Assembly (NCBI GenBank): GCA_003576845.1
Contig: QEVJ01000007.1
Location: 1 to 64,000 of the forward strand
Direction: 5' to 3'
Length of the DNA: 64,000 nt
Source: Planctomycetota bacterium
GTDB lineage: Bacteria; Planctomycetota; Planctomycetia; Pirellulales; PLA5
Numbering within the stretch: position 1 is the stretch's first letter; each line of letters begins with the position of its first letter. Shown piece by piece: positions 1 to 64,000 of this stretch. The translations under genes were made by a program, and so were the position numbers. The notes below the pieces were generated by a model that did not search any database, had not been told where the DNA came from, and saw only the letters and a list, made by a program, of their open reading frames with translations.

Positions 1-43
1 TCAATGCCTAGCTGCTCAAAGCATTCCAGCGGCGCAGTCCACT

Positions 44-553
44 TTACTCTAGCGTTCTGACGTCCGGCTCGCCAAATGACAAGGCCGCAAGCACGCTTTC
101 GCCGTCGATCACGGCGCTTCGCACGAGGGCTTCAAGGTCCTGATAGACGCGCCAGACGAAATCTTCCAAGTCGTCTTTCCCGCGCCAGTCGGCGTCGCCT
201 CCAGAACTCCAGAGCGCCAATACATTCTCGCGGTTCATCGGCTCGCGCTCGAAACACTTCAAGACTGCGGCAGCTCCATCTGCGTCGAGGCACAAGACAC
301 AACCAGGCGGATATGGACCGCGGAACTTCTTCGCGTCGTGCCACTTGACCTGATTCTCCCACATCACGTCGGCTTCGCTGCAAAGCCAAATGAAACGTAG
401 AACCGCTTCCGAAGTCTCTGGCGATAGCATCTCGAGCTGATGCTCGTAAACCAAGTCCCAGAACCGCGGCGTCATCGGCTGCGCGGCAGAGGCGATTTCG
501 TGCAGCACTCGGGGCACGATGTGCAGATAGATAAGCGACACTCGTTGATTCAT
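44..553 (-). CDS. Hypothetical protein, 169 aa
   Basis: An open frame with ATG start and codon use typical of the window. The product is a soluble, acidic, tryptophan-rich protein with no signal peptide, no membrane segment and no motif I recognise. It contains a CVLC pair near residues 85-88 and several W/F residues, which suggests a compact globular domain. It lies 28 bp upstream of nothing on its own strand: the neighbouring ygiQ-like gene ends at 582, so the two could be co-transcribed, with this gene last. The function is unknown. A small immunity-type protein is possible from size and composition, but nothing in the sequence proves it. Confidence 0.6.
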   Translation of the reverse strand: MNQRVSLIYLHIVPRVLHEIASAAQPMTPRFWDLVYEHQLEMLSPETSEAVLRFIWLCSEADVMWENQVKWHDAKKFRGPYPPGCVLCLDADGAAAVLKCFEREPMNRENVLALWSSGGDADWRGKDDLEDFVWRVYQDLEALVRSAVIDGESVLAALSFGEPDVRTLE

Positions 554-581
554 CGCCGCGAATGATCTCGATTGCGATTTT

Positions 582-2711
582 TCATTTATCTTGAGATTCG
601 CGTCGTTGCGGTCGGTAGCCTTTGCCTGGCTTGTGACGCGAATGTTTCTTGCCGAATGTCACCGTGTTTTTAGCGGCCGTTGCTTGGTCGGCGGACGTAA
701 CAATTGCCGAAACGCTTCGCGGTTTGTTTTTCTTGGCGTTGCCAGTCTCGCCCGGCTTCGCAATCGTATGCACATACCCGCCCGCGAAACGCTTGTTCGC
801 ATCCGCCCTTCGCGCCGCGATCGCTTCCTTGGGCGGGCGCTCGCCGATCAGGCAATCGCACCCGCTGCCGATCAGGTCTTCGCGGCCGGCTTGTTCGAGG
901 GCTTTGCGGACCTCGAAATAGTTCGCGGGTTTGAAGAATTGCATGAGGGCCCGTTGGAGCTTGCGGTCGCGGAGGTGCTGGGCGACTTCGACTTCGCGCT
1001 TCGAGAACGGGTCGACGCCCGTGTAGTACATGCACGTGGCGACGTCGAATGGCGCGGGAATGAAGTCCTGCACTTGGTCGGGCTTGTAACCGTTGCGCTT
1101 GAGGAACAGCGCCAGAGAGATCATCGCGTCGAGGTCGCTGCCGGGATGGCTGGCGATGAAGTAGGGCACGAGGTACTGCTTCTTGCCGGCCTTCTTCGAC
1201 TCGGCCGCGAAGGACTCGGCGAACTTTTCGAAGTCGTCGTTGGCCGGTTTGCGCATCAGGTTGAGGACGTTGGGATCGACGTGCTCCGGCGCGACCTTGA
1301 GATGCCCGCCGACGTGATGCCGGGCCAGTTCCTGCATGTATTCCGGCGAGCGGCGGGCCAAATCCATCCGAATCCCGCTCGCTACGAGCACTTTTTTGAC
1401 GCCGGGCGTCTGGCGGGCGTCGCGCATCAATTGCACGAGCGGTCCGTGATCCGTGCCGAGCAGCTTGCAGATCGTCGGATGCACGCACGATTGCCGGCGG
1501 CAGATCGCCTCGACCTCCGGGCGCGTGCAGCGCATCTCGTACATGTTCGCCGTCGGCCCGCCGATGTCGCTGATGACGCCCTTGAACTCGGGATCGGCCG
1601 CCATGTCGCGGATTTCGCCGAGCACCGACTGTTGGCTCCGCGACTGGATGATGCGGCCCTGGTGTGCGGTGATCGAGCAGAACGTGCAGCCGCCGAAGCA
1701 GCCCCGCATGATCGTCACCGAGTCTTTGATCATCTCGAACGCGGGAATCGGCTCGCGATACACGGGATGCGGCCGCCGCGTGTAGGGCAAACCATACACG
1801 CGGTCCATCGCCGCTTGCGAAATGGGCAAGGGCGGGGGATTGCAGACCACCGCTTGGCGATCGTGCCATTGCACGAGCCGCCGGGCGTTATGCGGGTTCG
1901 TCTCGTTGTGGATGATTCGCGTGGCCTCGACGAACGCCGATTTGTCTTGGGCGTTGCTCACTTCTTCGAAGCTTGGCAGCACGATTGCGTCGGCGGGCGG
2001 CGTTTCGGAAGCGCCCATCGCGTAGGCCACGCCCCGCATGTCGCGCAAGTCGCGGACGGTTTGCCCGGCCGCGAGCCGCTCGGCAATCTCGACGATCGAG
2101 TCCTCGCCCATGCCGTAGACGACGAGATCGGCCTTGCTGTCCAGGAGAATCGACCGCCGGACTTTGTCGCTCCAGTAGTCGTAATGGGCCAGCCGACGCA
2201 ACGACGCTTCGACACCGCCGGCAATCACGGGCACGCCGCTGTATGCTTCGCGGGCACGCTGACAATACGACAGCGTCGCGCGATCCGGCCGCAAGCCGAT
2301 CCGTCCGCCGGGCGAGTAGGCATCGTCGTTGCGGACCTTGCGATTGGCCGTGTAGTGGTTGATCATCGAGTCCATGTTCCCCGCGCTGATGGCGAAGAAC
2401 AGCCGCGGCCGCCCGAACCGCCGCCAGTCGTTGCACGACCGCCAATCCGGCTGGCTGACGATGCCGACGCGAAAGCCCGCCGCTTCGAGCACGCGGCCCA
2501 GAATCGCCATCGCAAAGCTCGGATGGTCGATGTAGGCGTCGCCGGTGACGAACACGACGTCGAGTTCGTCCCAGCCGCGCTCCCGGGCTTCGTCCATCGA
2601 CATCGGCAGCGGGCGACGGAGCTTCAACTCGACCGGCACAACGGCCAGCGACTCCAATCGCCCCGCCGCCGGGGCAGGATTGTCGAGAATAGGGAGCGAG
2701 CCGAGAGCCAT
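582..2711 (-). CDS. ygiQ: YgiQ family radical SAM protein
   Basis: A 709-aa member of the YgiQ (UPF0313) radical SAM family. The iron-sulfur binding motif is visible as C338-FGG-C342-TF-C345, the CxxxCxxC signature that holds the 4Fe-4S cluster which cleaves S-adenosylmethionine. Upstream of it is the family's cobalamin-binding-like N-terminal part, with the conserved stretch [19 protein letters not shown]. The C-terminus is lysine/arginine-rich, as usual in the family. The ATG at 2711 gives about 35 residues before the first conserved block ([15 protein letters not shown]), so a start nearer 2606 is possible. The substrate of YgiQ proteins is not known. The gene is divergent from glcD, and the 206-bp gap between them should hold both promoters. 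Confidence 0.93.
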
Positions 2712-2883
2712 ATCGCGTGATCAACGGGGGTACAATGCAACGAGAAACCGCCAACGGTCGATTATATTCCCCAGCTACCGGCACGGGCTATGGGCGAGAA
2801 GGCGATGGCTTCCTTCGGCGATCGCTGCCATTCTGTTAAGATGCCGCAGCAAGCGATCCGTGCGTCGCCCTCTGCGCAGCCCT

Positions 2884-2915
2884 CGAATCCCGAGTCCCGA
2901 ATCCCGACCCCCGAC
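2884..2915. repeat. Heptameric degenerate tandem repeat upstream of glcD
   Basis: About four and a half copies of a 7-bp unit of the type aatcccg/agtcccg/acccccg end 2 bp before the glcD ATG. They take the place where a Shine-Dalgarno sequence would be, and none is seen. This is one locus of the heptamer-repeat class that recurs through the window. Confidence 0.75.
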
Positions 2916-2917
2916 CG

Positions 2918-4348
2918 ATGCTTCCCACCCAACTCGTCGACGACCTCCGCTCCGCCGTCGGTGTCGAAAACGTGCTGTCGAATCACAGCGACCTCGTCGT
3001 GTACGAGTGCGACGGGTTTGTGATCGAGAAGAACTGCCCCGACGTCGTCGTGTTTCCACGGACGACCGAGCAGGTCGCCGCGGTCGTGCGGTTGGCGAAC
3101 GAATACGAGGTTCCGTTCTTGCCGCGCGGCGCGGGCACGAGCCTTGCCGGCGGTTGTTTGCCCGTCGGCGGCGGCGTGATGATCGTGCTCACGCGGATGC
3201 GCGAGATTCTCGAAATCAATCTCCGCGACCGCTTTGCCGTCGTGCAGCCCGGCGTGGTCAACGTGTGGCTGACCAACGCGCTGCGCGGCAGCGGGTATCA
3301 CTACGCGCCCGACCCGTCGAGCCAAGGGGCCTGCACGATCGGCGGCAACGTCGCCACGAATTCCGGCGGCCCGCACACGCTCAAATACGGCGTCACGGTG
3401 AATCACGTGCTCGGCGTCGAGGTCGTGCTTTCCGACGGCCGGATCGTCGAGATCAACGGCTCGGCCGAAGACCCGGTGGGGCTCGATCTCACCGGCGTGG
3501 TCGTCGGCAGCGAAGGGACGCTGGCCATCGTGACCAAAGTCTGGGTGCGGCTCACACGCGATCCGCAGGGTTGCCGCACCATGCTCGGCGTGTTCGATTC
3601 GGTCGACGACGCGACGAACACGATCAGCGAGATCATCGGCGCGGGCATCGTGCCGGCGGCGCTCGAAATGATGGACCAGGGGATTCTCGTCGCCGTCGAA
3701 GAGGCGTTCAAGTTCGGCTTTCCGCTCGATGCGAAGGCGATCTTGCTCATCGAAGTCGACGGACTCGAAGCGGGACTCGACGAGCAACGCGACCGCATCA
3801 TGGAACTGTGCAAACAATGCGGCGCGCGCGAGGTGCGGCAGGCCAACGACGCCAAGCAGCGGCAGTTGCTGTGGAAAGCCCGCAAGCAGGCGTTCGGCGC
3901 GGTCGGCCGGCTGAGTCCGAGCTACTGCACGCAAGACGGCGTCGTGCCGCGGACGAAATTGCCGCACATTTTGAAGCGGATTTACGAGATCGGCGCAAAG
4001 CACGACCTCCGCGTGGTCAACGTGTTCCATGCCGGCGACGGGAACATTCATCCTATCGTGCTGTTCGACGAGCGCGACGCCGAGCAGGTTCGCCGGGCGC
4101 TTCTCGTGAGCGGCGAAATCCTCGACGAGTGCATCGCCTGCGGCGGCAGCGTCACCGGCGAACACGGCATCGGCGTCGAGAAGATCAACTTCATGCCCAA
4201 AATCTTCACGCCGGACGATCTCGACGCCATGCGACGGTTGCGCGATGCGTTCAATCCGACGAACCGATTAAGCCCGGACAAAATGCTGCCGACCGCGGCG
4301 GGCTGCGGGATGGAGATGAAGCATCCGGGGCGACGGGCGGCACTGTAG
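2918..4348 (+). CDS. glcD: FAD-linked oxidase, glycolate oxidase subunit GlcD-like
   Basis: 476 aa, full length for the FAD-binding subunit that oxidises glycolate (or D-lactate) to glyoxylate (or pyruvate). The PCMH-type FAD-binding domain spans roughly residues 42-220 and includes PRGAGTSLAGG and the stretch GGNVATNSGGPHTLKYG. The C-terminal FAD-oxidase domain carries HAGDGNIHP (His371) and EHGIGVEK (from residue 415), both diagnostic of the GlcD/D-lactate dehydrogenase group. The partners GlcE and GlcF are not next to it, so the enzyme either works alone or has partners elsewhere. The ATG is directly preceded by a heptamer repeat with no visible ribosome binding site. The gene converges with the SDR gene at 4457, with a hairpin-forming repeat between them. 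Confidence 0.93.
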   Translation: MLPTQLVDDLRSAVGVENVLSNHSDLVVYECDGFVIEKNCPDVVVFPRTTEQVAAVVRLANEYEVPFLPRGAGTSLAGGCLPVGGGVMIVLTRMREILEINLRDRFAVVQPGVVNVWLTNALRGSGYHYAPDPSSQGACTIGGNVATNSGGPHTLKYGVTVNHVLGVEVVLSDGRIVEINGSAEDPVGLDLTGVVVGSEGTLAIVTKVWVRLTRDPQGCRTMLGVFDSVDDATNTISEIIGAGIVPAALEMMDQGILVAVEEAFKFGFPLDAKAILLIEVDGLEAGLDEQRDRIMELCKQCGAREVRQANDAKQRQLLWKARKQAFGAVGRLSPSYCTQDGVVPRTKLPHILKRIYEIGAKHDLRVVNVFHAGDGNIHPIVLFDERDAEQVRRALLVSGEILDECIACGGSVTGEHGIGVEKINFMPKIFTPDDLDAMRRLRDAFNPTNRLSPDKMLPTAAGCGMEMKHPGRRAAL

Positions 4349-4351
4349 GAA

Positions 4352-4455
4352 GGCAGAAGGCAAAACGCAGAATGAAGTTTGCAGATTCAAGAATGAAGAA
4401 TGATCGTCCGCAGCGTTCAGGCATTTTTTCATTCTTCATTTTGCATTTTGCATTC
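4352..4455. repeat. Heptamer-type inverted repeat between convergent genes
   Basis: The left part carries aatgaag-type heptads and the right part tcattct/tcatttt/gcatttt heptads. The 12-bp segments 4392-4403 and 4429-4440 are exact reverse complements. The element fills the whole gap between the 3' ends of glcD and the SDR gene, so it may work as a bidirectional transcription terminator. Compare 16314-16440, which has nearly the same sequence. Confidence 0.8.
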
Positions 4456-4456
4456 C

Positions 4457-5209
4457 CTACCCCCACCAGCCGCCGTTGACGTGCAGCACTTGGCCCGTGA
4501 CGTAGCTCGCCAGGTCGCTGGCTAGAAACACGATCACGCTCGCCACGTCGTTCGGCTCCGCAAACCGCTCAAGCGGAATCTGCGCCAGCATCTGCATCCG
4601 CGCCGCTTCTGGAATCGACAAGCCCATGTCGGTTAGCACGACACCGGGCGCTATGGCGTTCACGGTGATGCTCCGCCGGGCGAGTTCGCGGCTGAGAACT
4701 TTGGTCAGTCCGATGACGCCGGACTTGGCGGCGACGTAGTTCGCCTGGCCGAACGTGCCGACCATCGCGGAGACGGACGCGAGGTTGACGATCCGCCCGC
4801 CGTCGCGGAGCTTTTCCACCGCGGCCTTGCAGCCGTGGAACACGCCGGTGAGATTCGTGTCGATGACGGAACGCCATTCCTCGTCGGTCATCTTGGCGAC
4901 GGTGCGGTCGCGGAGGATGCCGGCGTTGTTGACGAGGATGTCGACGCCGCCGAACTGCCCCGCGGCCTCGGCGAACACGCGCTGCATGTCGGCAAGCTGG
5001 CAGACGTCGCCCGCGGCGATAATCGCCCGCTCGCCGAGTTCGGTCGCGACGGTGTTGGCCTTCGCCCGGTTGACGCCGGCGGCGTCGTCGAAGTAGTTGA
5101 CGACGACGTTCGCCCCGGCGCGATGCAGCATGGCCGCGGTCGCCGCTCCGAGGCCCTGGCTGCCGCCGGTAACGATCGCCGTCTTGCCGGTGAGATTGAT
5201 TTCGATCAT
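4457..5209 (-). CDS. SDR family oxidoreductase, FabG-like
   Basis: 250 aa from the ATG at 5209, the start that places the first beta strand (IEINLTGKTAIVTGG) in the usual position. A longer frame to 5242 adds only 11 unconserved residues. The Rossmann nucleotide-binding motif TGGSQGLG, the NNAG motif (VNNAGILRD) and the catalytic Ser-Tyr-Lys set (ASVSAMVGTFGQANYVAAKSG) are all present, as is the classical C-terminus ending YVTGQVLHVNGGWWG. This is the profile of 3-oxoacyl-ACP reductase FabG and close relatives that reduce beta-keto groups with NADPH. No other fatty-acid genes are near, so a specialised 3-ketoacyl or sugar reductase is equally possible. It ends against the glcD 3' end and lies downstream of the two sulfatases on the same strand. 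Confidence 0.9.
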   Translation of the reverse strand: MIEINLTGKTAIVTGGSQGLGAATAAMLHRAGANVVVNYFDDAAGVNRAKANTVATELGERAIIAAGDVCQLADMQRVFAEAAGQFGGVDILVNNAGILRDRTVAKMTDEEWRSVIDTNLTGVFHGCKAAVEKLRDGGRIVNLASVSAMVGTFGQANYVAAKSGVIGLTKVLSRELARRSITVNAIAPGVVLTDMGLSIPEAARMQMLAQIPLERFAEPNDVASVIVFLASDLASYVTGQVLHVNGGWWG

Positions 5210-5329
5210 GGCAGGCTCTGGACGCACAGTATCGGCCGACAATCGAACAGTCCGCCATCGTCATTTGCACTCATCGCATTTCACCTCGAGCGGCCGCACG
5301 CCATGATCGTCTGGCAGGTTGCGTACCAG

Positions 5330-5378
5330 TTGCCGTAGTAGCCGTAGTAGCCGTAGGTCAGGCACTCCCGTGCCTGAC
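5330..5378. repeat. Nine-bp triplication followed by a GTCAGGCAC hairpin
   Basis: Positions 5330-5356 are three copies of a 9-bp unit (tagccgtag type). They are followed at 5357-5378 by a perfect hairpin with stem gtcaggcac/gtgcctgac and loop tccc. A related half-copy (ggcactcc...gcctgac) lies at 5449-5466 just before the sulfatase stop codon, so the gap 5210-5467 is largely repeat sequence. A related palindrome occurs at 9932-9993. Confidence 0.7.
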
Positions 5379-5467
5379 GGAAACGCCAACGGACTTAACT
5401 CCCGCGTCAGCGCGAATTCTCGATCATACCTCAATCGCCGCATCCGTCGGGCACTCCTCTGCCTGAC

Positions 5468-7048
5468 CTATTTTGCCTTCGCCGGCCCACGTGGGTTTGC
5501 CCTCGGCGCCGGCCGCTCGCGCGAATCCGCCTCCGCCGCATCCTCCTCCGGCACTTTCAACTCTTTCCGCAATCGCCCCAATTCCTTCTCAAGCTCCGCC
5601 TGCGCCTCCACATACTCCGCCTTCCCATAAACGCTCGTCATCTCCTGCGGATCGCTCTTCAAATCGAACAACTCCCAATAATCCATCTCCGGCTCGTAAA
5701 AGTGCATCAGCTTGTACCGCTCCGTCGCCACGCCGTAGTGCTTGCGAACGTCGTGCGGGCCGGGAAACTCGTAGTAGTGATAGTAAAAACTCTTCCGCCA
5801 ATCGCTCGGCGTCTCGCCCGCGCAAACTGGCCGCAAGCTCCGCCCCTGCATGTCCGCCGGCGCTTCGACCCCCGCCGCGTCGAGCAGCGTCTGGGCAAAA
5901 TCGACGTTCGACACGATGTCCTCGTTCACCGTCCCCGCCTTCGCGACGCCCGGCCAGCGAATCAAGAGCGGCGTCCGCAGCGATTCCTCGAACATCCACC
6001 GCTTGTCGTACCAGCCGTGTTCGCCCAGATAAAAACCCTGGTCCGATGCGTACACGACGATCGTATTCTCCTCCAGCCCCGCCTCCTTCAAGTAATCGAG
6101 CACGCGGCCCACGCTCTCGTCGACCGACTTGATGCAGCCCAGATAGTCGTGCATGTAGCGATTGAACCGCCACCGCGTCAGCTCCTTCCCTTCGAGCTTC
6201 GCCTCGCGAAACTTGGCATTCCGCGGCTCGTAGTAAGCGTCCCAAACCTTCCGCTGCTCGGGCGTAAGCTCCGCCGGCGCCCGCAACTTCGCATCGAGCG
6301 GCATGAAGTGCTTGGCCAGCGTCATCGCCTGCTCGTGCTCCGCCTTGCCGCGACCGGCGTAGTCGTCGAACAGCGTCGCCGGCTCCGGATACTGCCGGTC
6401 GCCGTCGTGGCCCAAGTATTTAAGGTTCGGCGACCACTCGCGATGCGGCGCCTTGTGCTGACACATCAAGAGAAACGGCTTGTCCGGATCGCGCTGCTTG
6501 AGCCAGTCCAGCGACAGATCGGTGACGATGTCCGTCGTGTACCCCTCGTGCATCACCCGCTTGCCCATGCGAAACATCGGCGGGTTGTAATACCGCCCCT
6601 GTCCCGGCAATACCTCCCAATAATCGAATCCCGTCGGGTCCGAAACCAGATGCCACTTGCCGATCATCGCCGTCTGATACCCGGCCTTTTGCAGCAGCTT
6701 GGGAAACGTCGTCTGCGAGCCGTCGAAGCGGCCGTTCGTGTTGTTGTAAAAGCCATTGAGGTGCGAATACTTGCCCGTCAGAATCACCGCCCGCGCCGGC
6801 CCGCAGATCGAGTTCGTCACCAAACACCGATCGAACCGCACGCCGGTCGTCGCCAACCGGTCGATGTTCGGCGTCTCGACCAGCTTCGAGCCATAAGCGC
6901 CGATCGCCTGATAGGCGTGGTCGTCGGTGAAGATGAACACGATATTCGGTCGTTTCGCGTCGGCGCCGTGGACACGATTCGTCGCGGCGCACGTGACGAG
7001 CAAGGCGGCAATCAGGCCTGTCAAGCGGGAGAGGTATTGAAACTTCAT
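5468..7048 (-). CDS. Secreted sulfatase (S1 family)
   Basis: 526 aa from the ATG at 7048. This start was chosen because it opens a signal peptide (about residues 1-28, hydrophobic core [14 protein letters not shown]). Sulfatases remove sulfate esters from polysaccharides or lipids in the periplasm or outside the cell. Metal-binding Asp42-Asp43 lie in [13 protein letters not shown]. The formylglycine site is Cys82 in SICGPAR, a CxPxR-type motif with alanine in place of the more frequent serine. The C-terminal part ([19 protein letters not shown]) is the usual sulfatase C-terminal module. The second sulfatase ends 34 bp upstream, so the two form an operon. The maturing enzyme (formylglycine-generating enzyme or anSME) is not encoded here. 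The natural substrate cannot be read from the sequence. Confidence 0.93.
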
Positions 7049-7082
7049 GCGTGAATTCCTATCGCTGGAGTTCGTTTGTTGA

Positions 7083-8999
7083 CTACTTCTGATCGCCGAG
7101 CGGTTGAATGTCCTGTAGCAGCCGCGGCACATACGAATTGTAGCGAGCGTGCGGATACTTGCCGCTCCTCGGAAAGCGAGCGATCTCCTCGGCAATCGGC
7201 GCCGCGTTCGCGCCAAGCGCATCGAGCGCGTTCAGCGCCGACACCGACGTAAAGACGTCATTCTTGTCGATCGGCGCGAGTTCCGCCAAGGCTTTCAGCG
7301 CCGCGGCACGCTGCTGCTCGTCGCCATAGCGGCCGAGCGGTTCCGCCGCCGCAACGCGCACGCACGGCGACGGATCGGCAAGCCCCACATCGAGCAGCTT
7401 GCCGGATTTCGCCACCGCCGACTTGCCGCGAATCAAGACGCCCATCGCGCCCCAATACCGCACCGCCGCGTCCTCGTCCGCAAAAAACTTCTCCAGCGCC
7501 GGAACGTCGCCGCCGTCATCCAGCGACGCCGCTTCCGCCGCTGCGGCAATTCGCGAAAACGGAAACCGCTTCGCCGCACCATCGCCGCGGGCCAAGTCGT
7601 AAGGCGAACCGCCCGCCGCACGCGAGTAAGCCTCGCCCTCGGGCAACAGTCCCACATCGAGAATCCTCGCCGCCAACTCGCGCTGAGCCTTGCGAAGCTT
7701 GAGCAGCATCGCGCGATGTTCCGGCCGAGAGGCGAGATTGCGAACCTCGTCGGGATCGACTTGCAAATCGTACAACTCCTCCGCCGCCCGCGGCTCCCAA
7801 AACGCCGCCTGCTCCGCGGTCAGCTTCCCTTCGTCGAAAAGCCGCTTCCACACCCGCGTCGTCGGCGTCTCGAACATGTAAGCCACATGCTGGCCCGGCA
7901 GCTTGTGCGGCATGTAGTTGCGGACGTACACGAATCGCCCATCGGTCGCGCTCCGCACGAGATCGATCCGCTCGTCCATCCGCCCCCGAAAGCCGAACGC
8001 GAACGGCTGCGGCTCTGCGGCATACGGACCAAGAAACGCATGCCCCTGCATCCACTCCGGCGGCTTGATTCCCGCAAGGCTCAGCACGGTCGGCGCGAAA
8101 TCGACGAAACTAACCAACCGATCCGTCGTCCCGCCCGGTCGATAGTCGCTCGGCGCAAGCCGTTTGAACTTCTCCGGAATGTGAATCACCAGCGGCACGT
8201 GCAACCCGCTGTTGCACGCCGAGCGCTTGCTCCGCGGCATCCCGCTGCCGTGATCGCCGAAGTAAAACACGATCGTGTCGCCCGCCAGCCCGTCATCCGC
8301 AAGCTGCTTCAGTACCCGGCCAGCGTCCGCATCCGCCGCCGTCACCTGGTCGTAATACTGCGCCCAATCCTGCCGAACCTCCGGCGTGTCGGGATGATAC
8401 GCCGGCACGCGCACTTTCGCCGGGTCGTGAATCGCCTTGTGCGGCCGCTTGCGAATCTGGCTCTCGTGGCTCTTCATCGAGTTGAACACGGCAAAGAACG
8501 GCTGCCCCGGCTTGCGATTTCGATAATGAGCCTTACCCGACGACTCGTCCCACTCCCGCCCGGTCTTCGCGAGGTTGTAGTCTTCCTTCGCGTTGTTCGT
8601 CGTATAGTAGCCCGCCTCGCGGAGCAGCTCCGGAAACAGCTTCACGCCCCGCGGCAGCGGAACCATGCTCCGCATGTGTTCGCTCCCGGTCGACGAAGCG
8701 TACATGCCCGAGACCAGCGTCGTGCGGGCCGGGGCACACACCGGCGCGTTCGACCAGCACCGTGTATACCGCAACCCCTTCGCCGCCAGCCGATCCACGT
8801 TCGGCGTCATCGCAAACGCATCGCCATAACAACCCATTTGCGGGCCGTGGTCTTCGCTGGTAATCCAAAGAACATTCGGTCGCTCGGCGGCGACGCAGTC
8901 AGCCCCGAACGTCGATACGGCGACAATCGCTGCGGAAACCAATGCCGCCACACAGCGCGCAAGCAAACGCAGCAATATCGACTCGCGGTCCTGCATCAT
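7083..8999 (-). CDS. Secreted sulfatase with C-terminal HEAT-like tail
   Basis: 638 aa from the first of two adjacent ATGs (8999 or 8996), both of which open a signal peptide (hydrophobic stretch about residues 10-37). The sulfatase core begins [20 protein letters not shown], where Glu49-Asp50 sit at the metal site. The formylglycine site is Cys88 in VCAPAR. The alkaline-phosphatase-like C-terminal metal motif [14 protein letters not shown] is clear. After the catalytic domain the last 150 or so residues contain alanine-rich helical repeats (for example [14 protein letters not shown] and [15 protein letters not shown]) that look like HEAT repeats, an addition often seen in planctomycete sulfatases. 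It is the first gene of a two-sulfatase operon with the gene ending at 5468. Confidence 0.93.
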
Positions 9000-9097
9000 A
9001 GCGGCCCCCGGCGTCGAGCAACGGACGATCTCGAAACACCAGTATGGTAATCGACACCGCCTGCAAATTCGACCGTACCGTAAATGCGTCAAGCAAA

Positions 9098-9145
9098 GTC
9101 CCTCTCCGCGCCCTCTGCGAAACCTCCGCGCCCTCTGCGTTAAGG
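9098..9145. repeat. CTCTGCGTTAA-family repeat, copy 1
   Basis: Two imperfect copies of a unit of about 20 bp (cctc-tccgcgccctctgcg) are followed by ttaaggaac. The same core, ctctgcg(g)ttaa, occurs at 27559-27606 and 38650-38684. The element lies in the intergenic space between the divergent sulfatase operon and the membrane-protein gene at 9304. Confidence 0.65.
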
Positions 9146-9303
9146 AACGAACCAAGCCGTTTTCTCGTCCGACGCAACGGCTGTTTCGGGCAGCCATCCA
9201 ACGCGGCACGCAAAAAAGTCTCGCAATCCGCCGTGAACGATTCGCCGCCCCTGCGGTTGAGAGAGGGAAGTCGCAGCGTTCACCACGTCGCAGGAGTCCG
9301 ACC

Positions 9304-9924
9304 ATGTCCGCCGCCGTCGCCCGCAGCGCCGTCGTCCGAAGCGCAATCGGCCACATTGCCGAAGCCCTCCGGGAGCCGGAAGCCTTCGCCCTTGCGTGGC
9401 AACGCGACGACCGCCGCTATCCCTGGTTTGTCTGGCTCGGCCTCGTCGCGACCGCCGTGCTCGGCACGACGACCTACGGCATGACGATGGGCCTCTTGGG
9501 CGGCGTCGAGCGGATTCTCGCCTGCGGGCTGCTCTGCACGCTCGCCGCCGGCCTCGCGTGGTCGATTCCGCTCCCCGCCCTTTACATCCTCAACAGCATG
9601 AGCGGCTCGCAACTCCCCGTCGGCTCCACGGTCCTCGCCGCGCTCGTCACGACAAGCTGGGGCGGCCTGGCGATGATCGCTTCGATCCCCATCAACTGGT
9701 TCTTCACCGTCGCGATCCCCTTCGCACCGTTCATCTTCCTGGTCAACCTCGTCGTCTTCGCCGGCGTTGGCGTCGCGATGATGGACGTCTTCGGCCGCGT
9801 CATGGAAAAGCTCGAACCCGACCGCGGCCGTGCCCCGGTCATCTGGTTGCTCCTCGTCGGCGCGATCGGGGCCGAGTTGTTCTACTTCTTCGGGCTGTTC
9901 GAATTTGTGGTAGCGAATGGTTAG
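9304..9924 (+). CDS. Integral membrane protein, YIP1-like, function unknown
   Basis: 206 aa from the ATG at 9304. The N-terminal 40 residues are cytoplasmic-looking (IGHIAEALREPEAFALAWQRDD). About five hydrophobic segments follow, near residues 42-62, 70-95, 112-135, 138-165 and 180-200. The layout (short amphipathic N-terminus, then five helices with small-residue-rich packing) is like the YIP1/DUF1282 group, but I cannot name conserved residues that would prove it. Its stop is 105 bp before the start of the next gene, which encodes a protein of similar type, so the two may act together in the membrane. Function unknown. Confidence 0.75.
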   Translation: MSAAVARSAVVRSAIGHIAEALREPEAFALAWQRDDRRYPWFVWLGLVATAVLGTTTYGMTMGLLGGVERILACGLLCTLAAGLAWSIPLPALYILNSMSGSQLPVGSTVLAALVTTSWGGLAMIASIPINWFFTVAIPFAPFIFLVNLVVFAGVGVAMMDVFGRVMEKLEPDRGRAPVIWLLLVGAIGAELFYFFGLFEFVVANG

Positions 9925-9931
9925 CAGTGCG

Positions 9932-9993
9932 CGTCAGGCAGGCGCGGACTGGGCCGAAAGAGGATGGTAGGTCGCTTGGCCGCGTTGCCTGAC
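9932..9993. repeat. Imperfect inverted repeat, GTCAGGCA family
   Basis: The left arm 9932-9945 (gtcaggcaggcgcg) and right arm 9981-9993 (cgcgttgcctgac) are imperfect reverse complements, separated by 35 bp. They share the gtcaggca core with the hairpin at 5357-5378. The element sits between two membrane-protein genes. Confidence 0.5.
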
Positions 9994-10029
9994 TTACGAC
10001 ACAACGAGGCTCTTTTTGGGAACTCTACG

Positions 10030-10914
10030 ATGAATACGACGCTCACAACGTCCGCCGTCGATTCGGAATACGCGCTGCAGCCGATTGCGGAGGCGCGCCT
10101 AGCCGACGATCCGCAACCGGCGGACGCCGCAAAGCTCGCCGACAGTCTCCGCGACGCGCCCAACGTTCCCAACCTCACCCTCTTCGGCCTCGTCGAACTG
10201 ATGCTCAAGAACGAGCGGCTCCTCGACCGGCTCTCCCGATCGAGCAACTTGCAGCGGGAGTTGATTCCTCGGTTCCTCGCGATTGGGCTGGCCGCGTACG
10301 GCGTGTTCGGCGTAATGCTTTCGACGTTCTTTTCCGTGGCAAAGGTCTGGCCCGAGTTGTCGGCCATCGCCGCGTGGCTGGCGACGCCCGGCGAAGAGTT
10401 GATCTACTTCGCAACGTCGCCCCATGCCAGCCTGTTGACGCATTGGCTCGACGGTTCGGCCTTCGCGCTCACCGCCGCGTTCGCGCTCGGACTCATCGGC
10501 GCGATCGGCGTCTGCCTGCCGAGCTTCTACTTCTACGGGCTGCTCGCCGGCGTGCGGACCACGATGCTGCACGTGACCACGCTCGCCCTCAAAGGCATGG
10601 CCGCAAGCGCCATCGCGCTCATGGGAGCGCTGCCGATCTACTTTGCCTTCGTCCTGGCGCTCGTGGTGTTCGACGCCCCGCACGAAATCGTGGCCCTCGT
10701 GTGCTACGTGGGCCTAGCCTTGCCGTTTATCGCCGGGCTGTGGGGAACCCGTTCGCTGTATCTGGGCTTCTTGTGCCTCGTCGACACGATGAAGCAAGAA
10801 TGCCAGGCCGACCGGGCGTGCTTCCTGCGGCGGCTGTTGCTGTCGTGGAGCGGCTGCTTCACCGCAGTCACACCGGTAATGATCTTCACCCTGTGGGAAT
10901 TCATGAGCCGCTAA
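10030..10914 (+). CDS. Integral membrane protein, function unknown
   Basis: 294 aa from the ATG at 10030, chosen over an in-frame GTG at 9964 because the extra residues would be translated repeat sequence. The first 75 residues are hydrophilic and rich in Ala and Asp. About six hydrophobic segments follow (near residues 80-105, 140-170, 175-200, 205-230, 235-260 and 270-290). The overall layout repeats that of the gene before it, so the pair may be paralogues or partners. No catalytic motif is visible. A long hairpin at 10924-10997 separates it from the pspA-like gene. Function unknown. An envelope-stress role is suggested only by its position. Confidence 0.72.
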   Translation: MNTTLTTSAVDSEYALQPIAEARLADDPQPADAAKLADSLRDAPNVPNLTLFGLVELMLKNERLLDRLSRSSNLQRELIPRFLAIGLAAYGVFGVMLSTFFSVAKVWPELSAIAAWLATPGEELIYFATSPHASLLTHWLDGSAFALTAAFALGLIGAIGVCLPSFYFYGLLAGVRTTMLHVTTLALKGMAASAIALMGALPIYFAFVLALVVFDAPHEIVALVCYVGLALPFIAGLWGTRSLYLGFLCLVDTMKQECQADRACFLRRLLLSWSGCFTAVTPVMIFTLWEFMSR

Positions 10915-10923
10915 TACCTGAAA

Positions 10924-10997
10924 CTGTAGGAGGCGAATCTTTTCGCCGATGGCGCTAAGCGTTGCCGTGAATCGGCGAAAGGATTCGCCTCCTACAG
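10924..10997. repeat. 27-bp inverted repeat between membrane protein and pspA
   Basis: The arms 10924-10950 and 10971-10997 are reverse complements over 27 bp with a single mismatch that becomes a G-U pair in RNA. The loop is 20 nt. The arm begins ctgtaggaggcgaatc. The hairpin starts 10 bp after the stop codon of the upstream gene and ends 24 bp before the pspA start. It has no following T-run, so it is not a standard intrinsic terminator. A mobile REP-like palindrome or an RNA processing/stability element is more likely. Confidence 0.85.
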
Positions 10998-11021
10998 CCC
11001 GTCAATCATTGGGAGAACACA

Positions 11022-11690
11022 ATGGGCATCTTTCGTCGGTGTACCGATATCCTGTCCGCCAACTTGAACGATCTGGTCGATCGCTTCGAGGACCCGGAAA
11101 AGGCGCTTCGACAGGCGATTCGCGAAATGGACCAAGCCGTCGCTACGGCGCTTCGCGGCGCCGCTAAAGCGATTGCGGGCGAACGCTTGCTCGCGAGGCA
11201 ACTTGCCGAGCATCGCGACCACGCCGAGCAATGGCATACTCGGGCAAGAGATGCCGTGCAGTCCGGCGACGACGAACTCGCGCGGCGAGCCCTCGTCCGC
11301 AAAAACGAGCACGACCGCCTGATCGCCGCCCTTGCCGACGAGCAGGCGACGCTCGAACGAACCGGCGGCAAGCTGCGGCGACAAATCGACGCAATGCGAG
11401 CCCGCGTCGCCGAAGCGAATCGCAAGCTCGCCACGCTCGTCGCCCGCAAACAAGCCGCCGACGCGCGCCGGGTGCTCGCCGACGCCGGGCCAAGCGCCGC
11501 TTCCACCGAAGCGTTCTCGAAGTTCGACCGCCTGTGCCGAAAAGTCGAAACGGCCGAAGCCGAAGCCGACGCCTGGACGGAGCTTGCGGGCGCGAACGTC
11601 GACGACGACCCGTGGAATCGCCAGAACGACCGCGACATCGACAAGCAACTTCAAGCATTGCGCGCAGAAGCCGGCACGGCGGCCCCTTAG
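11022..11690 (+). CDS. pspA: PspA/IM30 (ESCRT-III-like) family protein
   Basis: 222 aa, the normal length for phage shock protein A/IM30. These proteins bind the inner face of the cytoplasmic membrane and protect or remodel it under stress. The N-terminus MGIFRRCTDILSANLNDLVD is the amphipathic membrane-binding helix of the family. The next conserved block is EDPEKALRQAIREMDQAV, and a long alpha-helical coiled coil (about residues 30-190) follows. The ATG has a purine-rich site (gggaga) 6 bp upstream. Only 17 bp separate it from the next gene, which encodes a membrane-anchored coiled-coil protein, a sensible partner. No pspF-like activator is next to it. Confidence 0.9.
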   Translation: MGIFRRCTDILSANLNDLVDRFEDPEKALRQAIREMDQAVATALRGAAKAIAGERLLARQLAEHRDHAEQWHTRARDAVQSGDDELARRALVRKNEHDRLIAALADEQATLERTGGKLRRQIDAMRARVAEANRKLATLVARKQAADARRVLADAGPSAASTEAFSKFDRLCRKVETAEAEADAWTELAGANVDDDPWNRQNDRDIDKQLQALRAEAGTAAP

Positions 11691-11707
11691 CGCGCGAGGG
11701 TAAGACA

Positions 11708-12448
11708 ATGGCGCTCGGAGAGAGTCTCGTGTTTTACGTGCTTATCGGCCTGGCCGTCGCAGCAGCCGTGGCGCTCGCCGGCGACGATCAACGCCACACG
11801 ATGTCGCACGTAGAGAATCGACGTGGACGGGCGTTCGCCGTCATCGCGGCCGTGTTCTTCTGGCCGTTGTTCGTGCCGATATTGCTCGCGCGAACGGCGC
11901 CCGGTTCGCAATCGGCGCCGTCGGCAGAAACCGGACCGAACGCCGAGCCGGACGACGCGCTTGCCCGGCGAATCGCGCTCGTCGACGCGGAACTTGTCGC
12001 CGCCCTGGCAAGCCTCGACGGGTGGGCCGAAGGCGCGATCGCCCGCGAGCGCGTGCGCATCAACGAACTGCGCGCGGCATGGCGCGCGCAAGCTCAGCGG
12101 ATTCGGGACATCGACCGCGTGCTCGCGGCAGTAGCGGACGAGCCGACCGCCGCGAACGAGGACGAAGGCGACGCGAGCGTCGAGACCGCCAGCCGCGTGG
12201 CCCAAAGCACGCGTGCCCGGCGAGAGAATTTCGCCCGCCTTCGCCGCGTCCGCGATCGAGCCGAGCGCGACCTGGCCGCGACGCTCGAAAGCGTCCGCGC
12301 GTTGGTGTCGATGATTCACCTCGCCAAGTTCACCGGCGAACCGGCCTCGCGCGCCGACGAACTGGTAACGCAAATCGCGGCGGCCGTGGAAGGGCTGTCG
12401 GAAGTGGCGGCGTGGAACGCGTTACCGGCGGGGCAATTGACCATTTGA
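11708..12448 (+). CDS. Membrane-anchored coiled-coil protein, probable PspA partner
   Basis: 246 aa from the ATG at 11708. Longer upstream extensions would overlap pspA in another frame and were rejected. Two hydrophobic helices are seen at about residues 7-24 and 41-60. A long charged Ala/Arg/Glu-rich alpha-helical region follows (about 85-230) that should form a coiled coil, for example AARRENFARLRRVRDRAERD. The layout resembles PspB/PspC-like companions only in logic, not in sequence. The short distance to pspA argues for co-transcription and for a role in tethering PspA to the membrane. That is inference; no known family was recognised. Confidence 0.75.
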   Translation: MALGESLVFYVLIGLAVAAAVALAGDDQRHTMSHVENRRGRAFAVIAAVFFWPLFVPILLARTAPGSQSAPSAETGPNAEPDDALARRIALVDAELVAALASLDGWAEGAIARERVRINELRAAWRAQAQRIRDIDRVLAAVADEPTAANEDEGDASVETASRVAQSTRARRENFARLRRVRDRAERDLAATLESVRALVSMIHLAKFTGEPASRADELVTQIAAAVEGLSEVAAWNALPAGQLTI

Positions 12449-12603
12449 CGTAATGACTGTGAACGTGACACGAACTACCCGCGTTGCCTGCGAATCTAGG
12501 CAGCCCCGGCAATCTACCCGGCCGCCGAGCAACTCCGTCAACCGTCACGGACGGAATAACCGATGCACTCCCCGGAGCATTATGTTCTCGCCGGGGAACC
12601 GCC

Positions 12604-14031
12604 GTGAAGCGTTGGCGTTCGATCACTGCCGCCGGAATCGTCGCGACGAGCGGGGCGCTGGCCTTTGCCCAGCAACGCGTTGCGCCGTTGCCGCCGCTGC
12701 GCGAGCCCGGGCGCTACGCTCGGCCCGCGGCGTATCAGGCCGATGCTAGCACGCCGCCGGCGAGGCTGCCGTCCGAATCGCTGCCTCCCGAGTCGCCGAT
12801 GCCACAACCGCGATCGGTCGAACCGCCGCGCGACGCACCGTCCCCGCCCGATGCTCCCGCGCCGCAAGCGCAACTGACGCTCGCCGACGCCGAAGCCATC
12901 GCACTCGGCAACCATCCGGGCCTCGCTCGGGCGTCGGCGCGGGTGAGTGCGGCCCGCGGCGCCTGGTTGCAGGCCGGTCTGTTGCCCAATCCCACGGCCG
13001 GTTACATGGGCGAAGAGATGGGCGATGACGACACCGCCGGTATGCAAGGCGCGTTCGTCGGCCAAGAAATCGTCACCGCCGGCAAGCTGCGACTGAGCCG
13101 CGCGGTCGCCGCTCAGGAGATTCGTCGGGCCGAAGCCGAACTCGAAGCGATGCGATTTCGCGTGACCGCCGACGTACAGTCCGCGTTCTACGACGCCCTC
13201 GTCGCCCAGGAAACGATTCGGATGGTCGCGGACCTCGTCCGCATCGCGACCGACGCCGTCAAAACGACCGAAACGCTCTTTAGCCAGGGCGAAGTCAGCC
13301 GCGTGGAGCTATTGCAAGCCCGGATCGAAGCGAACACGACGCAATTGTTGCTCGACACGACGCGGAACGGGCACGCCGCGGCCGTGCGGCGGCTCGAAGC
13401 GCAGCTCGGATCGGTGGGACCACTCGGCGAGTTGGCCGGCGATCCGCGGGCCGGCTTGCCGCAGATCGCGTGGGACGAGGCGCTCGGCCGCCTGCTGGCC
13501 GAAAGCCCCGAACTCGCCGCGGCCCAAGCGATGGTCGACAAGGCCGGTTGGGCGGTCGATCGCGCCCGCGCCGAGCGGATTCCCAACGTCGACGCCCAGG
13601 TCGCCGTTCTGCACAACAATGCGACGCAGCAAGACGTCGCGAGCGTCGGAATCGGGCTGCCGCTGCCGATCTTCAACCGCAATCAAGGCGGAATCCAAGC
13701 GGCTCGGGCCGAATTGTCGGCCGCGAACAGCAACGTGGTCCGCGTCGAGCAGGACATCAAGCGGCGGTTGGCCGGGACGTACGAGCGGTACGACAACGCC
13801 CGGCGGCGCGTGGACGAGTACCAGCACCGTATCCTGCCGGACGCCAAAGAGGCGCTCGATTTGGTCGAGGTCGGTTATCGTAACGGCGAGTTTGGGTATT
13901 TGACGCTGCTCACGACGCAGCGGACGTATGTGGAAACGCACCTGAGCTTCCTCGACGCCCTGCGGGAGCTGCGCGAAGCCGCCGCGATCATCGACGCGAT
14001 GTTGCTCGACGGGAGTTTGGAGGACCGATAG
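12604..14031 (+). CDS. czcC: TolC/CzcC-type outer membrane efflux protein
   Basis: 475 aa from a GTG at 12604, chosen because it opens a signal peptide (MKRWRSITAAGIVATSGALA then FAQQ) and has ggggaa 6-11 bp upstream. The mature protein starts with a Pro-rich linker. Two outer-membrane-efflux repeats follow, with typical helical stretches such as LTLADAEAIALGNHPGLARA and GQEIVTAGKLRLSRAVA. The second repeat includes VGIGLPLPIFNRNQGGIQAA, a strong TolC-family mark. It would form the outer-membrane channel of the tripartite metal pump encoded by the following genes. Order and spacing fit a czcCBA operon, with one additional small gene inserted between C and B. Confidence 0.93.
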   Translation: MKRWRSITAAGIVATSGALAFAQQRVAPLPPLREPGRYARPAAYQADASTPPARLPSESLPPESPMPQPRSVEPPRDAPSPPDAPAPQAQLTLADAEAIALGNHPGLARASARVSAARGAWLQAGLLPNPTAGYMGEEMGDDDTAGMQGAFVGQEIVTAGKLRLSRAVAAQEIRRAEAELEAMRFRVTADVQSAFYDALVAQETIRMVADLVRIATDAVKTTETLFSQGEVSRVELLQARIEANTTQLLLDTTRNGHAAAVRRLEAQLGSVGPLGELAGDPRAGLPQIAWDEALGRLLAESPELAAAQAMVDKAGWAVDRARAERIPNVDAQVAVLHNNATQQDVASVGIGLPLPIFNRNQGGIQAARAELSAANSNVVRVEQDIKRRLAGTYERYDNARRRVDEYQHRILPDAKEALDLVEVGYRNGEFGYLTLLTTQRTYVETHLSFLDALRELREAAAIIDAMLLDGSLEDR

Positions 14032-14147
14032 CCGGGAGCACCCTACCTCGACTATCCCGGCCTTCCCGCTTGACGTATGATTTAGCCGTGGAAATAACCT
14101 ACCTCGGATCGCCGATCGGGTAGGCAAGAATCCTGAAAGCTTGTGCC

Positions 14148-14636
14148 GTGCAAACGCTGGTAACCGCGATCACCGCCGCCGCATTGTTGTGGCATACCGT
14201 CGTGGGCTGCTGCGCGCATTCCCACGAGGGCGCATGCGCATGCGGGCACGGCGCGGCGGCGCATCCGGCCGAGCCGCTTGCCCACGATCGCGCCGACGAC
14301 CATGCCGACGGCCATGCCGATGAAGACGTTTGCGACCATCGGCACGAACACGCCGGCATAAGCGCCGACCACGACGCGACTCAAAACGCCGACAACGACG
14401 CGCCCCACGCGCCCTGCCGCTGCCATTGCGAGGGCAATCGTTGTCTGGCGATCGCCGGCGGCGTCGCGTGGCAACCCGATGCGCAGGACGTTGCCCTGGA
14501 CATTCTGCCGCCGCGGGCCCTTGCTTCGGGCGTCGATCCGAACTCGCCTTATGCCTTCGGCCGCGGACACGGCCCGGTCGTCGCCCTCGCGCTACCGCTG
14601 CGCGCGCATCTTTTCTATCGGATCCTCTTGATCTGA
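14148..14636 (+). CDS. Small Cys/His-rich exported protein of the metal-efflux operon
   Basis: 162 aa from a GTG at 14148. The N-terminal 20 residues form a hydrophobic export signal. A region of about 80 residues crowded with His, Cys and Asp follows (CACGHG, the run DRADDHADGHADEDVCDHRH, and CRCHCEGNRC). This composition is that of a metal-binding or metal-buffering protein. The final third is hydrophobic and unremarkable. It lies between the outer-membrane channel gene and the adaptor gene of the efflux operon, 116 and 165 bp from them. Known czc operons can carry such His-rich accessory proteins (for example periplasmic CzcE/CopG types), but I do not recognise this one as any of them. A periplasmic metal chaperone is the likeliest role. 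Confidence 0.7.
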   Translation: MQTLVTAITAAALLWHTVVGCCAHSHEGACACGHGAAAHPAEPLAHDRADDHADGHADEDVCDHRHEHAGISADHDATQNADNDAPHAPCRCHCEGNRCLAIAGGVAWQPDAQDVALDILPPRALASGVDPNSPYAFGRGHGPVVALALPLRAHLFYRILLI

Positions 14637-14801
14637 TTCCCCGGAACGTTCCGCGAGGCGCCGCCACCACAAGGCGACCCTGCGCGGCGTCGACGACGAC
14701 GATGCCGATTGCCGGTTAGCGCGATCGGGCGGCGCGGACGTCCTGGTTTCCCCGCTTTCTCGCTTCACGACTCAGCCCGACATTCATTCTCGAGGTCCGC
14801 G

Positions 14802-16280
14802 ATGGCCCATACCCCCTCAAGCCCGATGACTCCCCCGACGACCACGACAGCAACGACGGCGGCCACGACCGCGACTACGACAACTCCCGCCTCGGCAACG
14901 CGACTACGTTTCCCCGCCCGCTATCTCGCCGCCGCCGGCGTGCTGGCCTTGATCGTCGTGCTCGCCGCGACGCGCGAGGGCTGGCTTGGTCCGCTGCGCA
15001 GTTGGCTCGCCGCCGGCACATCTGCGGCCGACGACCACGGACACGGCGACGATCGCGGCCACGCCCACGACGAACATGGCCACGAGCACGCCGACGATGC
15101 CGACTCGCTGGAACTCAGCGAGCAAGGCCGCAAGAACATCGGCCTGCGGATCGAACCCGCGAAACTCGACAAATTCGAGCGGACCGTGAGCGTCCCAGGC
15201 ATCGTCGCCGAACGGCCGGGCCGCACGGTCGTCCGCGTCGGCACGCCGCTCAACGCGATCGTGACGCGGATTTATCCGATCGCCGGCGAGGCGGTCACGG
15301 TCGGCGATCCCCTCTTCGACGTTCGCTTGACGCACGAAGAACTGGTGCAAGCCCAAGTCGAATTCCTCTCCACCGCCGAAGAACTCGACGTCCTCGGCCG
15401 CGAGATCGCCCGCCTCGAAACGATCGGCGCCGGAACCATCGCCGGCAAGACGCTCCTCGAACGCAAGTACGAACAGCAAATCAAGCAGGCATTGTTGCGC
15501 GCCCGGCGAGAGTCGCTGTTGCTCCACGGCCTGACCACCGAACAGGTGGACGCGATCTTCGACTCGCGCACGCTGCTCAAAGAGGTGACGGTCCGCGTCC
15601 CGCCGCTGGCCGCGGACCACATGCCGCCCGCGGTACAACCCGTGTTTCAGGTGCAGCAACTGGCGGTCGACAGCGGACAGTACGTCGAATCGGGCGACAC
15701 GCTGGCAGTGCTCGCAAACCACGCGGAACTGTTTATCGAAGGCCAGGCGTTCGAGCAGGACATCGCCCAGGTGCAGCGGGCCCGCGAGCAGGGCTGGCCT
15801 CTCTCGGCGATACTCGAATCCAAGGACGGCTCGCGGCGAAAGCTGGCCGACCTCAAGCTCCTCTATATTGCCGGCAACGTCGATCCCGAGTCGCGCACGT
15901 TCCGGTTCTTCGTGACGCTGCCCAACGAGATGTTGGGCGAGACGAAGCAAAACGGCCACACGTTCGTCGACTGGCGATTTCGTCCCGGGCAGCGGATGCA
16001 GCTCGCCGTGCCGGTCGAGCGGTGGGAAAAGCGGCTCGTGCTGCCCGCGGATGCCGTCGCGGACGACGGGGCCGAAACCTACGTCTTCGTGCCCAACGGC
16101 AAGAAGCTCGTCCGCCGCCCGGTCCACGTCGAGCACCGCGACGCAACGAGCGTCGTGATCGCCAACGACGGCGCATTGTTCCCCGGCGATCCCGTCGTCG
16201 TGGCCGGCGCCCGCCAACTGCAACTCGCCCTCAAAAACAAGTCCGGCGCCGCCGACCCACACGCCGGACACACGCATTAG
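14802..16280 (+). CDS. czcB: RND efflux periplasmic adaptor (CzcB/HlyD family)
   Basis: 492 aa from the ATG at 14802. The order is a Thr-rich N-terminus (about 10-32), one membrane anchor (about 40-57), a His/Asp-rich metal-binding stretch (77-98), then the adaptor core. The beta-barrel, lipoyl-like and coiled-coil hairpin parts include VSVPGIVAERPGRTVVRVG and HEELVQAQVEFLSTAEEL. The C-terminus ends in another His cluster (HAGHTH). Adaptors of this type bridge the RND pump to the TolC channel. The His-rich stretch marks the heavy-metal (CzcB/CusB/CnrB) branch. The natural metal cannot be fixed from sequence: Zn/Co/Cd or Cu/Ag are all possible. A heptamer-type inverted repeat separates it from the pump gene. 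Confidence 0.93.
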   Translation: MAHTPSSPMTPPTTTTATTAATTATTTTPASATRLRFPARYLAAAGVLALIVVLAATREGWLGPLRSWLAAGTSAADDHGHGDDRGHAHDEHGHEHADDADSLELSEQGRKNIGLRIEPAKLDKFERTVSVPGIVAERPGRTVVRVGTPLNAIVTRIYPIAGEAVTVGDPLFDVRLTHEELVQAQVEFLSTAEELDVLGREIARLETIGAGTIAGKTLLERKYEQQIKQALLRARRESLLLHGLTTEQVDAIFDSRTLLKEVTVRVPPLAADHMPPAVQPVFQVQQLAVDSGQYVESGDTLAVLANHAELFIEGQAFEQDIAQVQRAREQGWPLSAILESKDGSRRKLADLKLLYIAGNVDPESRTFRFFVTLPNEMLGETKQNGHTFVDWRFRPGQRMQLAVPVERWEKRLVLPADAVADDGAETYVFVPNGKKLVRRPVHVEHRDATSVVIANDGALFPGDPVVVAGARQLQLALKNKSGAADPHAGHTH

Positions 16281-16313
16281 CGTCGGTTCCTTAAACCCGG
16301 AGAGCACTGGGGA

Positions 16314-16440
16314 AATGCAAAAGGCAAAATGAAGAATGAAGAATGAAGGCCGTGGTCGCTGCCTATGCGGCGGCCCGTGCGACGAGTTGTCGCCAGCATT
16401 TTTCATTCTTCATTTTGCATTCTGCATTCTCTTCGCCCTT
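16314..16440. repeat. Heptamer-type inverted repeat between czcB and czcA
   Basis: The left arm 16314-16349 consists of aatgaag/gaatgaa heptads. The right arm 16400-16440 consists of tcattct/tcatttt/gcattct heptads. The arms are reverse complements over most of their length and enclose a 50-bp loop. The sequence is nearly the same as the element at 4352-4455, the only pair of loci in the window that clearly share a heptamer. It could weaken transcription or stabilise mRNA between the adaptor and pump genes. Confidence 0.82.
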
Positions 16441-16469
16441 GCCGCGGCCCACAGTTCCAAGGATTCATC

Positions 16470-19400
16470 ATGCTCAACGCGATCATCCGTTCGGCTCTGC
16501 GGTTTCGCGTGTTGACGATTGCGCTGGCGCTCGTCCTGCTGATCTACGGCGGGTACGTGCTCGTGCATTTGCCGATCGACGTGTTTCCCGATTTGAACCG
16601 CCCGCGGGTGACGATTCTCACCGAGGCCCACGGCCTCGCGCCCGAGGAAGTCGAAACCCTCGTCACGTTCCCGCTCGAATCCGCCGTCAACGGCGCGAAC
16701 GGCGTCCAGGCCGTTCGCAGTTCGTCGGGCATCGGCCTATCGGTCGTCAACGTCGAATTCGACTGGGGCACGGACGTTTACGTGGCCCGTCAGATCGTCA
16801 CGGAGCGGATCGCCGTCGCCGTGGCACACTTGCCCGAAGGAATCCGCCCCCAGCTTGCACCGATCTCCTCGATCACCGGCCAGATCGTCCTGATCGGCAT
16901 GTATAGCGAAGGAAACAAGACCAACCCGATGGAAGTCCGCACGCTCGCGGATTGGATCGTCCGCCAGCGTTTGCTGACGATTCCCGGCGTCGCCCAAGTG
17001 ACCACGATGGGCGGCGACCTCAAGCAATTCCAGGTGCTCGTCAACCCCGACGAAATGGTCAACTACGGCGTCACGCTCGCCGACGTCGAAGCGGCCGTAG
17101 CCGCCAGCAACGACAACGGCGCCGGCGGGTATCTCGACGAAAGCGGCCGAGAACTGCTCGTCCGCTCGCTTGGACGCATCCAAAGCACGCGCGACTTGGA
17201 AAACGTCGTCGTCAAAGCGTCGCCCGAGCGCTCCGTGGTGTTGCGGCAAGTCGCCCGCGTCCGAGAAGGACCGCAAATGAAACGCGGCGATTCGGCCGTG
17301 AACGCCTCGCCCGCGGTCGTGCTGGTTGTGTCGAAACAGCCCGGCGCCGACACCCGCGGACTGACGGAGAAGATTGCCGCGGCGCTCGACGAACTCAAGC
17401 CGTCTCTGCCGGCCGACATTCGCCTCAATCCCGAAGTCTACCAGCAAAAGGCCCTCATCGACGCCAGCATCGACAACGTCGTCCACGCCCTCCGCGACGG
17501 CAGCGTCCTCGTCGTGATCGTACTGTTCTTGTTCCTGCTCAACTTCCGCACCACGTTCATCACGCTCACCGCCATTCCGCTGTCGATCGTCGTCACCGCG
17601 CTCGTGTTCAAGTGGTTCGGCATGTCGATCAACACGATGACCCTCGGCGGACTGGCTGTGGCGATCGGCGAGTTGGTCGACGACGCGATCGTCGACGTCG
17701 AGAACATCTTCCGCCGCCTCCGCGAGAACCGCCAGCTCGGTTCGCCCAAGTCGACGCTCCGCGTCGTCTACGACGCGAGCCGCGAAGTGCGGAACTCGAT
17801 CGTGTTCAGCACGATTATCGTGGTGCTCGTGTTCGTGCCCCTGTTCTGGCTCGAAGGCATGGAAGGCCGCCTGTTCGCTCCGCTCGGCGTGGCTTATATC
17901 GTATCGATCGTGGCGTCGCTCGCCGTTTCGCTCACCGTCACGCCCGTGCTGAGCTACTGGCTGCTGCCGCGGGCGAAAGTGATGACCCATCGCGAAGACG
18001 GCTGGCTCCTGCGGCAACTCAAGCGGCTCGCCGGCGGCGCCATTCGGCTCTCCGTGCGGCATCCGGGTCCGATTCTGGCGACCGTCGCCGTCGCCGTGGC
18101 GATCGCCGTGATCGTCGCGTCGCAACTGGGCCGCGATTTCCTGCCGCCCTTCAACGAAGGCGCGATCCAAGTCACCGCCGTCGTCCCGCCCGGCACGTCG
18201 CTCGCCGAATCGTCGCGGATCGGCGGCATGATCGACGACCGGCTTCGCGAACTCCAGGCAGAACAGAAAGTGCTCGACTTCTGCCGCCGCACCGGCCGCG
18301 CCGAAGACGACGAACACGTCATGGACGTCAACGTCTCCGAGATCATCGTCACCCTCAATCCCAAGTCGGGACAAACCCGCGCCGAGGCGATCCAAGACAT
18401 GCGCGACATCCAGCAGCACGTCCCCGGCGTCGTCCTCGACGTCGAACAGCCGCTGCAACACCTCATCTCGCACATGCTCTCGGGCGTCAAGGCCCAAATC
18501 GGCATCAAGCTCTACGGCGACGACTTGGACGCGCTCCGCAAATACGCCGGCCAGATGAAAGCCGCCATCGAGGGCGTGCCCGGAGTCGCCGACCTCCAGG
18601 TCGAGCAGCAAGTCAACATCCCGCAGTTGCAAGTCGACATCAACCGCGCGCGGCTCGCCCAACACGGCCTCTCGGTGCATTACGTCAACGAGCTGATCGA
18701 AACGGCCATGAACGGCCGCGTCGTGTCGGAGGTCATCCAGGGCCAGCGGAAGTTCGATCTGCTCGTGCGGCTCGACGATCCGTTTCGCGAGGATATCGAG
18801 CGGCTCAAACGGCTCGCGCTGACGCTCCCCGCCGGCGGCACGATCCCGCTTTCCGACGTAGCCGACATTCGCCGCGACCAGGGACCGAACACGATCAACC
18901 GCGAAAGCGTCCGCCGCCGGATCGTCGTGCAGTGCAACACGTCCGGCCGCGACCTGGAAGGCGTCGTGACCGACATCCAAGACCGCCTCGCGCCGATCGC
19001 CGCGGCCTTGCCCACCGGGTATTTCATCGAATATGGCGGGCAGTTCGAAAGTCAGCGATCCGCGTCGCGGACGATCGCTCTGTTGAGCCTGCTGTCGCTG
19101 GCCGGCATGTTTCTCGCGCTCTACACGCTATTCGGTTCGGTGAACCTGTCGCTCCAAGTGCTTTCGGCGCTTCCCATGGCCGCGATCGGCGCGGTCGCGG
19201 CCCTCGTCGTCACGCGCCAGTCGCTCACCGTCGCGAGCATGGTCGGTTTCATTTCGCTTGCCGGCATTGCATCGCGCAACGGCATTCTGCTCCTCGCCCA
19301 CTACTTGCACCTGGTCAAGTACGAAGGCGAAGGCTTCACGCCGGAGATGATCGAACGCGCCGGCAAGGAACGCCTCGCGCCCATGTTGATGACCGCGCTC

Positions 19401-19697
19401 ACCGCCGGGATCGCCCTCGTGCCGCTGGTGCTCGCCGCGGGCCAGCCGGGCAAGGAAATCCTCTATCCGGTCGCGACGGTCATCATGGGCGGCCTCATCA
19501 GCTCGACCCTCCTCGACTTCTTCGTCCATCCCGCGCTGTTCTGGTGGTTCGGCAAGACGCAAGCCGAGCGCGTCGCCCACAGGGAACGAGACGAGTTTAC
19601 GCCGCCGAACACCGGCCCACGCGGCGAGGCATTGGGAACGGATACGCACATGCACGGAGAAGCCGCGGAACTCGCCGCGACCGGCGCGGAACATTGA
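16470..19697 (+). CDS. czcA: CzcA-family heavy-metal RND efflux pump
   Basis: 1075 aa from the ATG at 16470, full length for the inner-membrane proton-driven pump of CzcCBA/CusCBA systems. The N-terminus (IIRSALRFRVLTIALALVLL, then HLPIDVFPDLNRPRV) is characteristic. The proton-relay motif of transmembrane helix 4 is seen as E401-LVDDAIVDVEN, with Asp404, Asp405 and Glu411. The two large periplasmic loops and about 12 membrane helices are in place, and the second half contains FISLAGIASRNGILLLAHY. The C-terminus has a short His-containing tail. Together with the channel and adaptor upstream it completes a metal export pump, followed by a His-rich lipoprotein. Confidence 0.95.
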   Translation: MLNAIIRSALRFRVLTIALALVLLIYGGYVLVHLPIDVFPDLNRPRVTILTEAHGLAPEEVETLVTFPLESAVNGANGVQAVRSSSGIGLSVVNVEFDWGTDVYVARQIVTERIAVAVAHLPEGIRPQLAPISSITGQIVLIGMYSEGNKTNPMEVRTLADWIVRQRLLTIPGVAQVTTMGGDLKQFQVLVNPDEMVNYGVTLADVEAAVAASNDNGAGGYLDESGRELLVRSLGRIQSTRDLENVVVKASPERSVVLRQVARVREGPQMKRGDSAVNASPAVVLVVSKQPGADTRGLTEKIAAALDELKPSLPADIRLNPEVYQQKALIDASIDNVVHALRDGSVLVVIVLFLFLLNFRTTFITLTAIPLSIVVTALVFKWFGMSINTMTLGGLAVAIGELVDDAIVDVENIFRRLRENRQLGSPKSTLRVVYDASREVRNSIVFSTIIVVLVFVPLFWLEGMEGRLFAPLGVAYIVSIVASLAVSLTVTPVLSYWLLPRAKVMTHREDGWLLRQLKRLAGGAIRLSVRHPGPILATVAVAVAIAVIVASQLGRDFLPPFNEGAIQVTAVVPPGTSLAESSRIGGMIDDRLRELQAEQKVLDFCRRTGRAEDDEHVMDVNVSEIIVTLNPKSGQTRAEAIQDMRDIQQHVPGVVLDVEQPLQHLISHMLSGVKAQIGIKLYGDDLDALRKYAGQMKAAIEGVPGVADLQVEQQVNIPQLQVDINRARLAQHGLSVHYVNELIETAMNGRVVSEVIQGQRKFDLLVRLDDPFREDIERLKRLALTLPAGGTIPLSDVADIRRDQGPNTINRESVRRRIVVQCNTSGRDLEGVVTDIQDRLAPIAAALPTGYFIEYGGQFESQRSASRTIALLSLLSLAGMFLALYTLFGSVNLSLQVLSALPMAAIGAVAALVVTRQSLTVASMVGFISLAGIASRNGILLLAHYLHLVKYEGEGFTPEMIERAGKERLAPMLMTALTAGIALVPLVLAAGQPGKEILYPVATVIMGGLISSTLLDFFVHPALFWWFGKTQAERVAHRERDEFTPPNTGPRGEALGTDTHMHGEAAELAATGAEH

Positions 19698-19775
19698 CGT
19701 GCTCTCGAATCGTTGATTCGAGACCAAAACCACGGCTGCGCGAACATTGAACTACGAAGTCATGCGATTGCGTCT

Positions 19776-19860
19776 CGGAATTCGGAATCGAGGTTTGAGA
19801 TTTCGAATCTCAAATCTCAGATTTCAGATTTCAATCTCAAATCTGAGATCTGAGATTCGG
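19776..19860. repeat. Heptameric repeat (aatctca/gatttca type) with internal palindromes
   Basis: A run of 7-bp units of the kinds aatctca, gatttca and atctgag. It includes the exact palindrome tttgagattTCGaatctcaaa (positions 19794-19814), read as a left arm, a 3-bp centre and a right arm. The sequence lies between czcA and the lipoprotein gene and is strikingly AT-rich for this genome. Confidence 0.8.
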
Positions 19861-19952
19861 ATATACGGCATCGAAGTCTCCCACGACACGCCCTCATTAC
19901 GATCTCTTCCCAGCGTTACGGGTTTTGCACGGTACCAATCAGGAGTTCGGCC

Positions 19953-20450
19953 ATGCGATCGTTCTTTTCCGGCATCTGCGTCGTTGCGGCTGCCATGTTG
20001 TTCTCGCTGTCCGGGTGCGGCGATCAACCCGAGAAGAAATTCGCCGACGCAACGTCGGGCGACCACCACGATCATGCCAGCGTCGGCCCGCACAAGGGCC
20101 TTCTCGTGGAACTCGGCAATGGAGAATATCACGCCGAGGTATGCCACGATGACGCGACGAAAAAGGTGACGGTCTACATTCTCGACAGCAAGGCGACCAA
20201 TCCCGTGCCCATCGCCGAAAAGGAGGTCAAGATCAACCTCGTCATGGACGGCAAACCGGCGCAGTTCGTCTTGCCCGCCATGCCGTTCGAGGGCGAAATG
20301 GACGGAAAGTCGTCGCGATTCGAGTTGCTCGACGCGAGTCTCGTCGAAGCGCACGACGCCGAGGGCGCCAATGCGCGATTGAAGCTCGACATCGCGGGCA
20401 CGCCCTACGAAGGCAAAATCGAGCCGCACGACCACGGGCACGATCACTAG
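19953..20450 (+). CDS. Histidine-rich lipoprotein of the metal-efflux cluster
   Basis: 165 aa. The N-terminus is a lipoprotein signal with lipobox LSGC, so the mature protein starts at Cys22. A short His-rich segment (GDHHDHASVGPHKG) follows. The rest is a beta-rich domain of about 110 residues, with repeated short strands (KVTVYILDSKATNPVPI, KLDIAGTPYEGKIE). The C-terminus ends HDHGHDH. Position and composition make it a periplasmic metal-binding lipoprotein serving the efflux pump. The last gene of the cluster is 255 bp from czcA and may have its own promoter. I do not recognise a named family. Confidence 0.78.
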   Translation: MRSFFSGICVVAAAMLFSLSGCGDQPEKKFADATSGDHHDHASVGPHKGLLVELGNGEYHAEVCHDDATKKVTVYILDSKATNPVPIAEKEVKINLVMDGKPAQFVLPAMPFEGEMDGKSSRFELLDASLVEAHDAEGANARLKLDIAGTPYEGKIEPHDHGHDH

Positions 20451-20479
20451 CCCCAGCATGCGCGGCAAGCCGCAAGGTA

Positions 20480-20510
20480 GACAGGAGCCAGGAGACTCCT
20501 GACTCCTGTC
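20480..20510. repeat. Heptamer-type hairpin (gactcct/ggagcca)
   Basis: The arms 20480-20494 and 20496-20510 are reverse complements at 14 of 15 positions, and the 7-bp period (ggagcca, cctgact, cctgtct) is clear. It lies 29 bp after the lipoprotein stop codon and may end its transcript. The rest of the gap 20451-20877 (about 370 bp) holds no gene or motif I can support. Confidence 0.7.
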
Positions 20511-20877
20511 TCCTGACGACAGTTCACGCGCTGCAGGCCGGTTGCCCGGTCTGTGCGCGCTCCGGTCCCAGCCGCTACGTCGCGCATAACCGATCGAGTC
20601 GCGGAGAACCACAGGCGACTAGGGGTAAGCGTCCCGCCCCTGGACGAGCATGTTTGCTTTCCTTCGCGGGCCAGGGATTTTCTAAGTCAAAGTCCGGTAA
20701 CGGGTTGCGACTTTTCTTGCGTCGTCTCGCCCATCGTGCGCGGGATCGATCTTCCGGTAAGGGCCCGGCCGCTGCTTTTTTTGGCGGGTCGCTCCGCCGT
20801 TTTGGCATTACCTCCCTGGGGCGGGCGTTGTCCTCGAACCATCGGGTGGATCGCACGACGCGCCGAGGGCATCGGTG

Positions 20878-21123
20878 ATGCCAAGCCCTTTCCGCTGGAC
20901 CGCGTGGAACCTTACTCCGGACGGCTGGCAATCCAGCCCGACCGTGGATAACGCCACCGAGGCCGTGCGCGATCGGCCTCGCGCCGCCGTGCTGTCGCTG
21001 CTTTCGATGTACTGCGTCGACGAACCGGGCCGCGGACCGACGGTCAGCGAGCTCTTTCGTTCGCCGGACGCGAACGCGGTAGCGGCCGCCATCGCCAGGC
21101 ACGGCCCGAATCCGCCGCGGTGA
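20878..21123 (+). CDS. Small hypothetical protein, 81 aa
   Basis: An 81-aa frame from the ATG at 20878 (a GTG lies one codon upstream). Codon third positions are mostly G or C, as in neighbouring genes, and the product has a plausible globular composition with early tryptophans (FRWTAWNLTPDGWQ) and a helical C-terminal half (SELFRSPDANAVAAAIARHG). No family recognised. A longer antisense frame overlaps it but has an Arg-rich, shadow-like composition. The call rests on composition only. Confidence 0.45.
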   Translation: MPSPFRWTAWNLTPDGWQSSPTVDNATEAVRDRPRAAVLSLLSMYCVDEPGRGPTVSELFRSPDANAVAAAIARHGPNPPR

Positions 21124-21276
21124 GTTGCCGGCGACCGTCGAGAGGCTTTCAACGAGACCGGCGCGCCGCTGGGGCAGGCGGCGCTTCGGTTTCGGTTTGA
21201 CACCGCTTTCTCGCTCCCATAACGCCGAGCATCGTTGCGGCCGTTTTGAGCGACGCATCTCTCAGACGCCGCGGTC

Positions 21277-22035
21277 TCAAGCCCCGCCAGCGGGTCGTTC
21301 GCTTCCGCCGATCCGCGCCGGCAACGGGAACTCGAGCGTAAACTGCGTGCCGTGTCCCGGCTTGCTTTGCACGCTGATTGCCCCGTTATGCCCCTCGATG
21401 ATCCGCCGCGTCGTCGGCAGGCCCAAGCCCGAACCGCTCGCCTTGGTCGAATAGAACGGCTCGAAGATGTGCAGCAGCGTTTCGTCGTCGATGCCGCTGC
21501 CGGTGTCGATCAAATCCAGGGCCACCGACTGCGGCGTCTCCCGCGTGCGGACCCAAAGCTGTCCGCCCTCGGGCATCGCCTGCTGTGCGTTGAGCAACAA
21601 ATTGAGAATCGCCGCCTGAATCTTCTGCCGGTCGACGAGCACGCTCGGCAGGTCGCTCGCCAAATGGCGAATCACCTCGACGCCCGCCTCTTGCATCTGA
21701 GAGTCGACGAAATCGAGTACTTCGCTCACCACGTCGTTGAGATTCGTCGGCTTGAGTTCCAGCTTCACCGCCCGCGCGAAGTTTAGGAAATCGTCGAGCA
21801 GGTTCTGCAACCGTTTGCACTGCGACCGGACGGTGCTCACCTTGGTCAAGGCCCGCCGTTCCCGCGGCGTGCTCCCTTCGGCCAGGTCCTCGGCCAACAG
21901 GTCCATGTTCATCAAGATCACCGACAGCGGGTTCTTGATTTCGTGCGCGAGCGACCCCGCCAGCCGCGCGATTTCCACGCTCTGGTCGATGAGCCGCTGA
22001 TGTTCGGCGTCATGAGAATTGGCTGTCACGGGCAA
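21277..22035 (-). CDS. Soluble sensor histidine kinase (HisKA-HATPase core only)
   Basis: 252 aa. The phosphoacceptor helix carries H31 in SLAHEIKNPLSVILMNMD. The ATP-binding domain has the N box (LNLLLNAQQAMPEGG), G1 box (DTGSGI), F box (FEPFYSTKASGSGLGL) and a terminal strand GTQFTLEFPLP. There is no membrane segment and no PAS, GAF or other sensor domain in the first 25 residues, so the signal must come from a partner protein or from outside this chain. No response regulator is adjacent, which makes it an orphan kinase of the NtrB/ZraS-like catalytic type. It lies 151 bp (3' to 3') from the small hypothetical and is separated from selB by a large palindrome. Confidence 0.92.
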   Translation of the reverse strand: MPVTANSHDAEHQRLIDQSVEIARLAGSLAHEIKNPLSVILMNMDLLAEDLAEGSTPRERRALTKVSTVRSQCKRLQNLLDDFLNFARAVKLELKPTNLNDVVSEVLDFVDSQMQEAGVEVIRHLASDLPSVLVDRQKIQAAILNLLLNAQQAMPEGGQLWVRTRETPQSVALDLIDTGSGIDDETLLHIFEPFYSTKASGSGLGLPTTRRIIEGHNGAISVQSKPGHGTQFTLEFPLPARIGGSERPAGGA

Positions 22036-22093
22036 TCGTAATGAAGACGGCTTGGTGCAGCGTCAACGTCGATGCGTCGGGGAACTGGACTTC

Positions 22094-22183
22094 GGGTGCC
22101 ACTGCTGGCTTGTCCAGCAGTGCGATTCACAGAGTGACCTCAAACGGCAATTCTCACTGCTGGACAAGCCAGCAGTGGCACCC
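22094..22183. repeat. 29-bp perfect inverted repeat between histidine kinase and selB
   Basis: The arms 22094-22122 and 22155-22183 are exact reverse complements over 29 bp, with a 32-bp centre. Each arm contains its own smaller palindrome (cactgctgg/ccagcagtg), so each can also fold alone. This nested design is typical of REP/BIME-type palindromic repeats that are moved by a REP-associated tyrosine transposase. No such transposase lies in the window. The element sits 38 bp downstream of the selB stop codon and 59 bp upstream of the kinase start. Confidence 0.9.
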
Positions 22184-22220
22184 CAAAAAATGAAGGTCGA
22201 CAACGCATTATGCTGGACGA

Positions 22221-24140
22221 TCATGGACTCGCCAACACGCGCAGATCCCCCTGCCTCCGCGTAAACCCGCTGCGATCGAGGTACTCGCACAACGGCACGG
22301 CGTATTTTCGCGTCGTGCCGAGCAATTCGCGCAGCTCGCTGACCGTAATTCCCTTGCCGCCAGCAAGGCGCTCGGTCAGCAATTGACGCAGTTGGGCCAA
22401 AACGTCGGCGTGAAGATAGAACTCGGGGCAAACCTCGATCAAATGCCCTTCGGCCGCGGCCAGCTTGCAAAGTTGCGACACGACCGCCTGATTCTTCGTT
22501 GCCGCCGCCTTGAGCTCCGCGACCGTCGGCGGCTGATATCCGGCCTGGCGATGCTTCTCGATGATTTCGTCCACGAGCTTCTGCTCGCCGGTCGAAAGCT
22601 GCGGCCCCTGCCCGACCAGGGCAATGCCGCGCTCGGCAAGCCGCACCTTCTTTTGCCGCGCCATGTCGGCGAGCACCGCGTCGAGCAACTCGACGCTGCC
22701 CAGGTAGTCGAGCCGGCTCACCAACCGGCTCCGCTCGATCGTCGAGTTGAGCGGAAACTCGTCGTGCAGCTTCTTGAGCGCCGCCTCGATCCGCCGGGCG
22801 ATGTCCGCAACCGCCTCCCGATGCACGAGCGCGGTCCGCGTCGGCGAGACGGCCACCCGCACGAGCGTCTTGTCCGCGAGCAGCCGTTCGACCAGCGCAT
22901 CGTAGTCGACCGCGCCCGAGAGCCGCGCCAAATCGCTCGGCTGCCACGGCCGCAACCCGTGCAGGTACAGCGCCGCTGCGGCCCGCACCGCTTCGTCGGG
23001 CGAAGTAAGCTCGCCGACCTTCGCCACGCGGGCCGCGTCGCTGCGGCGAACCTTCGTCGCGTGCGGATCGAGCACCTGACCGCCGCCGATGGTGAGCACG
23101 GGCGATTCGCTCCGCAGCACGAACGGCTGACTCCACACGGCCACGACCGGCTCGGCCGTGAACAATTGTACGATCGCCGACTCGCCCGGCCGCAGTTCGT
23201 CCCGATCCAAGAGTACCACGGAACACAGCACTTCGGCCGTGCCCACGTGCAACCGCCCGCGCGATCGGCTCTTGAGCGGCCGCAGCGTCGAGGGAAGCAA
23301 CCCAAGCCGGGCCGACATCAGCCGCGTCGGAATCAAGAAGTCCGGCGTCGCCAGTTCGTGTCCGCGTCGGACTTCGTCGTGATGAATGCCGGCCAGATTG
23401 ATCGCCGCCCGCTGACCGCGATGCACTTCCTCGACGGGCCGGTCATGCTGCTGGACGCCTCGCACGCGGACGCGAATCTCGCCCGGCTCGACCATCAATT
23501 CGTCGCCGGCCTTCGCCGTACCCGAAACGACGCTTCCGGTCACCACCGTGCCGTGCCCTGCGATCGTAAACGCCCGGTCGATCGCCATGCGGAAGGGTCC
23601 CGCTGTCTGCCTTCGCCGGGCGGTCTCGGCAGCGCGATGGGCCGCCGCGGATATCGCCGCCCGCAGCTCGTCCAACCCCTGTCCCGTATGCGCGCTGCAC
23701 CTGACGATCGGCGCCCGCTCCAGGAAAGTCCCCTGAACCAGCTCGCGAATCTCGTCCTCGACCAGGTCCATCCAGTCTTCTTTGGCGAGATCGCACTTGG
23801 TGAGTGCGATCACACCCGTGTCGAGCGCGAGCAGCTTGAGAATGTCGAGATGTTCGCGCGTCTGCGGCTTGACGGAGTCGTCCGCCGCCACGACGAGCAG
23901 CGCCACGTCGACGCCCGTCGCGCCGGCGAGCATGTTCCGCACGAACCGCTCGTGCCCCGGCACGTCGACGATCCCCAGCCGCACATCGCCTAGCACCAGT
24001 TCGGCAAAACCGAGCTCGATCGTGATCCCCCGCCGCTTTTCCTCCGGCAGCCGGTCCGTGTCCACGCCCGTCAGCGCGCGGACGAGCGACGTCTTGCCGT
24101 GGTCGATGTGGCCGGCGGTCCCGAGGATGAGGTCGATCAT
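22221..24140 (-). CDS. selB: Selenocysteine-specific translation elongation factor SelB
   Basis: 639 aa from the ATG at 24140, which opens [18 protein letters not shown] directly at the P-loop (GHIDHGKT, residues 10-17). The GTPase motifs [19 protein letters not shown] and the NKxD-equivalent TKCD follow. Domains 2 and 3 of EF-Tu type come next, and the last 250 or so residues contain the winged-helix repeats that bind the SECIS hairpin (for example [23 protein letters not shown] and [23 protein letters not shown]). This factor brings Sec-tRNA to UGA codons, so the organism should make selenoproteins. selA, selD and tRNA-Sec are not in the window. The mfnB gene ends 34 bp upstream and may be co-transcribed. 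Confidence 0.95.
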
Positions 24141-24174
24141 ATTGCCTATTCTGACCGCCCACCGGTTGCAAAGG

Positions 24175-24951
24175 CTAGTGCCTGCCGGCGCGTGCCGAAT
24201 CCAAGTGCCGACCTTCGACTCGCGACAAGGCGCCGGCGGAAGCGTTCGGCTGTTCGTCTCGAACGGCGCCGTTGCGAACCGTCGCCAGCAACCGCCCGAT
24301 CGCCGCGGCGTCGAGCGTGCCTTCGCGACCTCCGCGGCAAGCCGCCCCGCGCACGGCCACGTAATCCGGCTCGAATTCGCGCGCCCGCGCAACGGCTTCG
24401 CCGGCCAGCGACCCCGCGAGCACCAACCCCAGCCCCGCAGCGCGCGCCTCGCGAGCGCAAGCCGCAATCACGCTCGCCGGCCAGTGCTCGAACAGCGTCC
24501 CCGCGGACTTGTCGAACGTGTCGACGAGCACGAACGCCGCTCCGTTATCCGCAGCTAGCGCCACCACGTCCTGCCACCGTGGCGACCGCGCCATCTCGTG
24601 GTCGGCATATACCACGGCAACCGGTAGCGTACCTTCCGGAAGTGCCAACGCCCAATCTCGCCACCGCCCGCGCCAATCTGCGTAGTCGGCACACCCCGCG
24701 AGCGCCACTTTCGCCAGCGCCACGCCCCGCGGCAACAATGCCGCCGCCACGTCGAGGTCGCGCAGCTCGCCACATGCCGCACTGATCGTCGCCCGACCAT
24801 TTACGAATTCCACCACGCTCTCGACCACGTCCGCGGAAGCGGCGCCGAGCGATCCGCGCGTCGGCTCCTTGACGTCGATCACGTCGACGCCCACGGAGAG
24901 CGCGATCGCCGCCTCGGTCGCGTTGCGAACGCTTACGAGCAGTCCCGTCAT
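24175..24951 (-). CDS. mfnB: (5-formylfuran-3-yl)methyl phosphate synthase, MfnB
   Basis: 258 aa from the ATG at 24951. It is the MfnB (DUF556) family, which condenses two glyceraldehyde-3-phosphate molecules into the furan precursor of methanofuran. The N-terminus [18 protein letters not shown], then [16 protein letters not shown] with Lys28, and KVALAGC with Lys81, match the family's Schiff-base lysine regions. The last 25 residues are extra. Methanofuran-like cofactors serve the tetrahydromethanopterin-linked formaldehyde oxidation path found in methylotrophs and in planctomycetes, so the gene points to such a pathway elsewhere in the genome. It overlaps the upstream membrane-protein gene by 4 bp (ATGA), which means translational coupling. 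Confidence 0.88.
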
Positions 24952-25475
24952 ACGGCCGCCCTCGAAGCATCGCGTAGAAGGCGATTCATTCGATTGACGA
25001 CGTCGACCGAAAGCGGTTCGCACCACGTCCCGCGCAGCGTGATGTATCCATCGCACCACGCCGCCAAGAGCGGATGAAATTCGCCGTGCGACCATTCCTC
25101 CGCCCGCTCGGCAAGCCGTACGACGACGGTCGACGCCACGGTCTTCGAGTACTGCTCGCCCGGCAACAACGCCGGCCCTTGCCCGAGCAGAAAGCACTCG
25201 ACCGCGTCGATAGGAATCGCGGTCGGACGCCCCAACCGAACATAGAAGAGCACCTTGCCGTCTTCGTACGCCACCCTTGGCTGTCGAGCGAGCGCGAGTG
25301 CTACGGCAAGCGCAAGCCCCGCCGCCACGGCCAGTACCAAGCCCGGTCCGCGTAACGCCCAGCCCATGTCCCACGGATCGAACGCCGCTCCCAGGCCAAT
25401 CGACGCCAACAAGGCCAACGGAGCGGCCGACAGCAGCAGCACGCGACGGTTCGTTCGCAGCCAAACCTGCTTCAT
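24948..25475 (-). CDS. Membrane protein coupled to mfnB, function unknown
   Basis: 175 aa from the ATG at 25475. A longer frame to 25553 adds 26 residues made partly from a short tandem repeat and was not chosen. Two hydrophobic segments lie near residues 11-30 and 40-62, followed by a soluble domain of about 110 residues (YEDGKVLFYVRLGRPTAIPI, WSHGEFHPLLAAWCDGYITL). The layout, two helices then a small beta-rich domain, recalls PH-like bacterial membrane proteins, but I cannot confirm that. The stop codon overlaps the mfnB start, so the two are made together. A role in C1 cofactor metabolism is only suggested by this linkage. Confidence 0.72.
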   Translation of the reverse strand: MKQVWLRTNRRVLLLSAAPLALLASIGLGAAFDPWDMGWALRGPGLVLAVAAGLALAVALALARQPRVAYEDGKVLFYVRLGRPTAIPIDAVECFLLGQGPALLPGEQYSKTVASTVVVRLAERAEEWSHGEFHPLLAAWCDGYITLRGTWCEPLSVDVVNRMNRLLRDASRAAV

Positions 25476-25716
25476 GTCGTCGCGCAAGACCCGCAGGTCG
25501 CAATCGAGAAGTCGCAATCGAGAAGTTCGCAAGAATTTCCGTGACTTTGGCAATTATCCGGTTCTCATCGAAGATCGGCAAGGACGCGCGGGGTTCACCG
25601 CTCGTCCCTCGCCGCAGCGCCGGTCAATTGACGATCTTTCCCACGCCGCCGTACAATCTCCCGGTACACTCGCCTGAAGTCGCGCCGCGGCCAACACTGC
25701 CCGGCAGGAGCCAATC

Positions 25717-27453
25717 GTGGGCACGCCGTACCTCCAAATCCTCGCCGGCGCCGAACTGGGGCGCAAGCATCCGATCACGGCCGATCGGATGGTCCTCGGC
25801 CGGCATCCCGACTGCGATATCGTGCTCGATTCGGCCGCCGTCAGCCGCCAACACGCGGCCATGCTCCGCGTCAACGGCGACTATTACGTCGAAGATCTCG
25901 GCAGCCGCAACGGCACGTTTTTGAATGGCCAACTCGTGCAGGGCCGCCAACTCCTCGAGCACGGCGACCGGCTGCGGATTTGCGACCTGACGCTCGAATT
26001 CTTCGCCGAGATTCCGGCCACGGCGTCGCTCGCCTCGCCGCTGGGTCCCGCCGCCGATTTGGCCCCCGCCCTGCTCATCGACGACGACGCGATCACGCGC
26101 ACGTCGACGATTACCTCGCGGCTCGACGTCTCCGCGAGCCAAGGCGGCGTGCGGCTCTCCGTCCGCCCGGAGGTCAAGCTCAAGGCCCTGTTGGAAATTA
26201 CCCAATCGCTCTCCAAGACGTTGCTCTTGGACGAAGTGCTGCCCCGCCTGCTCGACGGGCTGTTCAAGATCTTCGTCCAGGCCGACCGCGGCTTCATCGT
26301 CCTCCGTTCCCCGCGCGACGGCGCCCTCATTCCCAAAGCCGTCAAACATCGCCGCCCGGGCCACGACGACAGCCGCCTGAGCCGGACTATCATCAACAAG
26401 GTGATGGAATCCAAGATGGCGATCCTCTCCGCCGACGCCGCCAGCGACGAGCGCTTCGACATGAGCCAGAGCATCGTCGAGTTCCGCATCCGTTCGATGA
26501 TGTGCGCGCCGATCGTCAACGGCGACGGCGAAGTGCTCGGCGTCATTCAAGTCGACACGCTCGATCAGCGCAGCCGCTTCCAGGAAGACGACCTCGAAGT
26601 CCTCGCCGGCGTCGCCTTGCAAGCGGCCATCGCCATCGACAACGCCACGCTCCATGCCCAGGCAATCCGCCAGCAGCAGGTCCAGCGCGACTTGGAGCTT
26701 GCCCAAAAGGTGCAGCAAAGCATGTTGCCCGTCGCGCCGGCAGCGGTCGAAGGCTACTGCTTCTTCGACTTTTATCGCGCCGCTCGCGAAGTCGGCGGCG
26801 ACTACTACGATTATGTCGAATTGCCGGACGGCCGCATCGCCGTCGTCGTGGCCGACGTTTCGGGCAAGGGCATTTCCGCCGCGTTGCTCATGGCACGGCT
26901 GTCGAGCGACGTCCGCTACTGTCTCGCCAGCGCGCCGAATCCCGCCACGGCGATCCGGCGGCTCAACGCCGGCATGGCTCGCTCGGCCTGGGAAGACCGC
27001 TTCGTGACGATGGTCATGGCCGTGCTCGACCCCCGCGAACACGTCGCGACGATCGTCAACGCCGGACACATGCCGCCGATCCTGCGCACCGCCGACAAGA
27101 AGGCGATCGACGTCGGCGGCGACCAGAGCGGCCTCCCCTTGGGCGTGATCGACGATTTCGAGTTCGAGCAAGTTTCGGTCGAACTCGAAGCGGGCAGTTT
27201 CTTGACGCTTTACACCGACGGCATCAGCGAAGCGATGAACCCCGCCGGCGACATCTACGGCCTCGAACGCATCCATCAGCAAGTCGCCGCCCCCATCGCC
27301 AGCGTCAGCGACTTGGGCCGCCACATTCTCGAAGACGTGAAACAATTCGTCGGCGACCGCTCCCAAAGCGACGACATGTGCCTCGCTTGCTTCGGCCGCG
27401 AATTGGAGCCGAATAAAAAGCCAGGAAGCACGACAGCGGCCAAGAAAAAATAG
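25717..27453 (+). CDS. FHA-GAF-PP2C (RsbU/SpoIIE-type) serine phosphatase
   Basis: 578 aa from a GTG at 25717, with ggcaggag 6 bp upstream. The FHA domain (about residues 5-95) shows GRHPDCDIVL, SRQHAAM and DLGSRNGTFLNG, so it can bind phosphothreonine. A GAF domain follows (about 155-320, DRGFIVLRSPRDG, CAPIVNGDGEVLGVIQVDT). The phosphatase domain begins after a linker helix (LELAQKVQQSMLPVAP), has the metal motifs VGGDYYDY and VADVSGKGISAALLMA, and ends SDDMCLACFGREL. Such proteins dephosphorylate anti-sigma-factor antagonists or other partners in response to a signal sensed by the GAF domain. The gene stands alone; no anti-sigma factor is adjacent. Confidence 0.94.
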   Translation: MGTPYLQILAGAELGRKHPITADRMVLGRHPDCDIVLDSAAVSRQHAAMLRVNGDYYVEDLGSRNGTFLNGQLVQGRQLLEHGDRLRICDLTLEFFAEIPATASLASPLGPAADLAPALLIDDDAITRTSTITSRLDVSASQGGVRLSVRPEVKLKALLEITQSLSKTLLLDEVLPRLLDGLFKIFVQADRGFIVLRSPRDGALIPKAVKHRRPGHDDSRLSRTIINKVMESKMAILSADAASDERFDMSQSIVEFRIRSMMCAPIVNGDGEVLGVIQVDTLDQRSRFQEDDLEVLAGVALQAAIAIDNATLHAQAIRQQQVQRDLELAQKVQQSMLPVAPAAVEGYCFFDFYRAAREVGGDYYDYVELPDGRIAVVVADVSGKGISAALLMARLSSDVRYCLASAPNPATAIRRLNAGMARSAWEDRFVTMVMAVLDPREHVATIVNAGHMPPILRTADKKAIDVGGDQSGLPLGVIDDFEFEQVSVELEAGSFLTLYTDGISEAMNPAGDIYGLERIHQQVAAPIASVSDLGRHILEDVKQFVGDRSQSDDMCLACFGRELEPNKKPGSTTAAKKK

Positions 27454-27558
27454 CGCTCGGCATCGCGGCCGCAGGACCTCGAAAGGCGAAGGGAACGCGC
27501 ACGGCCCACGTCCCGCCACAGCCCACTCGACTCATTTCAGTCGCCACGGGAAAACTGC

Positions 27559-27606
27559 TCTGTGAGCCTCCGTGGGACCTCCGTGCCCTCTGCGGTTAAG
27601 GAACCG
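27559..27606. repeat. CTCTGCGTTAA-family repeat, copy 2
   Basis: Contains the core ccctctgcggttaaggaacc preceded by two shorter cctccgtg-type units. It lies in the 313-bp gap between the phosphatase and DUF1080 genes. The remainder of that gap holds no further feature I can support, apart from a Shine-Dalgarno site (gcggagga) before the DUF1080 start. Confidence 0.65.
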
Positions 27607-27766
27607 GTTCATTTTGGTTGCGGCCAACGGCTGCTCCAAGTCTCAAGTCCGGAAATTGGTTGACAACGGCCTCGCGGCGTTCGACGATAGCCGTGCTGGC
27701 GGCTGCGGCTTCCGGCCATTCCCGCCTCGATTCATTCCCACCCTGGCTTCGCGGAGGATTCCCACC

Positions 27767-28507
27767 ATGACCAGTCTACGCTGGCGATTCGTTTCTTTGG
27801 CCCTTCTGGCGACGCTGTCGGTTGGCCAAATCCGCGCGGCCGAGGACGCGCCGCTCAATACGCTCACCGCCGAGGAAAAGGCCGCAGGGTTCAAGCTGTT
27901 GTTCGACGGCAAGACCACCGACGGCTGGCGCGGATACAAGATGAAGGACATGCCGCCGGGCTGGAAGGTCATCGACGGCGTGCTCACGCGCGTGGCCGGC
28001 GGAGCGGGCGGAAAAGGCGCCGGCGGCGGCGACGATATCGTCACCAAGGACCAATACGGCGACTTCGATCTGCGGCTCGAATGGCGCGTCGGCAAAGGCG
28101 TGAATAGCGGGATTCTCTATCGCGCGATCGAAGACGCCGTCACAAGTTGGCACGTCGCGCCGGAAATGCAGGTCCTCGACAACGAAGGCTGGAGCGACAA
28201 AAACAAGCTGCACCAGGCGGGAGCCCTGTACGACCTTTACGCACCGTCGAAAAATGCCGCCCGCGGCCCAGGCAAGTGGAACGAAGTGAAGCTTGTCGCC
28301 AAAGGCAACCACGTCGAGCACTGGCTCAACGGCGAGAAGGTCGTCGAATACGAAATGAACAGCGACGATTGGAAGGATCGCGTGGCAAAAAGCAAGTTCA
28401 AGGGCTTCGACAAATTCGCCAAGGCGAAAAAGGGGCACATCGTGCTGCAAGACCACTCCGGGAACATCGAGTATCGCAATATCCGGATTCGGGTGATCGA
28501 GGAATAG
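27767..28507 (+). CDS. Secreted DUF1080 protein (3-keto-disaccharide hydrolase fold)
   Basis: 246 aa from the ATG at 27767, which follows a strong ribosome binding site (ggagga, 9 bp away) and opens a signal peptide (residues 1-24, cleavage after IRAA). The conserved DUF1080 blocks are present: GFKLLFDGKTTDGWRGY, DFDLRLEWRVGKGVNSGILYR, EMQVLDNEGW and the terminal HIVLQDHSGNIEYRNIRIR. The family has a concanavalin-like jelly roll and includes 3-keto-glucoside hydrolases, and it is very abundant in planctomycetes. It is followed 49 bp later by a G8-domain protein, so it is likely part of an operon for outer-surface or extracellular carbohydrate use. Confidence 0.92.
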   Translation: MTSLRWRFVSLALLATLSVGQIRAAEDAPLNTLTAEEKAAGFKLLFDGKTTDGWRGYKMKDMPPGWKVIDGVLTRVAGGAGGKGAGGGDDIVTKDQYGDFDLRLEWRVGKGVNSGILYRAIEDAVTSWHVAPEMQVLDNEGWSDKNKLHQAGALYDLYAPSKNAARGPGKWNEVKLVAKGNHVEHWLNGEKVVEYEMNSDDWKDRVAKSKFKGFDKFAKAKKGHIVLQDHSGNIEYRNIRIRVIEE

Positions 28508-28550
28508 GGGTCAGGATTCGGGGATCGGGATTCAGGATTCGGGATTGGGG
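28507..28550. repeat. Heptameric repeat (gattcgg/gattcag) before the G8 gene
   Basis: Six heptads of the gattcgg, ggatcgg and gattcag kind fill the whole space between the DUF1080 stop and the G8-gene ATG. No Shine-Dalgarno sequence is visible for the latter. Confidence 0.78.
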
Positions 28551-28556
28551 ACTTCA

Positions 28557-30980
28557 ATGAGTACGTGGCGTCGAGTGTTCGATTGGCGCGTTGTAGTCAT
28601 TCTTCTTGCGGGAATGGCGGCCGTTGCGCCGTCCAAGGAGCCGCCCCGGAAGCTCTCCGACGACGCGACCCCCGCGGGCACGCTGAGGTTCGACGTGCAA
28701 TCCGTCGCTAGCGGCGCGTGGTCTTCGGAAAAAACCTGGTCGCCGCGGCCGCCGCGGGCTGGGGATCGCGTGAAGATCTCCGCCGGCACGCGCGTCGTAT
28801 ACGACGTCGCGAGCGACGACGTGATCCGCATGATTCAAGTCGTCGGCACGCTGTCGTTCGCCCGCGATCGCGATACGCTGCTCAACGTCGGCATCGTCAA
28901 GGTGCAGGCCAGCGAGACGTGCAGCGAATCGGGCTTTGCTTGCGATTTCGCCCACGCGACCGACGCCGGCGAGCCGACGCTCGCGCCGACCGGTCCGATG
29001 CCCGCCTTCGAAGTCGGCACGCTCAACGAGCCGATTCCTGCCGAGCACACCGCGCGGATTCGCCTGCATTATCTCGACGGCATGGACAAGGACGACGCTC
29101 CGGCGCTCGCCTGCTGCTCCGCGCGGATGGATTTGCACGGCGCGCCGATGAATCGCACCTGGGTCGATCTTGGCGCAGATGCCGGCAAAGGCGACAAACT
29201 GGTCGTGCTCGCCGAGGACGTGACCGGCTGGCGCGCGGGCGATGACATCATCGTCACCGCGTCGCTGCACAACAACAGCCTCGGGGGGCAGTATCGCGAC
29301 GACCCGAGCATGAGGAGCACCGAACAGCGCCGCATCAAGGCGATCGACGGCCGCAAGCTGACGCTCGACAACCCGCTCGAACACCGCCACTTCGGCAGCG
29401 GCGACTTTCGCAGCGAAGTCGCCAACCTCTCGCGGAACGTCATTATCGAAAGCGCCGACCCCAACGGCGTCCGCGGACACACGGTCTATCACTGTTTCAG
29501 CCAGGGCGGCATCAGTTACGCCCGATTCGCCCACCTCGGCAAGGAGAACGTCCTCGGACGGTATGCGATTCACTTTCACCTGCTCGAAGACAGCAACCGC
29601 GGCAGCCAGGTCCTCGGCGCGGCGATCGTCGATTCCGAAAACCGCTGGGTGACGATCCACGGCACCGATTACATGGTCGTTCGCGATTGCGTCGGCTACG
29701 GTTCTGTCGGGCACGGCTTTTTCCTCGAAGACGGCACGGAGACCTACACCGTCCTCGACCGCAATCTCGGCGTGAACGCCTTTCGCGGCAAGCCGCTGCC
29801 CAAACAAGTGTTATCGTTCGATCCCAACGACGGCGCGGCGTTCTGGTGGGCCAACGGCCGCAACACGTTCGTCCGCAACACGTCCTGCGAGAACGACGAA
29901 TACGGCTTCCGCTACGACAGCCAGAAGCGGAGCAATTTCGATAGCAACCTGAGCGTTCGCACGCCGACGGGCAGTTTCGAGACGACCGACATCCGCACGA
30001 TTCCGATTTACCGCTTCGAGGGCAACGAGGCCCACAGCGAGGGTTTGTACGGCATGGTAATCGCCGGAACCGATCGGGTCGCGCCGGACCTCAAACATCC
30101 GCACGTGCTCAAGAACCTGCGCATCTGGCAGGTCCATTACGCGCTTCGGCCGCAAGTGCCAGCCATGTGGATCGAAAACGTGACGATCGATCACACCGTG
30201 TATGGCGTCTATCGGCCGGAGTTCGAGAACCACGAGTATCGCAACCTCCGCATCGCCTCGACGAGCAGCGAGCCGTTCAACCGCGGCCAGGACGACGACA
30301 GCACGCAGCACGGCACGATCGCGGTCGACGGCCTCACGTTCACGAACGTCGAAGGCGACGGCATTCCGCTCATTCAGATGAGTGACAACAACCCCAGCGG
30401 CACGGCCGAATCGCACTTTCGCAACGTCCGCGTCGAACGCCGCGAGGGCCGGCGACAAAAGGCGCTCGTCGACCGCGGCGGCGGCGCGGAAGTCGATCCC
30501 CAGACGCCGACGAGCGTGCCCGTGTTCCTGCACGACTACTTCGGCCCCGGGAAACACGCGAAAATCGTCAGCACGGCGGCGGGCGACTTTCCCAAGGATT
30601 CGCAGGAGTTCCGCCGCGAGCCGCCGCTGACGGGCGAGGAATCGCGCGTCGCGGAAGTCAAGGACGTCGCCTTTCCAAAGCTGCTCGATCCCGTCGACGA
30701 CGCGCCGCCGGCAACGATCATCACGTATCCTCCCCGCGGAGTTTCGGCCAAGCGAGACGGCAATCGCCTCCTCGTCCGCGGCACGACCACCGACAATGTG
30801 CGTACCAAGCGCGTCGTGGTCAACGGCGTCGCCGCCCGCGACGTCGACTACAACTTCCATCAATGGGAAGCCGTGCTGGAAAACGTCTCGCCGGGCGAGG
30901 TAACGATCGAGGCCCACGCCGAAGACGCGGCGGGAAACGTCGAGCGGAACGCTCACCGGCTGGTGATCGCCGTGGAGTGA
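28557..30980 (+). CDS. Secreted G8-domain parallel beta-helix protein
   Basis: 807 aa from the ATG at 28557 (a TTG four codons upstream is less likely). The signal peptide spans about residues 1-25. The G8 domain (about 50-170) is marked by SGAWSSEKTWSPRPPRAGD, then GTRVVYDVASDDVIRMIQVVG. A long right-handed beta-helix follows, with many His/Asn/Gly turns such as YAIHFHLLEDSNRGSQVLGA and NTSCENDEYGFRYDS. The last 80 residues look like an Ig-like module (PATIITYPPRGVSAKRDG). G8 domains occur in animal hyaluronan-binding CEMIP/TMEM2 and in some bacteria, where a role in binding or cutting glycans is assumed. The activity of this protein cannot be stated. It shares the strand and close spacing with the DUF1080 gene. 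Confidence 0.88.
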   Translation: MSTWRRVFDWRVVVILLAGMAAVAPSKEPPRKLSDDATPAGTLRFDVQSVASGAWSSEKTWSPRPPRAGDRVKISAGTRVVYDVASDDVIRMIQVVGTLSFARDRDTLLNVGIVKVQASETCSESGFACDFAHATDAGEPTLAPTGPMPAFEVGTLNEPIPAEHTARIRLHYLDGMDKDDAPALACCSARMDLHGAPMNRTWVDLGADAGKGDKLVVLAEDVTGWRAGDDIIVTASLHNNSLGGQYRDDPSMRSTEQRRIKAIDGRKLTLDNPLEHRHFGSGDFRSEVANLSRNVIIESADPNGVRGHTVYHCFSQGGISYARFAHLGKENVLGRYAIHFHLLEDSNRGSQVLGAAIVDSENRWVTIHGTDYMVVRDCVGYGSVGHGFFLEDGTETYTVLDRNLGVNAFRGKPLPKQVLSFDPNDGAAFWWANGRNTFVRNTSCENDEYGFRYDSQKRSNFDSNLSVRTPTGSFETTDIRTIPIYRFEGNEAHSEGLYGMVIAGTDRVAPDLKHPHVLKNLRIWQVHYALRPQVPAMWIENVTIDHTVYGVYRPEFENHEYRNLRIASTSSEPFNRGQDDDSTQHGTIAVDGLTFTNVEGDGIPLIQMSDNNPSGTAESHFRNVRVERREGRRQKALVDRGGGAEVDPQTPTSVPVFLHDYFGPGKHAKIVSTAAGDFPKDSQEFRREPPLTGEESRVAEVKDVAFPKLLDPVDDAPPATIITYPPRGVSAKRDGNRLLVRGTTTDNVRTKRVVVNGVAARDVDYNFHQWEAVLENVSPGEVTIEAHAEDAAGNVERNAHRLVIAVE

Positions 30981-30990
30981 GGCGGTAGCA

Positions 30991-31098
30991 AGTGATGAAT
31001 GACGATTGATCAACGATGAGCGATGAACGGGGCATTCTCATCGCCCATAGCCATCACTTAACTCATATCTCATCACTCACCGCTCATCACGCATCACG
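30991..31098. repeat. Heptamer-type inverted repeat (gatgagc / tcatcac)
   Basis: Left heptads (gtgatga, acgatga, gcgatga) at 30991-31028 face right heptads (tcatcac, tcaccgc, gcatcac) at about 31050-31098. Together they make an imperfect hairpin. It lies between the G8 and MFS genes. Confidence 0.78.
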
Positions 31099-31141
31099 AA
31101 CCTGGTTCGTTGCCATTTCACCTTGTTGGACGGTCGCATCG

Positions 31142-32617
31142 GTGAGCGAACCTTCTTCACACGATCCGTCGCCAGTCCCCAGCCCCCAGCCCCCAGCCCC
31201 TGCTACCCGCGTCCGCTACCGCGTCCTCGCCATCTTCTGCATCGCCGCCGCCATCGGCTACATCCAGCGGTACGCGATCAACTATCTCAACGACGCGATT
31301 CGCTTCGACGTCGGGCTGAACAAAGACCAGATGGGCTGGGTCATGTTCAGCTTCTTCATGGCCTATGCCGCCATGATGCTGCCGTCGGGCTGGATCGCCG
31401 ATCGCTTTGGCAGCCGGCGGATGCTCGCCGCGTGCGCCTTGTTGTGGTCGATCGCGACCGCGCTCATGGCAACCGCGGAAAACCTTGCCGGTCTCGTCAC
31501 CGTGTGGGCCGTCATGGGCGCGGCGCAGGCCGGCTTGTTTCCCAGTGCGGTAATCGGCCTGCGGCGATGGCTGCCGGCGACGCGGCGAGCGCTGGCCAGC
31601 GGCATGCTGGCGAGCTTCATGAACGTCGGCGCGGTCCTCTCTCCGCTTGCCGCCGGCGCGCTGGTCGAGAACGCCGACTTCACGTGGCGCGAAGTCTTCG
31701 TGTGCCTCGCCGCGCCGGGCGTTGTCTGGGCCGTGTGGTACTACGCGTGGTATCGCGATCGGCCGCAGGATCACCGAGGGGTCAACGCGGCGGAGCTTGC
31801 GGTTATAGGATCGAGGATCGAGGATCGAGGATCGAGGGATGAAGGCGAAGGGTCGAGGACCAAGGGAGGAGGATTGCGGAGTGAGGATGGAGAGGACGGG
31901 GCGCCGCTGGGATCGTCCACCGTTCTTTCCCTCAATCCTCGATCCCCAATCCTCAATCCTTCGCCCTCGATCCTCAATCCTCCATCCTCCACGCCCGTCT
32001 GGCTCGTGCTGTCGACGAGTCCCCGGATGTGGCTCATCTGCGCACAGCACTTTCTCCGTGCGGCGGCGCAAGTATTCTTCGGAACCTGGTTCGCCACGTT
32101 CTTGCGTGAGAGTCCCGGCATGTCGGCCGACGACGTGGACTGGGCGTCGAGCCTGCCGCCAATGATGCTGATCGCCGGATCGCTCGTCGGCGGCGTCGTG
32201 TCCGATTGGCTGCTGCGCGCGACGGGCAGCCGCCGCGTGAGCCGCCAAGGGCTGGCCGTCGTGAACTTGCTCCTCTGCGCGGCGATGTTCTTCGTCGCGG
32301 CGACGGTGGACGACATCTGGACGCGAGTGTGGCTCATTTGCGCCGGATGCTTCTTCATGACCATCGGCGGCGTGAGTTCGTACACGATCACGATGGACTT
32401 GGGCGGCGCCTATGTCGCCACCGTGTTCAGCGCGATGAACATGTTCGGCAGTCTTGGCTCCGCCGCGTTTCCCAAGTACGTCGGTTGGCTCGTTCACCAG
32501 ACCGGCAATTGGGATTACGTGCTGTATTCAATCGTCGCGATTTATCTCGTGGCGGCGGCGTGCTGGGCGGCGATCAATCCCAATGGGTCGCTGTTCGAGC
32601 GGGCTAGCGATGAGTGA
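31142..32617 (+). CDS. MFS transporter (ACS-like) with a repeat-encoded central loop
   Basis: 491 aa from a GTG at 31142. An upstream ATG at 31016 would translate a hairpin repeat and was rejected. Twelve membrane helices of the anion:cation symporter group are recognisable, beginning RYRVLAIFCIAAAIGYIQRY. The family loop motif appears as GWIADRFGSRRM after helix 2. Helix 6 ends at YYAWYRDRPQDHRGVNAAEL and helix 7 starts at MWLICAQHFLRAAAQVFFGT. Between them lies a stretch of about 62 residues encoded by a heptamer-repeat hairpin (31807-31991). It has a 7-residue period and is read through in frame. Another heptamer run encodes the Pro/Ser-rich N-terminus. Homologues in this group typically import sugar acids or organic anions. 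The neighbours suggest uptake of a glycan breakdown product. Confidence 0.88.
   Translation: MSEPSSHDPSPVPSPQPPAPATRVRYRVLAIFCIAAAIGYIQRYAINYLNDAIRFDVGLNKDQMGWVMFSFFMAYAAMMLPSGWIADRFGSRRMLAACALLWSIATALMATAENLAGLVTVWAVMGAAQAGLFPSAVIGLRRWLPATRRALASGMLASFMNVGAVLSPLAAGALVENADFTWREVFVCLAAPGVVWAVWYYAWYRDRPQDHRGVNAAELAVIGSRIEDRGSRDEGEGSRTKGGGLRSEDGEDGAPLGSSTVLSLNPRSPILNPSPSILNPPSSTPVWLVLSTSPRMWLICAQHFLRAAAQVFFGTWFATFLRESPGMSADDVDWASSLPPMMLIAGSLVGGVVSDWLLRATGSRRVSRQGLAVVNLLLCAAMFFVAATVDDIWTRVWLICAGCFFMTIGGVSSYTITMDLGGAYVATVFSAMNMFGSLGSAAFPKYVGWLVHQTGNWDYVLYSIVAIYLVAAACWAAINPNGSLFERASDE
31807..31991. repeat. Heptamer inverted-repeat element inside the MFS gene
   Basis: The left arm 31807 to about 31896 is made of 7-bp units of the gatcgag/gatggag/gattgcg kind. 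The right arm, about 31929-31991, is made of tcgatcc/tcaatcc/tccatcc units. The arms are imperfect reverse complements around a 32-bp centre. The element keeps the reading frame and has no stop codon. Because 7 x 3 = 21, the translation repeats every 7 residues, for example SRIEDRG, SRDEGEG, SRTKGGG, then PRSPILN, PSPSILN. The same kind of element is otherwise intergenic in this window. Confidence 0.9.
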
Positions 32618-32707
32618 TGATTGCTGAGCGATGAGCGACGAACGATAATGCCGAAGCCTTACGGCCCTCACTCCTCATTCCCCACTCCTCATTCCTCATT
32701 CCTCACC
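32607..32707. repeat. Heptamer-type inverted repeat overlapping the MFS 3' end
   Basis: Left heptads (gatgagt, gatgatt, gcgatga, gcgacga) run from 32607 to 32648 and include the MFS stop codon. Right heptads (tcctcat, tccccac, tcctcac) run from 32666 to 32707, ending 4 bp before the next gene's start codon. The repeat therefore spans the entire intergenic gap and replaces any ribosome binding site. Confidence 0.82.
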
Positions 32708-32711
32708 CGCC

Positions 32712-34151
32712 GTGACTTCCGCCCATTGCCTTGCCGCCGCCGCTCGTCGGGACATCACGCCGCCCGTCGGCATCTATCATCGCATGTGGGGCGCGGCAAC
32801 GCACGATCGAGCGACGGGCGTCCATCGGCCCCTATTGGCGACGGCGCTCGCGCTCGCGCCCGCGGCCGAGGGTGCACGTCCGAATCGTCAGAACGCACGG
32901 CGCGTCGTCGTAGGAATCGACCACTGTTTGCTTTGGCATGACGACATGCAGCGGCTGCGGGCGGAAGTATGCCGCACGGCTGGATTGCAGAGCGACGAAC
33001 TGCACATCGCGTTTTCGCACACGCACGCCACGGGACTAATGGACCGCTCGCGGGCACAACTTCCGGGCGGCGAACTGATCGGGCCCTATCTCGACGAGCT
33101 GGCGGCCAAGATCGCGGATGCGGCCCGCGAAACGCTCGAAAACCTTGCCGACGCACGAATCGTGTATGGAGCCGGGCGCTGCAAGCTGGCTGCGAATCGC
33201 GACCAGTTCGACGCGGCCCGCGGCGCATGGGTCTGCGGCTACAACTCCGTCGGCGAAGCGGACGACACGGTGCTCGTCGCTCGCATCGAGAAGGCAAGCG
33301 GCGAGAGCATCGCGGCGGTGGTCAACTATGCCTGCCATCCGACGACGCTGGCCTGGCAGAACACGCTCATCAGTCCGGACTACGTCGGCGCGCTGCGGGA
33401 AGTCATCGAACGGGAGCACGGCGGATTGTGTCTGTATCTGCACGGCGCGTCCGGCGATCTCGGTCCGCGCGAAGGATTTACGGGCGACACGGCCGTGGCC
33501 GACCGCAACGGCCGGCAGCTTGGGTATGCCGCGCTCGCGGCGCTCGCAGCGTTGCCGCCTGCGGATATGCGATTCGAGTATGCGGGTCCGGTCGTGTCCG
33601 GGGCGACGATCGGCACGTGGCAGTACACCCCGATCTCGGCCGACGAACGTGCGGCCCAAGCGGCATGGCGCTGCGAGACGTTTACCGTCGACGTGCCGTA
33701 TCGCGACGGTCTGCCGACGCGCGCCGCGACGCTCGCCGACCGCGAAACTTGGCTCTCGCGAGAGGGCGACGCGCGGGCAAGCGGCGACGCGATCGCCGCC
33801 CGCGATTGCCGAGCGCAGATCGAGCGGCTCGACCGGCAGTCGGTGCGCGTGGGGCAACTGCCCGCCGGACCGACGTTTCCGCTGGGCGTCTCGTTGTGGA
33901 AAATCGGCGGCGGATTCTGGGTCTGGCTCGAAGGTGAGTACTATCAGTATCTCCAGCGGACGCTGCGAACGCGGCTGCCCGAGACGCCGATCGTCGTGGC
34001 AACGGTCGTCGACGGCTGGCGACCGGCGTACTTGCCCACGCGCGAGACTTACGGCCGCGGGATTTATCAGGAACAAGTCGCCGTGTTGGCGCCAGGATGC
34101 TTGGAAGCGGTCACCGACTCCGTCGCCGAGAAAATCGCTGCGTGGCTGTGA
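32712..34151 (+). CDS. Neutral/alkaline non-lysosomal ceramidase-like hydrolase
   Basis: 479 aa from a GTG at 32712. The N-terminal part matches the neutral ceramidase fold: AAARRDITPPVGIYHRMWG, then VGIDHCLLWHDDMQRL, and the zinc-ligand motif FSHTHATGL with His103 and His105. VNYACHPTTLAWQN and LYLHGASGDLGPREGF follow. The C-terminal third contains VVDGWRPAYLPTRETYGRG. There is no signal peptide, unlike secreted ceramidases, so a cytoplasmic amidase acting on an imported product is possible. The family is abundant in planctomycetes, with mostly untested substrates. It follows the MFS gene closely and probably shares its transcript. Confidence 0.88.
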   Translation: MTSAHCLAAAARRDITPPVGIYHRMWGAATHDRATGVHRPLLATALALAPAAEGARPNRQNARRVVVGIDHCLLWHDDMQRLRAEVCRTAGLQSDELHIAFSHTHATGLMDRSRAQLPGGELIGPYLDELAAKIADAARETLENLADARIVYGAGRCKLAANRDQFDAARGAWVCGYNSVGEADDTVLVARIEKASGESIAAVVNYACHPTTLAWQNTLISPDYVGALREVIEREHGGLCLYLHGASGDLGPREGFTGDTAVADRNGRQLGYAALAALAALPPADMRFEYAGPVVSGATIGTWQYTPISADERAAQAAWRCETFTVDVPYRDGLPTRAATLADRETWLSREGDARASGDAIAARDCRAQIERLDRQSVRVGQLPAGPTFPLGVSLWKIGGGFWVWLEGEYYQYLQRTLRTRLPETPIVVATVVDGWRPAYLPTRETYGRGIYQEQVAVLAPGCLEAVTDSVAEKIAAWL

Positions 34152-34162
34152 GTGCTCAAATG

Positions 34163-34275
34163 GGGACCTTGGAGGTTTGAGGTTGGAGGTTCGCGATCGG
34201 GATGACGCCGCAAATACCTCGAACCGTCCGTGCTCTTGGTCCACAGCCTACAGCCTACGGCCGACCGCCTACAGC
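34163..34275. repeat. Two short heptameric runs (ggaggtt; cagccta)
   Basis: Units ggaggtt/tgaggtt at about 34170-34191 and cagccta/cagcctg at about 34243-34278 show the 7-bp period of the window's repeat class. They are not obvious complements of each other. They fill most of the gap between the converging ceramidase-like and HEAT-protein genes. The rest of the gap (34326-34496) shows nothing I can name. Confidence 0.65.
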
Positions 34276-34280
34276 CTGCC

Positions 34281-34325
34281 CAAAACAAAACGGCGGGAGT
34301 TCCATTTGCCGTGGAACTCCCGCCG
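34281..34325 (-). terminator. Intrinsic terminator for the HEAT-protein gene
   Basis: A perfect 14-bp stem (34291-34304 with 34312-34325, cggcgggagttcca and its complement) closes a 7-nt loop. Read on the minus strand it is followed by ttttgttttg (34290 down to 34281). That is the layout of a Rho-independent terminator for transcripts of the gene that ends at 34497. Confidence 0.85.
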
Positions 34326-34496
34326 GGCACTTCCTGAGAAAATCAATCCTGTTGGCTCTCGTGGGAAACGCGTTGACGCATTGTGTCTGGCGTGAAGCTG
34401 GGATGGTTCTCGCTCGCGGGCCACGCGCCCCAGTAGGATCGGGCGTGCTTCCGATCCGGATGGCGTAGCACGTGCGAGTCGCCAGCCTCCTTGGCC

Positions 34497-36308
34497 TTAC
34501 CGCGTTTGCAACACCACGACGTCGCCGCTCGTGATTTTCGACAGGTTTGTTTCGCCGATCGGTCGGGCCGTCACCATATCGGTTCCGGCCGCGATGATCT
34601 CTAGTTGTCCAATTTCGGATGTCGTGAGCAGATACTTGTGCTGAACGTTGACCACGCTGCCGATCGTCGGCTGCGTGCCGGCAAAGCGGAGTTGCACCGT
34701 GCCCGCCGACGCCGACACCTTCGCCACGACGCCGCGCACGCTCGACTTCGCGGACGAAGCCGGACGGATCGCAGCCGATCGGGCGGAGGTCGGTTGAGCC
34801 GTCGGACGCGATACCGCGGCCTGAGCCGGCTGGGCATCGGCGGCGGTAACTTCCACTTCCTCCGAACGCGCTTCGACGTAGGCGGCCGGCTCCTCCGCCG
34901 ACGCCGCGCGAACCGCGGCCCCGAAGTTGGCCGGTTGCTGGATTAGCATCTTCGGACGCGGAACGGCCACCGGCTCAGCGGGCGCCGCGTGAACGGGAGC
35001 CGGTTGTGCTTCGACCGGTTGCAGCGTTGCCGGCGCGTCCTGCCGAGCGACCGCCGCGAGCGGCGCCACTTGCGGAATGGGCGACGCAGTGATCAGGGCC
35101 GGACGCTTGGCTCGCAGGGTGAGGTTGCTGGGCTGACGAATAACCGGTTCCAGGACCGGCTCTTCGTCCTGCTGGTCCGGCTGCGCGGTCTGCGGGGCGG
35201 AATGCGGTTGCTCGACGACCGGGCCGGCATCCGCGACGGGCGAGGCTTCGGCGGGGGCAGCGCCGGCTTGCTTATCGTAAACCGGCGCGTCTTGAGCCTC
35301 GACGTACCCCTCGGCGTCTTGCACTTCGACCGCCTCATCGGCCGGCGGGACTTCGATCACCGGTCTACGAGCCGGCATCGGACGGGCAACCGGTTGGGCG
35401 ATGGGCCGGACTTGAGCCGATTGGGAATTCTGGTCGGCAACCCAGACCGTCGGCGTGCGTTGAGCCGGCGGTTGATGGGCGATCGACTGCGACGGCGTCG
35501 TTGCGCGACGCGCGGCCGTCGAACGCTGCGGTGGCGCCGGCTGGCGGCCATACAGGCCGCCGAACAGCGCCGCGCTACCCGTCGATTTGCGTTGGGTGCT
35601 CGTGCCCGGCTCGACGGGCGTCGTGTTCGGACCGGGTTCGACGGGAATGTCGCCCTGCATCACCGGTTCCGCGGTCGGAGGCGCGTCGCGGTTCGGGCAG
35701 CAGACGTTCATGGTCTCGATCGCCGCTTCGCGAACGCGCGCCGACGGCTCGAACCAGCAGTCGGGATGGTCCGGATCGCGCTCGTATGCCATCTTCGCGA
35801 GCTGCTCGGTGATCTTCTCCGTGCAGCAGTCGTTGTCGCACATCGGGCAATCGCCGTTCGGGATCGTGCCGAGGGCCCTCACCGTCTCGTAGCGGACTTC
35901 CTCGGTGCAATCCTTGAGCGATTCGAGCATCGCTTCTTCGATGCCGCCGTAGCACTTTTCGCAGCCGAGCGTGGCGAGGTACTTGATCGCCTTGATCTTC
36001 TGCGGGGCGAGGTCTTCTTCGGCCTTGATCTGCTGGGCCTTCTTGATGGCCGCGTTATCGACCTCGGCGAGCGACGGGTCGGCGATGCGTTTGAGCGGCG
36101 GCTTGCGTTCGAGTCCCGGGAAGTTGCCCCGCTTGTTCAAGAACGCGTCGCGGCGCATCCACGAGCCTTGCCGCAGGCCGAGGAAGTGCCACAACGTCGG
36201 GGCCGGACCCACGGGGGCGGCCGGCGGAACTTGGGCCTCGGCAAACGTGCCGGCCCCAAAAACGACGCCGGCCAGCGTCATACGGAACACGTGCTTGCGA
36301 AGCGACAT
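34497..36308 (-). CDS. Secreted HEAT-repeat protein with Cys motifs and Pro/Ala-rich middle
   Basis: 603 aa from the ATG at 36308, fixed by a clear Shine-Dalgarno (aaggagga) about 10 bp upstream and by a signal peptide (residues 1-26, ending FAEAQ). Residues about 80-230 form HEAT-like helices containing cysteine pairs: LGCEKCYGGIEEAM, GDCPMCDNDCCTEKI and NVCCPN. These look able to bind metal or form disulfides. Residues about 240-510 are a low-complexity Pro/Ala/Gln linker. The last 80 or so residues are a beta-rich domain (VRGVVAKVSASAGTVQLRF) like the C-terminal barrels of surface proteins. The function is unknown; this layout recurs in planctomycetes. It is downstream of tssM on the same strand but has its own control region and terminator. 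Confidence 0.85.
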   Translation of the reverse strand: MSLRKHVFRMTLAGVVFGAGTFAEAQVPPAAPVGPAPTLWHFLGLRQGSWMRRDAFLNKRGNFPGLERKPPLKRIADPSLAEVDNAAIKKAQQIKAEEDLAPQKIKAIKYLATLGCEKCYGGIEEAMLESLKDCTEEVRYETVRALGTIPNGDCPMCDNDCCTEKITEQLAKMAYERDPDHPDCWFEPSARVREAAIETMNVCCPNRDAPPTAEPVMQGDIPVEPGPNTTPVEPGTSTQRKSTGSAALFGGLYGRQPAPPQRSTAARRATTPSQSIAHQPPAQRTPTVWVADQNSQSAQVRPIAQPVARPMPARRPVIEVPPADEAVEVQDAEGYVEAQDAPVYDKQAGAAPAEASPVADAGPVVEQPHSAPQTAQPDQQDEEPVLEPVIRQPSNLTLRAKRPALITASPIPQVAPLAAVARQDAPATLQPVEAQPAPVHAAPAEPVAVPRPKMLIQQPANFGAAVRAASAEEPAAYVEARSEEVEVTAADAQPAQAAVSRPTAQPTSARSAAIRPASSAKSSVRGVVAKVSASAGTVQLRFAGTQPTIGSVVNVQHKYLLTTSEIGQLEIIAAGTDMVTARPIGETNLSKITSGDVVVLQTR

Positions 36309-36316
36309 GACTCGAG

Positions 36317-36340
36317 TCCTCCTTAACTGCATGCATGCAG
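36317..36340 (-). promoter_or_regulatory. Ribosome binding site and 14-bp palindrome before the HEAT gene
   Basis: The Shine-Dalgarno complement (tcctcctt) is at 36317-36324 and fixes the ATG at 36308. Directly upstream, 36327-36340 is a perfect 14-bp palindrome, ctgcatgcatgcag, in the 5' untranslated or operator region. The wider gap 36341-36674 holds no gene and should contain the promoter, but I see no clear -35/-10 pair. Confidence 0.6.
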
Positions 36341-36674
36341 GCGGCGCGGAGCCGCAAAGTGTGCCAATCACGCCGGCTTTAGGTCGATTCGACGTCGACG
36401 CCCGCGCCGACACAGCAACCGGCGGGAAGCCCGTGCTCGGGGGCATAGTTGCTGCTAAGGGATGCAATCGGCATGCGGCCGCGGCCGCGTAAGAACGTAA
36501 TTCCTAGAGGGCAAAGACCGCGCAGTTTGCCGCGATTGCCTAGGTGGAAGACAGGCCCCTAATCGGAATTACCCGGCCGAACGGACCGTCAGCCGCTCTC
36601 CGCCGGCGCGAGGATTGCGCGGATAGAGAAAGTTTGCGGGCCACAAGTCCCCGGCCAAGAAGGAACGCGGCGCT

Positions 36675-38357
36675 CTAGCGATTCGGCACGACGAACACGA
36701 CATAGAGGACAAACGCGAGGGCGACGGCCAGAATCGCGTCGATGCCCATCACGGTCCGGGCCCAGCGGTGATGGCGCTGGTCTTCTATGATCGCTTTGTC
36801 GGTCCATTCGACGTCGGCCTCAGTATCGAAGAGCTTGTCGCGAAGCACGCCGGCGACGAACGCCCGGCGATCTTCGCGCTCGCCGGTGGCCGCGAAGTAG
36901 CAGCCGCCGAACAGCGGCGGGACGACGTCTTCCTGCTTGTCGGGATCGTAGCCAAACCCTTCGGCCAGGACCTTTTCGAGGTGCATCTGCACGCGGCCGC
37001 GAACCTTGCAGAGCAGGAGATAAAGCCGCTCGTTGCCCGTCTTCTTGCGCAGGGCGTCGTCTTTGCGGAACAGCGAATACGCCCAATCCTCGAACGCGCC
37101 GCAGGCATGCGCGCAAAGGGCTTCCATCTGCTCGGCGAGCGGCGTTTTCCAAATGTCGTGGCCTTTGCCGAAACGGCGGGCCGCGGCGTCGTTCTGTCCC
37201 ACGCGACGCACCAATTCCTGAAAGCCGAGTTCGTCCTCGAGGCCCGAAACGAGCACGTTGACCGGAAAACGAAGCTGGAAGGCGCGATGGAGCACGCGGA
37301 GGTCCGCGGTGGCCGCGACGGTCATCTCGCCAGCGCCGGTTTGGCTTTCGAGGACCTTATACGGAAGCAGCGCGAGCAGACCGTTGATCGGGCAATAGGG
37401 CTTGCGTGCGCGGAGGATCAGGCGGCACAGATATTGGAGCCGGCGCTGGGCTTCCTCGCGATCGCCTTTGTCGACGACGATCCGCTGCTCCATCACCACG
37501 GCGGGCGCAGCGGCCGTGCCGGGACCCGTGCCCGCCAGCGTGTCGCGAATGTTCGCGACTTCCATCGTCCCGCGAATGTTGAGCGCCGGAGCGGGCGCGG
37601 AGGGCGCCGGCGCCGCGCTCGGGCCGGCCATCGTGTCGCGAATGTCCGCCACTTGCATCGTCGAACGGATGTCGCGCGGGGCGCTTGCCGCGCCGCCGCC
37701 ACCCGTCGCCACCGCGGGACCGGCGCTTTTCGCCACCCGCGAAAGCAGGCTCAAGCACGACACGTTGTCGCAGTAGAGGTAAATCGCGTCGCGGTTCTGC
37801 GAGTCGCGGCCGTAGAACCAGTGCAGCGCGGCGTGCCCCTCCGGCACGCCCTTGACGACCGTTTCGAGTTGGCTCGCCTCGAACAGGGCTTTCGCTTGGG
37901 CTTCGCTGTGGCCGCCGATGATGAGGAACAGCGGCGTCATCCGCGGGTTGATGCCGAGCCGATCCAGCTCGGCGATGCCTTCGTCCCAGGCCGCTTCGAT
38001 GTCCGGAAACAGCGCGCCTTCCCCTTCGAGCCACAACTTGAGCGTCTTGTAGACGACGATCGGAATCGCGATCACGAGCGCCGACAGAATGACGATGAAC
38101 TGCCATTCCTTCCAGTTCTGCAGCGTGCCGTGATCCTGCGACGTGATGATCGAGAGATAGAACGTCGCCAGGCAGATCAGCAGGAAGACAAACGTCAAGA
38201 ACCCGACGCGCGCGGGAAGCGAGAACGACAGAAAGTTCTTTCCCGGCTTCTTGCCGAAGAACTTCGCGATCTTGTCGAGCTTGAACAGCCGCCCGAGCGA
38301 CGCCAGCCAGCGCCACTGGTACGTCCAGAACTGGATGAAGTTACGCCAAAAATTCAC
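36675..38357 (-). CDS. tssM: TssM/IcmF-like protein, P-loop lost, no periplasmic domain
   Basis: 560 aa from a GTG at 38357 with aggag about 10 bp upstream. The match to the N-terminal half of TssM (IcmF), the inner-membrane anchor of type VI secretion, is by layout and motifs. Two helices lie at about 51-72 and 87-107. A beta strand follows (TPLFLIIGG) where TssM has its Walker A motif; here the segment reads GGHSEAQAKAL, with no GK[ST]. Next come RKPYCPINGLLALLP and FPVNVLVSGLEDELGF, both close to TssM consensus. An inserted Ala/Gly/Pro-rich linker (about 211-290) contains four IRxT(M/L) motifs. The chain ends at a third helix (about 535-557), so the periplasmic part of some 700 residues normally found in TssM is absent. 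It is the third gene after tssK and tssL. Confidence 0.82.
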   Translation of the reverse strand: MNFWRNFIQFWTYQWRWLASLGRLFKLDKIAKFFGKKPGKNFLSFSLPARVGFLTFVFLLICLATFYLSIITSQDHGTLQNWKEWQFIVILSALVIAIPIVVYKTLKLWLEGEGALFPDIEAAWDEGIAELDRLGINPRMTPLFLIIGGHSEAQAKALFEASQLETVVKGVPEGHAALHWFYGRDSQNRDAIYLYCDNVSCLSLLSRVAKSAGPAVATGGGGAASAPRDIRSTMQVADIRDTMAGPSAAPAPSAPAPALNIRGTMEVANIRDTLAGTGPGTAAAPAVVMEQRIVVDKGDREEAQRRLQYLCRLILRARKPYCPINGLLALLPYKVLESQTGAGEMTVAATADLRVLHRAFQLRFPVNVLVSGLEDELGFQELVRRVGQNDAAARRFGKGHDIWKTPLAEQMEALCAHACGAFEDWAYSLFRKDDALRKKTGNERLYLLLCKVRGRVQMHLEKVLAEGFGYDPDKQEDVVPPLFGGCYFAATGEREDRRAFVAGVLRDKLFDTEADVEWTDKAIIEDQRHHRWARTVMGIDAILAVALAFVLYVVFVVPNR

Positions 38358-38410
38358 GGCTCAACTCCTGGGCCAAACTGATTAGCCGCTGATTCTAATT
38401 CGAAGTTGAG

Positions 38411-38687
38411 TTGGTTTGTCTTTTCAACGCAGAGGACGCAGAGTTTTCGCAGAGGGCGCCGAGCGGAAATTGGCCGCAACCTAAGCGGTCTCTCGAAACA
38501 CTAAGCCACGGAGACACGGAGAAATGCCGAGGATGATTGATGAATGCTAAGCGCCGAATGACGAACGACCGGAAAGCCCACGCGCACGAAATCATTATTG
38601 TTCGCTCATCGCTTGTCGGTCATCGCTTTTCTCCACACCTTCTCTTCGGCCTCTCTGCGAAACCTCTGCGTTAAAAAACCAACCAAC
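38411..38687. repeat. Nested repeat block between tssL and tssM (includes CTCTGCGTTAA copy 3)
   Basis: The outer arms 38411-38454 (aacgcagagg/cgcagag units) and 38650-38684 (ctctgcg/ctctgcgttaa units) are imperfect reverse complements. The inner arms at about 38530-38571 (gatgatt/gatgaat/gacgaac heptads) and 38603-38632 (tcgctca/tcgcttg/tcggtca heptads) form a second hairpin inside the first. The block fills nearly the whole gap between the two tss genes. Confidence 0.75.
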
Positions 38688-38696
38688 CTGTTTCCG

Positions 38697-39371
38697 TTAA
38701 CCGAGCCATTGGAAGAATCGAGCATAGTTGATCGTGGCCAGCGCGATCGTAATCGCGGCGAGGATGATCCCGATGAGCGACCACGTGACGAGCATCGACT
38801 CGCCTTCCCGCGGGGCGGCGTCGTAGCCGGGATTGGCCGGCGTCACGTCGAGCGGCGGGCGATCGAGTCCGAGCGTGATGCTCTTGCTCGTCACGCGGAG
38901 CCATTGTTCGATGGTCGGCGGGAGGTCGTAGCGCCTTGCCCAGACGTCGGCCTCGCCCGGCTCGCCGTGGACGTAGATGCCCCCGAAACCGAGCACGACG
39001 GCGATGTAATACACTTCGAGGGCATCGCGGCGTTTCATTTCCGCCGACGCCGCCCGCTTGGCGTTCTCGAAGAACCGCGTCGCGCGGTTGTTCGATTGGA
39101 AGTGCTCCCATTCGAGGGCGTGCTCCTTCCACCACACGCAGCCTTCCCACGTGGCGCCGATGAGCACTTCGTCGATCCAGGCCACGAGGGCGTACTTCGC
39201 CAGGTCCCACTCCGGGCCGCGGCCCAACTCGTTTTCCGACTGGTTGAGCAGCGCCTGAATCCGCGTCCGCTCAGTCTCCGGCTGGACGGTCTCGCCCTTG
39301 TCGATCCGCTGTAGCAGATCGAGCACCTGAGCGAACACGCGATCGACGGCAATGGCGAACTTGGGACGCAC
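38697..39371 (-). CDS. tssL: DotU/TssL-like inner membrane protein
   Basis: 224 aa from a GTG at 39371. This is the DotU/TssL fold: an N-terminal cytosolic helical hook ending in a single membrane helix at the C-terminus (about 193-216). The conserved block appears as AKYALVAWIDEVLIG followed by ATWEGCVWWKEHALEWEHFQ, and FFENAKRA lies in the usual place. In type VI secretion TssL joins TssM and docks the baseplate protein TssK. All three proteins are encoded here side by side, which supports the assignment of each. The tail before the helix (residues about 165-190) is Pro-rich. The upstream gap to tssK is 112 bp and filled with heptamer repeats. Confidence 0.9.
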   Translation of the reverse strand: MRPKFAIAVDRVFAQVLDLLQRIDKGETVQPETERTRIQALLNQSENELGRGPEWDLAKYALVAWIDEVLIGATWEGCVWWKEHALEWEHFQSNNRATRFFENAKRAASAEMKRRDALEVYYIAVVLGFGGIYVHGEPGEADVWARRYDLPPTIEQWLRVTSKSITLGLDRPPLDVTPANPGYDAAPREGESMLVTWSLIGIILAAITIALATINYARFFQWLG

Positions 39372-39376
39372 GGAGC

Positions 39377-39482
39377 AGGGGTCAGGGTTCGGGGGTCAAG
39401 GTTCGGGGAGGATTCGGCATTCGCGGGTCGGGATTCGGGGAATTCCGATCCCCCAACCTCGAACCTCTAACCTCCAACCTCT
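39377..39482. repeat. Heptamer-type inverted repeat between tssK and tssL
   Basis: Left heptads (gtcaggg, ttcgggg, gtcaagg, gggattc) at 39377-39440 face right heptads (cctcgaa, cctctaa, cctccaa) at 39447-39482. They start 6 bp before the tssL start codon (minus strand) and end at the tssK stop. Confidence 0.8.
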
Positions 39483-39483
39483 C

Positions 39484-40908
39484 TCATTTAGGCACCGCAA
39501 ACAGCGCAAATTGCAACTCCGCCTGGCCGTTTTCGAAACGGATGCGGATCTTTTGTTGGTTCTTGAGCGTATCGAAATTGAGGATCAGGTTCTCGTTGAG
39601 CCGCATCGCCAGCGACTCGTGGTCCATCACGTCCCGAAAGGCGTTGTTGTCGCGCGTGACCTGGTAGTAAATCCAGTTTCGCTCCGGAAGCGGACGCGGC
39701 GTACGCTCTTGCGGCACGAGGTGCAGCCCTTCCAGACCGAATTCGTAAAGGTCGTCGACCATCCGCTCGCTGCCGAGCTTCCAGTTCAGATATCCCGGCG
39801 AGAGCATCTTGCGGCAGTCCTGCTCCTTCATGTTGCCGCTGAATGTGACGCCGACGTACCACTGCCAATCGGTCCCGAGCCACTTGGGATTGAGCTTGCA
39901 CCGCATGCCGCGGCCCCAACCCTCGAAGAACCGCTGCTCGTACTTGTCGTCCGGAATCTCCTCCATGAGCAGTTCGATCTTCGTCTTCACGTAGTTGAAG
40001 ATGCGGGCCAGATCGTCGTGGTCGTAGCGCGGGATATCGAGCGGCGCACGGCGCTCCTTTTCGGCAAAGATCGAAAGCTGGCCGACGATGCGGCAAAGCT
40101 CGGTGTACGCAATAAACGGGTGCAAACCGCTCGAAAACGCCAGCGTGCCCAAAACCGCGAACGCCTGGTTCAGCTCCGTGAGCATGAACAGCCGGGCCAG
40201 ATCGACCGGGTCTTGATTCGCGAAGTTGATCGAACGATTCGTCACTTGCGCGGCCAAGCGTTCGATCCGCTTGCCGATCTTGTCGTACAAGTAGCGAACG
40301 ATCTCCTGGCCAAGCGGCGCCCACGCTTCGACCGCCAGCATCGGCGGAAAGTAATTCTTGTCGATCTGCGGGAAGGCTTGCTGCTCGCCGGCCCGTTCGA
40401 TTTGGGCGATCGGCAAAAGCTCGTAGCCCTCCGTCTCGTCGCCTTCGAGCATCAGCCGGACGTTCAACGCCCGATAGCCGATGTCCTGATCGTTGCCGCC
40501 TTGCGATTCGTCCTGCTGCGGCTGGTTCACAGCGGAATACCGCGGGCGGCCGCCCGGGACGCCTTGCGATACGTTCACCGCGCCGATCTTCAGGCGGGGA
40601 GCGGCGAGGAAAACCTTCACCGTTTGCCGCGTCTCGAACGCCTTGCGCAGATCGACCCGGTCGAGACCCGCATTCGGCTCGATCGAAATCAGCGCCCCGT
40701 CGCGCATCCGGGCATTGCACGACGTGACCTCGACCTGAAAGTTCTCGATCGCCGCGGGGCTGAGTTCCAAGTCGCGAACGCCGTAGTTATACGGATGATC
40801 CCAGCGTTCGGAAGCATCGAGCTGCTCGGTCCAAAAGCGGTCCGCCGCCTGAAAATGGTGCGGCCGCAAGAACATGCCTTCGGACCAATGGACGGGCAGG
40901 TTCTTCAT
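39484..40908 (-). CDS. tssK: TssK-like type VI baseplate protein
   Basis: 474 aa from the ATG at 40908, which opens directly at the TssK signature MKNLPVHWSEGMFLRPHHFQ. In T6SS, TssK links the baseplate to the TssL/TssM membrane complex. Further conserved stretches are SNxY-like WDHPYNYGVRDLEL, the shoulder-domain region RALNVRLMLEGDETEGYELLPIAQIERA, the long neck helix (IGKRIERLAAQVTNR) and a C-terminal domain (NWIYYQVTRDNNAFRDVM, then QQKIRIRFENGQAELQFALF). It is full length and looks intact. No TssE, TssF, TssG, TssB, TssC, Hcp, VgrG or ClpV gene is next to it, and the gene upstream on the other strand is the large pseudo-caspase protein. Confidence 0.92.
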   Translation of the reverse strand: MKNLPVHWSEGMFLRPHHFQAADRFWTEQLDASERWDHPYNYGVRDLELSPAAIENFQVEVTSCNARMRDGALISIEPNAGLDRVDLRKAFETRQTVKVFLAAPRLKIGAVNVSQGVPGGRPRYSAVNQPQQDESQGGNDQDIGYRALNVRLMLEGDETEGYELLPIAQIERAGEQQAFPQIDKNYFPPMLAVEAWAPLGQEIVRYLYDKIGKRIERLAAQVTNRSINFANQDPVDLARLFMLTELNQAFAVLGTLAFSSGLHPFIAYTELCRIVGQLSIFAEKERRAPLDIPRYDHDDLARIFNYVKTKIELLMEEIPDDKYEQRFFEGWGRGMRCKLNPKWLGTDWQWYVGVTFSGNMKEQDCRKMLSPGYLNWKLGSERMVDDLYEFGLEGLHLVPQERTPRPLPERNWIYYQVTRDNNAFRDVMDHESLAMRLNENLILNFDTLKNQQKIRIRFENGQAELQFALFAVPK

Positions 40909-41655
40909 GCGAGGAGTACGGGGTTCGGAGCGCGAAGGCCGAGACGCGAGGGCGACGACGGACCGGCATGGAGCGACCGCCCGCGGCCCGAAACCCGCGC
41001 CCCGGCATCGGCGCGAAAGCCAACGGGCCAAAGGGCTTATGTCGCAAGATGTTGCACCATAGCACGCTGCCAACGGCTCCACAAGCCCGCGAATGCACCA
41101 GCGGCCGCGCGACCGGATCGAACGGCAAAATCGGATGATACTTACGGCGAAATCGGCGCGACGCGAACGGGAAAGTGGACGGTGGGCGGTTGACCGAGCG
41201 CAGCGGGCGGGGCAGCCAGGACACACGTGACGCGAGGCGGCGGGGCCGTCCATTGCGGCTAAGAATTGAAACGTCGGTCGACGCGATAAGCGGGGAGTAG
41301 CTGGAGAACTTCACGCCCGTCGAATCCGAAGTCTCAGGTCTGAGATTTCAAATCCGAGACTACGAATCGGACCCTTCAATAGCCACGGCGCGGCCGAGTG
41401 GGTCGCAACCGTCCTCCAGCCAAAACGAACCGCCACTCCAACCTCCAACCTCCAACCTCCAACCTCCAACCTCCAACCTCCAACCTCCAACCTCCAACCT
41501 CTAACCTCTAACCTCTAACCTCTAGCCTCCAGCCCGCTCCGGTTGCCCGGCCGATCGACAAGTGCTATACCGAACCGCGCGGTTGCCCGACGGCGGAACG
41601 GCTTGCATCATTTCTCTTTTCACCGCTCCTTTAACCGCTGGCGAGGGTGTGAATC
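40909..41655. other. Divergent intergenic region, tssK / pseudo-caspase gene
   Basis: 747 bp without a supported gene. It must hold the promoters of both divergent units, but I cannot point to clear -35/-10 pairs. Positions 41321-41369 are heptads of the gaatccg/gagattt kind, and 41437-41534 is the large tandem array listed separately. The frames that cross this region are Arg/Cys-rich shadows. An array of this size directly before the start of the 1608-residue gene could affect its expression. Confidence 0.6.
41437..41534. repeat. Fourteen tandem heptamers (tccaacc)
   Basis: Fourteen head-to-tail 7-bp units: nine tccaacc, three tctaacc, one tctagcc and one tccagcc. The array is the most regular heptamer run in the window and has no inverted partner nearby. 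Unit number could vary by slippage. There are no spacers, so it is not a CRISPR array. Confidence 0.95.
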
Positions 41656-44600
41656 ATGGCAAAGGATTGGCGACGCCCAAACGAAGCTGCTCGCAAACAT
41701 TGGAAGCAGCGCGAGGCAGGGCAGACATCGACCGCCGCGCGGGGCGTGAAACGGCTCGTATTCACGATCCTCTCGGTTGTGCTGGTCGGTGTGCTGATTT
41801 GGTATCTGATCCCGCGTGGACAGAAGGTGTATGTCGCGTATCTGGCCGAGGATTACGGACCGGCGCTCCGCAACCCGACGAAGGTCGAAGTCGCGACCTT
41901 GGCCCCGCCGGTGGCTTCGTCGCAGGGCGTCTATCGCCGCGCGTTCGCCCCGCTGGGCGAGCGGATCTTTCCCAAGCAGTTTACGGTGGCCGACGTCGCC
42001 GCGAGCGGCAACTCGAAGCTCGCCGCGCAAAAGCTCGTCGAATCGCTCACCGCGCCGCTCAAGGACAAATGGAACCTCAACGAGGTCGAGTTCCTGGTGC
42101 TCTACGTCAACGCCCACGGCGTGGCAATCGACGGCGAGCCGTATCTGATGTGGAATGAGGACTACGTCCGCGAATTGGGGCGAAAGATCGACGGCCAATC
42201 GCAACCGGACCTGATGAAGCTCGACGACGTGCTCGCCCAGGTTCGCGAGTTGCCGGCCAAGCAAAAGATGCTCGTGCTCGACGGCGGACGGTTGTTTGCC
42301 GACCCGCGGTTGGGATTCTTCGTCAACGAGTTTCCCCGGTTGGCCCAGGAGAAAGTGGCCGCGACGGGGGACCGCTCGCTGTGGGCTTTCCTATCCCACG
42401 GCGAAATGGAGCAAGCCCGCGTGTTTGCCGCCGACCGGACGTCAGTGTTCGGACACTTCGTCGCCAAGGGAATCGCCGGCGCTTCGCGGTCGGACGAAGA
42501 CGCGGATTTGTCGTTGCGGGAGTTCGTGGAATACGTCTCCGGACGAGTAAGCGACACCGTCGCCGAGCGAACCGGCGAGATTCAGACGCCGCGGTTCGTC
42601 AACGGTAATTTGGGCGTGCTGGCCTCAGGCGACATCCCCAACGTCACGTTCCTCAAGCACGACTTCTTCAATCGCAAGGTCGAAATCGCCTCCACAAGTC
42701 GGGGGACGGGTTCGATTTGGTCCTCGGCATTCGTCGCCGCGACGCTCGGCCAGAATCCAAGCTCGCCGGCAACGCAAGACGCTCCCGCCCAACCACCGGC
42801 GACACAACCACCGGCGACACAGCCGCCCGCAGCGCCGCCCGCCACGACCGCGCCAGCAACGCCGCCGGCAACTCCTCCTGCCGCGGCGCCACCGCCCACA
42901 ACATCGCCCGCTCCCGCATCGCCCGCGCCGCCGACAACAGCGCCCGCGCCAACGACGACGACGCCACCAGCACCACCACCCGCGCCGACCACTCCGCCGC
43001 CGAAACCGGCATTCACGTTCGAGCTCATCTGGAAAAAAGTCGCCGAGGTCGAGGACCCGACGGAATCGCCCGACGCCTGGTCGCCGGTCGATTACGCGCC
43101 GCACCTGTGGTCGCAACTCCGCCGGCAGCTCACGTGGTATGAAACCAAATATGAACTCGAATCCGAAAGCCGCGAGCAGAACGCCAAGTTCCTCGAGGAC
43201 GAAATCCTCGCGCCGCTGGGACAGGTACTGCTCAAGACGGGCGACCAGGAAACCGCGTTCACCGGATCGATCGACGTGTTCGGCGAATTGCAACGGGCGC
43301 GGGCGGCGTTTCGCAGCGGCGCCGCGTATGCCTCGGCGGCCGACGCGAAGCGGCGGAGCGTCCAGAACTTCGTCGCCGCCGTGCGGCTCAAGAACGCGCT
43401 TACGTTTCGCGTCGTCGAGCAGGTGAGGCATTACGGGTTCCTGCCAGACCCTTCGTCGGCCCGGTACGACGCGCTCGATGCGGCGATCGGCGAACTGGCC
43501 GCGATTGCGACGCAACTCGAAACCGAAACTCAAGCGAGCCTGAACGAGGATTACTGGACGAGCGACTTGGGACTTTTGGGTCGGCTCAGGAACGTTCGGG
43601 CGAGGCTCGACGAGTTTCCCGACGTGCAGCGGTACTCGATCGCCGCCGCGACGGTCCCCGCGGCCGCCCCATCGACGGTTGCCCGATCAAAGCCGCGCGA
43701 GATCACCGACAGACAACCGGCGCAATGGGTCGATTTGTACTTGAAGCTCGCGCGGCTCTCGACGCGCGTCGAAAGCGGTTCGCCGCCCGACGACGTCGCC
43801 TTGGTTTCGGCGGCCGGACCATCGAACACCGCGCTCGCCGAGCACGCCGACCGGATTCGCCGGATCGCCGCGGGCGAAGTTCCGCGAGCCGAAGCCCGGG
43901 ACTACTGGAAGTCATATCGAGCCCTCGGCATGGCCGTGCGAGCGTACACCGACGGGCTCGACGACGGCCTGCGACGCAGCGCGGATACGACGCAAGACTT
44001 CGCCGCGCTGTGCAATTTCGAGCGGCGATTGCGGCTCTTAGACGGCCGCGACGCGCCGGGCATGACGCAGCGCGACAATCCGCTGCCGCAACGCCCGATC
44101 TGTCCGCGCGTCGCGCCGCGGGTCGAGATCGTCCTGGCCGAGGCGAAGATCGGCTTGCCGCCGCGGAGCGCCAGCGGCACGGCGCGAAAAGTGATCGCGC
44201 CGGCGTATCGCTGGAGCGGCGAAGTCGGCGCCAAGGCAACCGTGCGCGTCGTGTACGAGAACCAGGCCGCCGGCTCAAAGGTCGTGCGGATCGTGAGCCA
44301 GCCGACCGACATCACGCTCGCGCCGCAAGGAACGCTGCCCGAGATCGTCCTCGAACAAGCCGCCGACCGCAAGGACAAGACGAACAGCGAGACGGCCAAG
44401 CTGCGGCTCGTCGTGACGGTGGCGGGAAGTCCCACGCCCCCCGACACGGCCGAGTTGCTCGTCGAGGCGCACGGCAGCGAACTGGTCAATCTCGCGGCGT
44501 ATCGCGTGCGCGACGGTGTGGACATGCCGATCGAAAGCCGCCGCGACGACGAATACGCGGAGGAACTCGACGAACCGCGCGTGTCGCAGGGCAGCGTCAA

Positions 44601-46482
44601 GCCGCGGCTGTTCCGAATTCGCGTGCAGCCGTTCCCGAATCGGCCCGATCAGTATCGCTTCAAGCTGACGAACGTCTCGGGAGCGTCGGGGACGCGCGAC
44701 GTATTGGTCGATCTGCTGTCGGTCCGGGAACAAGTGAGCGACGTGTTCGACACGATCAACGACCGCGGCGAGCTTGACATGCGCTACTTCCGCGAGTTGC
44801 CGGAGTTTCGGCGCGAGTTGAGCCTGGCGGCCAACGCGGCGGTGACGTATCCGTTCGTCGAGCCGCCCAAGCCGATGCCGGAAGGAGCAAAGCCGGCCGA
44901 AGCGCCCGCTTCTGCCGCGCCCCCCGCCGCCGCGGAGAAGCCGAAGACTCCGCCGCCGCCCGTCGCCGATTTTCGCCACGGGCTGGTGTTTCGGGTTGCG
45001 GACAAGAACAACGCCGACTTGCGGTGGTATTACTGGATCGACTTCCGGGCGCGACGGCCGGACCGGTACGTCGAGTCGATCGTGACCTACGACAACAACC
45101 GCGGGCGGCTGGAAATCCTGCTCAAGCCGCGAACCGACGCGACGCAGCCGCCTGATGGTTTCGCGGCAAGTTGGCAGGCCGACGGCGTCGAGATCGACCC
45201 GCAACTCGCCCGCACGATGGAAGTCATCAAGAAGCGGACGGACGAGATTCGCCTGAACGTGAACAACTGGTTTCCGCCGGAACCGAAGCCGGGCGCGGAT
45301 TTGATTCCGCTGTTCGTCAACGTTGACGGCTATCCGCGGGCGTTCATTCACGAGTTCACGCCGGCCGTCGCGCCCGGCGTGCCGATTCGGCCCACGCTGA
45401 GCTTTCAGCGCGTGAAAATCGTCGAACCGCCGCGCGATCTGTTCGCATATAAGAAGGACCAGCCGGGCGAAGTTCACGTCAACGTCGGTCTGGAAGTCGA
45501 CGGCCAGCCTTCCGATGTCGTCTACGTGCGTTTCAAGGACGGCAACAACCCGGATAGGCCCCTTACCGCCTGGCGAGCGGAACACGTGCTGCTGTTCGAG
45601 AAAGGCTGGGACAAGGACGGCGTGCTCATGCTCACCCAGACGGTCGGCGATTACGTCGGCGCGGACGCGATCGCGTTCGACACGACGCTGGCCGAGTCGT
45701 TGATCCCAGTCGAGGTCGAGCTTCGCTCCGGCGATTCGACCCGGCGCGAAGACAAGCTCCGCGTGGTGGTCGACGAGCAGCAGCCGTCGCTGCGGCTGGT
45801 CGATCCGAACCCGCTCACCGCCCCAGCCGCAAAGGGCTTGCAAGTGACCGTTACGCCGACCGTTTCGGACGTGGGCGGCATCGCCCGGATCGAATTCTTC
45901 ATCTTCCCGGAGAGCAAAGACCGCTTGCTCGACGACGACCAGAAGAAGCCCGACTTCGTCTGGACCCCGCCGGTGTTGCCGGGCGAGAAGTTCGCGCTGC
46001 CGGTCGTCGAGAGCACGCCGATCCCGGTGAAGATTCCGTTCGATCGCGCCCCGGGACGCTGGTCGATCTGGGCGGTGGCCGTAAATCAGGTCGAGCGGCG
46101 GAGCAATCCCGAGCGGACAACGAATCCCTTCGACCTCGAAGAGGCAATGAAGGAGACCAAGCCGGAGAAGACCGGCGGCGTGTCGATTACCGGCATAACG
46201 ACGCTCTACGACAAACCGCTGCCGAACGTCTCACTGAAGCTCGTCCCGCTCGAAGAAGGCAAAGGAACGCCTCAATCGACGACCGCGACCGATCCCAACC
46301 CGGTCGACTTCGTCGACGAGGCGGCCTACAAGTTCGAGAACGTGCCGCCGGGCAAGTACAAGATCGTCGCCACCGGCAAGGCGAAGAATGGACGGACCGT
46401 CGTCGGCGAAGTGCCGAACATCGTCGTCAAAGAAGGCGATACGGGCACGCGGCAGCACGACATTAAGTTGGCGTTGCCGTGA
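41656..46482 (+). CDS. Giant membrane-anchored pseudo-caspase protein, 1608 aa
   Basis: From the ATG at 41656. One N-terminal helix (about residues 34-52) anchors the protein, with the bulk probably outside the cytoplasm. Residues about 55-325 resemble a caspase (peptidase C14) fold: FLVLYVNAHGVA supplies the His-Gly pair (His154), KMLVLDGGRLFADPR stands where the Asp-x-Cys motif is expected but has Gly-Gly and no Cys, and VFGHFVAKGIAGAS plus DLSLREFVEYVSGRV match the downstream helices. A Pro/Thr/Ala-rich linker follows (about 370-452), then about 1050 residues with helical and beta-sandwich parts. The chain ends in a carboxypeptidase-regulatory-like beta domain (about 1510-1608, GITTLYDKPLPNVSLKLVPL). 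Function unknown. Its divergent placement beside tssKLM suggests a shared complex. Confidence 0.78.
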   Translation: MAKDWRRPNEAARKHWKQREAGQTSTAARGVKRLVFTILSVVLVGVLIWYLIPRGQKVYVAYLAEDYGPALRNPTKVEVATLAPPVASSQGVYRRAFAPLGERIFPKQFTVADVAASGNSKLAAQKLVESLTAPLKDKWNLNEVEFLVLYVNAHGVAIDGEPYLMWNEDYVRELGRKIDGQSQPDLMKLDDVLAQVRELPAKQKMLVLDGGRLFADPRLGFFVNEFPRLAQEKVAATGDRSLWAFLSHGEMEQARVFAADRTSVFGHFVAKGIAGASRSDEDADLSLREFVEYVSGRVSDTVAERTGEIQTPRFVNGNLGVLASGDIPNVTFLKHDFFNRKVEIASTSRGTGSIWSSAFVAATLGQNPSSPATQDAPAQPPATQPPATQPPAAPPATTAPATPPATPPAAAPPPTTSPAPASPAPPTTAPAPTTTTPPAPPPAPTTPPPKPAFTFELIWKKVAEVEDPTESPDAWSPVDYAPHLWSQLRRQLTWYETKYELESESREQNAKFLEDEILAPLGQVLLKTGDQETAFTGSIDVFGELQRARAAFRSGAAYASAADAKRRSVQNFVAAVRLKNALTFRVVEQVRHYGFLPDPSSARYDALDAAIGELAAIATQLETETQASLNEDYWTSDLGLLGRLRNVRARLDEFPDVQRYSIAAATVPAAAPSTVARSKPREITDRQPAQWVDLYLKLARLSTRVESGSPPDDVALVSAAGPSNTALAEHADRIRRIAAGEVPRAEARDYWKSYRALGMAVRAYTDGLDDGLRRSADTTQDFAALCNFERRLRLLDGRDAPGMTQRDNPLPQRPICPRVAPRVEIVLAEAKIGLPPRSASGTARKVIAPAYRWSGEVGAKATVRVVYENQAAGSKVVRIVSQPTDITLAPQGTLPEIVLEQAADRKDKTNSETAKLRLVVTVAGSPTPPDTAELLVEAHGSELVNLAAYRVRDGVDMPIESRRDDEYAEELDEPRVSQGSVKPRLFRIRVQPFPNRPDQYRFKLTNVSGASGTRDVLVDLLSVREQVSDVFDTINDRGELDMRYFRELPEFRRELSLAANAAVTYPFVEPPKPMPEGAKPAEAPASAAPPAAAEKPKTPPPPVADFRHGLVFRVADKNNADLRWYYWIDFRARRPDRYVESIVTYDNNRGRLEILLKPRTDATQPPDGFAASWQADGVEIDPQLARTMEVIKKRTDEIRLNVNNWFPPEPKPGADLIPLFVNVDGYPRAFIHEFTPAVAPGVPIRPTLSFQRVKIVEPPRDLFAYKKDQPGEVHVNVGLEVDGQPSDVVYVRFKDGNNPDRPLTAWRAEHVLLFEKGWDKDGVLMLTQTVGDYVGADAIAFDTTLAESLIPVEVELRSGDSTRREDKLRVVVDEQQPSLRLVDPNPLTAPAAKGLQVTVTPTVSDVGGIARIEFFIFPESKDRLLDDDQKKPDFVWTPPVLPGEKFALPVVESTPIPVKIPFDRAPGRWSIWAVAVNQVERRSNPERTTNPFDLEEAMKETKPEKTGGVSITGITTLYDKPLPNVSLKLVPLEEGKGTPQSTTATDPNPVDFVDEAAYKFENVPPGKYKIVATGKAKNGRTVVGEVPNIVVKEGDTGTRQHDIKLALP

Positions 46483-46485
46483 TAG

Positions 46486-46517
46486 ATTGGAGGATCGAGG
46501 ATTGAGGATCGGGGGAT
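46486..46517. repeat. Heptameric repeat (gaggatc) before the lipoprotein gene
   Basis: About four heptads (gaggatc, gaggatt, gaggatc, gggggat) lie between the stop codon of the giant gene and the ATG at 46524. They resemble the left arm of the element inside the MFS gene. Confidence 0.7.
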
Positions 46518-46523
46518 GACGTA

Positions 46524-47120
46524 ATGCGGAGTCGGCTGAGAAGCGACTGGTGGTTTTCTTGCCGAGGACGGTTCGGCGCATTGCTTGCGCTGATCGTGGC
46601 CGCCACCGTCGCGTGTCGCAATTCGGCGGCCGTCGATGGTCCTCGGGACGAGAAGGCCGCCGCGACGAACGGCAATGGGCCGAGCGATTCGCAAGAGAAG
46701 GCGGACGAAGGCACCGCCAAGAACGCGGCCAAGTATGTGACCGAGTCGCTCCGCGGCCGCGTCGTGTTTGCCGCCGAAGCGACCGCCCGGCGGCTCGGCG
46801 TGAAAAGCGTCGACGAAGCGGCCGAACGCATCCTGGCCCTCGAAGCGCCCGACGGCACGCTCTACCCGCTCATCGAAGACGTGCGCGCCCGAGCGTTTCG
46901 CGCCGACAAAACGCTCCGCGAGTTCGACGTCGAGCTGCTCGTCCGCAAGCACGAAGGAACGCCCATGCGGCAGGTGATCGGCGTCTATGCGCTCAAGAAG
47001 GACGGCAAGTACGAAGTCGACTATTGGTGCGACGTTTGCGCGATCGCCATGTTCGAGCTCAAACCATGCGAATGCTGCCAGGCGATGAATTACTTGCGGC
47101 TGCGGAAGGTGGCGGAGTAG
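46524..47120 (+). CDS. Lipoprotein-like protein with CxxC and CxCC motifs
   Basis: 198 aa from the ATG at 46524. A hydrophobic N-terminal segment ends in a lipobox-like VAATVAC (Cys31), so a lipoprotein is likely. After a Ser/Asp/Gly-rich spacer, residues about 70-198 form a mixed alpha/beta domain. It ends in a cysteine-rich stretch, YWCDVCAIAMFELKPCECCQ. The five cysteines could bind iron, zinc or copper, or carry disulfides. I do not recognise a named family. The next gene on the strand encodes a heme-binding dehydrogenase-like protein 118 bp away, so a role in electron transfer or cofactor handling is possible. Confidence 0.75.
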   Translation: MRSRLRSDWWFSCRGRFGALLALIVAATVACRNSAAVDGPRDEKAAATNGNGPSDSQEKADEGTAKNAAKYVTESLRGRVVFAAEATARRLGVKSVDEAAERILALEAPDGTLYPLIEDVRARAFRADKTLREFDVELLVRKHEGTPMRQVIGVYALKKDGKYEVDYWCDVCAIAMFELKPCECCQAMNYLRLRKVAE

Positions 47121-47194
47121 GATTCGGGGGTCGGGATACGGGGATCGGGAGACCTGGCGGTCGAACGCGTGCCGCGGTCGGGAGACCGCGGCAC
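47121..47194. repeat. Heptameric run plus 11-bp hairpin before the heme-protein gene
   Basis: Heptads of the gattcgg/gtcggga kind run from 47121 to about 47152. A perfect hairpin follows, with stem 47169-47179 (gtgccgcggtc) and 47184-47194 and a 4-nt loop. Both lie in the 118-bp gap between the lipoprotein and heme-protein genes. The hairpin has no T-run after it. Confidence 0.75.
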
Positions 47195-47238
47195 AACTGG
47201 GATCTGGCTTGCCGCATGACATCTGCTGGAGAACGGTT

Positions 47239-50200
47239 ATGGCCCTTCGCTGCTGTCGTTGCGCCATCTTCGCATGCGCCGTCGTGGTGTTGACGGTGGC
47301 CCAAGGTTCGCGCCCCGGTATTGCCGCCGATGCCGAGCCGCCGGCGAATCTCGGCTTTCGCGTGCCCGAAGGTTTCGAGGTCACGCTCTTTGCCGACGAC
47401 GACCTGGCGCACGACATTTACTCGATGACGATCGACTCGCACGGCCGCGTCGTCGTCGCCGGGAGAGGGTACGTGAAGATTCTGCACGACGACAACGCCG
47501 ACGGTAAGGCCGACCGCGCGACGCTGTTTTCCGAGCGCCCCAAAAGCGGCGCTCACGGTATGTACTTCGACGGCGACGATTTGATCTGCACCGGCGACGA
47601 CTCGCTGATGAAGCTCCGCGACACGAACGGCGACGGCGCGACCGACGGCGAGCCGGAAATCTGGTCGCGGCTGCGGCATCCGGAGCACGGGGCCAACGGC
47701 GTGGTGAAGGGGCCGGACGGTTGGATTTACGTCGCCTGCGGCAACGATGCCGAAGTGACCGAAAAGCACGCCTCGACGCCGTACTCGCCGGTGAAAAAGC
47801 CCGAATGCGGGGCGATCGTCCGCTTCTCGCCGGACGGGAAGAAGTCGGAGATTTTCGCCCACGGATTTCGCAACCCCTACGACCTCGACTTCAACGAGCA
47901 CGGCCACCTGTTTACCGTCGACGCCGACGGCGAACGCGATCAGTACCTGCCGTGGTACGCGCCGTGTCGCCTGTTCGATGTGGCCCAAGGGATGCACCAC
48001 GGCTGGGTGCTGCGCGGGTGGACGCGAAGCTGGAACCGCCCGGCGTATTTCTACGACAGCGTCGAGCGGCTCGTCGAAATCGGCCGCGGGTCGCCGACGG
48101 GCTTGGTCGTCTATCGGCATCGGCAGTTCCCCAAGCACTACCGCGGCGGCGTGCTCAGCGCGTGCTGGACGCTCGGCCGCGTGTACTACTTCCCGCTCGC
48201 GCCGAAAGGATCGAGCTACGAGAGCAAGACGGAAATCTTCATGGAGACGACCGGGCAGATCGGCTTCGCTCCGGTCGATCTCGCCGTCGGTCCGGAAGGC
48301 GATCTCTTCGTAGCCATCGGCGGCCGCGGCACACGCGGCGGCGTGTTCCGCGTGCGGTATACGAAGGCGGGGCCGATCGAGCAACCGAAGGAAGAGATTC
48401 TCCAAGTCCTCGACGCCGACCAACCGCTCTCAAGCTGGTCGCGGGCGAAATGGGGGCCGGTGGCGAAGAAACTACGGCGCGGTGTGTTCAATAAACGGAC
48501 AACCCAACTCGACAACGACCTGAACGAGATCGATCGCGTTGTGCGGTCGATTCAAGTTTTGACTGAGCTGTTTGACGGAGCGAGTGATCTGGCGGTGGAC
48601 CAAATCGCGTACGGCCGGCACGCGCAAGCGGTTGCTGCGGCGCTATGGTCAATAGGACGGGACGCTGATCTCGAACGCCAGAAGAGAAGGCTCGCCGCGG
48701 AAGGCGGGAACCCTGTTGCCGCGAAAGACAAGCCGGCGGTGATTCGGGGACCATTCGATCGGCAGGATCTGGTGGCGCGGCATCTGACGGGAGCCACCGT
48801 GCATGTCGGACGCAATGCCGCCGAAGCGTTGCAGCCTTGGATCGTATCTCACAATCAACGGTTGGATACGCTTTTGGCCGCGGGTTCGAGACTCGATCGC
48901 CGGCCTCGCGACGCATTGCTTATTGGGCTGCAGCGTTGGGTTGACGACCGTCCAGGAGTGAAGCGGGACTTCCTGCTGGAATCGTCGTGGGAATTCGCCG
49001 TAAACGCGATGAAGAACTTGCCGCACGTTTCGGAAGACGCGCGCGGGGAAGTCGTGCGGAACGTTTCCGGTGTCATTCGACTCCGACTTACTCCGTCTAT
49101 CAACGATAATAGCGAATTGGCTGAAGCACTTTGCGATGTGATGCCATTTGCCAAAGATGAAACGGATCGCGTCAATATCCTTCGTTTGATGCAGGTTGTA
49201 TGCGGCGACGTGCGAACGGACGAGCAACAACCCGATTTATATGCTGGCTATGCGCCGACACGAGATATTGCTTTGAATGAAGTTGCTGGGAAGCGGATGA
49301 TCGCATTGCTTACAAAGCGATATCCTTGTGATTCGCGCATCGAGAACTATGAAACGGCGCGGCTCCTTGGTATGTTCTCGCCCGACGATGCTTCTACCGT
49401 CCTCAGAACGCTGTTGTGCGTTGCTGGAAAGACGTCACCGGCGGATGACATTCATTACTTAATTGTTGCATCTCGACTACCGGGCAAACGCGACGCGGCG
49501 ACAACGGTGCTTACCGCGGTGGCTCTCGTCGACTTGCACAAGAAAATGGCCGATCGCAAGTGGGAGCCGAGCCGGAATTGGCCGCTGGTGGTTGGGGAGT
49601 TGTTCGACGAGTTGTGCAAACGCGACCCGGCGCTCGCGGAAGCGCTCGTCGCGCAAAAGGCGTTCGGGTTGCCGGAGCATAGCTTGTTCGCCGCGCGGAT
49701 GAAGGGCGAGACGAAGCTCGCGGCCGCACGGAAGCTGCTCGCGGCCGCGACGCGCGAGGATGCCGACGTGCGCTGGACGGGCGAGTTGGTGGACGTGATT
49801 GCCTCGCTACCCGCAGAAGAGTCGCTGCCCGCGCTGCGGGCGCGGTGGGACGAGGATTTGGGGCTGCGCGACGCGATTGCCGTGGTGCTGGCCAAGAATC
49901 CGGCGGAGGAGGATCGTTCGCGGCTCGACGCCGCGCTCGCTTCGCCGCAGCAGGGCGTCGTGCTCGAAGCGGCGCGAGCGCTCGCGAAACTTCCCGCTCC
50001 CGGAACGCCGGACGAAATCGCCACGGCGCTCGCGACGCTGCGAAGTTACACGGCCAGCGAGCGCGGCGATCAACGCCCCTTCGCGCCGGTGCGAACGCAA
50101 CTCGCCGCGCTCGTCGCCCACTGGTCCGGCGAGAAGATCGCCGTCGACGAAGGCGGCGCGAAGTCGCTCGCCGAAGCCTATCGCCCTTGGTTCGACTGGT

Positions 50201-50715
50201 TCGCCCAAAAACATCCCGAGGCGGCGAAAAAGCTTGCCCAGTCGCCGGGCGTCGACGCGGCGGCGTGGTCCAAGCGGCTCGCGGCGATCGACTGGAATGC
50301 CTGCGACCCGACGCGCGGCAAAGCCGTCTTCGAGCGGCGGTCGTGCCATCGCTGCCACGGAGCGACCGGCCGGTTGGGACCGGACCTGGCCGGGGCGGCG
50401 AGCCGGTTTTCGCGCGAGGACTTGCTGGCGGCCATTTACGACCCGAACCGCGACGTGTCTCCACTCTATCAGACCACGCAAATCACCACCCGCAGCGGAC
50501 AAACGCACTTCGGTCTGCTGGTCTACGAATCGCCGGAAGGCACGCTCCTCCAAACCGGGCCGGATACGACGATTCGCGTGACCGACGAAATCTACACGGC
50601 CCGCCGCGAGAGCCGGATGTCGCTGATGCCGACGGGTTTGCTCGACGGCGTATCGGATGGGGAAATCGCGGACCTCTACAAGCACTTGCAGTCGCTCGAC
50701 GGGCGGCAGAACTGA
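47239..50715 (+). CDS. PVC-type heme-binding CxxCH protein (dehydrogenase-like)
   Basis: 1158 aa from the ATG at 47239, which opens a signal peptide (about residues 1-34). The first 400 residues are a six-bladed propeller of the glucose/sorbosone dehydrogenase kind (RVPEGFEVTLFADDD, GAHGMYFDGDDLICTGDDSLMKL, FRNPYDLDFNEHGHLFTVD). The middle is helical, and the end is a cytochrome c domain with C1036-HR-C1039-H1040 and the terminal motif VSDGEIADLYKHLQSL. Such proteins are a planctomycete/verrucomicrobial speciality, thought to oxidise sugars in the periplasm and pass electrons to heme. The segment from about 48480 to 49500 is visibly less GC-rich, with different codon choice from both ends, which suggests recombination or relaxed evolution. 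Confidence 0.92.
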   Translation: MALRCCRCAIFACAVVVLTVAQGSRPGIAADAEPPANLGFRVPEGFEVTLFADDDLAHDIYSMTIDSHGRVVVAGRGYVKILHDDNADGKADRATLFSERPKSGAHGMYFDGDDLICTGDDSLMKLRDTNGDGATDGEPEIWSRLRHPEHGANGVVKGPDGWIYVACGNDAEVTEKHASTPYSPVKKPECGAIVRFSPDGKKSEIFAHGFRNPYDLDFNEHGHLFTVDADGERDQYLPWYAPCRLFDVAQGMHHGWVLRGWTRSWNRPAYFYDSVERLVEIGRGSPTGLVVYRHRQFPKHYRGGVLSACWTLGRVYYFPLAPKGSSYESKTEIFMETTGQIGFAPVDLAVGPEGDLFVAIGGRGTRGGVFRVRYTKAGPIEQPKEEILQVLDADQPLSSWSRAKWGPVAKKLRRGVFNKRTTQLDNDLNEIDRVVRSIQVLTELFDGASDLAVDQIAYGRHAQAVAAALWSIGRDADLERQKRRLAAEGGNPVAAKDKPAVIRGPFDRQDLVARHLTGATVHVGRNAAEALQPWIVSHNQRLDTLLAAGSRLDRRPRDALLIGLQRWVDDRPGVKRDFLLESSWEFAVNAMKNLPHVSEDARGEVVRNVSGVIRLRLTPSINDNSELAEALCDVMPFAKDETDRVNILRLMQVVCGDVRTDEQQPDLYAGYAPTRDIALNEVAGKRMIALLTKRYPCDSRIENYETARLLGMFSPDDASTVLRTLLCVAGKTSPADDIHYLIVASRLPGKRDAATTVLTAVALVDLHKKMADRKWEPSRNWPLVVGELFDELCKRDPALAEALVAQKAFGLPEHSLFAARMKGETKLAAARKLLAAATREDADVRWTGELVDVIASLPAEESLPALRARWDEDLGLRDAIAVVLAKNPAEEDRSRLDAALASPQQGVVLEAARALAKLPAPGTPDEIATALATLRSYTASERGDQRPFAPVRTQLAALVAHWSGEKIAVDEGGAKSLAEAYRPWFDWFAQKHPEAAKKLAQSPGVDAAAWSKRLAAIDWNACDPTRGKAVFERRSCHRCHGATGRLGPDLAGAASRFSREDLLAAIYDPNRDVSPLYQTTQITTRSGQTHFGLLVYESPEGTLLQTGPDTTIRVTDEIYTARRESRMSLMPTGLLDGVSDGEIADLYKHLQSLDGRQN

Positions 50716-50750
50716 ATTCGTCCCCACGCCATTCTAGCCCCGCCCATTTA

Positions 50751-50774
50751 GCCCCGCGTGAACACACGCGGGGC
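50751..50774. repeat. 10-bp perfect hairpin after the heme-protein gene
   Basis: Stem gccccgcgtg (50751-50760) and cacgcggggc (50765-50774) with loop aaca, 36 bp after the stop codon at 50713-50715. No T-run follows, so it could stabilise the 3' end rather than terminate. Confidence 0.7.
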
Positions 50775-50902
50775 AATCCGCGCAACCACACGATGCGCGT
50801 CACGCCCGCGAATCGCACCCCCGCCAGCGCACCCGCTCCGCTGGCGGTTCCGCCGCGCCGCCGATATCATTTCTTGTCCCTGAACGTGTCATCCCGCGCG
50901 GC

Positions 50903-50940
50903 CAAGCCCGCGCCCCGCGTCCCGAACCCCGCGCCCCGCC
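50903..50940. repeat. Heptameric repeat (gcgcccc) before alaS
   Basis: About five heptads (aagcccg, cgccccg, cgtcccg, aaccccg, cgccccg) end 5 bp before the alaS ATG and leave no room for a recognisable Shine-Dalgarno sequence. Confidence 0.7.
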
Positions 50941-50945
50941 TTTCG

Positions 50946-53759
50946 ATGAAAACCAACGAGCTTCGCGAAAAATACTTGGCCTTTTTCGAAACCAAAGGCC
51001 ACGCCCGGCGGCCGAGCGACGTGCTTGTGCCGACGTGGGACCCGTCCGTGCTGTTCACGCCCGCGGGCATGAACCAGTTCAAGGACCACTTCTTGGGCAA
51101 GGTCAAGCTGGAGTTCACTCGGGCGACGACGTGCCAGAAGTGTCTGCGGACCGGCGACATCGACAACGTGGGGCGGACCGCCTATCACCACACGTTCTTC
51201 GAGATGCTCGGCAATTTCAGCTTCGGCGACTATTTCAAGCGCGAAGCGATCGGCTGGGCCTGGGAGTTTCTCACCGACAAAAAATGGCTCGGCATCGATC
51301 CCAAGCGGCTCACCGTGACGGTCTATACCGACGACGACGAAGCGGCCGACATCTGGCGCGATGAGATCAAGTTGCCGGTCGAGCGGATCGAGCGCTGCGG
51401 CGAGGACGAAAACTTCTGGCCGGCGAGCGCGCCGAGCCAGGGACCCGACGGCGTTTGCGGGCCGTGCAGCGAAATCTACTACCATCCCGATCAGGGCAAA
51501 GCGGTCGAAATCTGGAATCTCGTGTTCACGCAGTTCAACCGCGTCGGCGATCCGCCCAACAACTTGCGGCCGCTGCCGAGCAAGAACATCGACACGGGCA
51601 TGGGACTCGAACGAACCGCCGCCACGCTGCAAGGCGTCGACACGAACTTTCATATCGACATCTTGAAGCCGATCGTGCTGGCCGCGGCGGAAGTCTGCGG
51701 CGTTAAGTACGATCCGGCGAGCGACAATGGCCGCCGGCTGCGGCGGATTACCGATCACGTCCGCGCTTGCACGATGGCGGTACACGAGAACGTGTACCCG
51801 GGCGCCCAGAAGGAGAAATACGTCATTCGCCGGTTGCTCCGCCGGGCGGTGCTCGACGGGCATCAGATGGGCCGCAGCGAGCCGTTCCTGTTTCAACTCG
51901 TGCCGGCCGTCGTCGAGATGATGAAGACGCCCTATCCGGAGCTAACCGAGACGGTCCAGCGCGTGCAGGACGTCATCAAGAAGGAAGAGGCCAACTTCTT
52001 CGGCACGATCGACGCGGGACTGGCGCGGATCGAGAAGATCTTCGCGGATATGAAGTCGCAGGGCCGGATGACGATCGACGGCGGCGAGGCGGCCGAGTTG
52101 TACACGACGTTCGGCGTGCCGGCCGAACTGCTCGAAACGATGGCGGCCGAAAACAACCTGGCGTTCGACTGGCCCGGCTTCCGCAAGGCGATGGAGCAAC
52201 ACGGCGAGCTTTCCGGCAAAGCCGTCCACACGGTCATGGGCGGCAGCGGACCGATGGACGCGATCAAGAAGGTGCTGCACGAGTGCGTGTTCCTCGGCTA
52301 CGACGCGACCGAAGCGACCGCCGAAGTAAAATTCATCGTGGCCCAGGACAAACTCTGCGATCACGTGAAGGAAGTCGGCCACCAGAACGAAATCGTCGTC
52401 GTGCTCGACCGAACGCCGTTCTACGGCGAGTCCGGCGGGCAAGTCGGCGACACGGGCGAGATCGTCGGCGAGAAGTTCCGCTTCCGCGTCGCCGATACGC
52501 AAAAGGACGGCCAAATCTTCAAGCACATCGGGCATCTCGTCGAAGGCGAACTACACACGGGCATGAAGGTGACGGCCAAAGTCGACGCCGCGCGCAGGGG
52601 AGGGATTCGCCGCGCCCATTCGGCGACGCATTTGCTGCACCACGCGCTCCAAAAAACGCTCGGAACGCACGCCCAGCAGCAAGGCTCGAAGGTCGAGGAC
52701 GACTATCTGCGGTTCGACTTCACGAACATGTCGCCGGTGAGCGCGGAACAGCTCGAGTCGATCGCGAAGATCGTCGACGAGCGGGTGGCAGCGGCCGTGC
52801 CGGTAAAGGCGGAGATTCTGCCGTTGGCCGAAGCGCGGAAACAAGGGGCGATGATGCTCTTTGGCGAGAAGTATCCCGACCCGGTGCGGATGGTTGCGAT
52901 GGGCGATTTCAGCCGCGAGTTATGCGGCGGGATTCACCTGTCGAACACCAAGGAAGTCGGTGCATTCGAAATCTTTGCAGAAGAGGCGGTGGCGGCGGGA
53001 ACGCGGCGGATCGTCGCGCTCACCGGCGAGAAGGCAAAGCAGCACGTCGGGAACACGAAGCAGGCGCTCGCCGACGCGGCGAAGGCGCTCGGCGTCGCCG
53101 AAGAAGACGTGCCGGCGGCCGCGGCGGCGCTGGCGGTGGCCGTGCGCGAATTGAAAAAACACGGGTCCGCGGCGGGAGCGGCGGCGAAGCCGACGAAGAC
53201 GGGCTCGGCGGCCACACTCAGTTACGCCCAGCAGAAGCAGACCCTGCGCGAAGCGGCCCGAGCGCTCAACGTCGGCCCGTTCGACGTGCCGAAGCGTATC
53301 GCGGCGCTCCTCGCCGAGCGCGAATCGCTCGCGGCCCAAGCGGCGCAGCGTGCGGCCGCTGGCCCCGTTTCGGCCGATGCGCTCTTGGAAAAGGCCGAGA
53401 CGATTAAGCACGCCGCGGGCGAAACGACTGTCGTCGTCGCCGAGGCAGCGGTCGGCGGAGCGAACGAACTGCGCACGCTGATCGACCAGATCCGCAAGAA
53501 GACCAAATCCTCGGCCGTGCTGCTGGCGGCCAAGACGGGTGAAGACGCAGTGACGCTCGTTGCGGGCCTCTCGCGCGATCTGGTCGATGCCGGGCAGAAC
53601 GCAGGCAACTGGGTTCGCGAAGTGGCCAAAATCGTCGGCGGCTCCGGCGGCGGAAAGCCGGACTTGGCCCAAGCCGGCGGCAAACAGCCGGGGAAAATCG
53701 GCGAGGCGCTGGAACGCGCGCGGGCGAATCTGAAAGCCGGTCTGGGCGCGGCGGGTTGA
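50946..53759 (+). CDS. alaS: Alanine--tRNA ligase
   Basis: 937 aa from the ATG at 50946. The start MKTNELREKYLAFFETKGH is where bacterial alanyl-tRNA synthetases begin, and longer upstream frames are shadows of the previous gene. The catalytic domain shows LFTPAGMNQFKDHFLG, the zinc-type CQKC pair and GPCSEIYYHPDQG. The editing domain carries H558-SAT-H562 and the Cys-His part ELCGGIHLSNT. A helical linker follows, then a DHHA1 domain (VVVAEAAVGGANELRTLID, ending GKIGEALERARANLKAG). The linker seems to contain two copies of a module of about 35 residues (about 706-741 and 764-800), separated by an Ala/Gly-rich stretch. The enzyme charges tRNA-Ala and is essential, which argues against disruption by the heptamer repeat in front of it. 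Confidence 0.96.
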   Translation: MKTNELREKYLAFFETKGHARRPSDVLVPTWDPSVLFTPAGMNQFKDHFLGKVKLEFTRATTCQKCLRTGDIDNVGRTAYHHTFFEMLGNFSFGDYFKREAIGWAWEFLTDKKWLGIDPKRLTVTVYTDDDEAADIWRDEIKLPVERIERCGEDENFWPASAPSQGPDGVCGPCSEIYYHPDQGKAVEIWNLVFTQFNRVGDPPNNLRPLPSKNIDTGMGLERTAATLQGVDTNFHIDILKPIVLAAAEVCGVKYDPASDNGRRLRRITDHVRACTMAVHENVYPGAQKEKYVIRRLLRRAVLDGHQMGRSEPFLFQLVPAVVEMMKTPYPELTETVQRVQDVIKKEEANFFGTIDAGLARIEKIFADMKSQGRMTIDGGEAAELYTTFGVPAELLETMAAENNLAFDWPGFRKAMEQHGELSGKAVHTVMGGSGPMDAIKKVLHECVFLGYDATEATAEVKFIVAQDKLCDHVKEVGHQNEIVVVLDRTPFYGESGGQVGDTGEIVGEKFRFRVADTQKDGQIFKHIGHLVEGELHTGMKVTAKVDAARRGGIRRAHSATHLLHHALQKTLGTHAQQQGSKVEDDYLRFDFTNMSPVSAEQLESIAKIVDERVAAAVPVKAEILPLAEARKQGAMMLFGEKYPDPVRMVAMGDFSRELCGGIHLSNTKEVGAFEIFAEEAVAAGTRRIVALTGEKAKQHVGNTKQALADAAKALGVAEEDVPAAAAALAVAVRELKKHGSAAGAAAKPTKTGSAATLSYAQQKQTLREAARALNVGPFDVPKRIAALLAERESLAAQAAQRAAAGPVSADALLEKAETIKHAAGETTVVVAEAAVGGANELRTLIDQIRKKTKSSAVLLAAKTGEDAVTLVAGLSRDLVDAGQNAGNWVREVAKIVGGSGGGKPDLAQAGGKQPGKIGEALERARANLKAGLGAAG

Positions 53760-53999
53760 CTCAATCGAGCCCGCCACAACAGTACGATACGCTGAGCCGG
53801 ATCGCAGATTCTTGTTCCATTGGCCCACGTTCATGGGACCACGCGATTCTGCATCGCGGTGACCGATCTGCGGTCCCCCCGAAATGTTGGGCCGGCATTT
53901 CGTTCCCGGCGCGTGGGATTGTTCCCATGCGCGGCGGGAGGGGGTATAACCGCGGTCGTGGCGTACTACGACAATGCTCCTGACACCTGGAGAACGACC

Positions 54000-55706
54000 A
54001 TGCTTGCACGTTTTTTTCGACCGCGTTTCGCGGCGTGCGTCTTGGCGATGAGTGTCGTGTGCGGCGCACACGACGCCGCGGTGGCCCAGCCGAAGAAGCC
54101 GAACATCTTGGTGATCTTCGGCGATGACATCGGCATCACGAATCTGAGTTGCTACAGCGACGGTCTGATGGGTTACGACACGCCCAACATCGACCGGATC
54201 GCCAACGAAGGCATTCGTTTCCTGCACTATTATGGCGAGCAATCGTGCACGGCAGGCCGCGCGGCGTTTCTTACCGGCCAGCACGGCCTCCGCACGGGAC
54301 TTACGAAGGTCGGCCTGCCGGCCGCGCCGATGGGAATGAACCAACTCGATCCGTCCATCGGAGGCCTGTTGCGAAGCCTCGGATACGCCTCCGGGCAATT
54401 CGGTAAGAATCACGTCGGCGATCGTAACGAAACGTTGCCGACGGTCAACGGCTTCGACGAATTCCTCGGCAACCTCTACCATCTCAATGCGGAGGAAGAA
54501 CCGGAGCTTCCGGATTATCCCAAGGACCCGGCCTTCAAGGCCCAATGGGGGCCGCGCGGGGTGTTGGACTGCAAGGCCACGGCCACGGATGACTCGACGG
54601 TGGACCCTCGCTTTGGCAGGATCGGCAAGCAGATCATCAAGGACACCGGTCCCCTTACCAAGAAACGCATGGAGACGATCGACGATGAAACGTCGGATCG
54701 CGCGATCGACTTCATGAAGCGGCAACACGCCGCCAAGAAGCCGTTCTTCTGTTGGTATAACTCGACGCGAATGCATCTGCGGACGCACGTCCGCGCCGAG
54801 CGCCGCGGCCGATACAAACACGGCGACAGTGAATACATCGACGGAATGATCGAGCACGACGAAACGATCGGAAAGATACTCAAAGCGCTCGATGACATGG
54901 AGGTCGCCGAAAACACCATCGTCGTGTACACCAGCGACAACGGACCGCACATGAATTCCTGGCCGGACGGCGCCATGACGCATTTCCGCAGTGAGAAGGA
55001 CACGAACTGGGAGGGCGCCTTCCGCGTGCCGATGCTCGTCCGCTGGCCGGGCCACATCAAGGCCGGCTCGATCACCAATGAACTGATGAGCCACAACGAC
55101 TGGATTCCCACGCTCTGCTCGATCGCGGGCGAGCCCGACATCGTCGGCAAGTGCCGTAAGGGGTACACGGCAGCGGTCCCGGGCGGGGAGATGACCTATA
55201 AGGTCCACCTAGACGGTTACGACCAGTCGAGGTTCCTGACCACGTTCGAGGGAACGGCCAACAAAAATAACGGCGTCACGAGCGCTCGAAATACGTTCTT
55301 CTACTCCGACGACGACGGGATGCTCGTGGCGCTTCGCGTCGGAGATTACAAAAACGTGTTTGCCGAGCAGCGAATGGCCGGTACCTTGGGGTTGTGGGCG
55401 GAGCCGTTCACCGTGCTGCGACTCACGAAGCTCTACAACCTGTTTCAGGATCCCTTCGAGCGTGCGGACATCACGTCCAACACGTACTGGGACTGGATGT
55501 TGAACCACGTCCCGCAGGTATACCAGGGCATGGGCGAGGTCATGAAGTTCCTGCAGACGTTCAAGGAATTTCCGCCGCGCTCGACGCCGCCGTCGTTCAA
55601 CCCCGCAAACATGTTGGAGGAAACGCTCCGCGACATCAAAGCCAAACAGAAGATCGAACGCGCCTTTCCGAAACTTCGCATCGAACTGGAAAGGGAAAAC
55701 CGATAG
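54000..55706 (+). CDS. Secreted arylsulfatase (S1 family)
   Basis: 568 aa from the ATG at 54000, preceded by ctggag about 8 bp upstream and opening a signal peptide (residues 1-29, ending AVAQ). Asp42-Asp43 (IFGDDIGITNLSCY) bind the metal, and Cys83 in QSCTAGRAAFLTGQ is the formylglycine position. This is the CxAxR form with Gly, typical of one arylsulfatase subgroup. Further family blocks are GYASGQFGKNHVGD, VYTSDNGPHMNSWPDGAM and a C-terminal module with VGDYKNVFAEQR. It stands apart from the two sulfatases at 5-9 kb and differs from them in motif and length, so it is no recent copy. A HAD phosphatase follows on the same strand. Confidence 0.93.
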   Translation: MLARFFRPRFAACVLAMSVVCGAHDAAVAQPKKPNILVIFGDDIGITNLSCYSDGLMGYDTPNIDRIANEGIRFLHYYGEQSCTAGRAAFLTGQHGLRTGLTKVGLPAAPMGMNQLDPSIGGLLRSLGYASGQFGKNHVGDRNETLPTVNGFDEFLGNLYHLNAEEEPELPDYPKDPAFKAQWGPRGVLDCKATATDDSTVDPRFGRIGKQIIKDTGPLTKKRMETIDDETSDRAIDFMKRQHAAKKPFFCWYNSTRMHLRTHVRAERRGRYKHGDSEYIDGMIEHDETIGKILKALDDMEVAENTIVVYTSDNGPHMNSWPDGAMTHFRSEKDTNWEGAFRVPMLVRWPGHIKAGSITNELMSHNDWIPTLCSIAGEPDIVGKCRKGYTAAVPGGEMTYKVHLDGYDQSRFLTTFEGTANKNNGVTSARNTFFYSDDDGMLVALRVGDYKNVFAEQRMAGTLGLWAEPFTVLRLTKLYNLFQDPFERADITSNTYWDWMLNHVPQVYQGMGEVMKFLQTFKEFPPRSTPPSFNPANMLEETLRDIKAKQKIERAFPKLRIELERENR

Positions 55707-55806
55707 CCATTCGGCTCGTCATCCGTTGTGATGGCCGCTCGATTGAAGTCGGGCGTCTCGTTGCGGGGCGCCCGGCATTCCTATGCTAAATCGTAGGAGC
55801 GTTTCT

Positions 55807-56838
55807 ATGCGCCATTTGGTCTTCTTGTTCGCGGTTCTCCGTCTGAGCGAGGCCGCGACGATGACGGCCGCCGAACCGCTTACCTCGTGGAACGAAACGG
55901 GCGCGAAGCAAGCCATCGTCAACTTTGTCGAGCGCGTTACGGAAAAGGACTCGCCCGATTTCGTGCCGCCGGCCGAACGCATCGCCGTATTCGACAACGA
56001 CGGCACGCTGTGGGCCGAGCAGCCGATGTACTTTCAACTCGCCTTCGCCGTCGACCGCGTGAAGGCGCTCGCTCCGCGGCATCCCGAGTGGAAAACCAAG
56101 GAGCCATTCGCGTCGTTGCTTGGGGGCGACGTGACGGCCGTCGCCGCGTCCGGCGAGAAAGGCTTGATGGAGATCATCGCCGCCACGCACGCCGGCATAA
56201 CGGTCGACGAGTTCGACGCCACGGTCCGCGATTGGATCACCACGGCCAGACATCCCAAATCCGGTAGGCGCTACGTCGAAATGGTGTATCAGCCGATGCT
56301 GGAGCTGCTCGCCTACTTGCGGACAAAAGGCTTCAAGACGTTCATCGTCTCCGGTGGCGGCATCGAGTTCATGCGGCCGTGGACCGAGCGCGTCTACGGA
56401 ATTCCGCCGGAGCAGGTCGTCGGCAGCAGCTTGAAAATGAAATTCGAGCTACGCGACGGCGTGCCCGTGCTGACCAAGCTGGCCGAGGTCGACCTGATCG
56501 ACGACAAGGAAGGCAAGCCGGTCGGCATCCAAGCCCACGTCGGCCGCCGCCCGATATTCGCGGCGGGCAATTCCGACGGCGATCTCGACATGCTGCAGTA
56601 TACGACCATTCCCCGCGGCGACGTCGACAAGTCGCCCCGCTTCGGCCTGATCGTTCGCCACACGGACGCCGACCGGGAATGGGCCTACGACCGCGATTCG
56701 CGCATCGGTCGGTTGGATAAGGCGCTCGATGAAGCCAAAACTCGCGGCTGGACCGTAGTCGACATGAAACGCGATTGGAATCGCGTTTTCCCGTTCGCCG
56801 AACGAACGCCGTCGGCTGGAAATGTCGAAAGTCCATAG
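55807..56838 (+). CDS. Exported HAD-family phosphatase
   Basis: 343 aa from the ATG at 55807, chosen for its ribosome binding site (taggag) and the export signal it opens (about residues 1-22). HAD motif I is IAVFDNDGTLWAE, with Asp63 as expected nucleophile and Asp65. Motif II is FIVSGGGIEFM, and motif IV is AAGNSDGDLDMLQYT. The cap region lies between motifs I and II (QPMYFQLAFAVDRVKALAPRH). These proteins usually hydrolyse phosphate monoesters. An exported one next to a sulfatase may take part in recovering phosphate or in processing extracellular polymers. The two genes are 100 bp apart. Confidence 0.9.
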   Translation: MRHLVFLFAVLRLSEAATMTAAEPLTSWNETGAKQAIVNFVERVTEKDSPDFVPPAERIAVFDNDGTLWAEQPMYFQLAFAVDRVKALAPRHPEWKTKEPFASLLGGDVTAVAASGEKGLMEIIAATHAGITVDEFDATVRDWITTARHPKSGRRYVEMVYQPMLELLAYLRTKGFKTFIVSGGGIEFMRPWTERVYGIPPEQVVGSSLKMKFELRDGVPVLTKLAEVDLIDDKEGKPVGIQAHVGRRPIFAAGNSDGDLDMLQYTTIPRGDVDKSPRFGLIVRHTDADREWAYDRDSRIGRLDKALDEAKTRGWTVVDMKRDWNRVFPFAERTPSAGNVESP

Positions 56839-56898
56839 CCGGAACTCGACAATTCCGCCGCGTTGTGCGAACGTGGCCGGCAGAGTCGTTGATACAGC

Positions 56899-57753
56899 TC
56901 AGCGACGTTTCTGCTGCACTTGCCGGCTATATTCTTCGAGCACGCGGCGCTCGTGCGGCGTGAGGCTGTCTTGTCCCTGACGGCTGATCTTTTCGAGAAT
57001 CTCGTCCGCCTGGGCCGAAAGCTTCTCGTCCTGCGGCTGCGGCCGATGCACGCGGAGCGGCGGCTTGCGCTTGAGGGAGGGAAGCGCCAGTTTGTCCGGC
57101 AGCAGCGAAAACAAGCACCAATGCGTCTTGTAAAACAACAGGCCAAACGCCGCGCCGCCGAGATGGGCCGTGTAGGCGACGTTATCGCCGCCGCTGAGCG
57201 CGCCGCTGACGTTCGTGACCAGCCAGATCAAGCCGAGCACCCAAGCGGGGACCGGAATAAAGAAATTGAGCAGGATCGTCCGCGTTGGATAGTGAAAGAC
57301 GAAGATCGTCAATATGCCGGCGACGCCGCCGGAGGCCCCTACGAGCGCGCGGTGGCTCCACGCTCGCGGGTCGAGCGTGAGATTCGTCGTAATCAACCAA
57401 GCGAGCGACGCGCAAACGATCAGCGAAAGGTAGAGGCGGAAGAAAACCTTGCGTCCGTAAATCGCTTCGACATCGCGGCCGAAGAACCACAACGCGAGCA
57501 TGTTGAAGAGAACGTGCCAAGGATCGGGCGTGTGCACGAAGCCGCTGGTCAGCAACTGCCAGAAGTTCCACGGCCGCTCGATGAGATCGGCCCGCAACGC
57601 CAGCATGTCCGCCACGCCGACCTGCAACAGCACGTCGATCAGATAGAGGACGACGTTGACCACGACGAGATTGACGACCACCGTCTGGCTCAGACCGAGC
57701 TGAAACCCGCGCGGGGACTCTTCTCGATAGTAGTCGCGGTCGTAGAGTCCCAT
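56899..57753 (-). CDS. Rhomboid family intramembrane serine protease
   Basis: 284 aa from the ATG at 57753. Six membrane helices are visible. The catalytic dyad is Ser141 in GASGGVAG and His197 in AHLGGAAFG. The oxyanion-side motif HVLFNMLALWFFG (His80, Asn84) is also present. After helix 6 a basic region and a short helical C-terminal domain (SAQADEILEKISRQGQDSLT, then HERRVLEEYSRQ) form the cytosolic tail found in many bacterial rhomboids of this branch. The enzyme cuts transmembrane helices of substrates in the membrane. No obvious substrate is encoded next to it. The gene is convergent with the HAD gene. Confidence 0.94.
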   Translation of the reverse strand: MGLYDRDYYREESPRGFQLGLSQTVVVNLVVVNVVLYLIDVLLQVGVADMLALRADLIERPWNFWQLLTSGFVHTPDPWHVLFNMLALWFFGRDVEAIYGRKVFFRLYLSLIVCASLAWLITTNLTLDPRAWSHRALVGASGGVAGILTIFVFHYPTRTILLNFFIPVPAWVLGLIWLVTNVSGALSGGDNVAYTAHLGGAAFGLLFYKTHWCLFSLLPDKLALPSLKRKPPLRVHRPQPQDEKLSAQADEILEKISRQGQDSLTPHERRVLEEYSRQVQQKRR

Positions 57754-58138
57754 GTCGCACGGGCCGGTGGGGCGGGGGATACGGTTTGGCGGGAGGAACG
57801 CGGCCGCGCCGAACGCGGCCGATTGGCATGAACGACGCACTGCAGTCGGCAAACTACTGCATCGGACAAGCGAGCGTCGTTCCGCCTTCAAGAATATCGC
57901 ACGCCGACCGCTTCGGATAGTTCGATTCGTCGCGACAGCCGGGTTCGGCCGGGGTTGGATCCGACGAGACCGACCGCGTGACGCGCCGCAACGGGCAAGG
58001 TATCATGGAGGGCAAGAGGCGCCGCGCTGCGGCATGTGATGCACGCCATCCTTGACGTGCCGCCGCCGGGCGCCCCACACATCGCACCGCGATCACTTCT
58101 GGGTGGATCGGCATTCGGAACAATAGGGAACGCCGGGC
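57754..58138. other. Intergenic region, rhomboid / small hypothetical
   Basis: 385 bp between divergent genes. It should contain both promoters. I see no repeat of the heptamer kind, no RNA gene and no clear promoter motif. Confidence 0.5.
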
Positions 58139-58372
58139 ATGAACTTCATTACCATCAGCGGCCGGACTTTGATGAGCGTCCTGGAACCGGGCGAAATCTC
58201 GCCGGACGAACTCCGCTCGGCCGGAGTCACCGACGATACCGTCATCCGCGTCAATCGCCAGGGCGACATCGAAGTTCGCCGCCGGGCGGAATGGGACGTC
58301 ATCGGCGGACTCATCGGCGATTTCGAGAATCGCCTCAAACACGCGACGGGGCTGGAATGGGCGCCTGATTGA
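58139..58372 (+). CDS. Small hypothetical protein, 77 aa
   Basis: 77 aa from the ATG at 58139. The composition is that of a real soluble protein: a beta-rich first half (NFITISGRTLMSVLEPGEIS, then DTVIRVNRQGDIEVRRR) and a helical second half (WDVIGGLIGDFENRLKHATG). Third codon positions are GC-rich as in neighbouring genes. No family recognised, no membrane segment and no signal peptide. It may be a small planctomycete-specific protein. Confidence 0.6.
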   Translation: MNFITISGRTLMSVLEPGEISPDELRSAGVTDDTVIRVNRQGDIEVRRRAEWDVIGGLIGDFENRLKHATGLEWAPD

Positions 58373-58863
58373 TCGCTGCCAGTCCCGGCCGGAGCGCGCG
58401 GCTCTGCATTTGGTTCGCCCTGGTCGGCTTGGCCCGCGGCGGTATCTCGCCTTGGACGTAGCGATGCCGCATGCGTCCCGACCGAAACGGCGTTGTCAGG
58501 ACGGCGCGGGCTAAGCGGTCGCGAGCGGTAAAGTCCAGCGACGCTTGTCCTGACCTACCCAGTTGCACGTTGCTGGAGATTCCCGCATGGATGAGCGCTT
58601 TTACTTACCATTATTGGATCATACTCGGTATTGCACGTGGGGTATCGGACCGCTATTATCGTCCGCGACCGGCAGGCTTCGGCCCGTCGATCGGCCTTCG
58701 CGGGTACCTGCCCCACTCGCGGAGGCTTTTTCGTGAGCACGCGAGACGCCATTCGCGGCGTGGCCACCCGGGAGCGTCGCCCGCGTGATAGCCGGTGTCG
58801 CGCGGCGGAGCTACGATGAACTGAGCTAGGGATTCCGCCGAAAAAAGTAGCGTGTGAGGTCCG
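58373..58863. other. Intergenic region upstream of queG
   Basis: 491 bp. An 8-bp inverted pair (gtcaggac around 58495 and gtcctgac around 58548) recalls the GTCAGG palindromes elsewhere. From about 58720 there is a GC-rich stretch followed by cttttt. I looked for a preQ1 riboswitch in front of queG and could not support one. No gene is supported here. Confidence 0.45.
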
Positions 58864-60018
58864 ATGTCCGCCGCCAGGACCGAGGTCGATTCGCGGGCGG
58901 TTACCGCGCGGTTGAAGGAGGCGGCGCGCGAGTTGGGATTTACGCTCGCTGGGGCATGCTCGGCCGCAGCGCCGCCGGGAATCGAGCGGTTTCGCGAGTG
59001 GCTTGCACGCGGCTATGCCGGCGAAATGCGGTATCTCGCCGCCCGCGAAGCCGCCTATGCGGACGCGAACCTCGTGTTGCCCGGCGTGCGGAGCGTCTTG
59101 ATGCTGGCGCTCGGCTATCGGATGAATGAACCACATGCGGCGGCGGAAGGCCAAGGCCGAATCGCGCGGTATGCCTGGGGCCAGCGCGATTATCACGACG
59201 TCATTCGCGAGCGATTGCACAAGCTCGCCGATCTCCTGCGAGCGCTCGTGCCCGGCACTCTGGCCCGCGGCATCGTCGACACCGCGCCGGTACTCGAGCG
59301 GCAATTCGCCCAGCGAGCTGGACTCGGATGGCTCGGCAAGAACACGCTGCTGCTCAACAAGTCGCACGGAAGCTGGTTCTTTCTTGCGGGACTCTTGACC
59401 GACGTGGAACTCGCCTACGACGCCGAGCACGAAACGGACCATTGCGGCACGTGTACGGCGTGCCTCGACGCCTGTCCGACGCAAGCGTTCGTCGCCCCGT
59501 ACGTGCTCGATGCGCGGCGGTGCATCAGCTATGCGACGATCGAGCGGCGGTCGCTGCCGGAGACCGAGCTTCGGGCAGGTCACGGCGACTGGGTGTTCGG
59601 ATGCGACGTTTGCCAGGACGTCTGCCCTTGGAACCATCGGGCGCCGATTGCGGACGAGCCAGCGTTCGTGCCACTCGCGAGCAACGATCCCGTCGAGCTT
59701 GCCGAACTGCTGGCCCTCGATGACGCGGCGTTTCGGCGGCGGTTTGCCGGGACGCCGCTCATGCGTCCCGGAAGAACGGGTGTGCTGCGAAGCGCCGCGA
59801 TCGCTCTGGGCAATCGGCCATGTGCGCAAGGTCTGGAGGCGCTGGCCACGGCAATCGACGATACCGACCGGCAAATCCGTGCCGCGGCGTCCTGGGCGCT
59901 TGGGCGGTACGCGAGCGCCGAAGCGAGAAGCGTCCTGGCGTCGCGGGCTTCCGTCGAGCAGGACGAAACCGTTCGGCAAGAGATCGAGGCGGGGCTTTGC
60001 CGCCGGGGTTCGAACTAG
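58864..60018 (+). CDS. queG: Epoxyqueuosine reductase QueG
   Basis: 384 aa from the ATG at 58864. QueG performs the last step of queuosine synthesis in tRNA, reducing epoxyqueuosine to queuosine with a cobalamin cofactor and two 4Fe-4S clusters. The cluster motifs are complete: C194-GT-C197-TA-C200-LDA-C204 and C247-DV-C250-QDV-C254-PWN. Upstream are the family blocks GFTLAGACSAAAPPGIERF, GYAGEMRYLAA and LGWLGKNTLLLNKSHGSWFF. The C-terminal 80 residues form HEAT-like helices (LRSAAIALGNRP, IRAAASWALGRYAS), which bind tRNA in characterised QueG proteins. The other queuosine genes are not in the window. Confidence 0.95.
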   Translation: MSAARTEVDSRAVTARLKEAARELGFTLAGACSAAAPPGIERFREWLARGYAGEMRYLAAREAAYADANLVLPGVRSVLMLALGYRMNEPHAAAEGQGRIARYAWGQRDYHDVIRERLHKLADLLRALVPGTLARGIVDTAPVLERQFAQRAGLGWLGKNTLLLNKSHGSWFFLAGLLTDVELAYDAEHETDHCGTCTACLDACPTQAFVAPYVLDARRCISYATIERRSLPETELRAGHGDWVFGCDVCQDVCPWNHRAPIADEPAFVPLASNDPVELAELLALDDAAFRRRFAGTPLMRPGRTGVLRSAAIALGNRPCAQGLEALATAIDDTDRQIRAAASWALGRYASAEARSVLASRASVEQDETVRQEIEAGLCRRGSN

Positions 60019-60227
60019 CGGGCTCGCCTCGCCCGAAAAGTACGATCGATCGACCAGCCTTCGCTAGGTCGATACGTTGGTCGGTTGCAATCGCCACAAG
60101 CGGTTTCCGACCGCGGCGGCACAAGGCGCGCGTTGGTCAAGGCATCGGGCCGGAGACGACGATCTCTCGAACCAGTCCGGCGTCCGACCGCCGCTCGCAT
60201 CGGACCAATGAACGGCCCGACCGACGC

Positions 60228-62642
<2,415 letters not shown>

Positions 62643-62968
62643 AGCGGCCTTGCCAGGTGAAGTAGGTTGTGCGAGCAGAAGACAACGGTGAAGACAGCGG
62701 TTTGGCACGCGAGACGCTTTACGATATCCGATTCCGGCGCCGGGAGGCCAGGGTAAAACGAGCTTGGCAGGGCCTCGAAACGCCGGAGCCGCCGAGCTTA
62801 TACCCGCAAATCGGCGGCCGGTTTCGCACCCCCTGCAAAGGTCGGGGGCAAGGTAGGGCAGGTCGAACGAAATGAGGCCCACCACGATTCGTCTTGGGTC
62901 CCCACGTCCGGGTAGCGGCGTTTGTATGGGGCGCAACTCGCCGAGGTTCCGCGACCATGCCTCACCAA

Positions 62969-63090
62969 CGCATTTTCGCGTTTTCGCACTTTCGTGATCC
63001 CGATGAACCCCGGAAAAGCCGTAATCCTGCGCGGGCTACGCCGAACGATTTCGGATTTGGGTCAAGATGACACGAAAGCACGAAAAGACG
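62969..63090. repeat. Inverted repeat, TTTCGTG family, between speA and the fusion gene
   Basis: The left arm 62969-62996 (cgcattttcgcg then ttttcgcactttcgtg) and right arm 63071-63090 (cacgaaagcacgaaaagacg) are imperfect reverse complements with units of 7-8 bp. It follows the speA stop codon by 24 bp on the minus strand and may end its transcript. The rest of the 471-bp gap (62643-62968) contains no gene I can support. Confidence 0.65.
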
Positions 63091-63113
63091 CTCGATGCTT
63101 TGCGATTCGGCCG

Positions 63114-64000
63114 CTACTCGCCAGGGTCTTCGAGGTACGTGTAGCCCGCGAGGCCGGCTTCGTAGAACCGGAGAAACTGCCCGGCCTGTTTGAAGTCGAT
63201 TCGCTCGCCGCGGACCGCTTCGTCGACGGAGGTTTGCATGCGGCGAAGCAGCTCGTTGCAGTCGAACTGGACGTAGTCGAGGACTTCCTTGACCGTGTCT
63301 CCCTTGACGATGGCGTCGACGATGATGTCGCTGCCGGTGTTGTCGAGGCTGACGTGCACGGCGTTCGTGTCGCCGAACAGGTTGTGCAGGTCGCCGAGAA
63401 TCTCCTGATAGGCGCCGATCAGGAACGCGCCCAGGTAATACGGCCTTCCGTCCCAGACGTGCACCGGGAGCGTCTTTTTCACGTCGCGGCGGTCGATGAA
63501 CTGGTCGATCTTGCCGTCCGAATCGCAGGTGATGTCGCCCAAGACGGCGTGCCGTGTCGGCTCTTCGTCGAGGCGATGGATCGGCACGATTGGGAAGAGC
63601 TGCTTGATCGCCCACGAGTCGGGCATCGACTGAAAGAGAGAAAAATTGCAGAAATAAGTGTCGGAAAGCATCGCGTCCAGGTTGCCGAGGTCGTCCGGCT
63701 TGAATTCCATGTCGACGACGAGCCGCTGAATCTTGCGGCAGGTGGCCCAAAACAGGTTTTCGGCAAGCGCCCGCTGGTCGAGCGGCAAATACCCGCTGAC
63801 GAACAGATTCATCACCATTTCCATCGCCTGTTGGGCGTCGTGATAGCTTTCCAGGACGTTGCGGGCCGTGATGTTTTGATACGTGTAGTTGAGGTCACGG
63901 AGCGGTTGCTCGGCGTCTTCGGGAACCGTGAGCGAGCCGTTGCCTTCGTAGCCCTTGTCGGTCACGCCGAGCACGTCGAACACGAGCAGGCTGTGGTAGG
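63114..64000 (-). CDS. speA: Biosynthetic arginine decarboxylase SpeA, C-terminal part
   Basis: The gene enters the window from its right edge: the frame is open to position 64000, so only the last 295 or so residues are seen. They match the C-terminal half of the PLP-dependent arginine decarboxylase that makes agmatine for polyamine synthesis. Visible blocks are VLESYHDAQQAMEM, CNFSLFQSMPDSWAIKQLFP, IVPIHRLDEEPT and ITCDSDGKIDQFID, followed by YYLGAFLIGAYQEILGDLHN and FGDTNAVHV. The Cys-Asp-Ser-Asp-Gly motif is the conserved active-site part contributed from this domain. Lys and PLP-binding parts of the barrel lie outside the window. A GTG at 63983 is inside the gene and is not the start. 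Confidence 0.95.
   Translation of the reverse strand, partial: YHSLLVFDVLGVTDKGYEGNGSLTVPEDAEQPLRDLNYTYQNITARNVLESYHDAQQAMEMVMNLFVSGYLPLDQRALAENLFWATCRKIQRLVVDMEFKPDDLGNLDAMLSDTYFCNFSLFQSMPDSWAIKQLFPIVPIHRLDEEPTRHAVLGDITCDSDGKIDQFIDRRDVKKTLPVHVWDGRPYYLGAFLIGAYQEILGDLHNLFGDTNAVHVSLDNTGSDIIVDAIVKGDTVKEVLDYVQFDCNELLRRMQTSVDEAVRGERIDFKQAGQFLRFYEAGLAGYTYLEDPGE

Follow-up and report, generated by a model that had tools for sequence, protein, structure and literature searches.

Within a 64,000-nt stretch of DNA (hereafter the window), which forms part of contig C113 of a 7.05 Mb planctomycete genome that is 99% complete, we examined an MFS_1 transporter gene that carries a heptamer hairpin in its interior. 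The open reading frame at 31016-32617 is open from an ATG at its first position, however the best-scoring and probable start is a GTG further downstream (Table 1). The MFS_1 profile spans the whole membrane domain, as expected of a full-length MFS_1 protein, and purifying selection acts on both halves of the transporter, with dN/dS values of about 0.25 and 0.17 when compared to L058, the closest orthologue. An AlphaFold (AF2) model retains the helical MFS fold with a mean pLDDT of 86.7, and the only internal positions that fall below 50 are residues 228-277 of the trimmed protein, corresponding to the insert between TM6 and TM7. Further heptamer repeats lie upstream of the gene, in its N-terminal tail and at its end.

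Table 1 The MFS_1 transporter gene and its heptamer repeats in window coordinates. Arm boundaries within the insert were placed by eye.
Feature	Position	Strand	Basis
Heptamer hairpin 5' of the MFS gene; contains ATG 31016, from which the long ORF is open	30985..31100
MFS_1 transporter gene	31142..32617	+	Pfam MFS_1, E 7.5e-51; coding model; dN/dS of both halves vs L058
Second heptamer array in the gene, (CCAGCCC)n, N-terminal tail, PSPVPSPQPPAPA	31167..31201	+	TRF
Left, purine-rich arm of the insert: (GGATCGA)4 then degenerate heptamers; translated GSRIEDRGSRDEGEGSRTKGGGLRSEDG	31807..31892	+
35-nt centre between the arms; partly self-complementary, GGACG...CGTCC	31893..31927	+
Right, pyrimidine-rich arm of the insert: (CCTCAAT/CCTCGAT)n; translated SLNPRSPILNPSPSILNPPS	31928..31990	+
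Heptamer hairpin at the gene end; left arm encodes the last codons and the TGA stop	32604..32706

The insert (31807-31990, 184 bp) is an imperfect heptamer palindrome consisting of a purine arm, the 35-nt centre and a pyrimidine arm. It contains 104 period-7 matches, as compared to 58 +/- 5.6 when each part is shuffled separately (maximum of 78 in 2000 shuffles), and TRF detects 7-nt units at 31807-31837 (100%) and 31930-31989. The arms are up to 88% complementary over 33 nt, and the predicted RNA fold reaches -107 kcal/mol (z = -4.9; z = -3.0 for the DNA fold). The reading frame crosses the insert without a stop, and the encoded segment, located in the TM6-TM7 loop, repeats with a period of seven residues, first as SRIEDRG/SRDEGEG/SRTKGGG and then as LNPRSPI/LNPSPSI/LNPPSST, one half being charged and the other made up of Pro, Ser and Leu. 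A preliminary description had reported a heptamer hairpin at 31807-31991, between helix 6 and helix 7, in a frame free of stops and preserved downstream, with a 7-residue period in the protein and halves of opposite character. We confirm the hairpin and each of these features: the coordinates agree to within a few bases, the structural model places the insert between TM6 and TM7, and the two halves of the transporter are conserved in one frame.

We compared the loop, taken as the stretch between I264 and W329, with that of 19 aligned homologues from the same order. It comprises 64 residues in the window protein and 15-37 (median 20) in the homologues, and the insert is absent from all 19. L058 (G030:C270; public record JALHLM010000270.1), the sole match of a contig scan, is 62% and 71% identical to the window protein in the two flanks, reads ALIAAGGDAEPSHASRAPW in the loop and has a matching gene neighbour, from which it is separated by a spacer of about 27 nt without the hairpin that ends the window gene. 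A congener copy of the MFS gene was not found, which limits the view of the empty site to proteins of 71% identity or below. The net gain of the window loop amounts to 147 nt, or 49 residues, relative to L058, and to 27-49 residues across the homologues; the two arms together account for about 148 nt. Deleting 31807-31990 would leave about 5 residues, where every homologue has at least 15. Since the net gain is 49 residues and not about 62, the old loop must have been either replaced or sited between the arms. The best match to the L058 loop inside the insert is the centre (GEDGAPLGSS vs GGDAEPSHAS), with 32% of shuffled loops matching equally well, and this centre is possibly the old host loop. 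The claim that orthologues lack the loop therefore holds, no homologue showing an alignable loop of similar length, whereas the picture of a clean insertion of about 62 residues, with flanks that align without a gap, has to be abandoned, as the homologues already hold 15-37 residues at this position.

To place the insert in its genomic setting, we performed a census of period-7 arrays in 1.74 of the 7.05 Mb, about one quarter of the genome, using our own gene caller. At the stricter threshold this revealed 174 period-7 regions, as compared to 2-8 for most control periods, bearing in mind that period 14 is twice 7. Of these regions, 94 touch a gene edge, 67 lie between genes and 13 fall within genes, and about 10 of the latter, distributed over six genes, are real arrays as judged by eye; with 140 expected from the coding fraction, period-7 arrays avoid gene interiors. 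Interior matches in L038, L047 and L247 have a positive coding score and were discounted by eye as background of the coding periodicity, and a region at 39355 considered as an intragenic array actually lies between two genes. Paired arms run purine-then-pyrimidine in 83 of 85 cases and the reverse in 2. Across the first 1.14 Mb, the two arms of an element are much more alike than arms that have been re-paired (z = 9.9, 0/5000 permutations), indicating that most elements are genuine palindromes rather than pairs of arrays that met by chance. In the vicinity of genes, purine-rich arrays follow stops in 61 of 78 cases and pyrimidine-rich arrays precede starts in 44 of 49; this orientation was not retained as a separate rule, since the purine-first polarity of the hairpins probably accounts for it whatever the arrangement of the genes.

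The commonest array unit in the genome is GGGATTC, and most units of in-gene arrays rank with the most frequent array units of the genome that carries them. The insert had been described as being of the same kind as the intergenic elements, which agrees with the census: period-7 arrays are common between genes, and the same units recur there. No sequence is common to all heptamer copies, as the units differ and BLAST matches only arms that share one heptamer, and inspection of the copies listed revealed neither shared ends (terminal inverted repeats or a GTAG/CGTC tag) nor target duplication.

Other repeats were noticed alongside these arrays. A palindromic element at window positions 10917-10997 (TGTAGGAGGCGAATC...), possibly a GTAG-type REP, has an empty site in the congener G001 and many copies elsewhere in that genome. 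The short stretch at 9103-9183 also has many copies in G001 and is apparently another dispersed repeat. At 38500-38680 lies a nested hairpin, with CGCAGAG-type arms outside and heptamer arms inside, the site of which is empty in G001. In the G001 orthologue (L139, about 10050-10120) of the window gene at 28545-30980, arms of GGAGACA and CTCCTGT bracket the start codon, so that part of the signal-peptide region is array-encoded.

Interior arrays are found in the genes for the MFS transporter, a PUFA-synthase-like protein, an ASPIC protein, PdxA, a GlcF-like protein and MetRS. MetG, the only methionyl-tRNA synthetase found in the genome, contains an in-frame (CCAACCT)n array (L246:5005-5076, G000:C110), the translation of which includes the tryptic peptide EGTINESAQPPTSNLQPPTSPEVHHFIGK. 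At the same site G001 (locus L268) carries (CCTCAAG)n, a unit located at some 15 places in G001, as against 2 contigs in the window genome, and four other genomes have no insert. Both MetG units are dispersed, each in the genome to which it belongs. As the sole MetRS gene carries a heptamer array, an essential enzyme evidently tolerates one. The PUFA-synthase-like gene (L192:8650-15885, G000:C117), which encodes ketoacyl synthase (KS), acyltransferase and FabA domains and was compared across seven genomes, holds five in-frame arrays in its loops and linkers; one arm pair brackets the conserved start of the second KS domain, and one linker is built from (GGGATTC)n here and from (GGGCAGT)n in G001. 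In the GlcF-like protein, both congeners carry arrays built from different units, and three other genomes lack them; the PdxA array is missing from G001, G013 and G014; and the ASPIC/FG-GAP protein is longer than its G014 counterpart by nine residues. The proposal that such elements are a route to new protein sequence is illustrated better by MetG, GlcF and the PUFA synthase, for which a congener is available, than by the MFS gene itself. We also entertain, tentatively and with the balance leaning against it, a broader scenario in which arrays invade permissive surface loops of core enzymes time and again at the same places and later swap units wholesale, possibly by array-to-array conversion, the genome-wide pool thereby constantly rewriting short stretches of essential proteins.

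Several other explanations for the MFS segment were weighed. That it is an old functional loop of a transporter subfamily, its repeats having arisen by chance, is the least probable of them: the central loop varies naturally among MFS proteins and reaches 37 residues in one homologue, but the window loop is absent from every homologue, its period 7 and palindromy are extreme, and its units recur between genes. An assembly or binning artefact is scarcely more credible. Although the gene lies on a single MAG contig and repeats are prone to misassembly, the arms are diverged rather than identical, and in-frame arrays occupy the corresponding MetG, GlcF and PUFA-synthase sites in an independent congener MAG. 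The strong predicted fold, together with the location of most arrays at gene ends, could indicate a regulatory or terminator-like RNA hairpin, with the transporter made as two separate halves; this is improbable, if a little less so, given that the frame is open with no internal stop or gene boundary and that both halves evolve under purifying selection in one frame.

A different question is how the palindrome came to occupy the loop, as the two arms may have grown around the original loop, retained as the 35-nt centre, for example through slippage and templated inverted copying, instead of a ready-made hairpin being inserted. The agreement between the combined length of the arms and the net gain over L058 is consistent with such growth, as is the finding that the L058 loop best matches the centre, and elsewhere arms bracket host sequence, namely the conserved start of the second KS domain in the PUFA synthase and a start codon in congener G001. 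However, the match to the centre is not significant, being equalled by about a third of shuffles, and the centre of the element at window position 16293 appears to be extra relative to the congener. Growth around the loop is thus a serious contender, to which we assign somewhat less than even odds.

Taken as a whole, these data support the earlier interpretation of the MFS element, and we consider it likely (probability of roughly 0.8) that the segment represents a single member of a class of heptamer palindromes dispersed throughout the genome, and that it either formed in or moved into the cytoplasmic TM6-TM7 loop and is tolerated there, presumably being translated as a near-neutral disordered linker. 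Arrays of this class would arise via replication- or repair-linked templated copying and not through a dedicated transposase. Since 7 shares no factor with 3, every frame of a heptamer array runs through all seven cyclic triplets, and the unit of a perfect array is consequently open either in every frame or in none. No TAA, TAG or TGA occurs in the cyclic triplets of GGATCGA, GGGATTC, GGGCAGT or CCAACCT. Persistence of the MFS insert would then depend on a unit such as GGATCGA, whose seven cyclic triplets hold no stop and which as a perfect array would be open in three frames, on a net length change that is a multiple of three, and on a flexible, length-variable loop as the site; under these circumstances the insert would be translated as a roughly neutral disordered linker. 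Of the frame readings of 50 complete palindromes, 28% contain no stop, and 10% additionally have a length of 3n. With about 10% suited in both respects, and a flexible loop as the site, a few in-gene copies would be expected to persist even without a selected function.

In-frame palindromic insertions are best known from Rickettsia and Wolbachia, where the elements have fixed sequences. The Rickettsia palindromic elements (RPEs) are palindromes of 105-150 bp found between genes and in frame in conserved protein genes, with at least one RPE-bearing product (gmk) translated and active (PMC2229807, PMC10969869). Like these, the heptamer palindromes occur both in frame and between genes, the 184-bp example here being somewhat longer with an imperfect stem (z -4.9), but RPE families keep a conserved sequence and peptide, whereas the constants here are period 7 and arm polarity. 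The likeness to RPEs drawn in the preliminary description is therefore apt for the way the elements work and not for their membership: as its copies share no conserved sequence, the heptamer palindrome is not an RPE.

Among heptamer repeats, the P6b stem of the cyanobacterial trnL(UAA) intron has degenerate heptamers on both hairpin sides in a functional gene (PMC3488679, PMC4476775), and in Nostoc, as here, one unit class repeatedly replaces another at one site; P6b, however, belongs to an RNA gene and a single site, whereas the present arrays occupy many sites, some of them translated. In the part of PMC4692102 cited here, GGGNATC heptamers of Xanthomonas and Nostoc form short direct arrays (G-quadruplex) that are under-represented in genes. 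The commonest unit in our genome, GGGATTC, is of the same type, with arrays likewise G-rich after stops and C-rich before starts, but in-frame palindromes do not feature in that part of the account. Both the excess of tandem 7-mers and the gene-end orientation that characterise dispersed arrays of the Nostoc/Xanthomonas type were found here. The TAACTGA repeats of Beggiatoaceae are heptamer arrays that are mostly intergenic, with some in ORFs (PMC4679880), and differ in having one unit, in direct repeats, mostly at ORF ends. Palindromic repeats that lie partly within genes are also known as GTAG/CGTC REPs (PMC3733652) and PARCELs (PMC2996958), but these have a conserved motif or a 25-residue domain, and GTAG REPs are tied to RAYT transposases. 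No description of in-frame heptamer palindromes in Planctomycetes was found in the literature searched, which extended to few subscription papers.

Our analysis thus points to a class of elements without fixed sequence, recognisable by period 7 and arm polarity, that inserts in frame in a planctomycete lineage and reaches even its sole MetRS. The rule that the three frames of a unit are either open or closed together provides a simple, testable predictor of which arrays are able to enter genes, and heptamer arrays of this kind would represent a natural source of new disordered protein segments.
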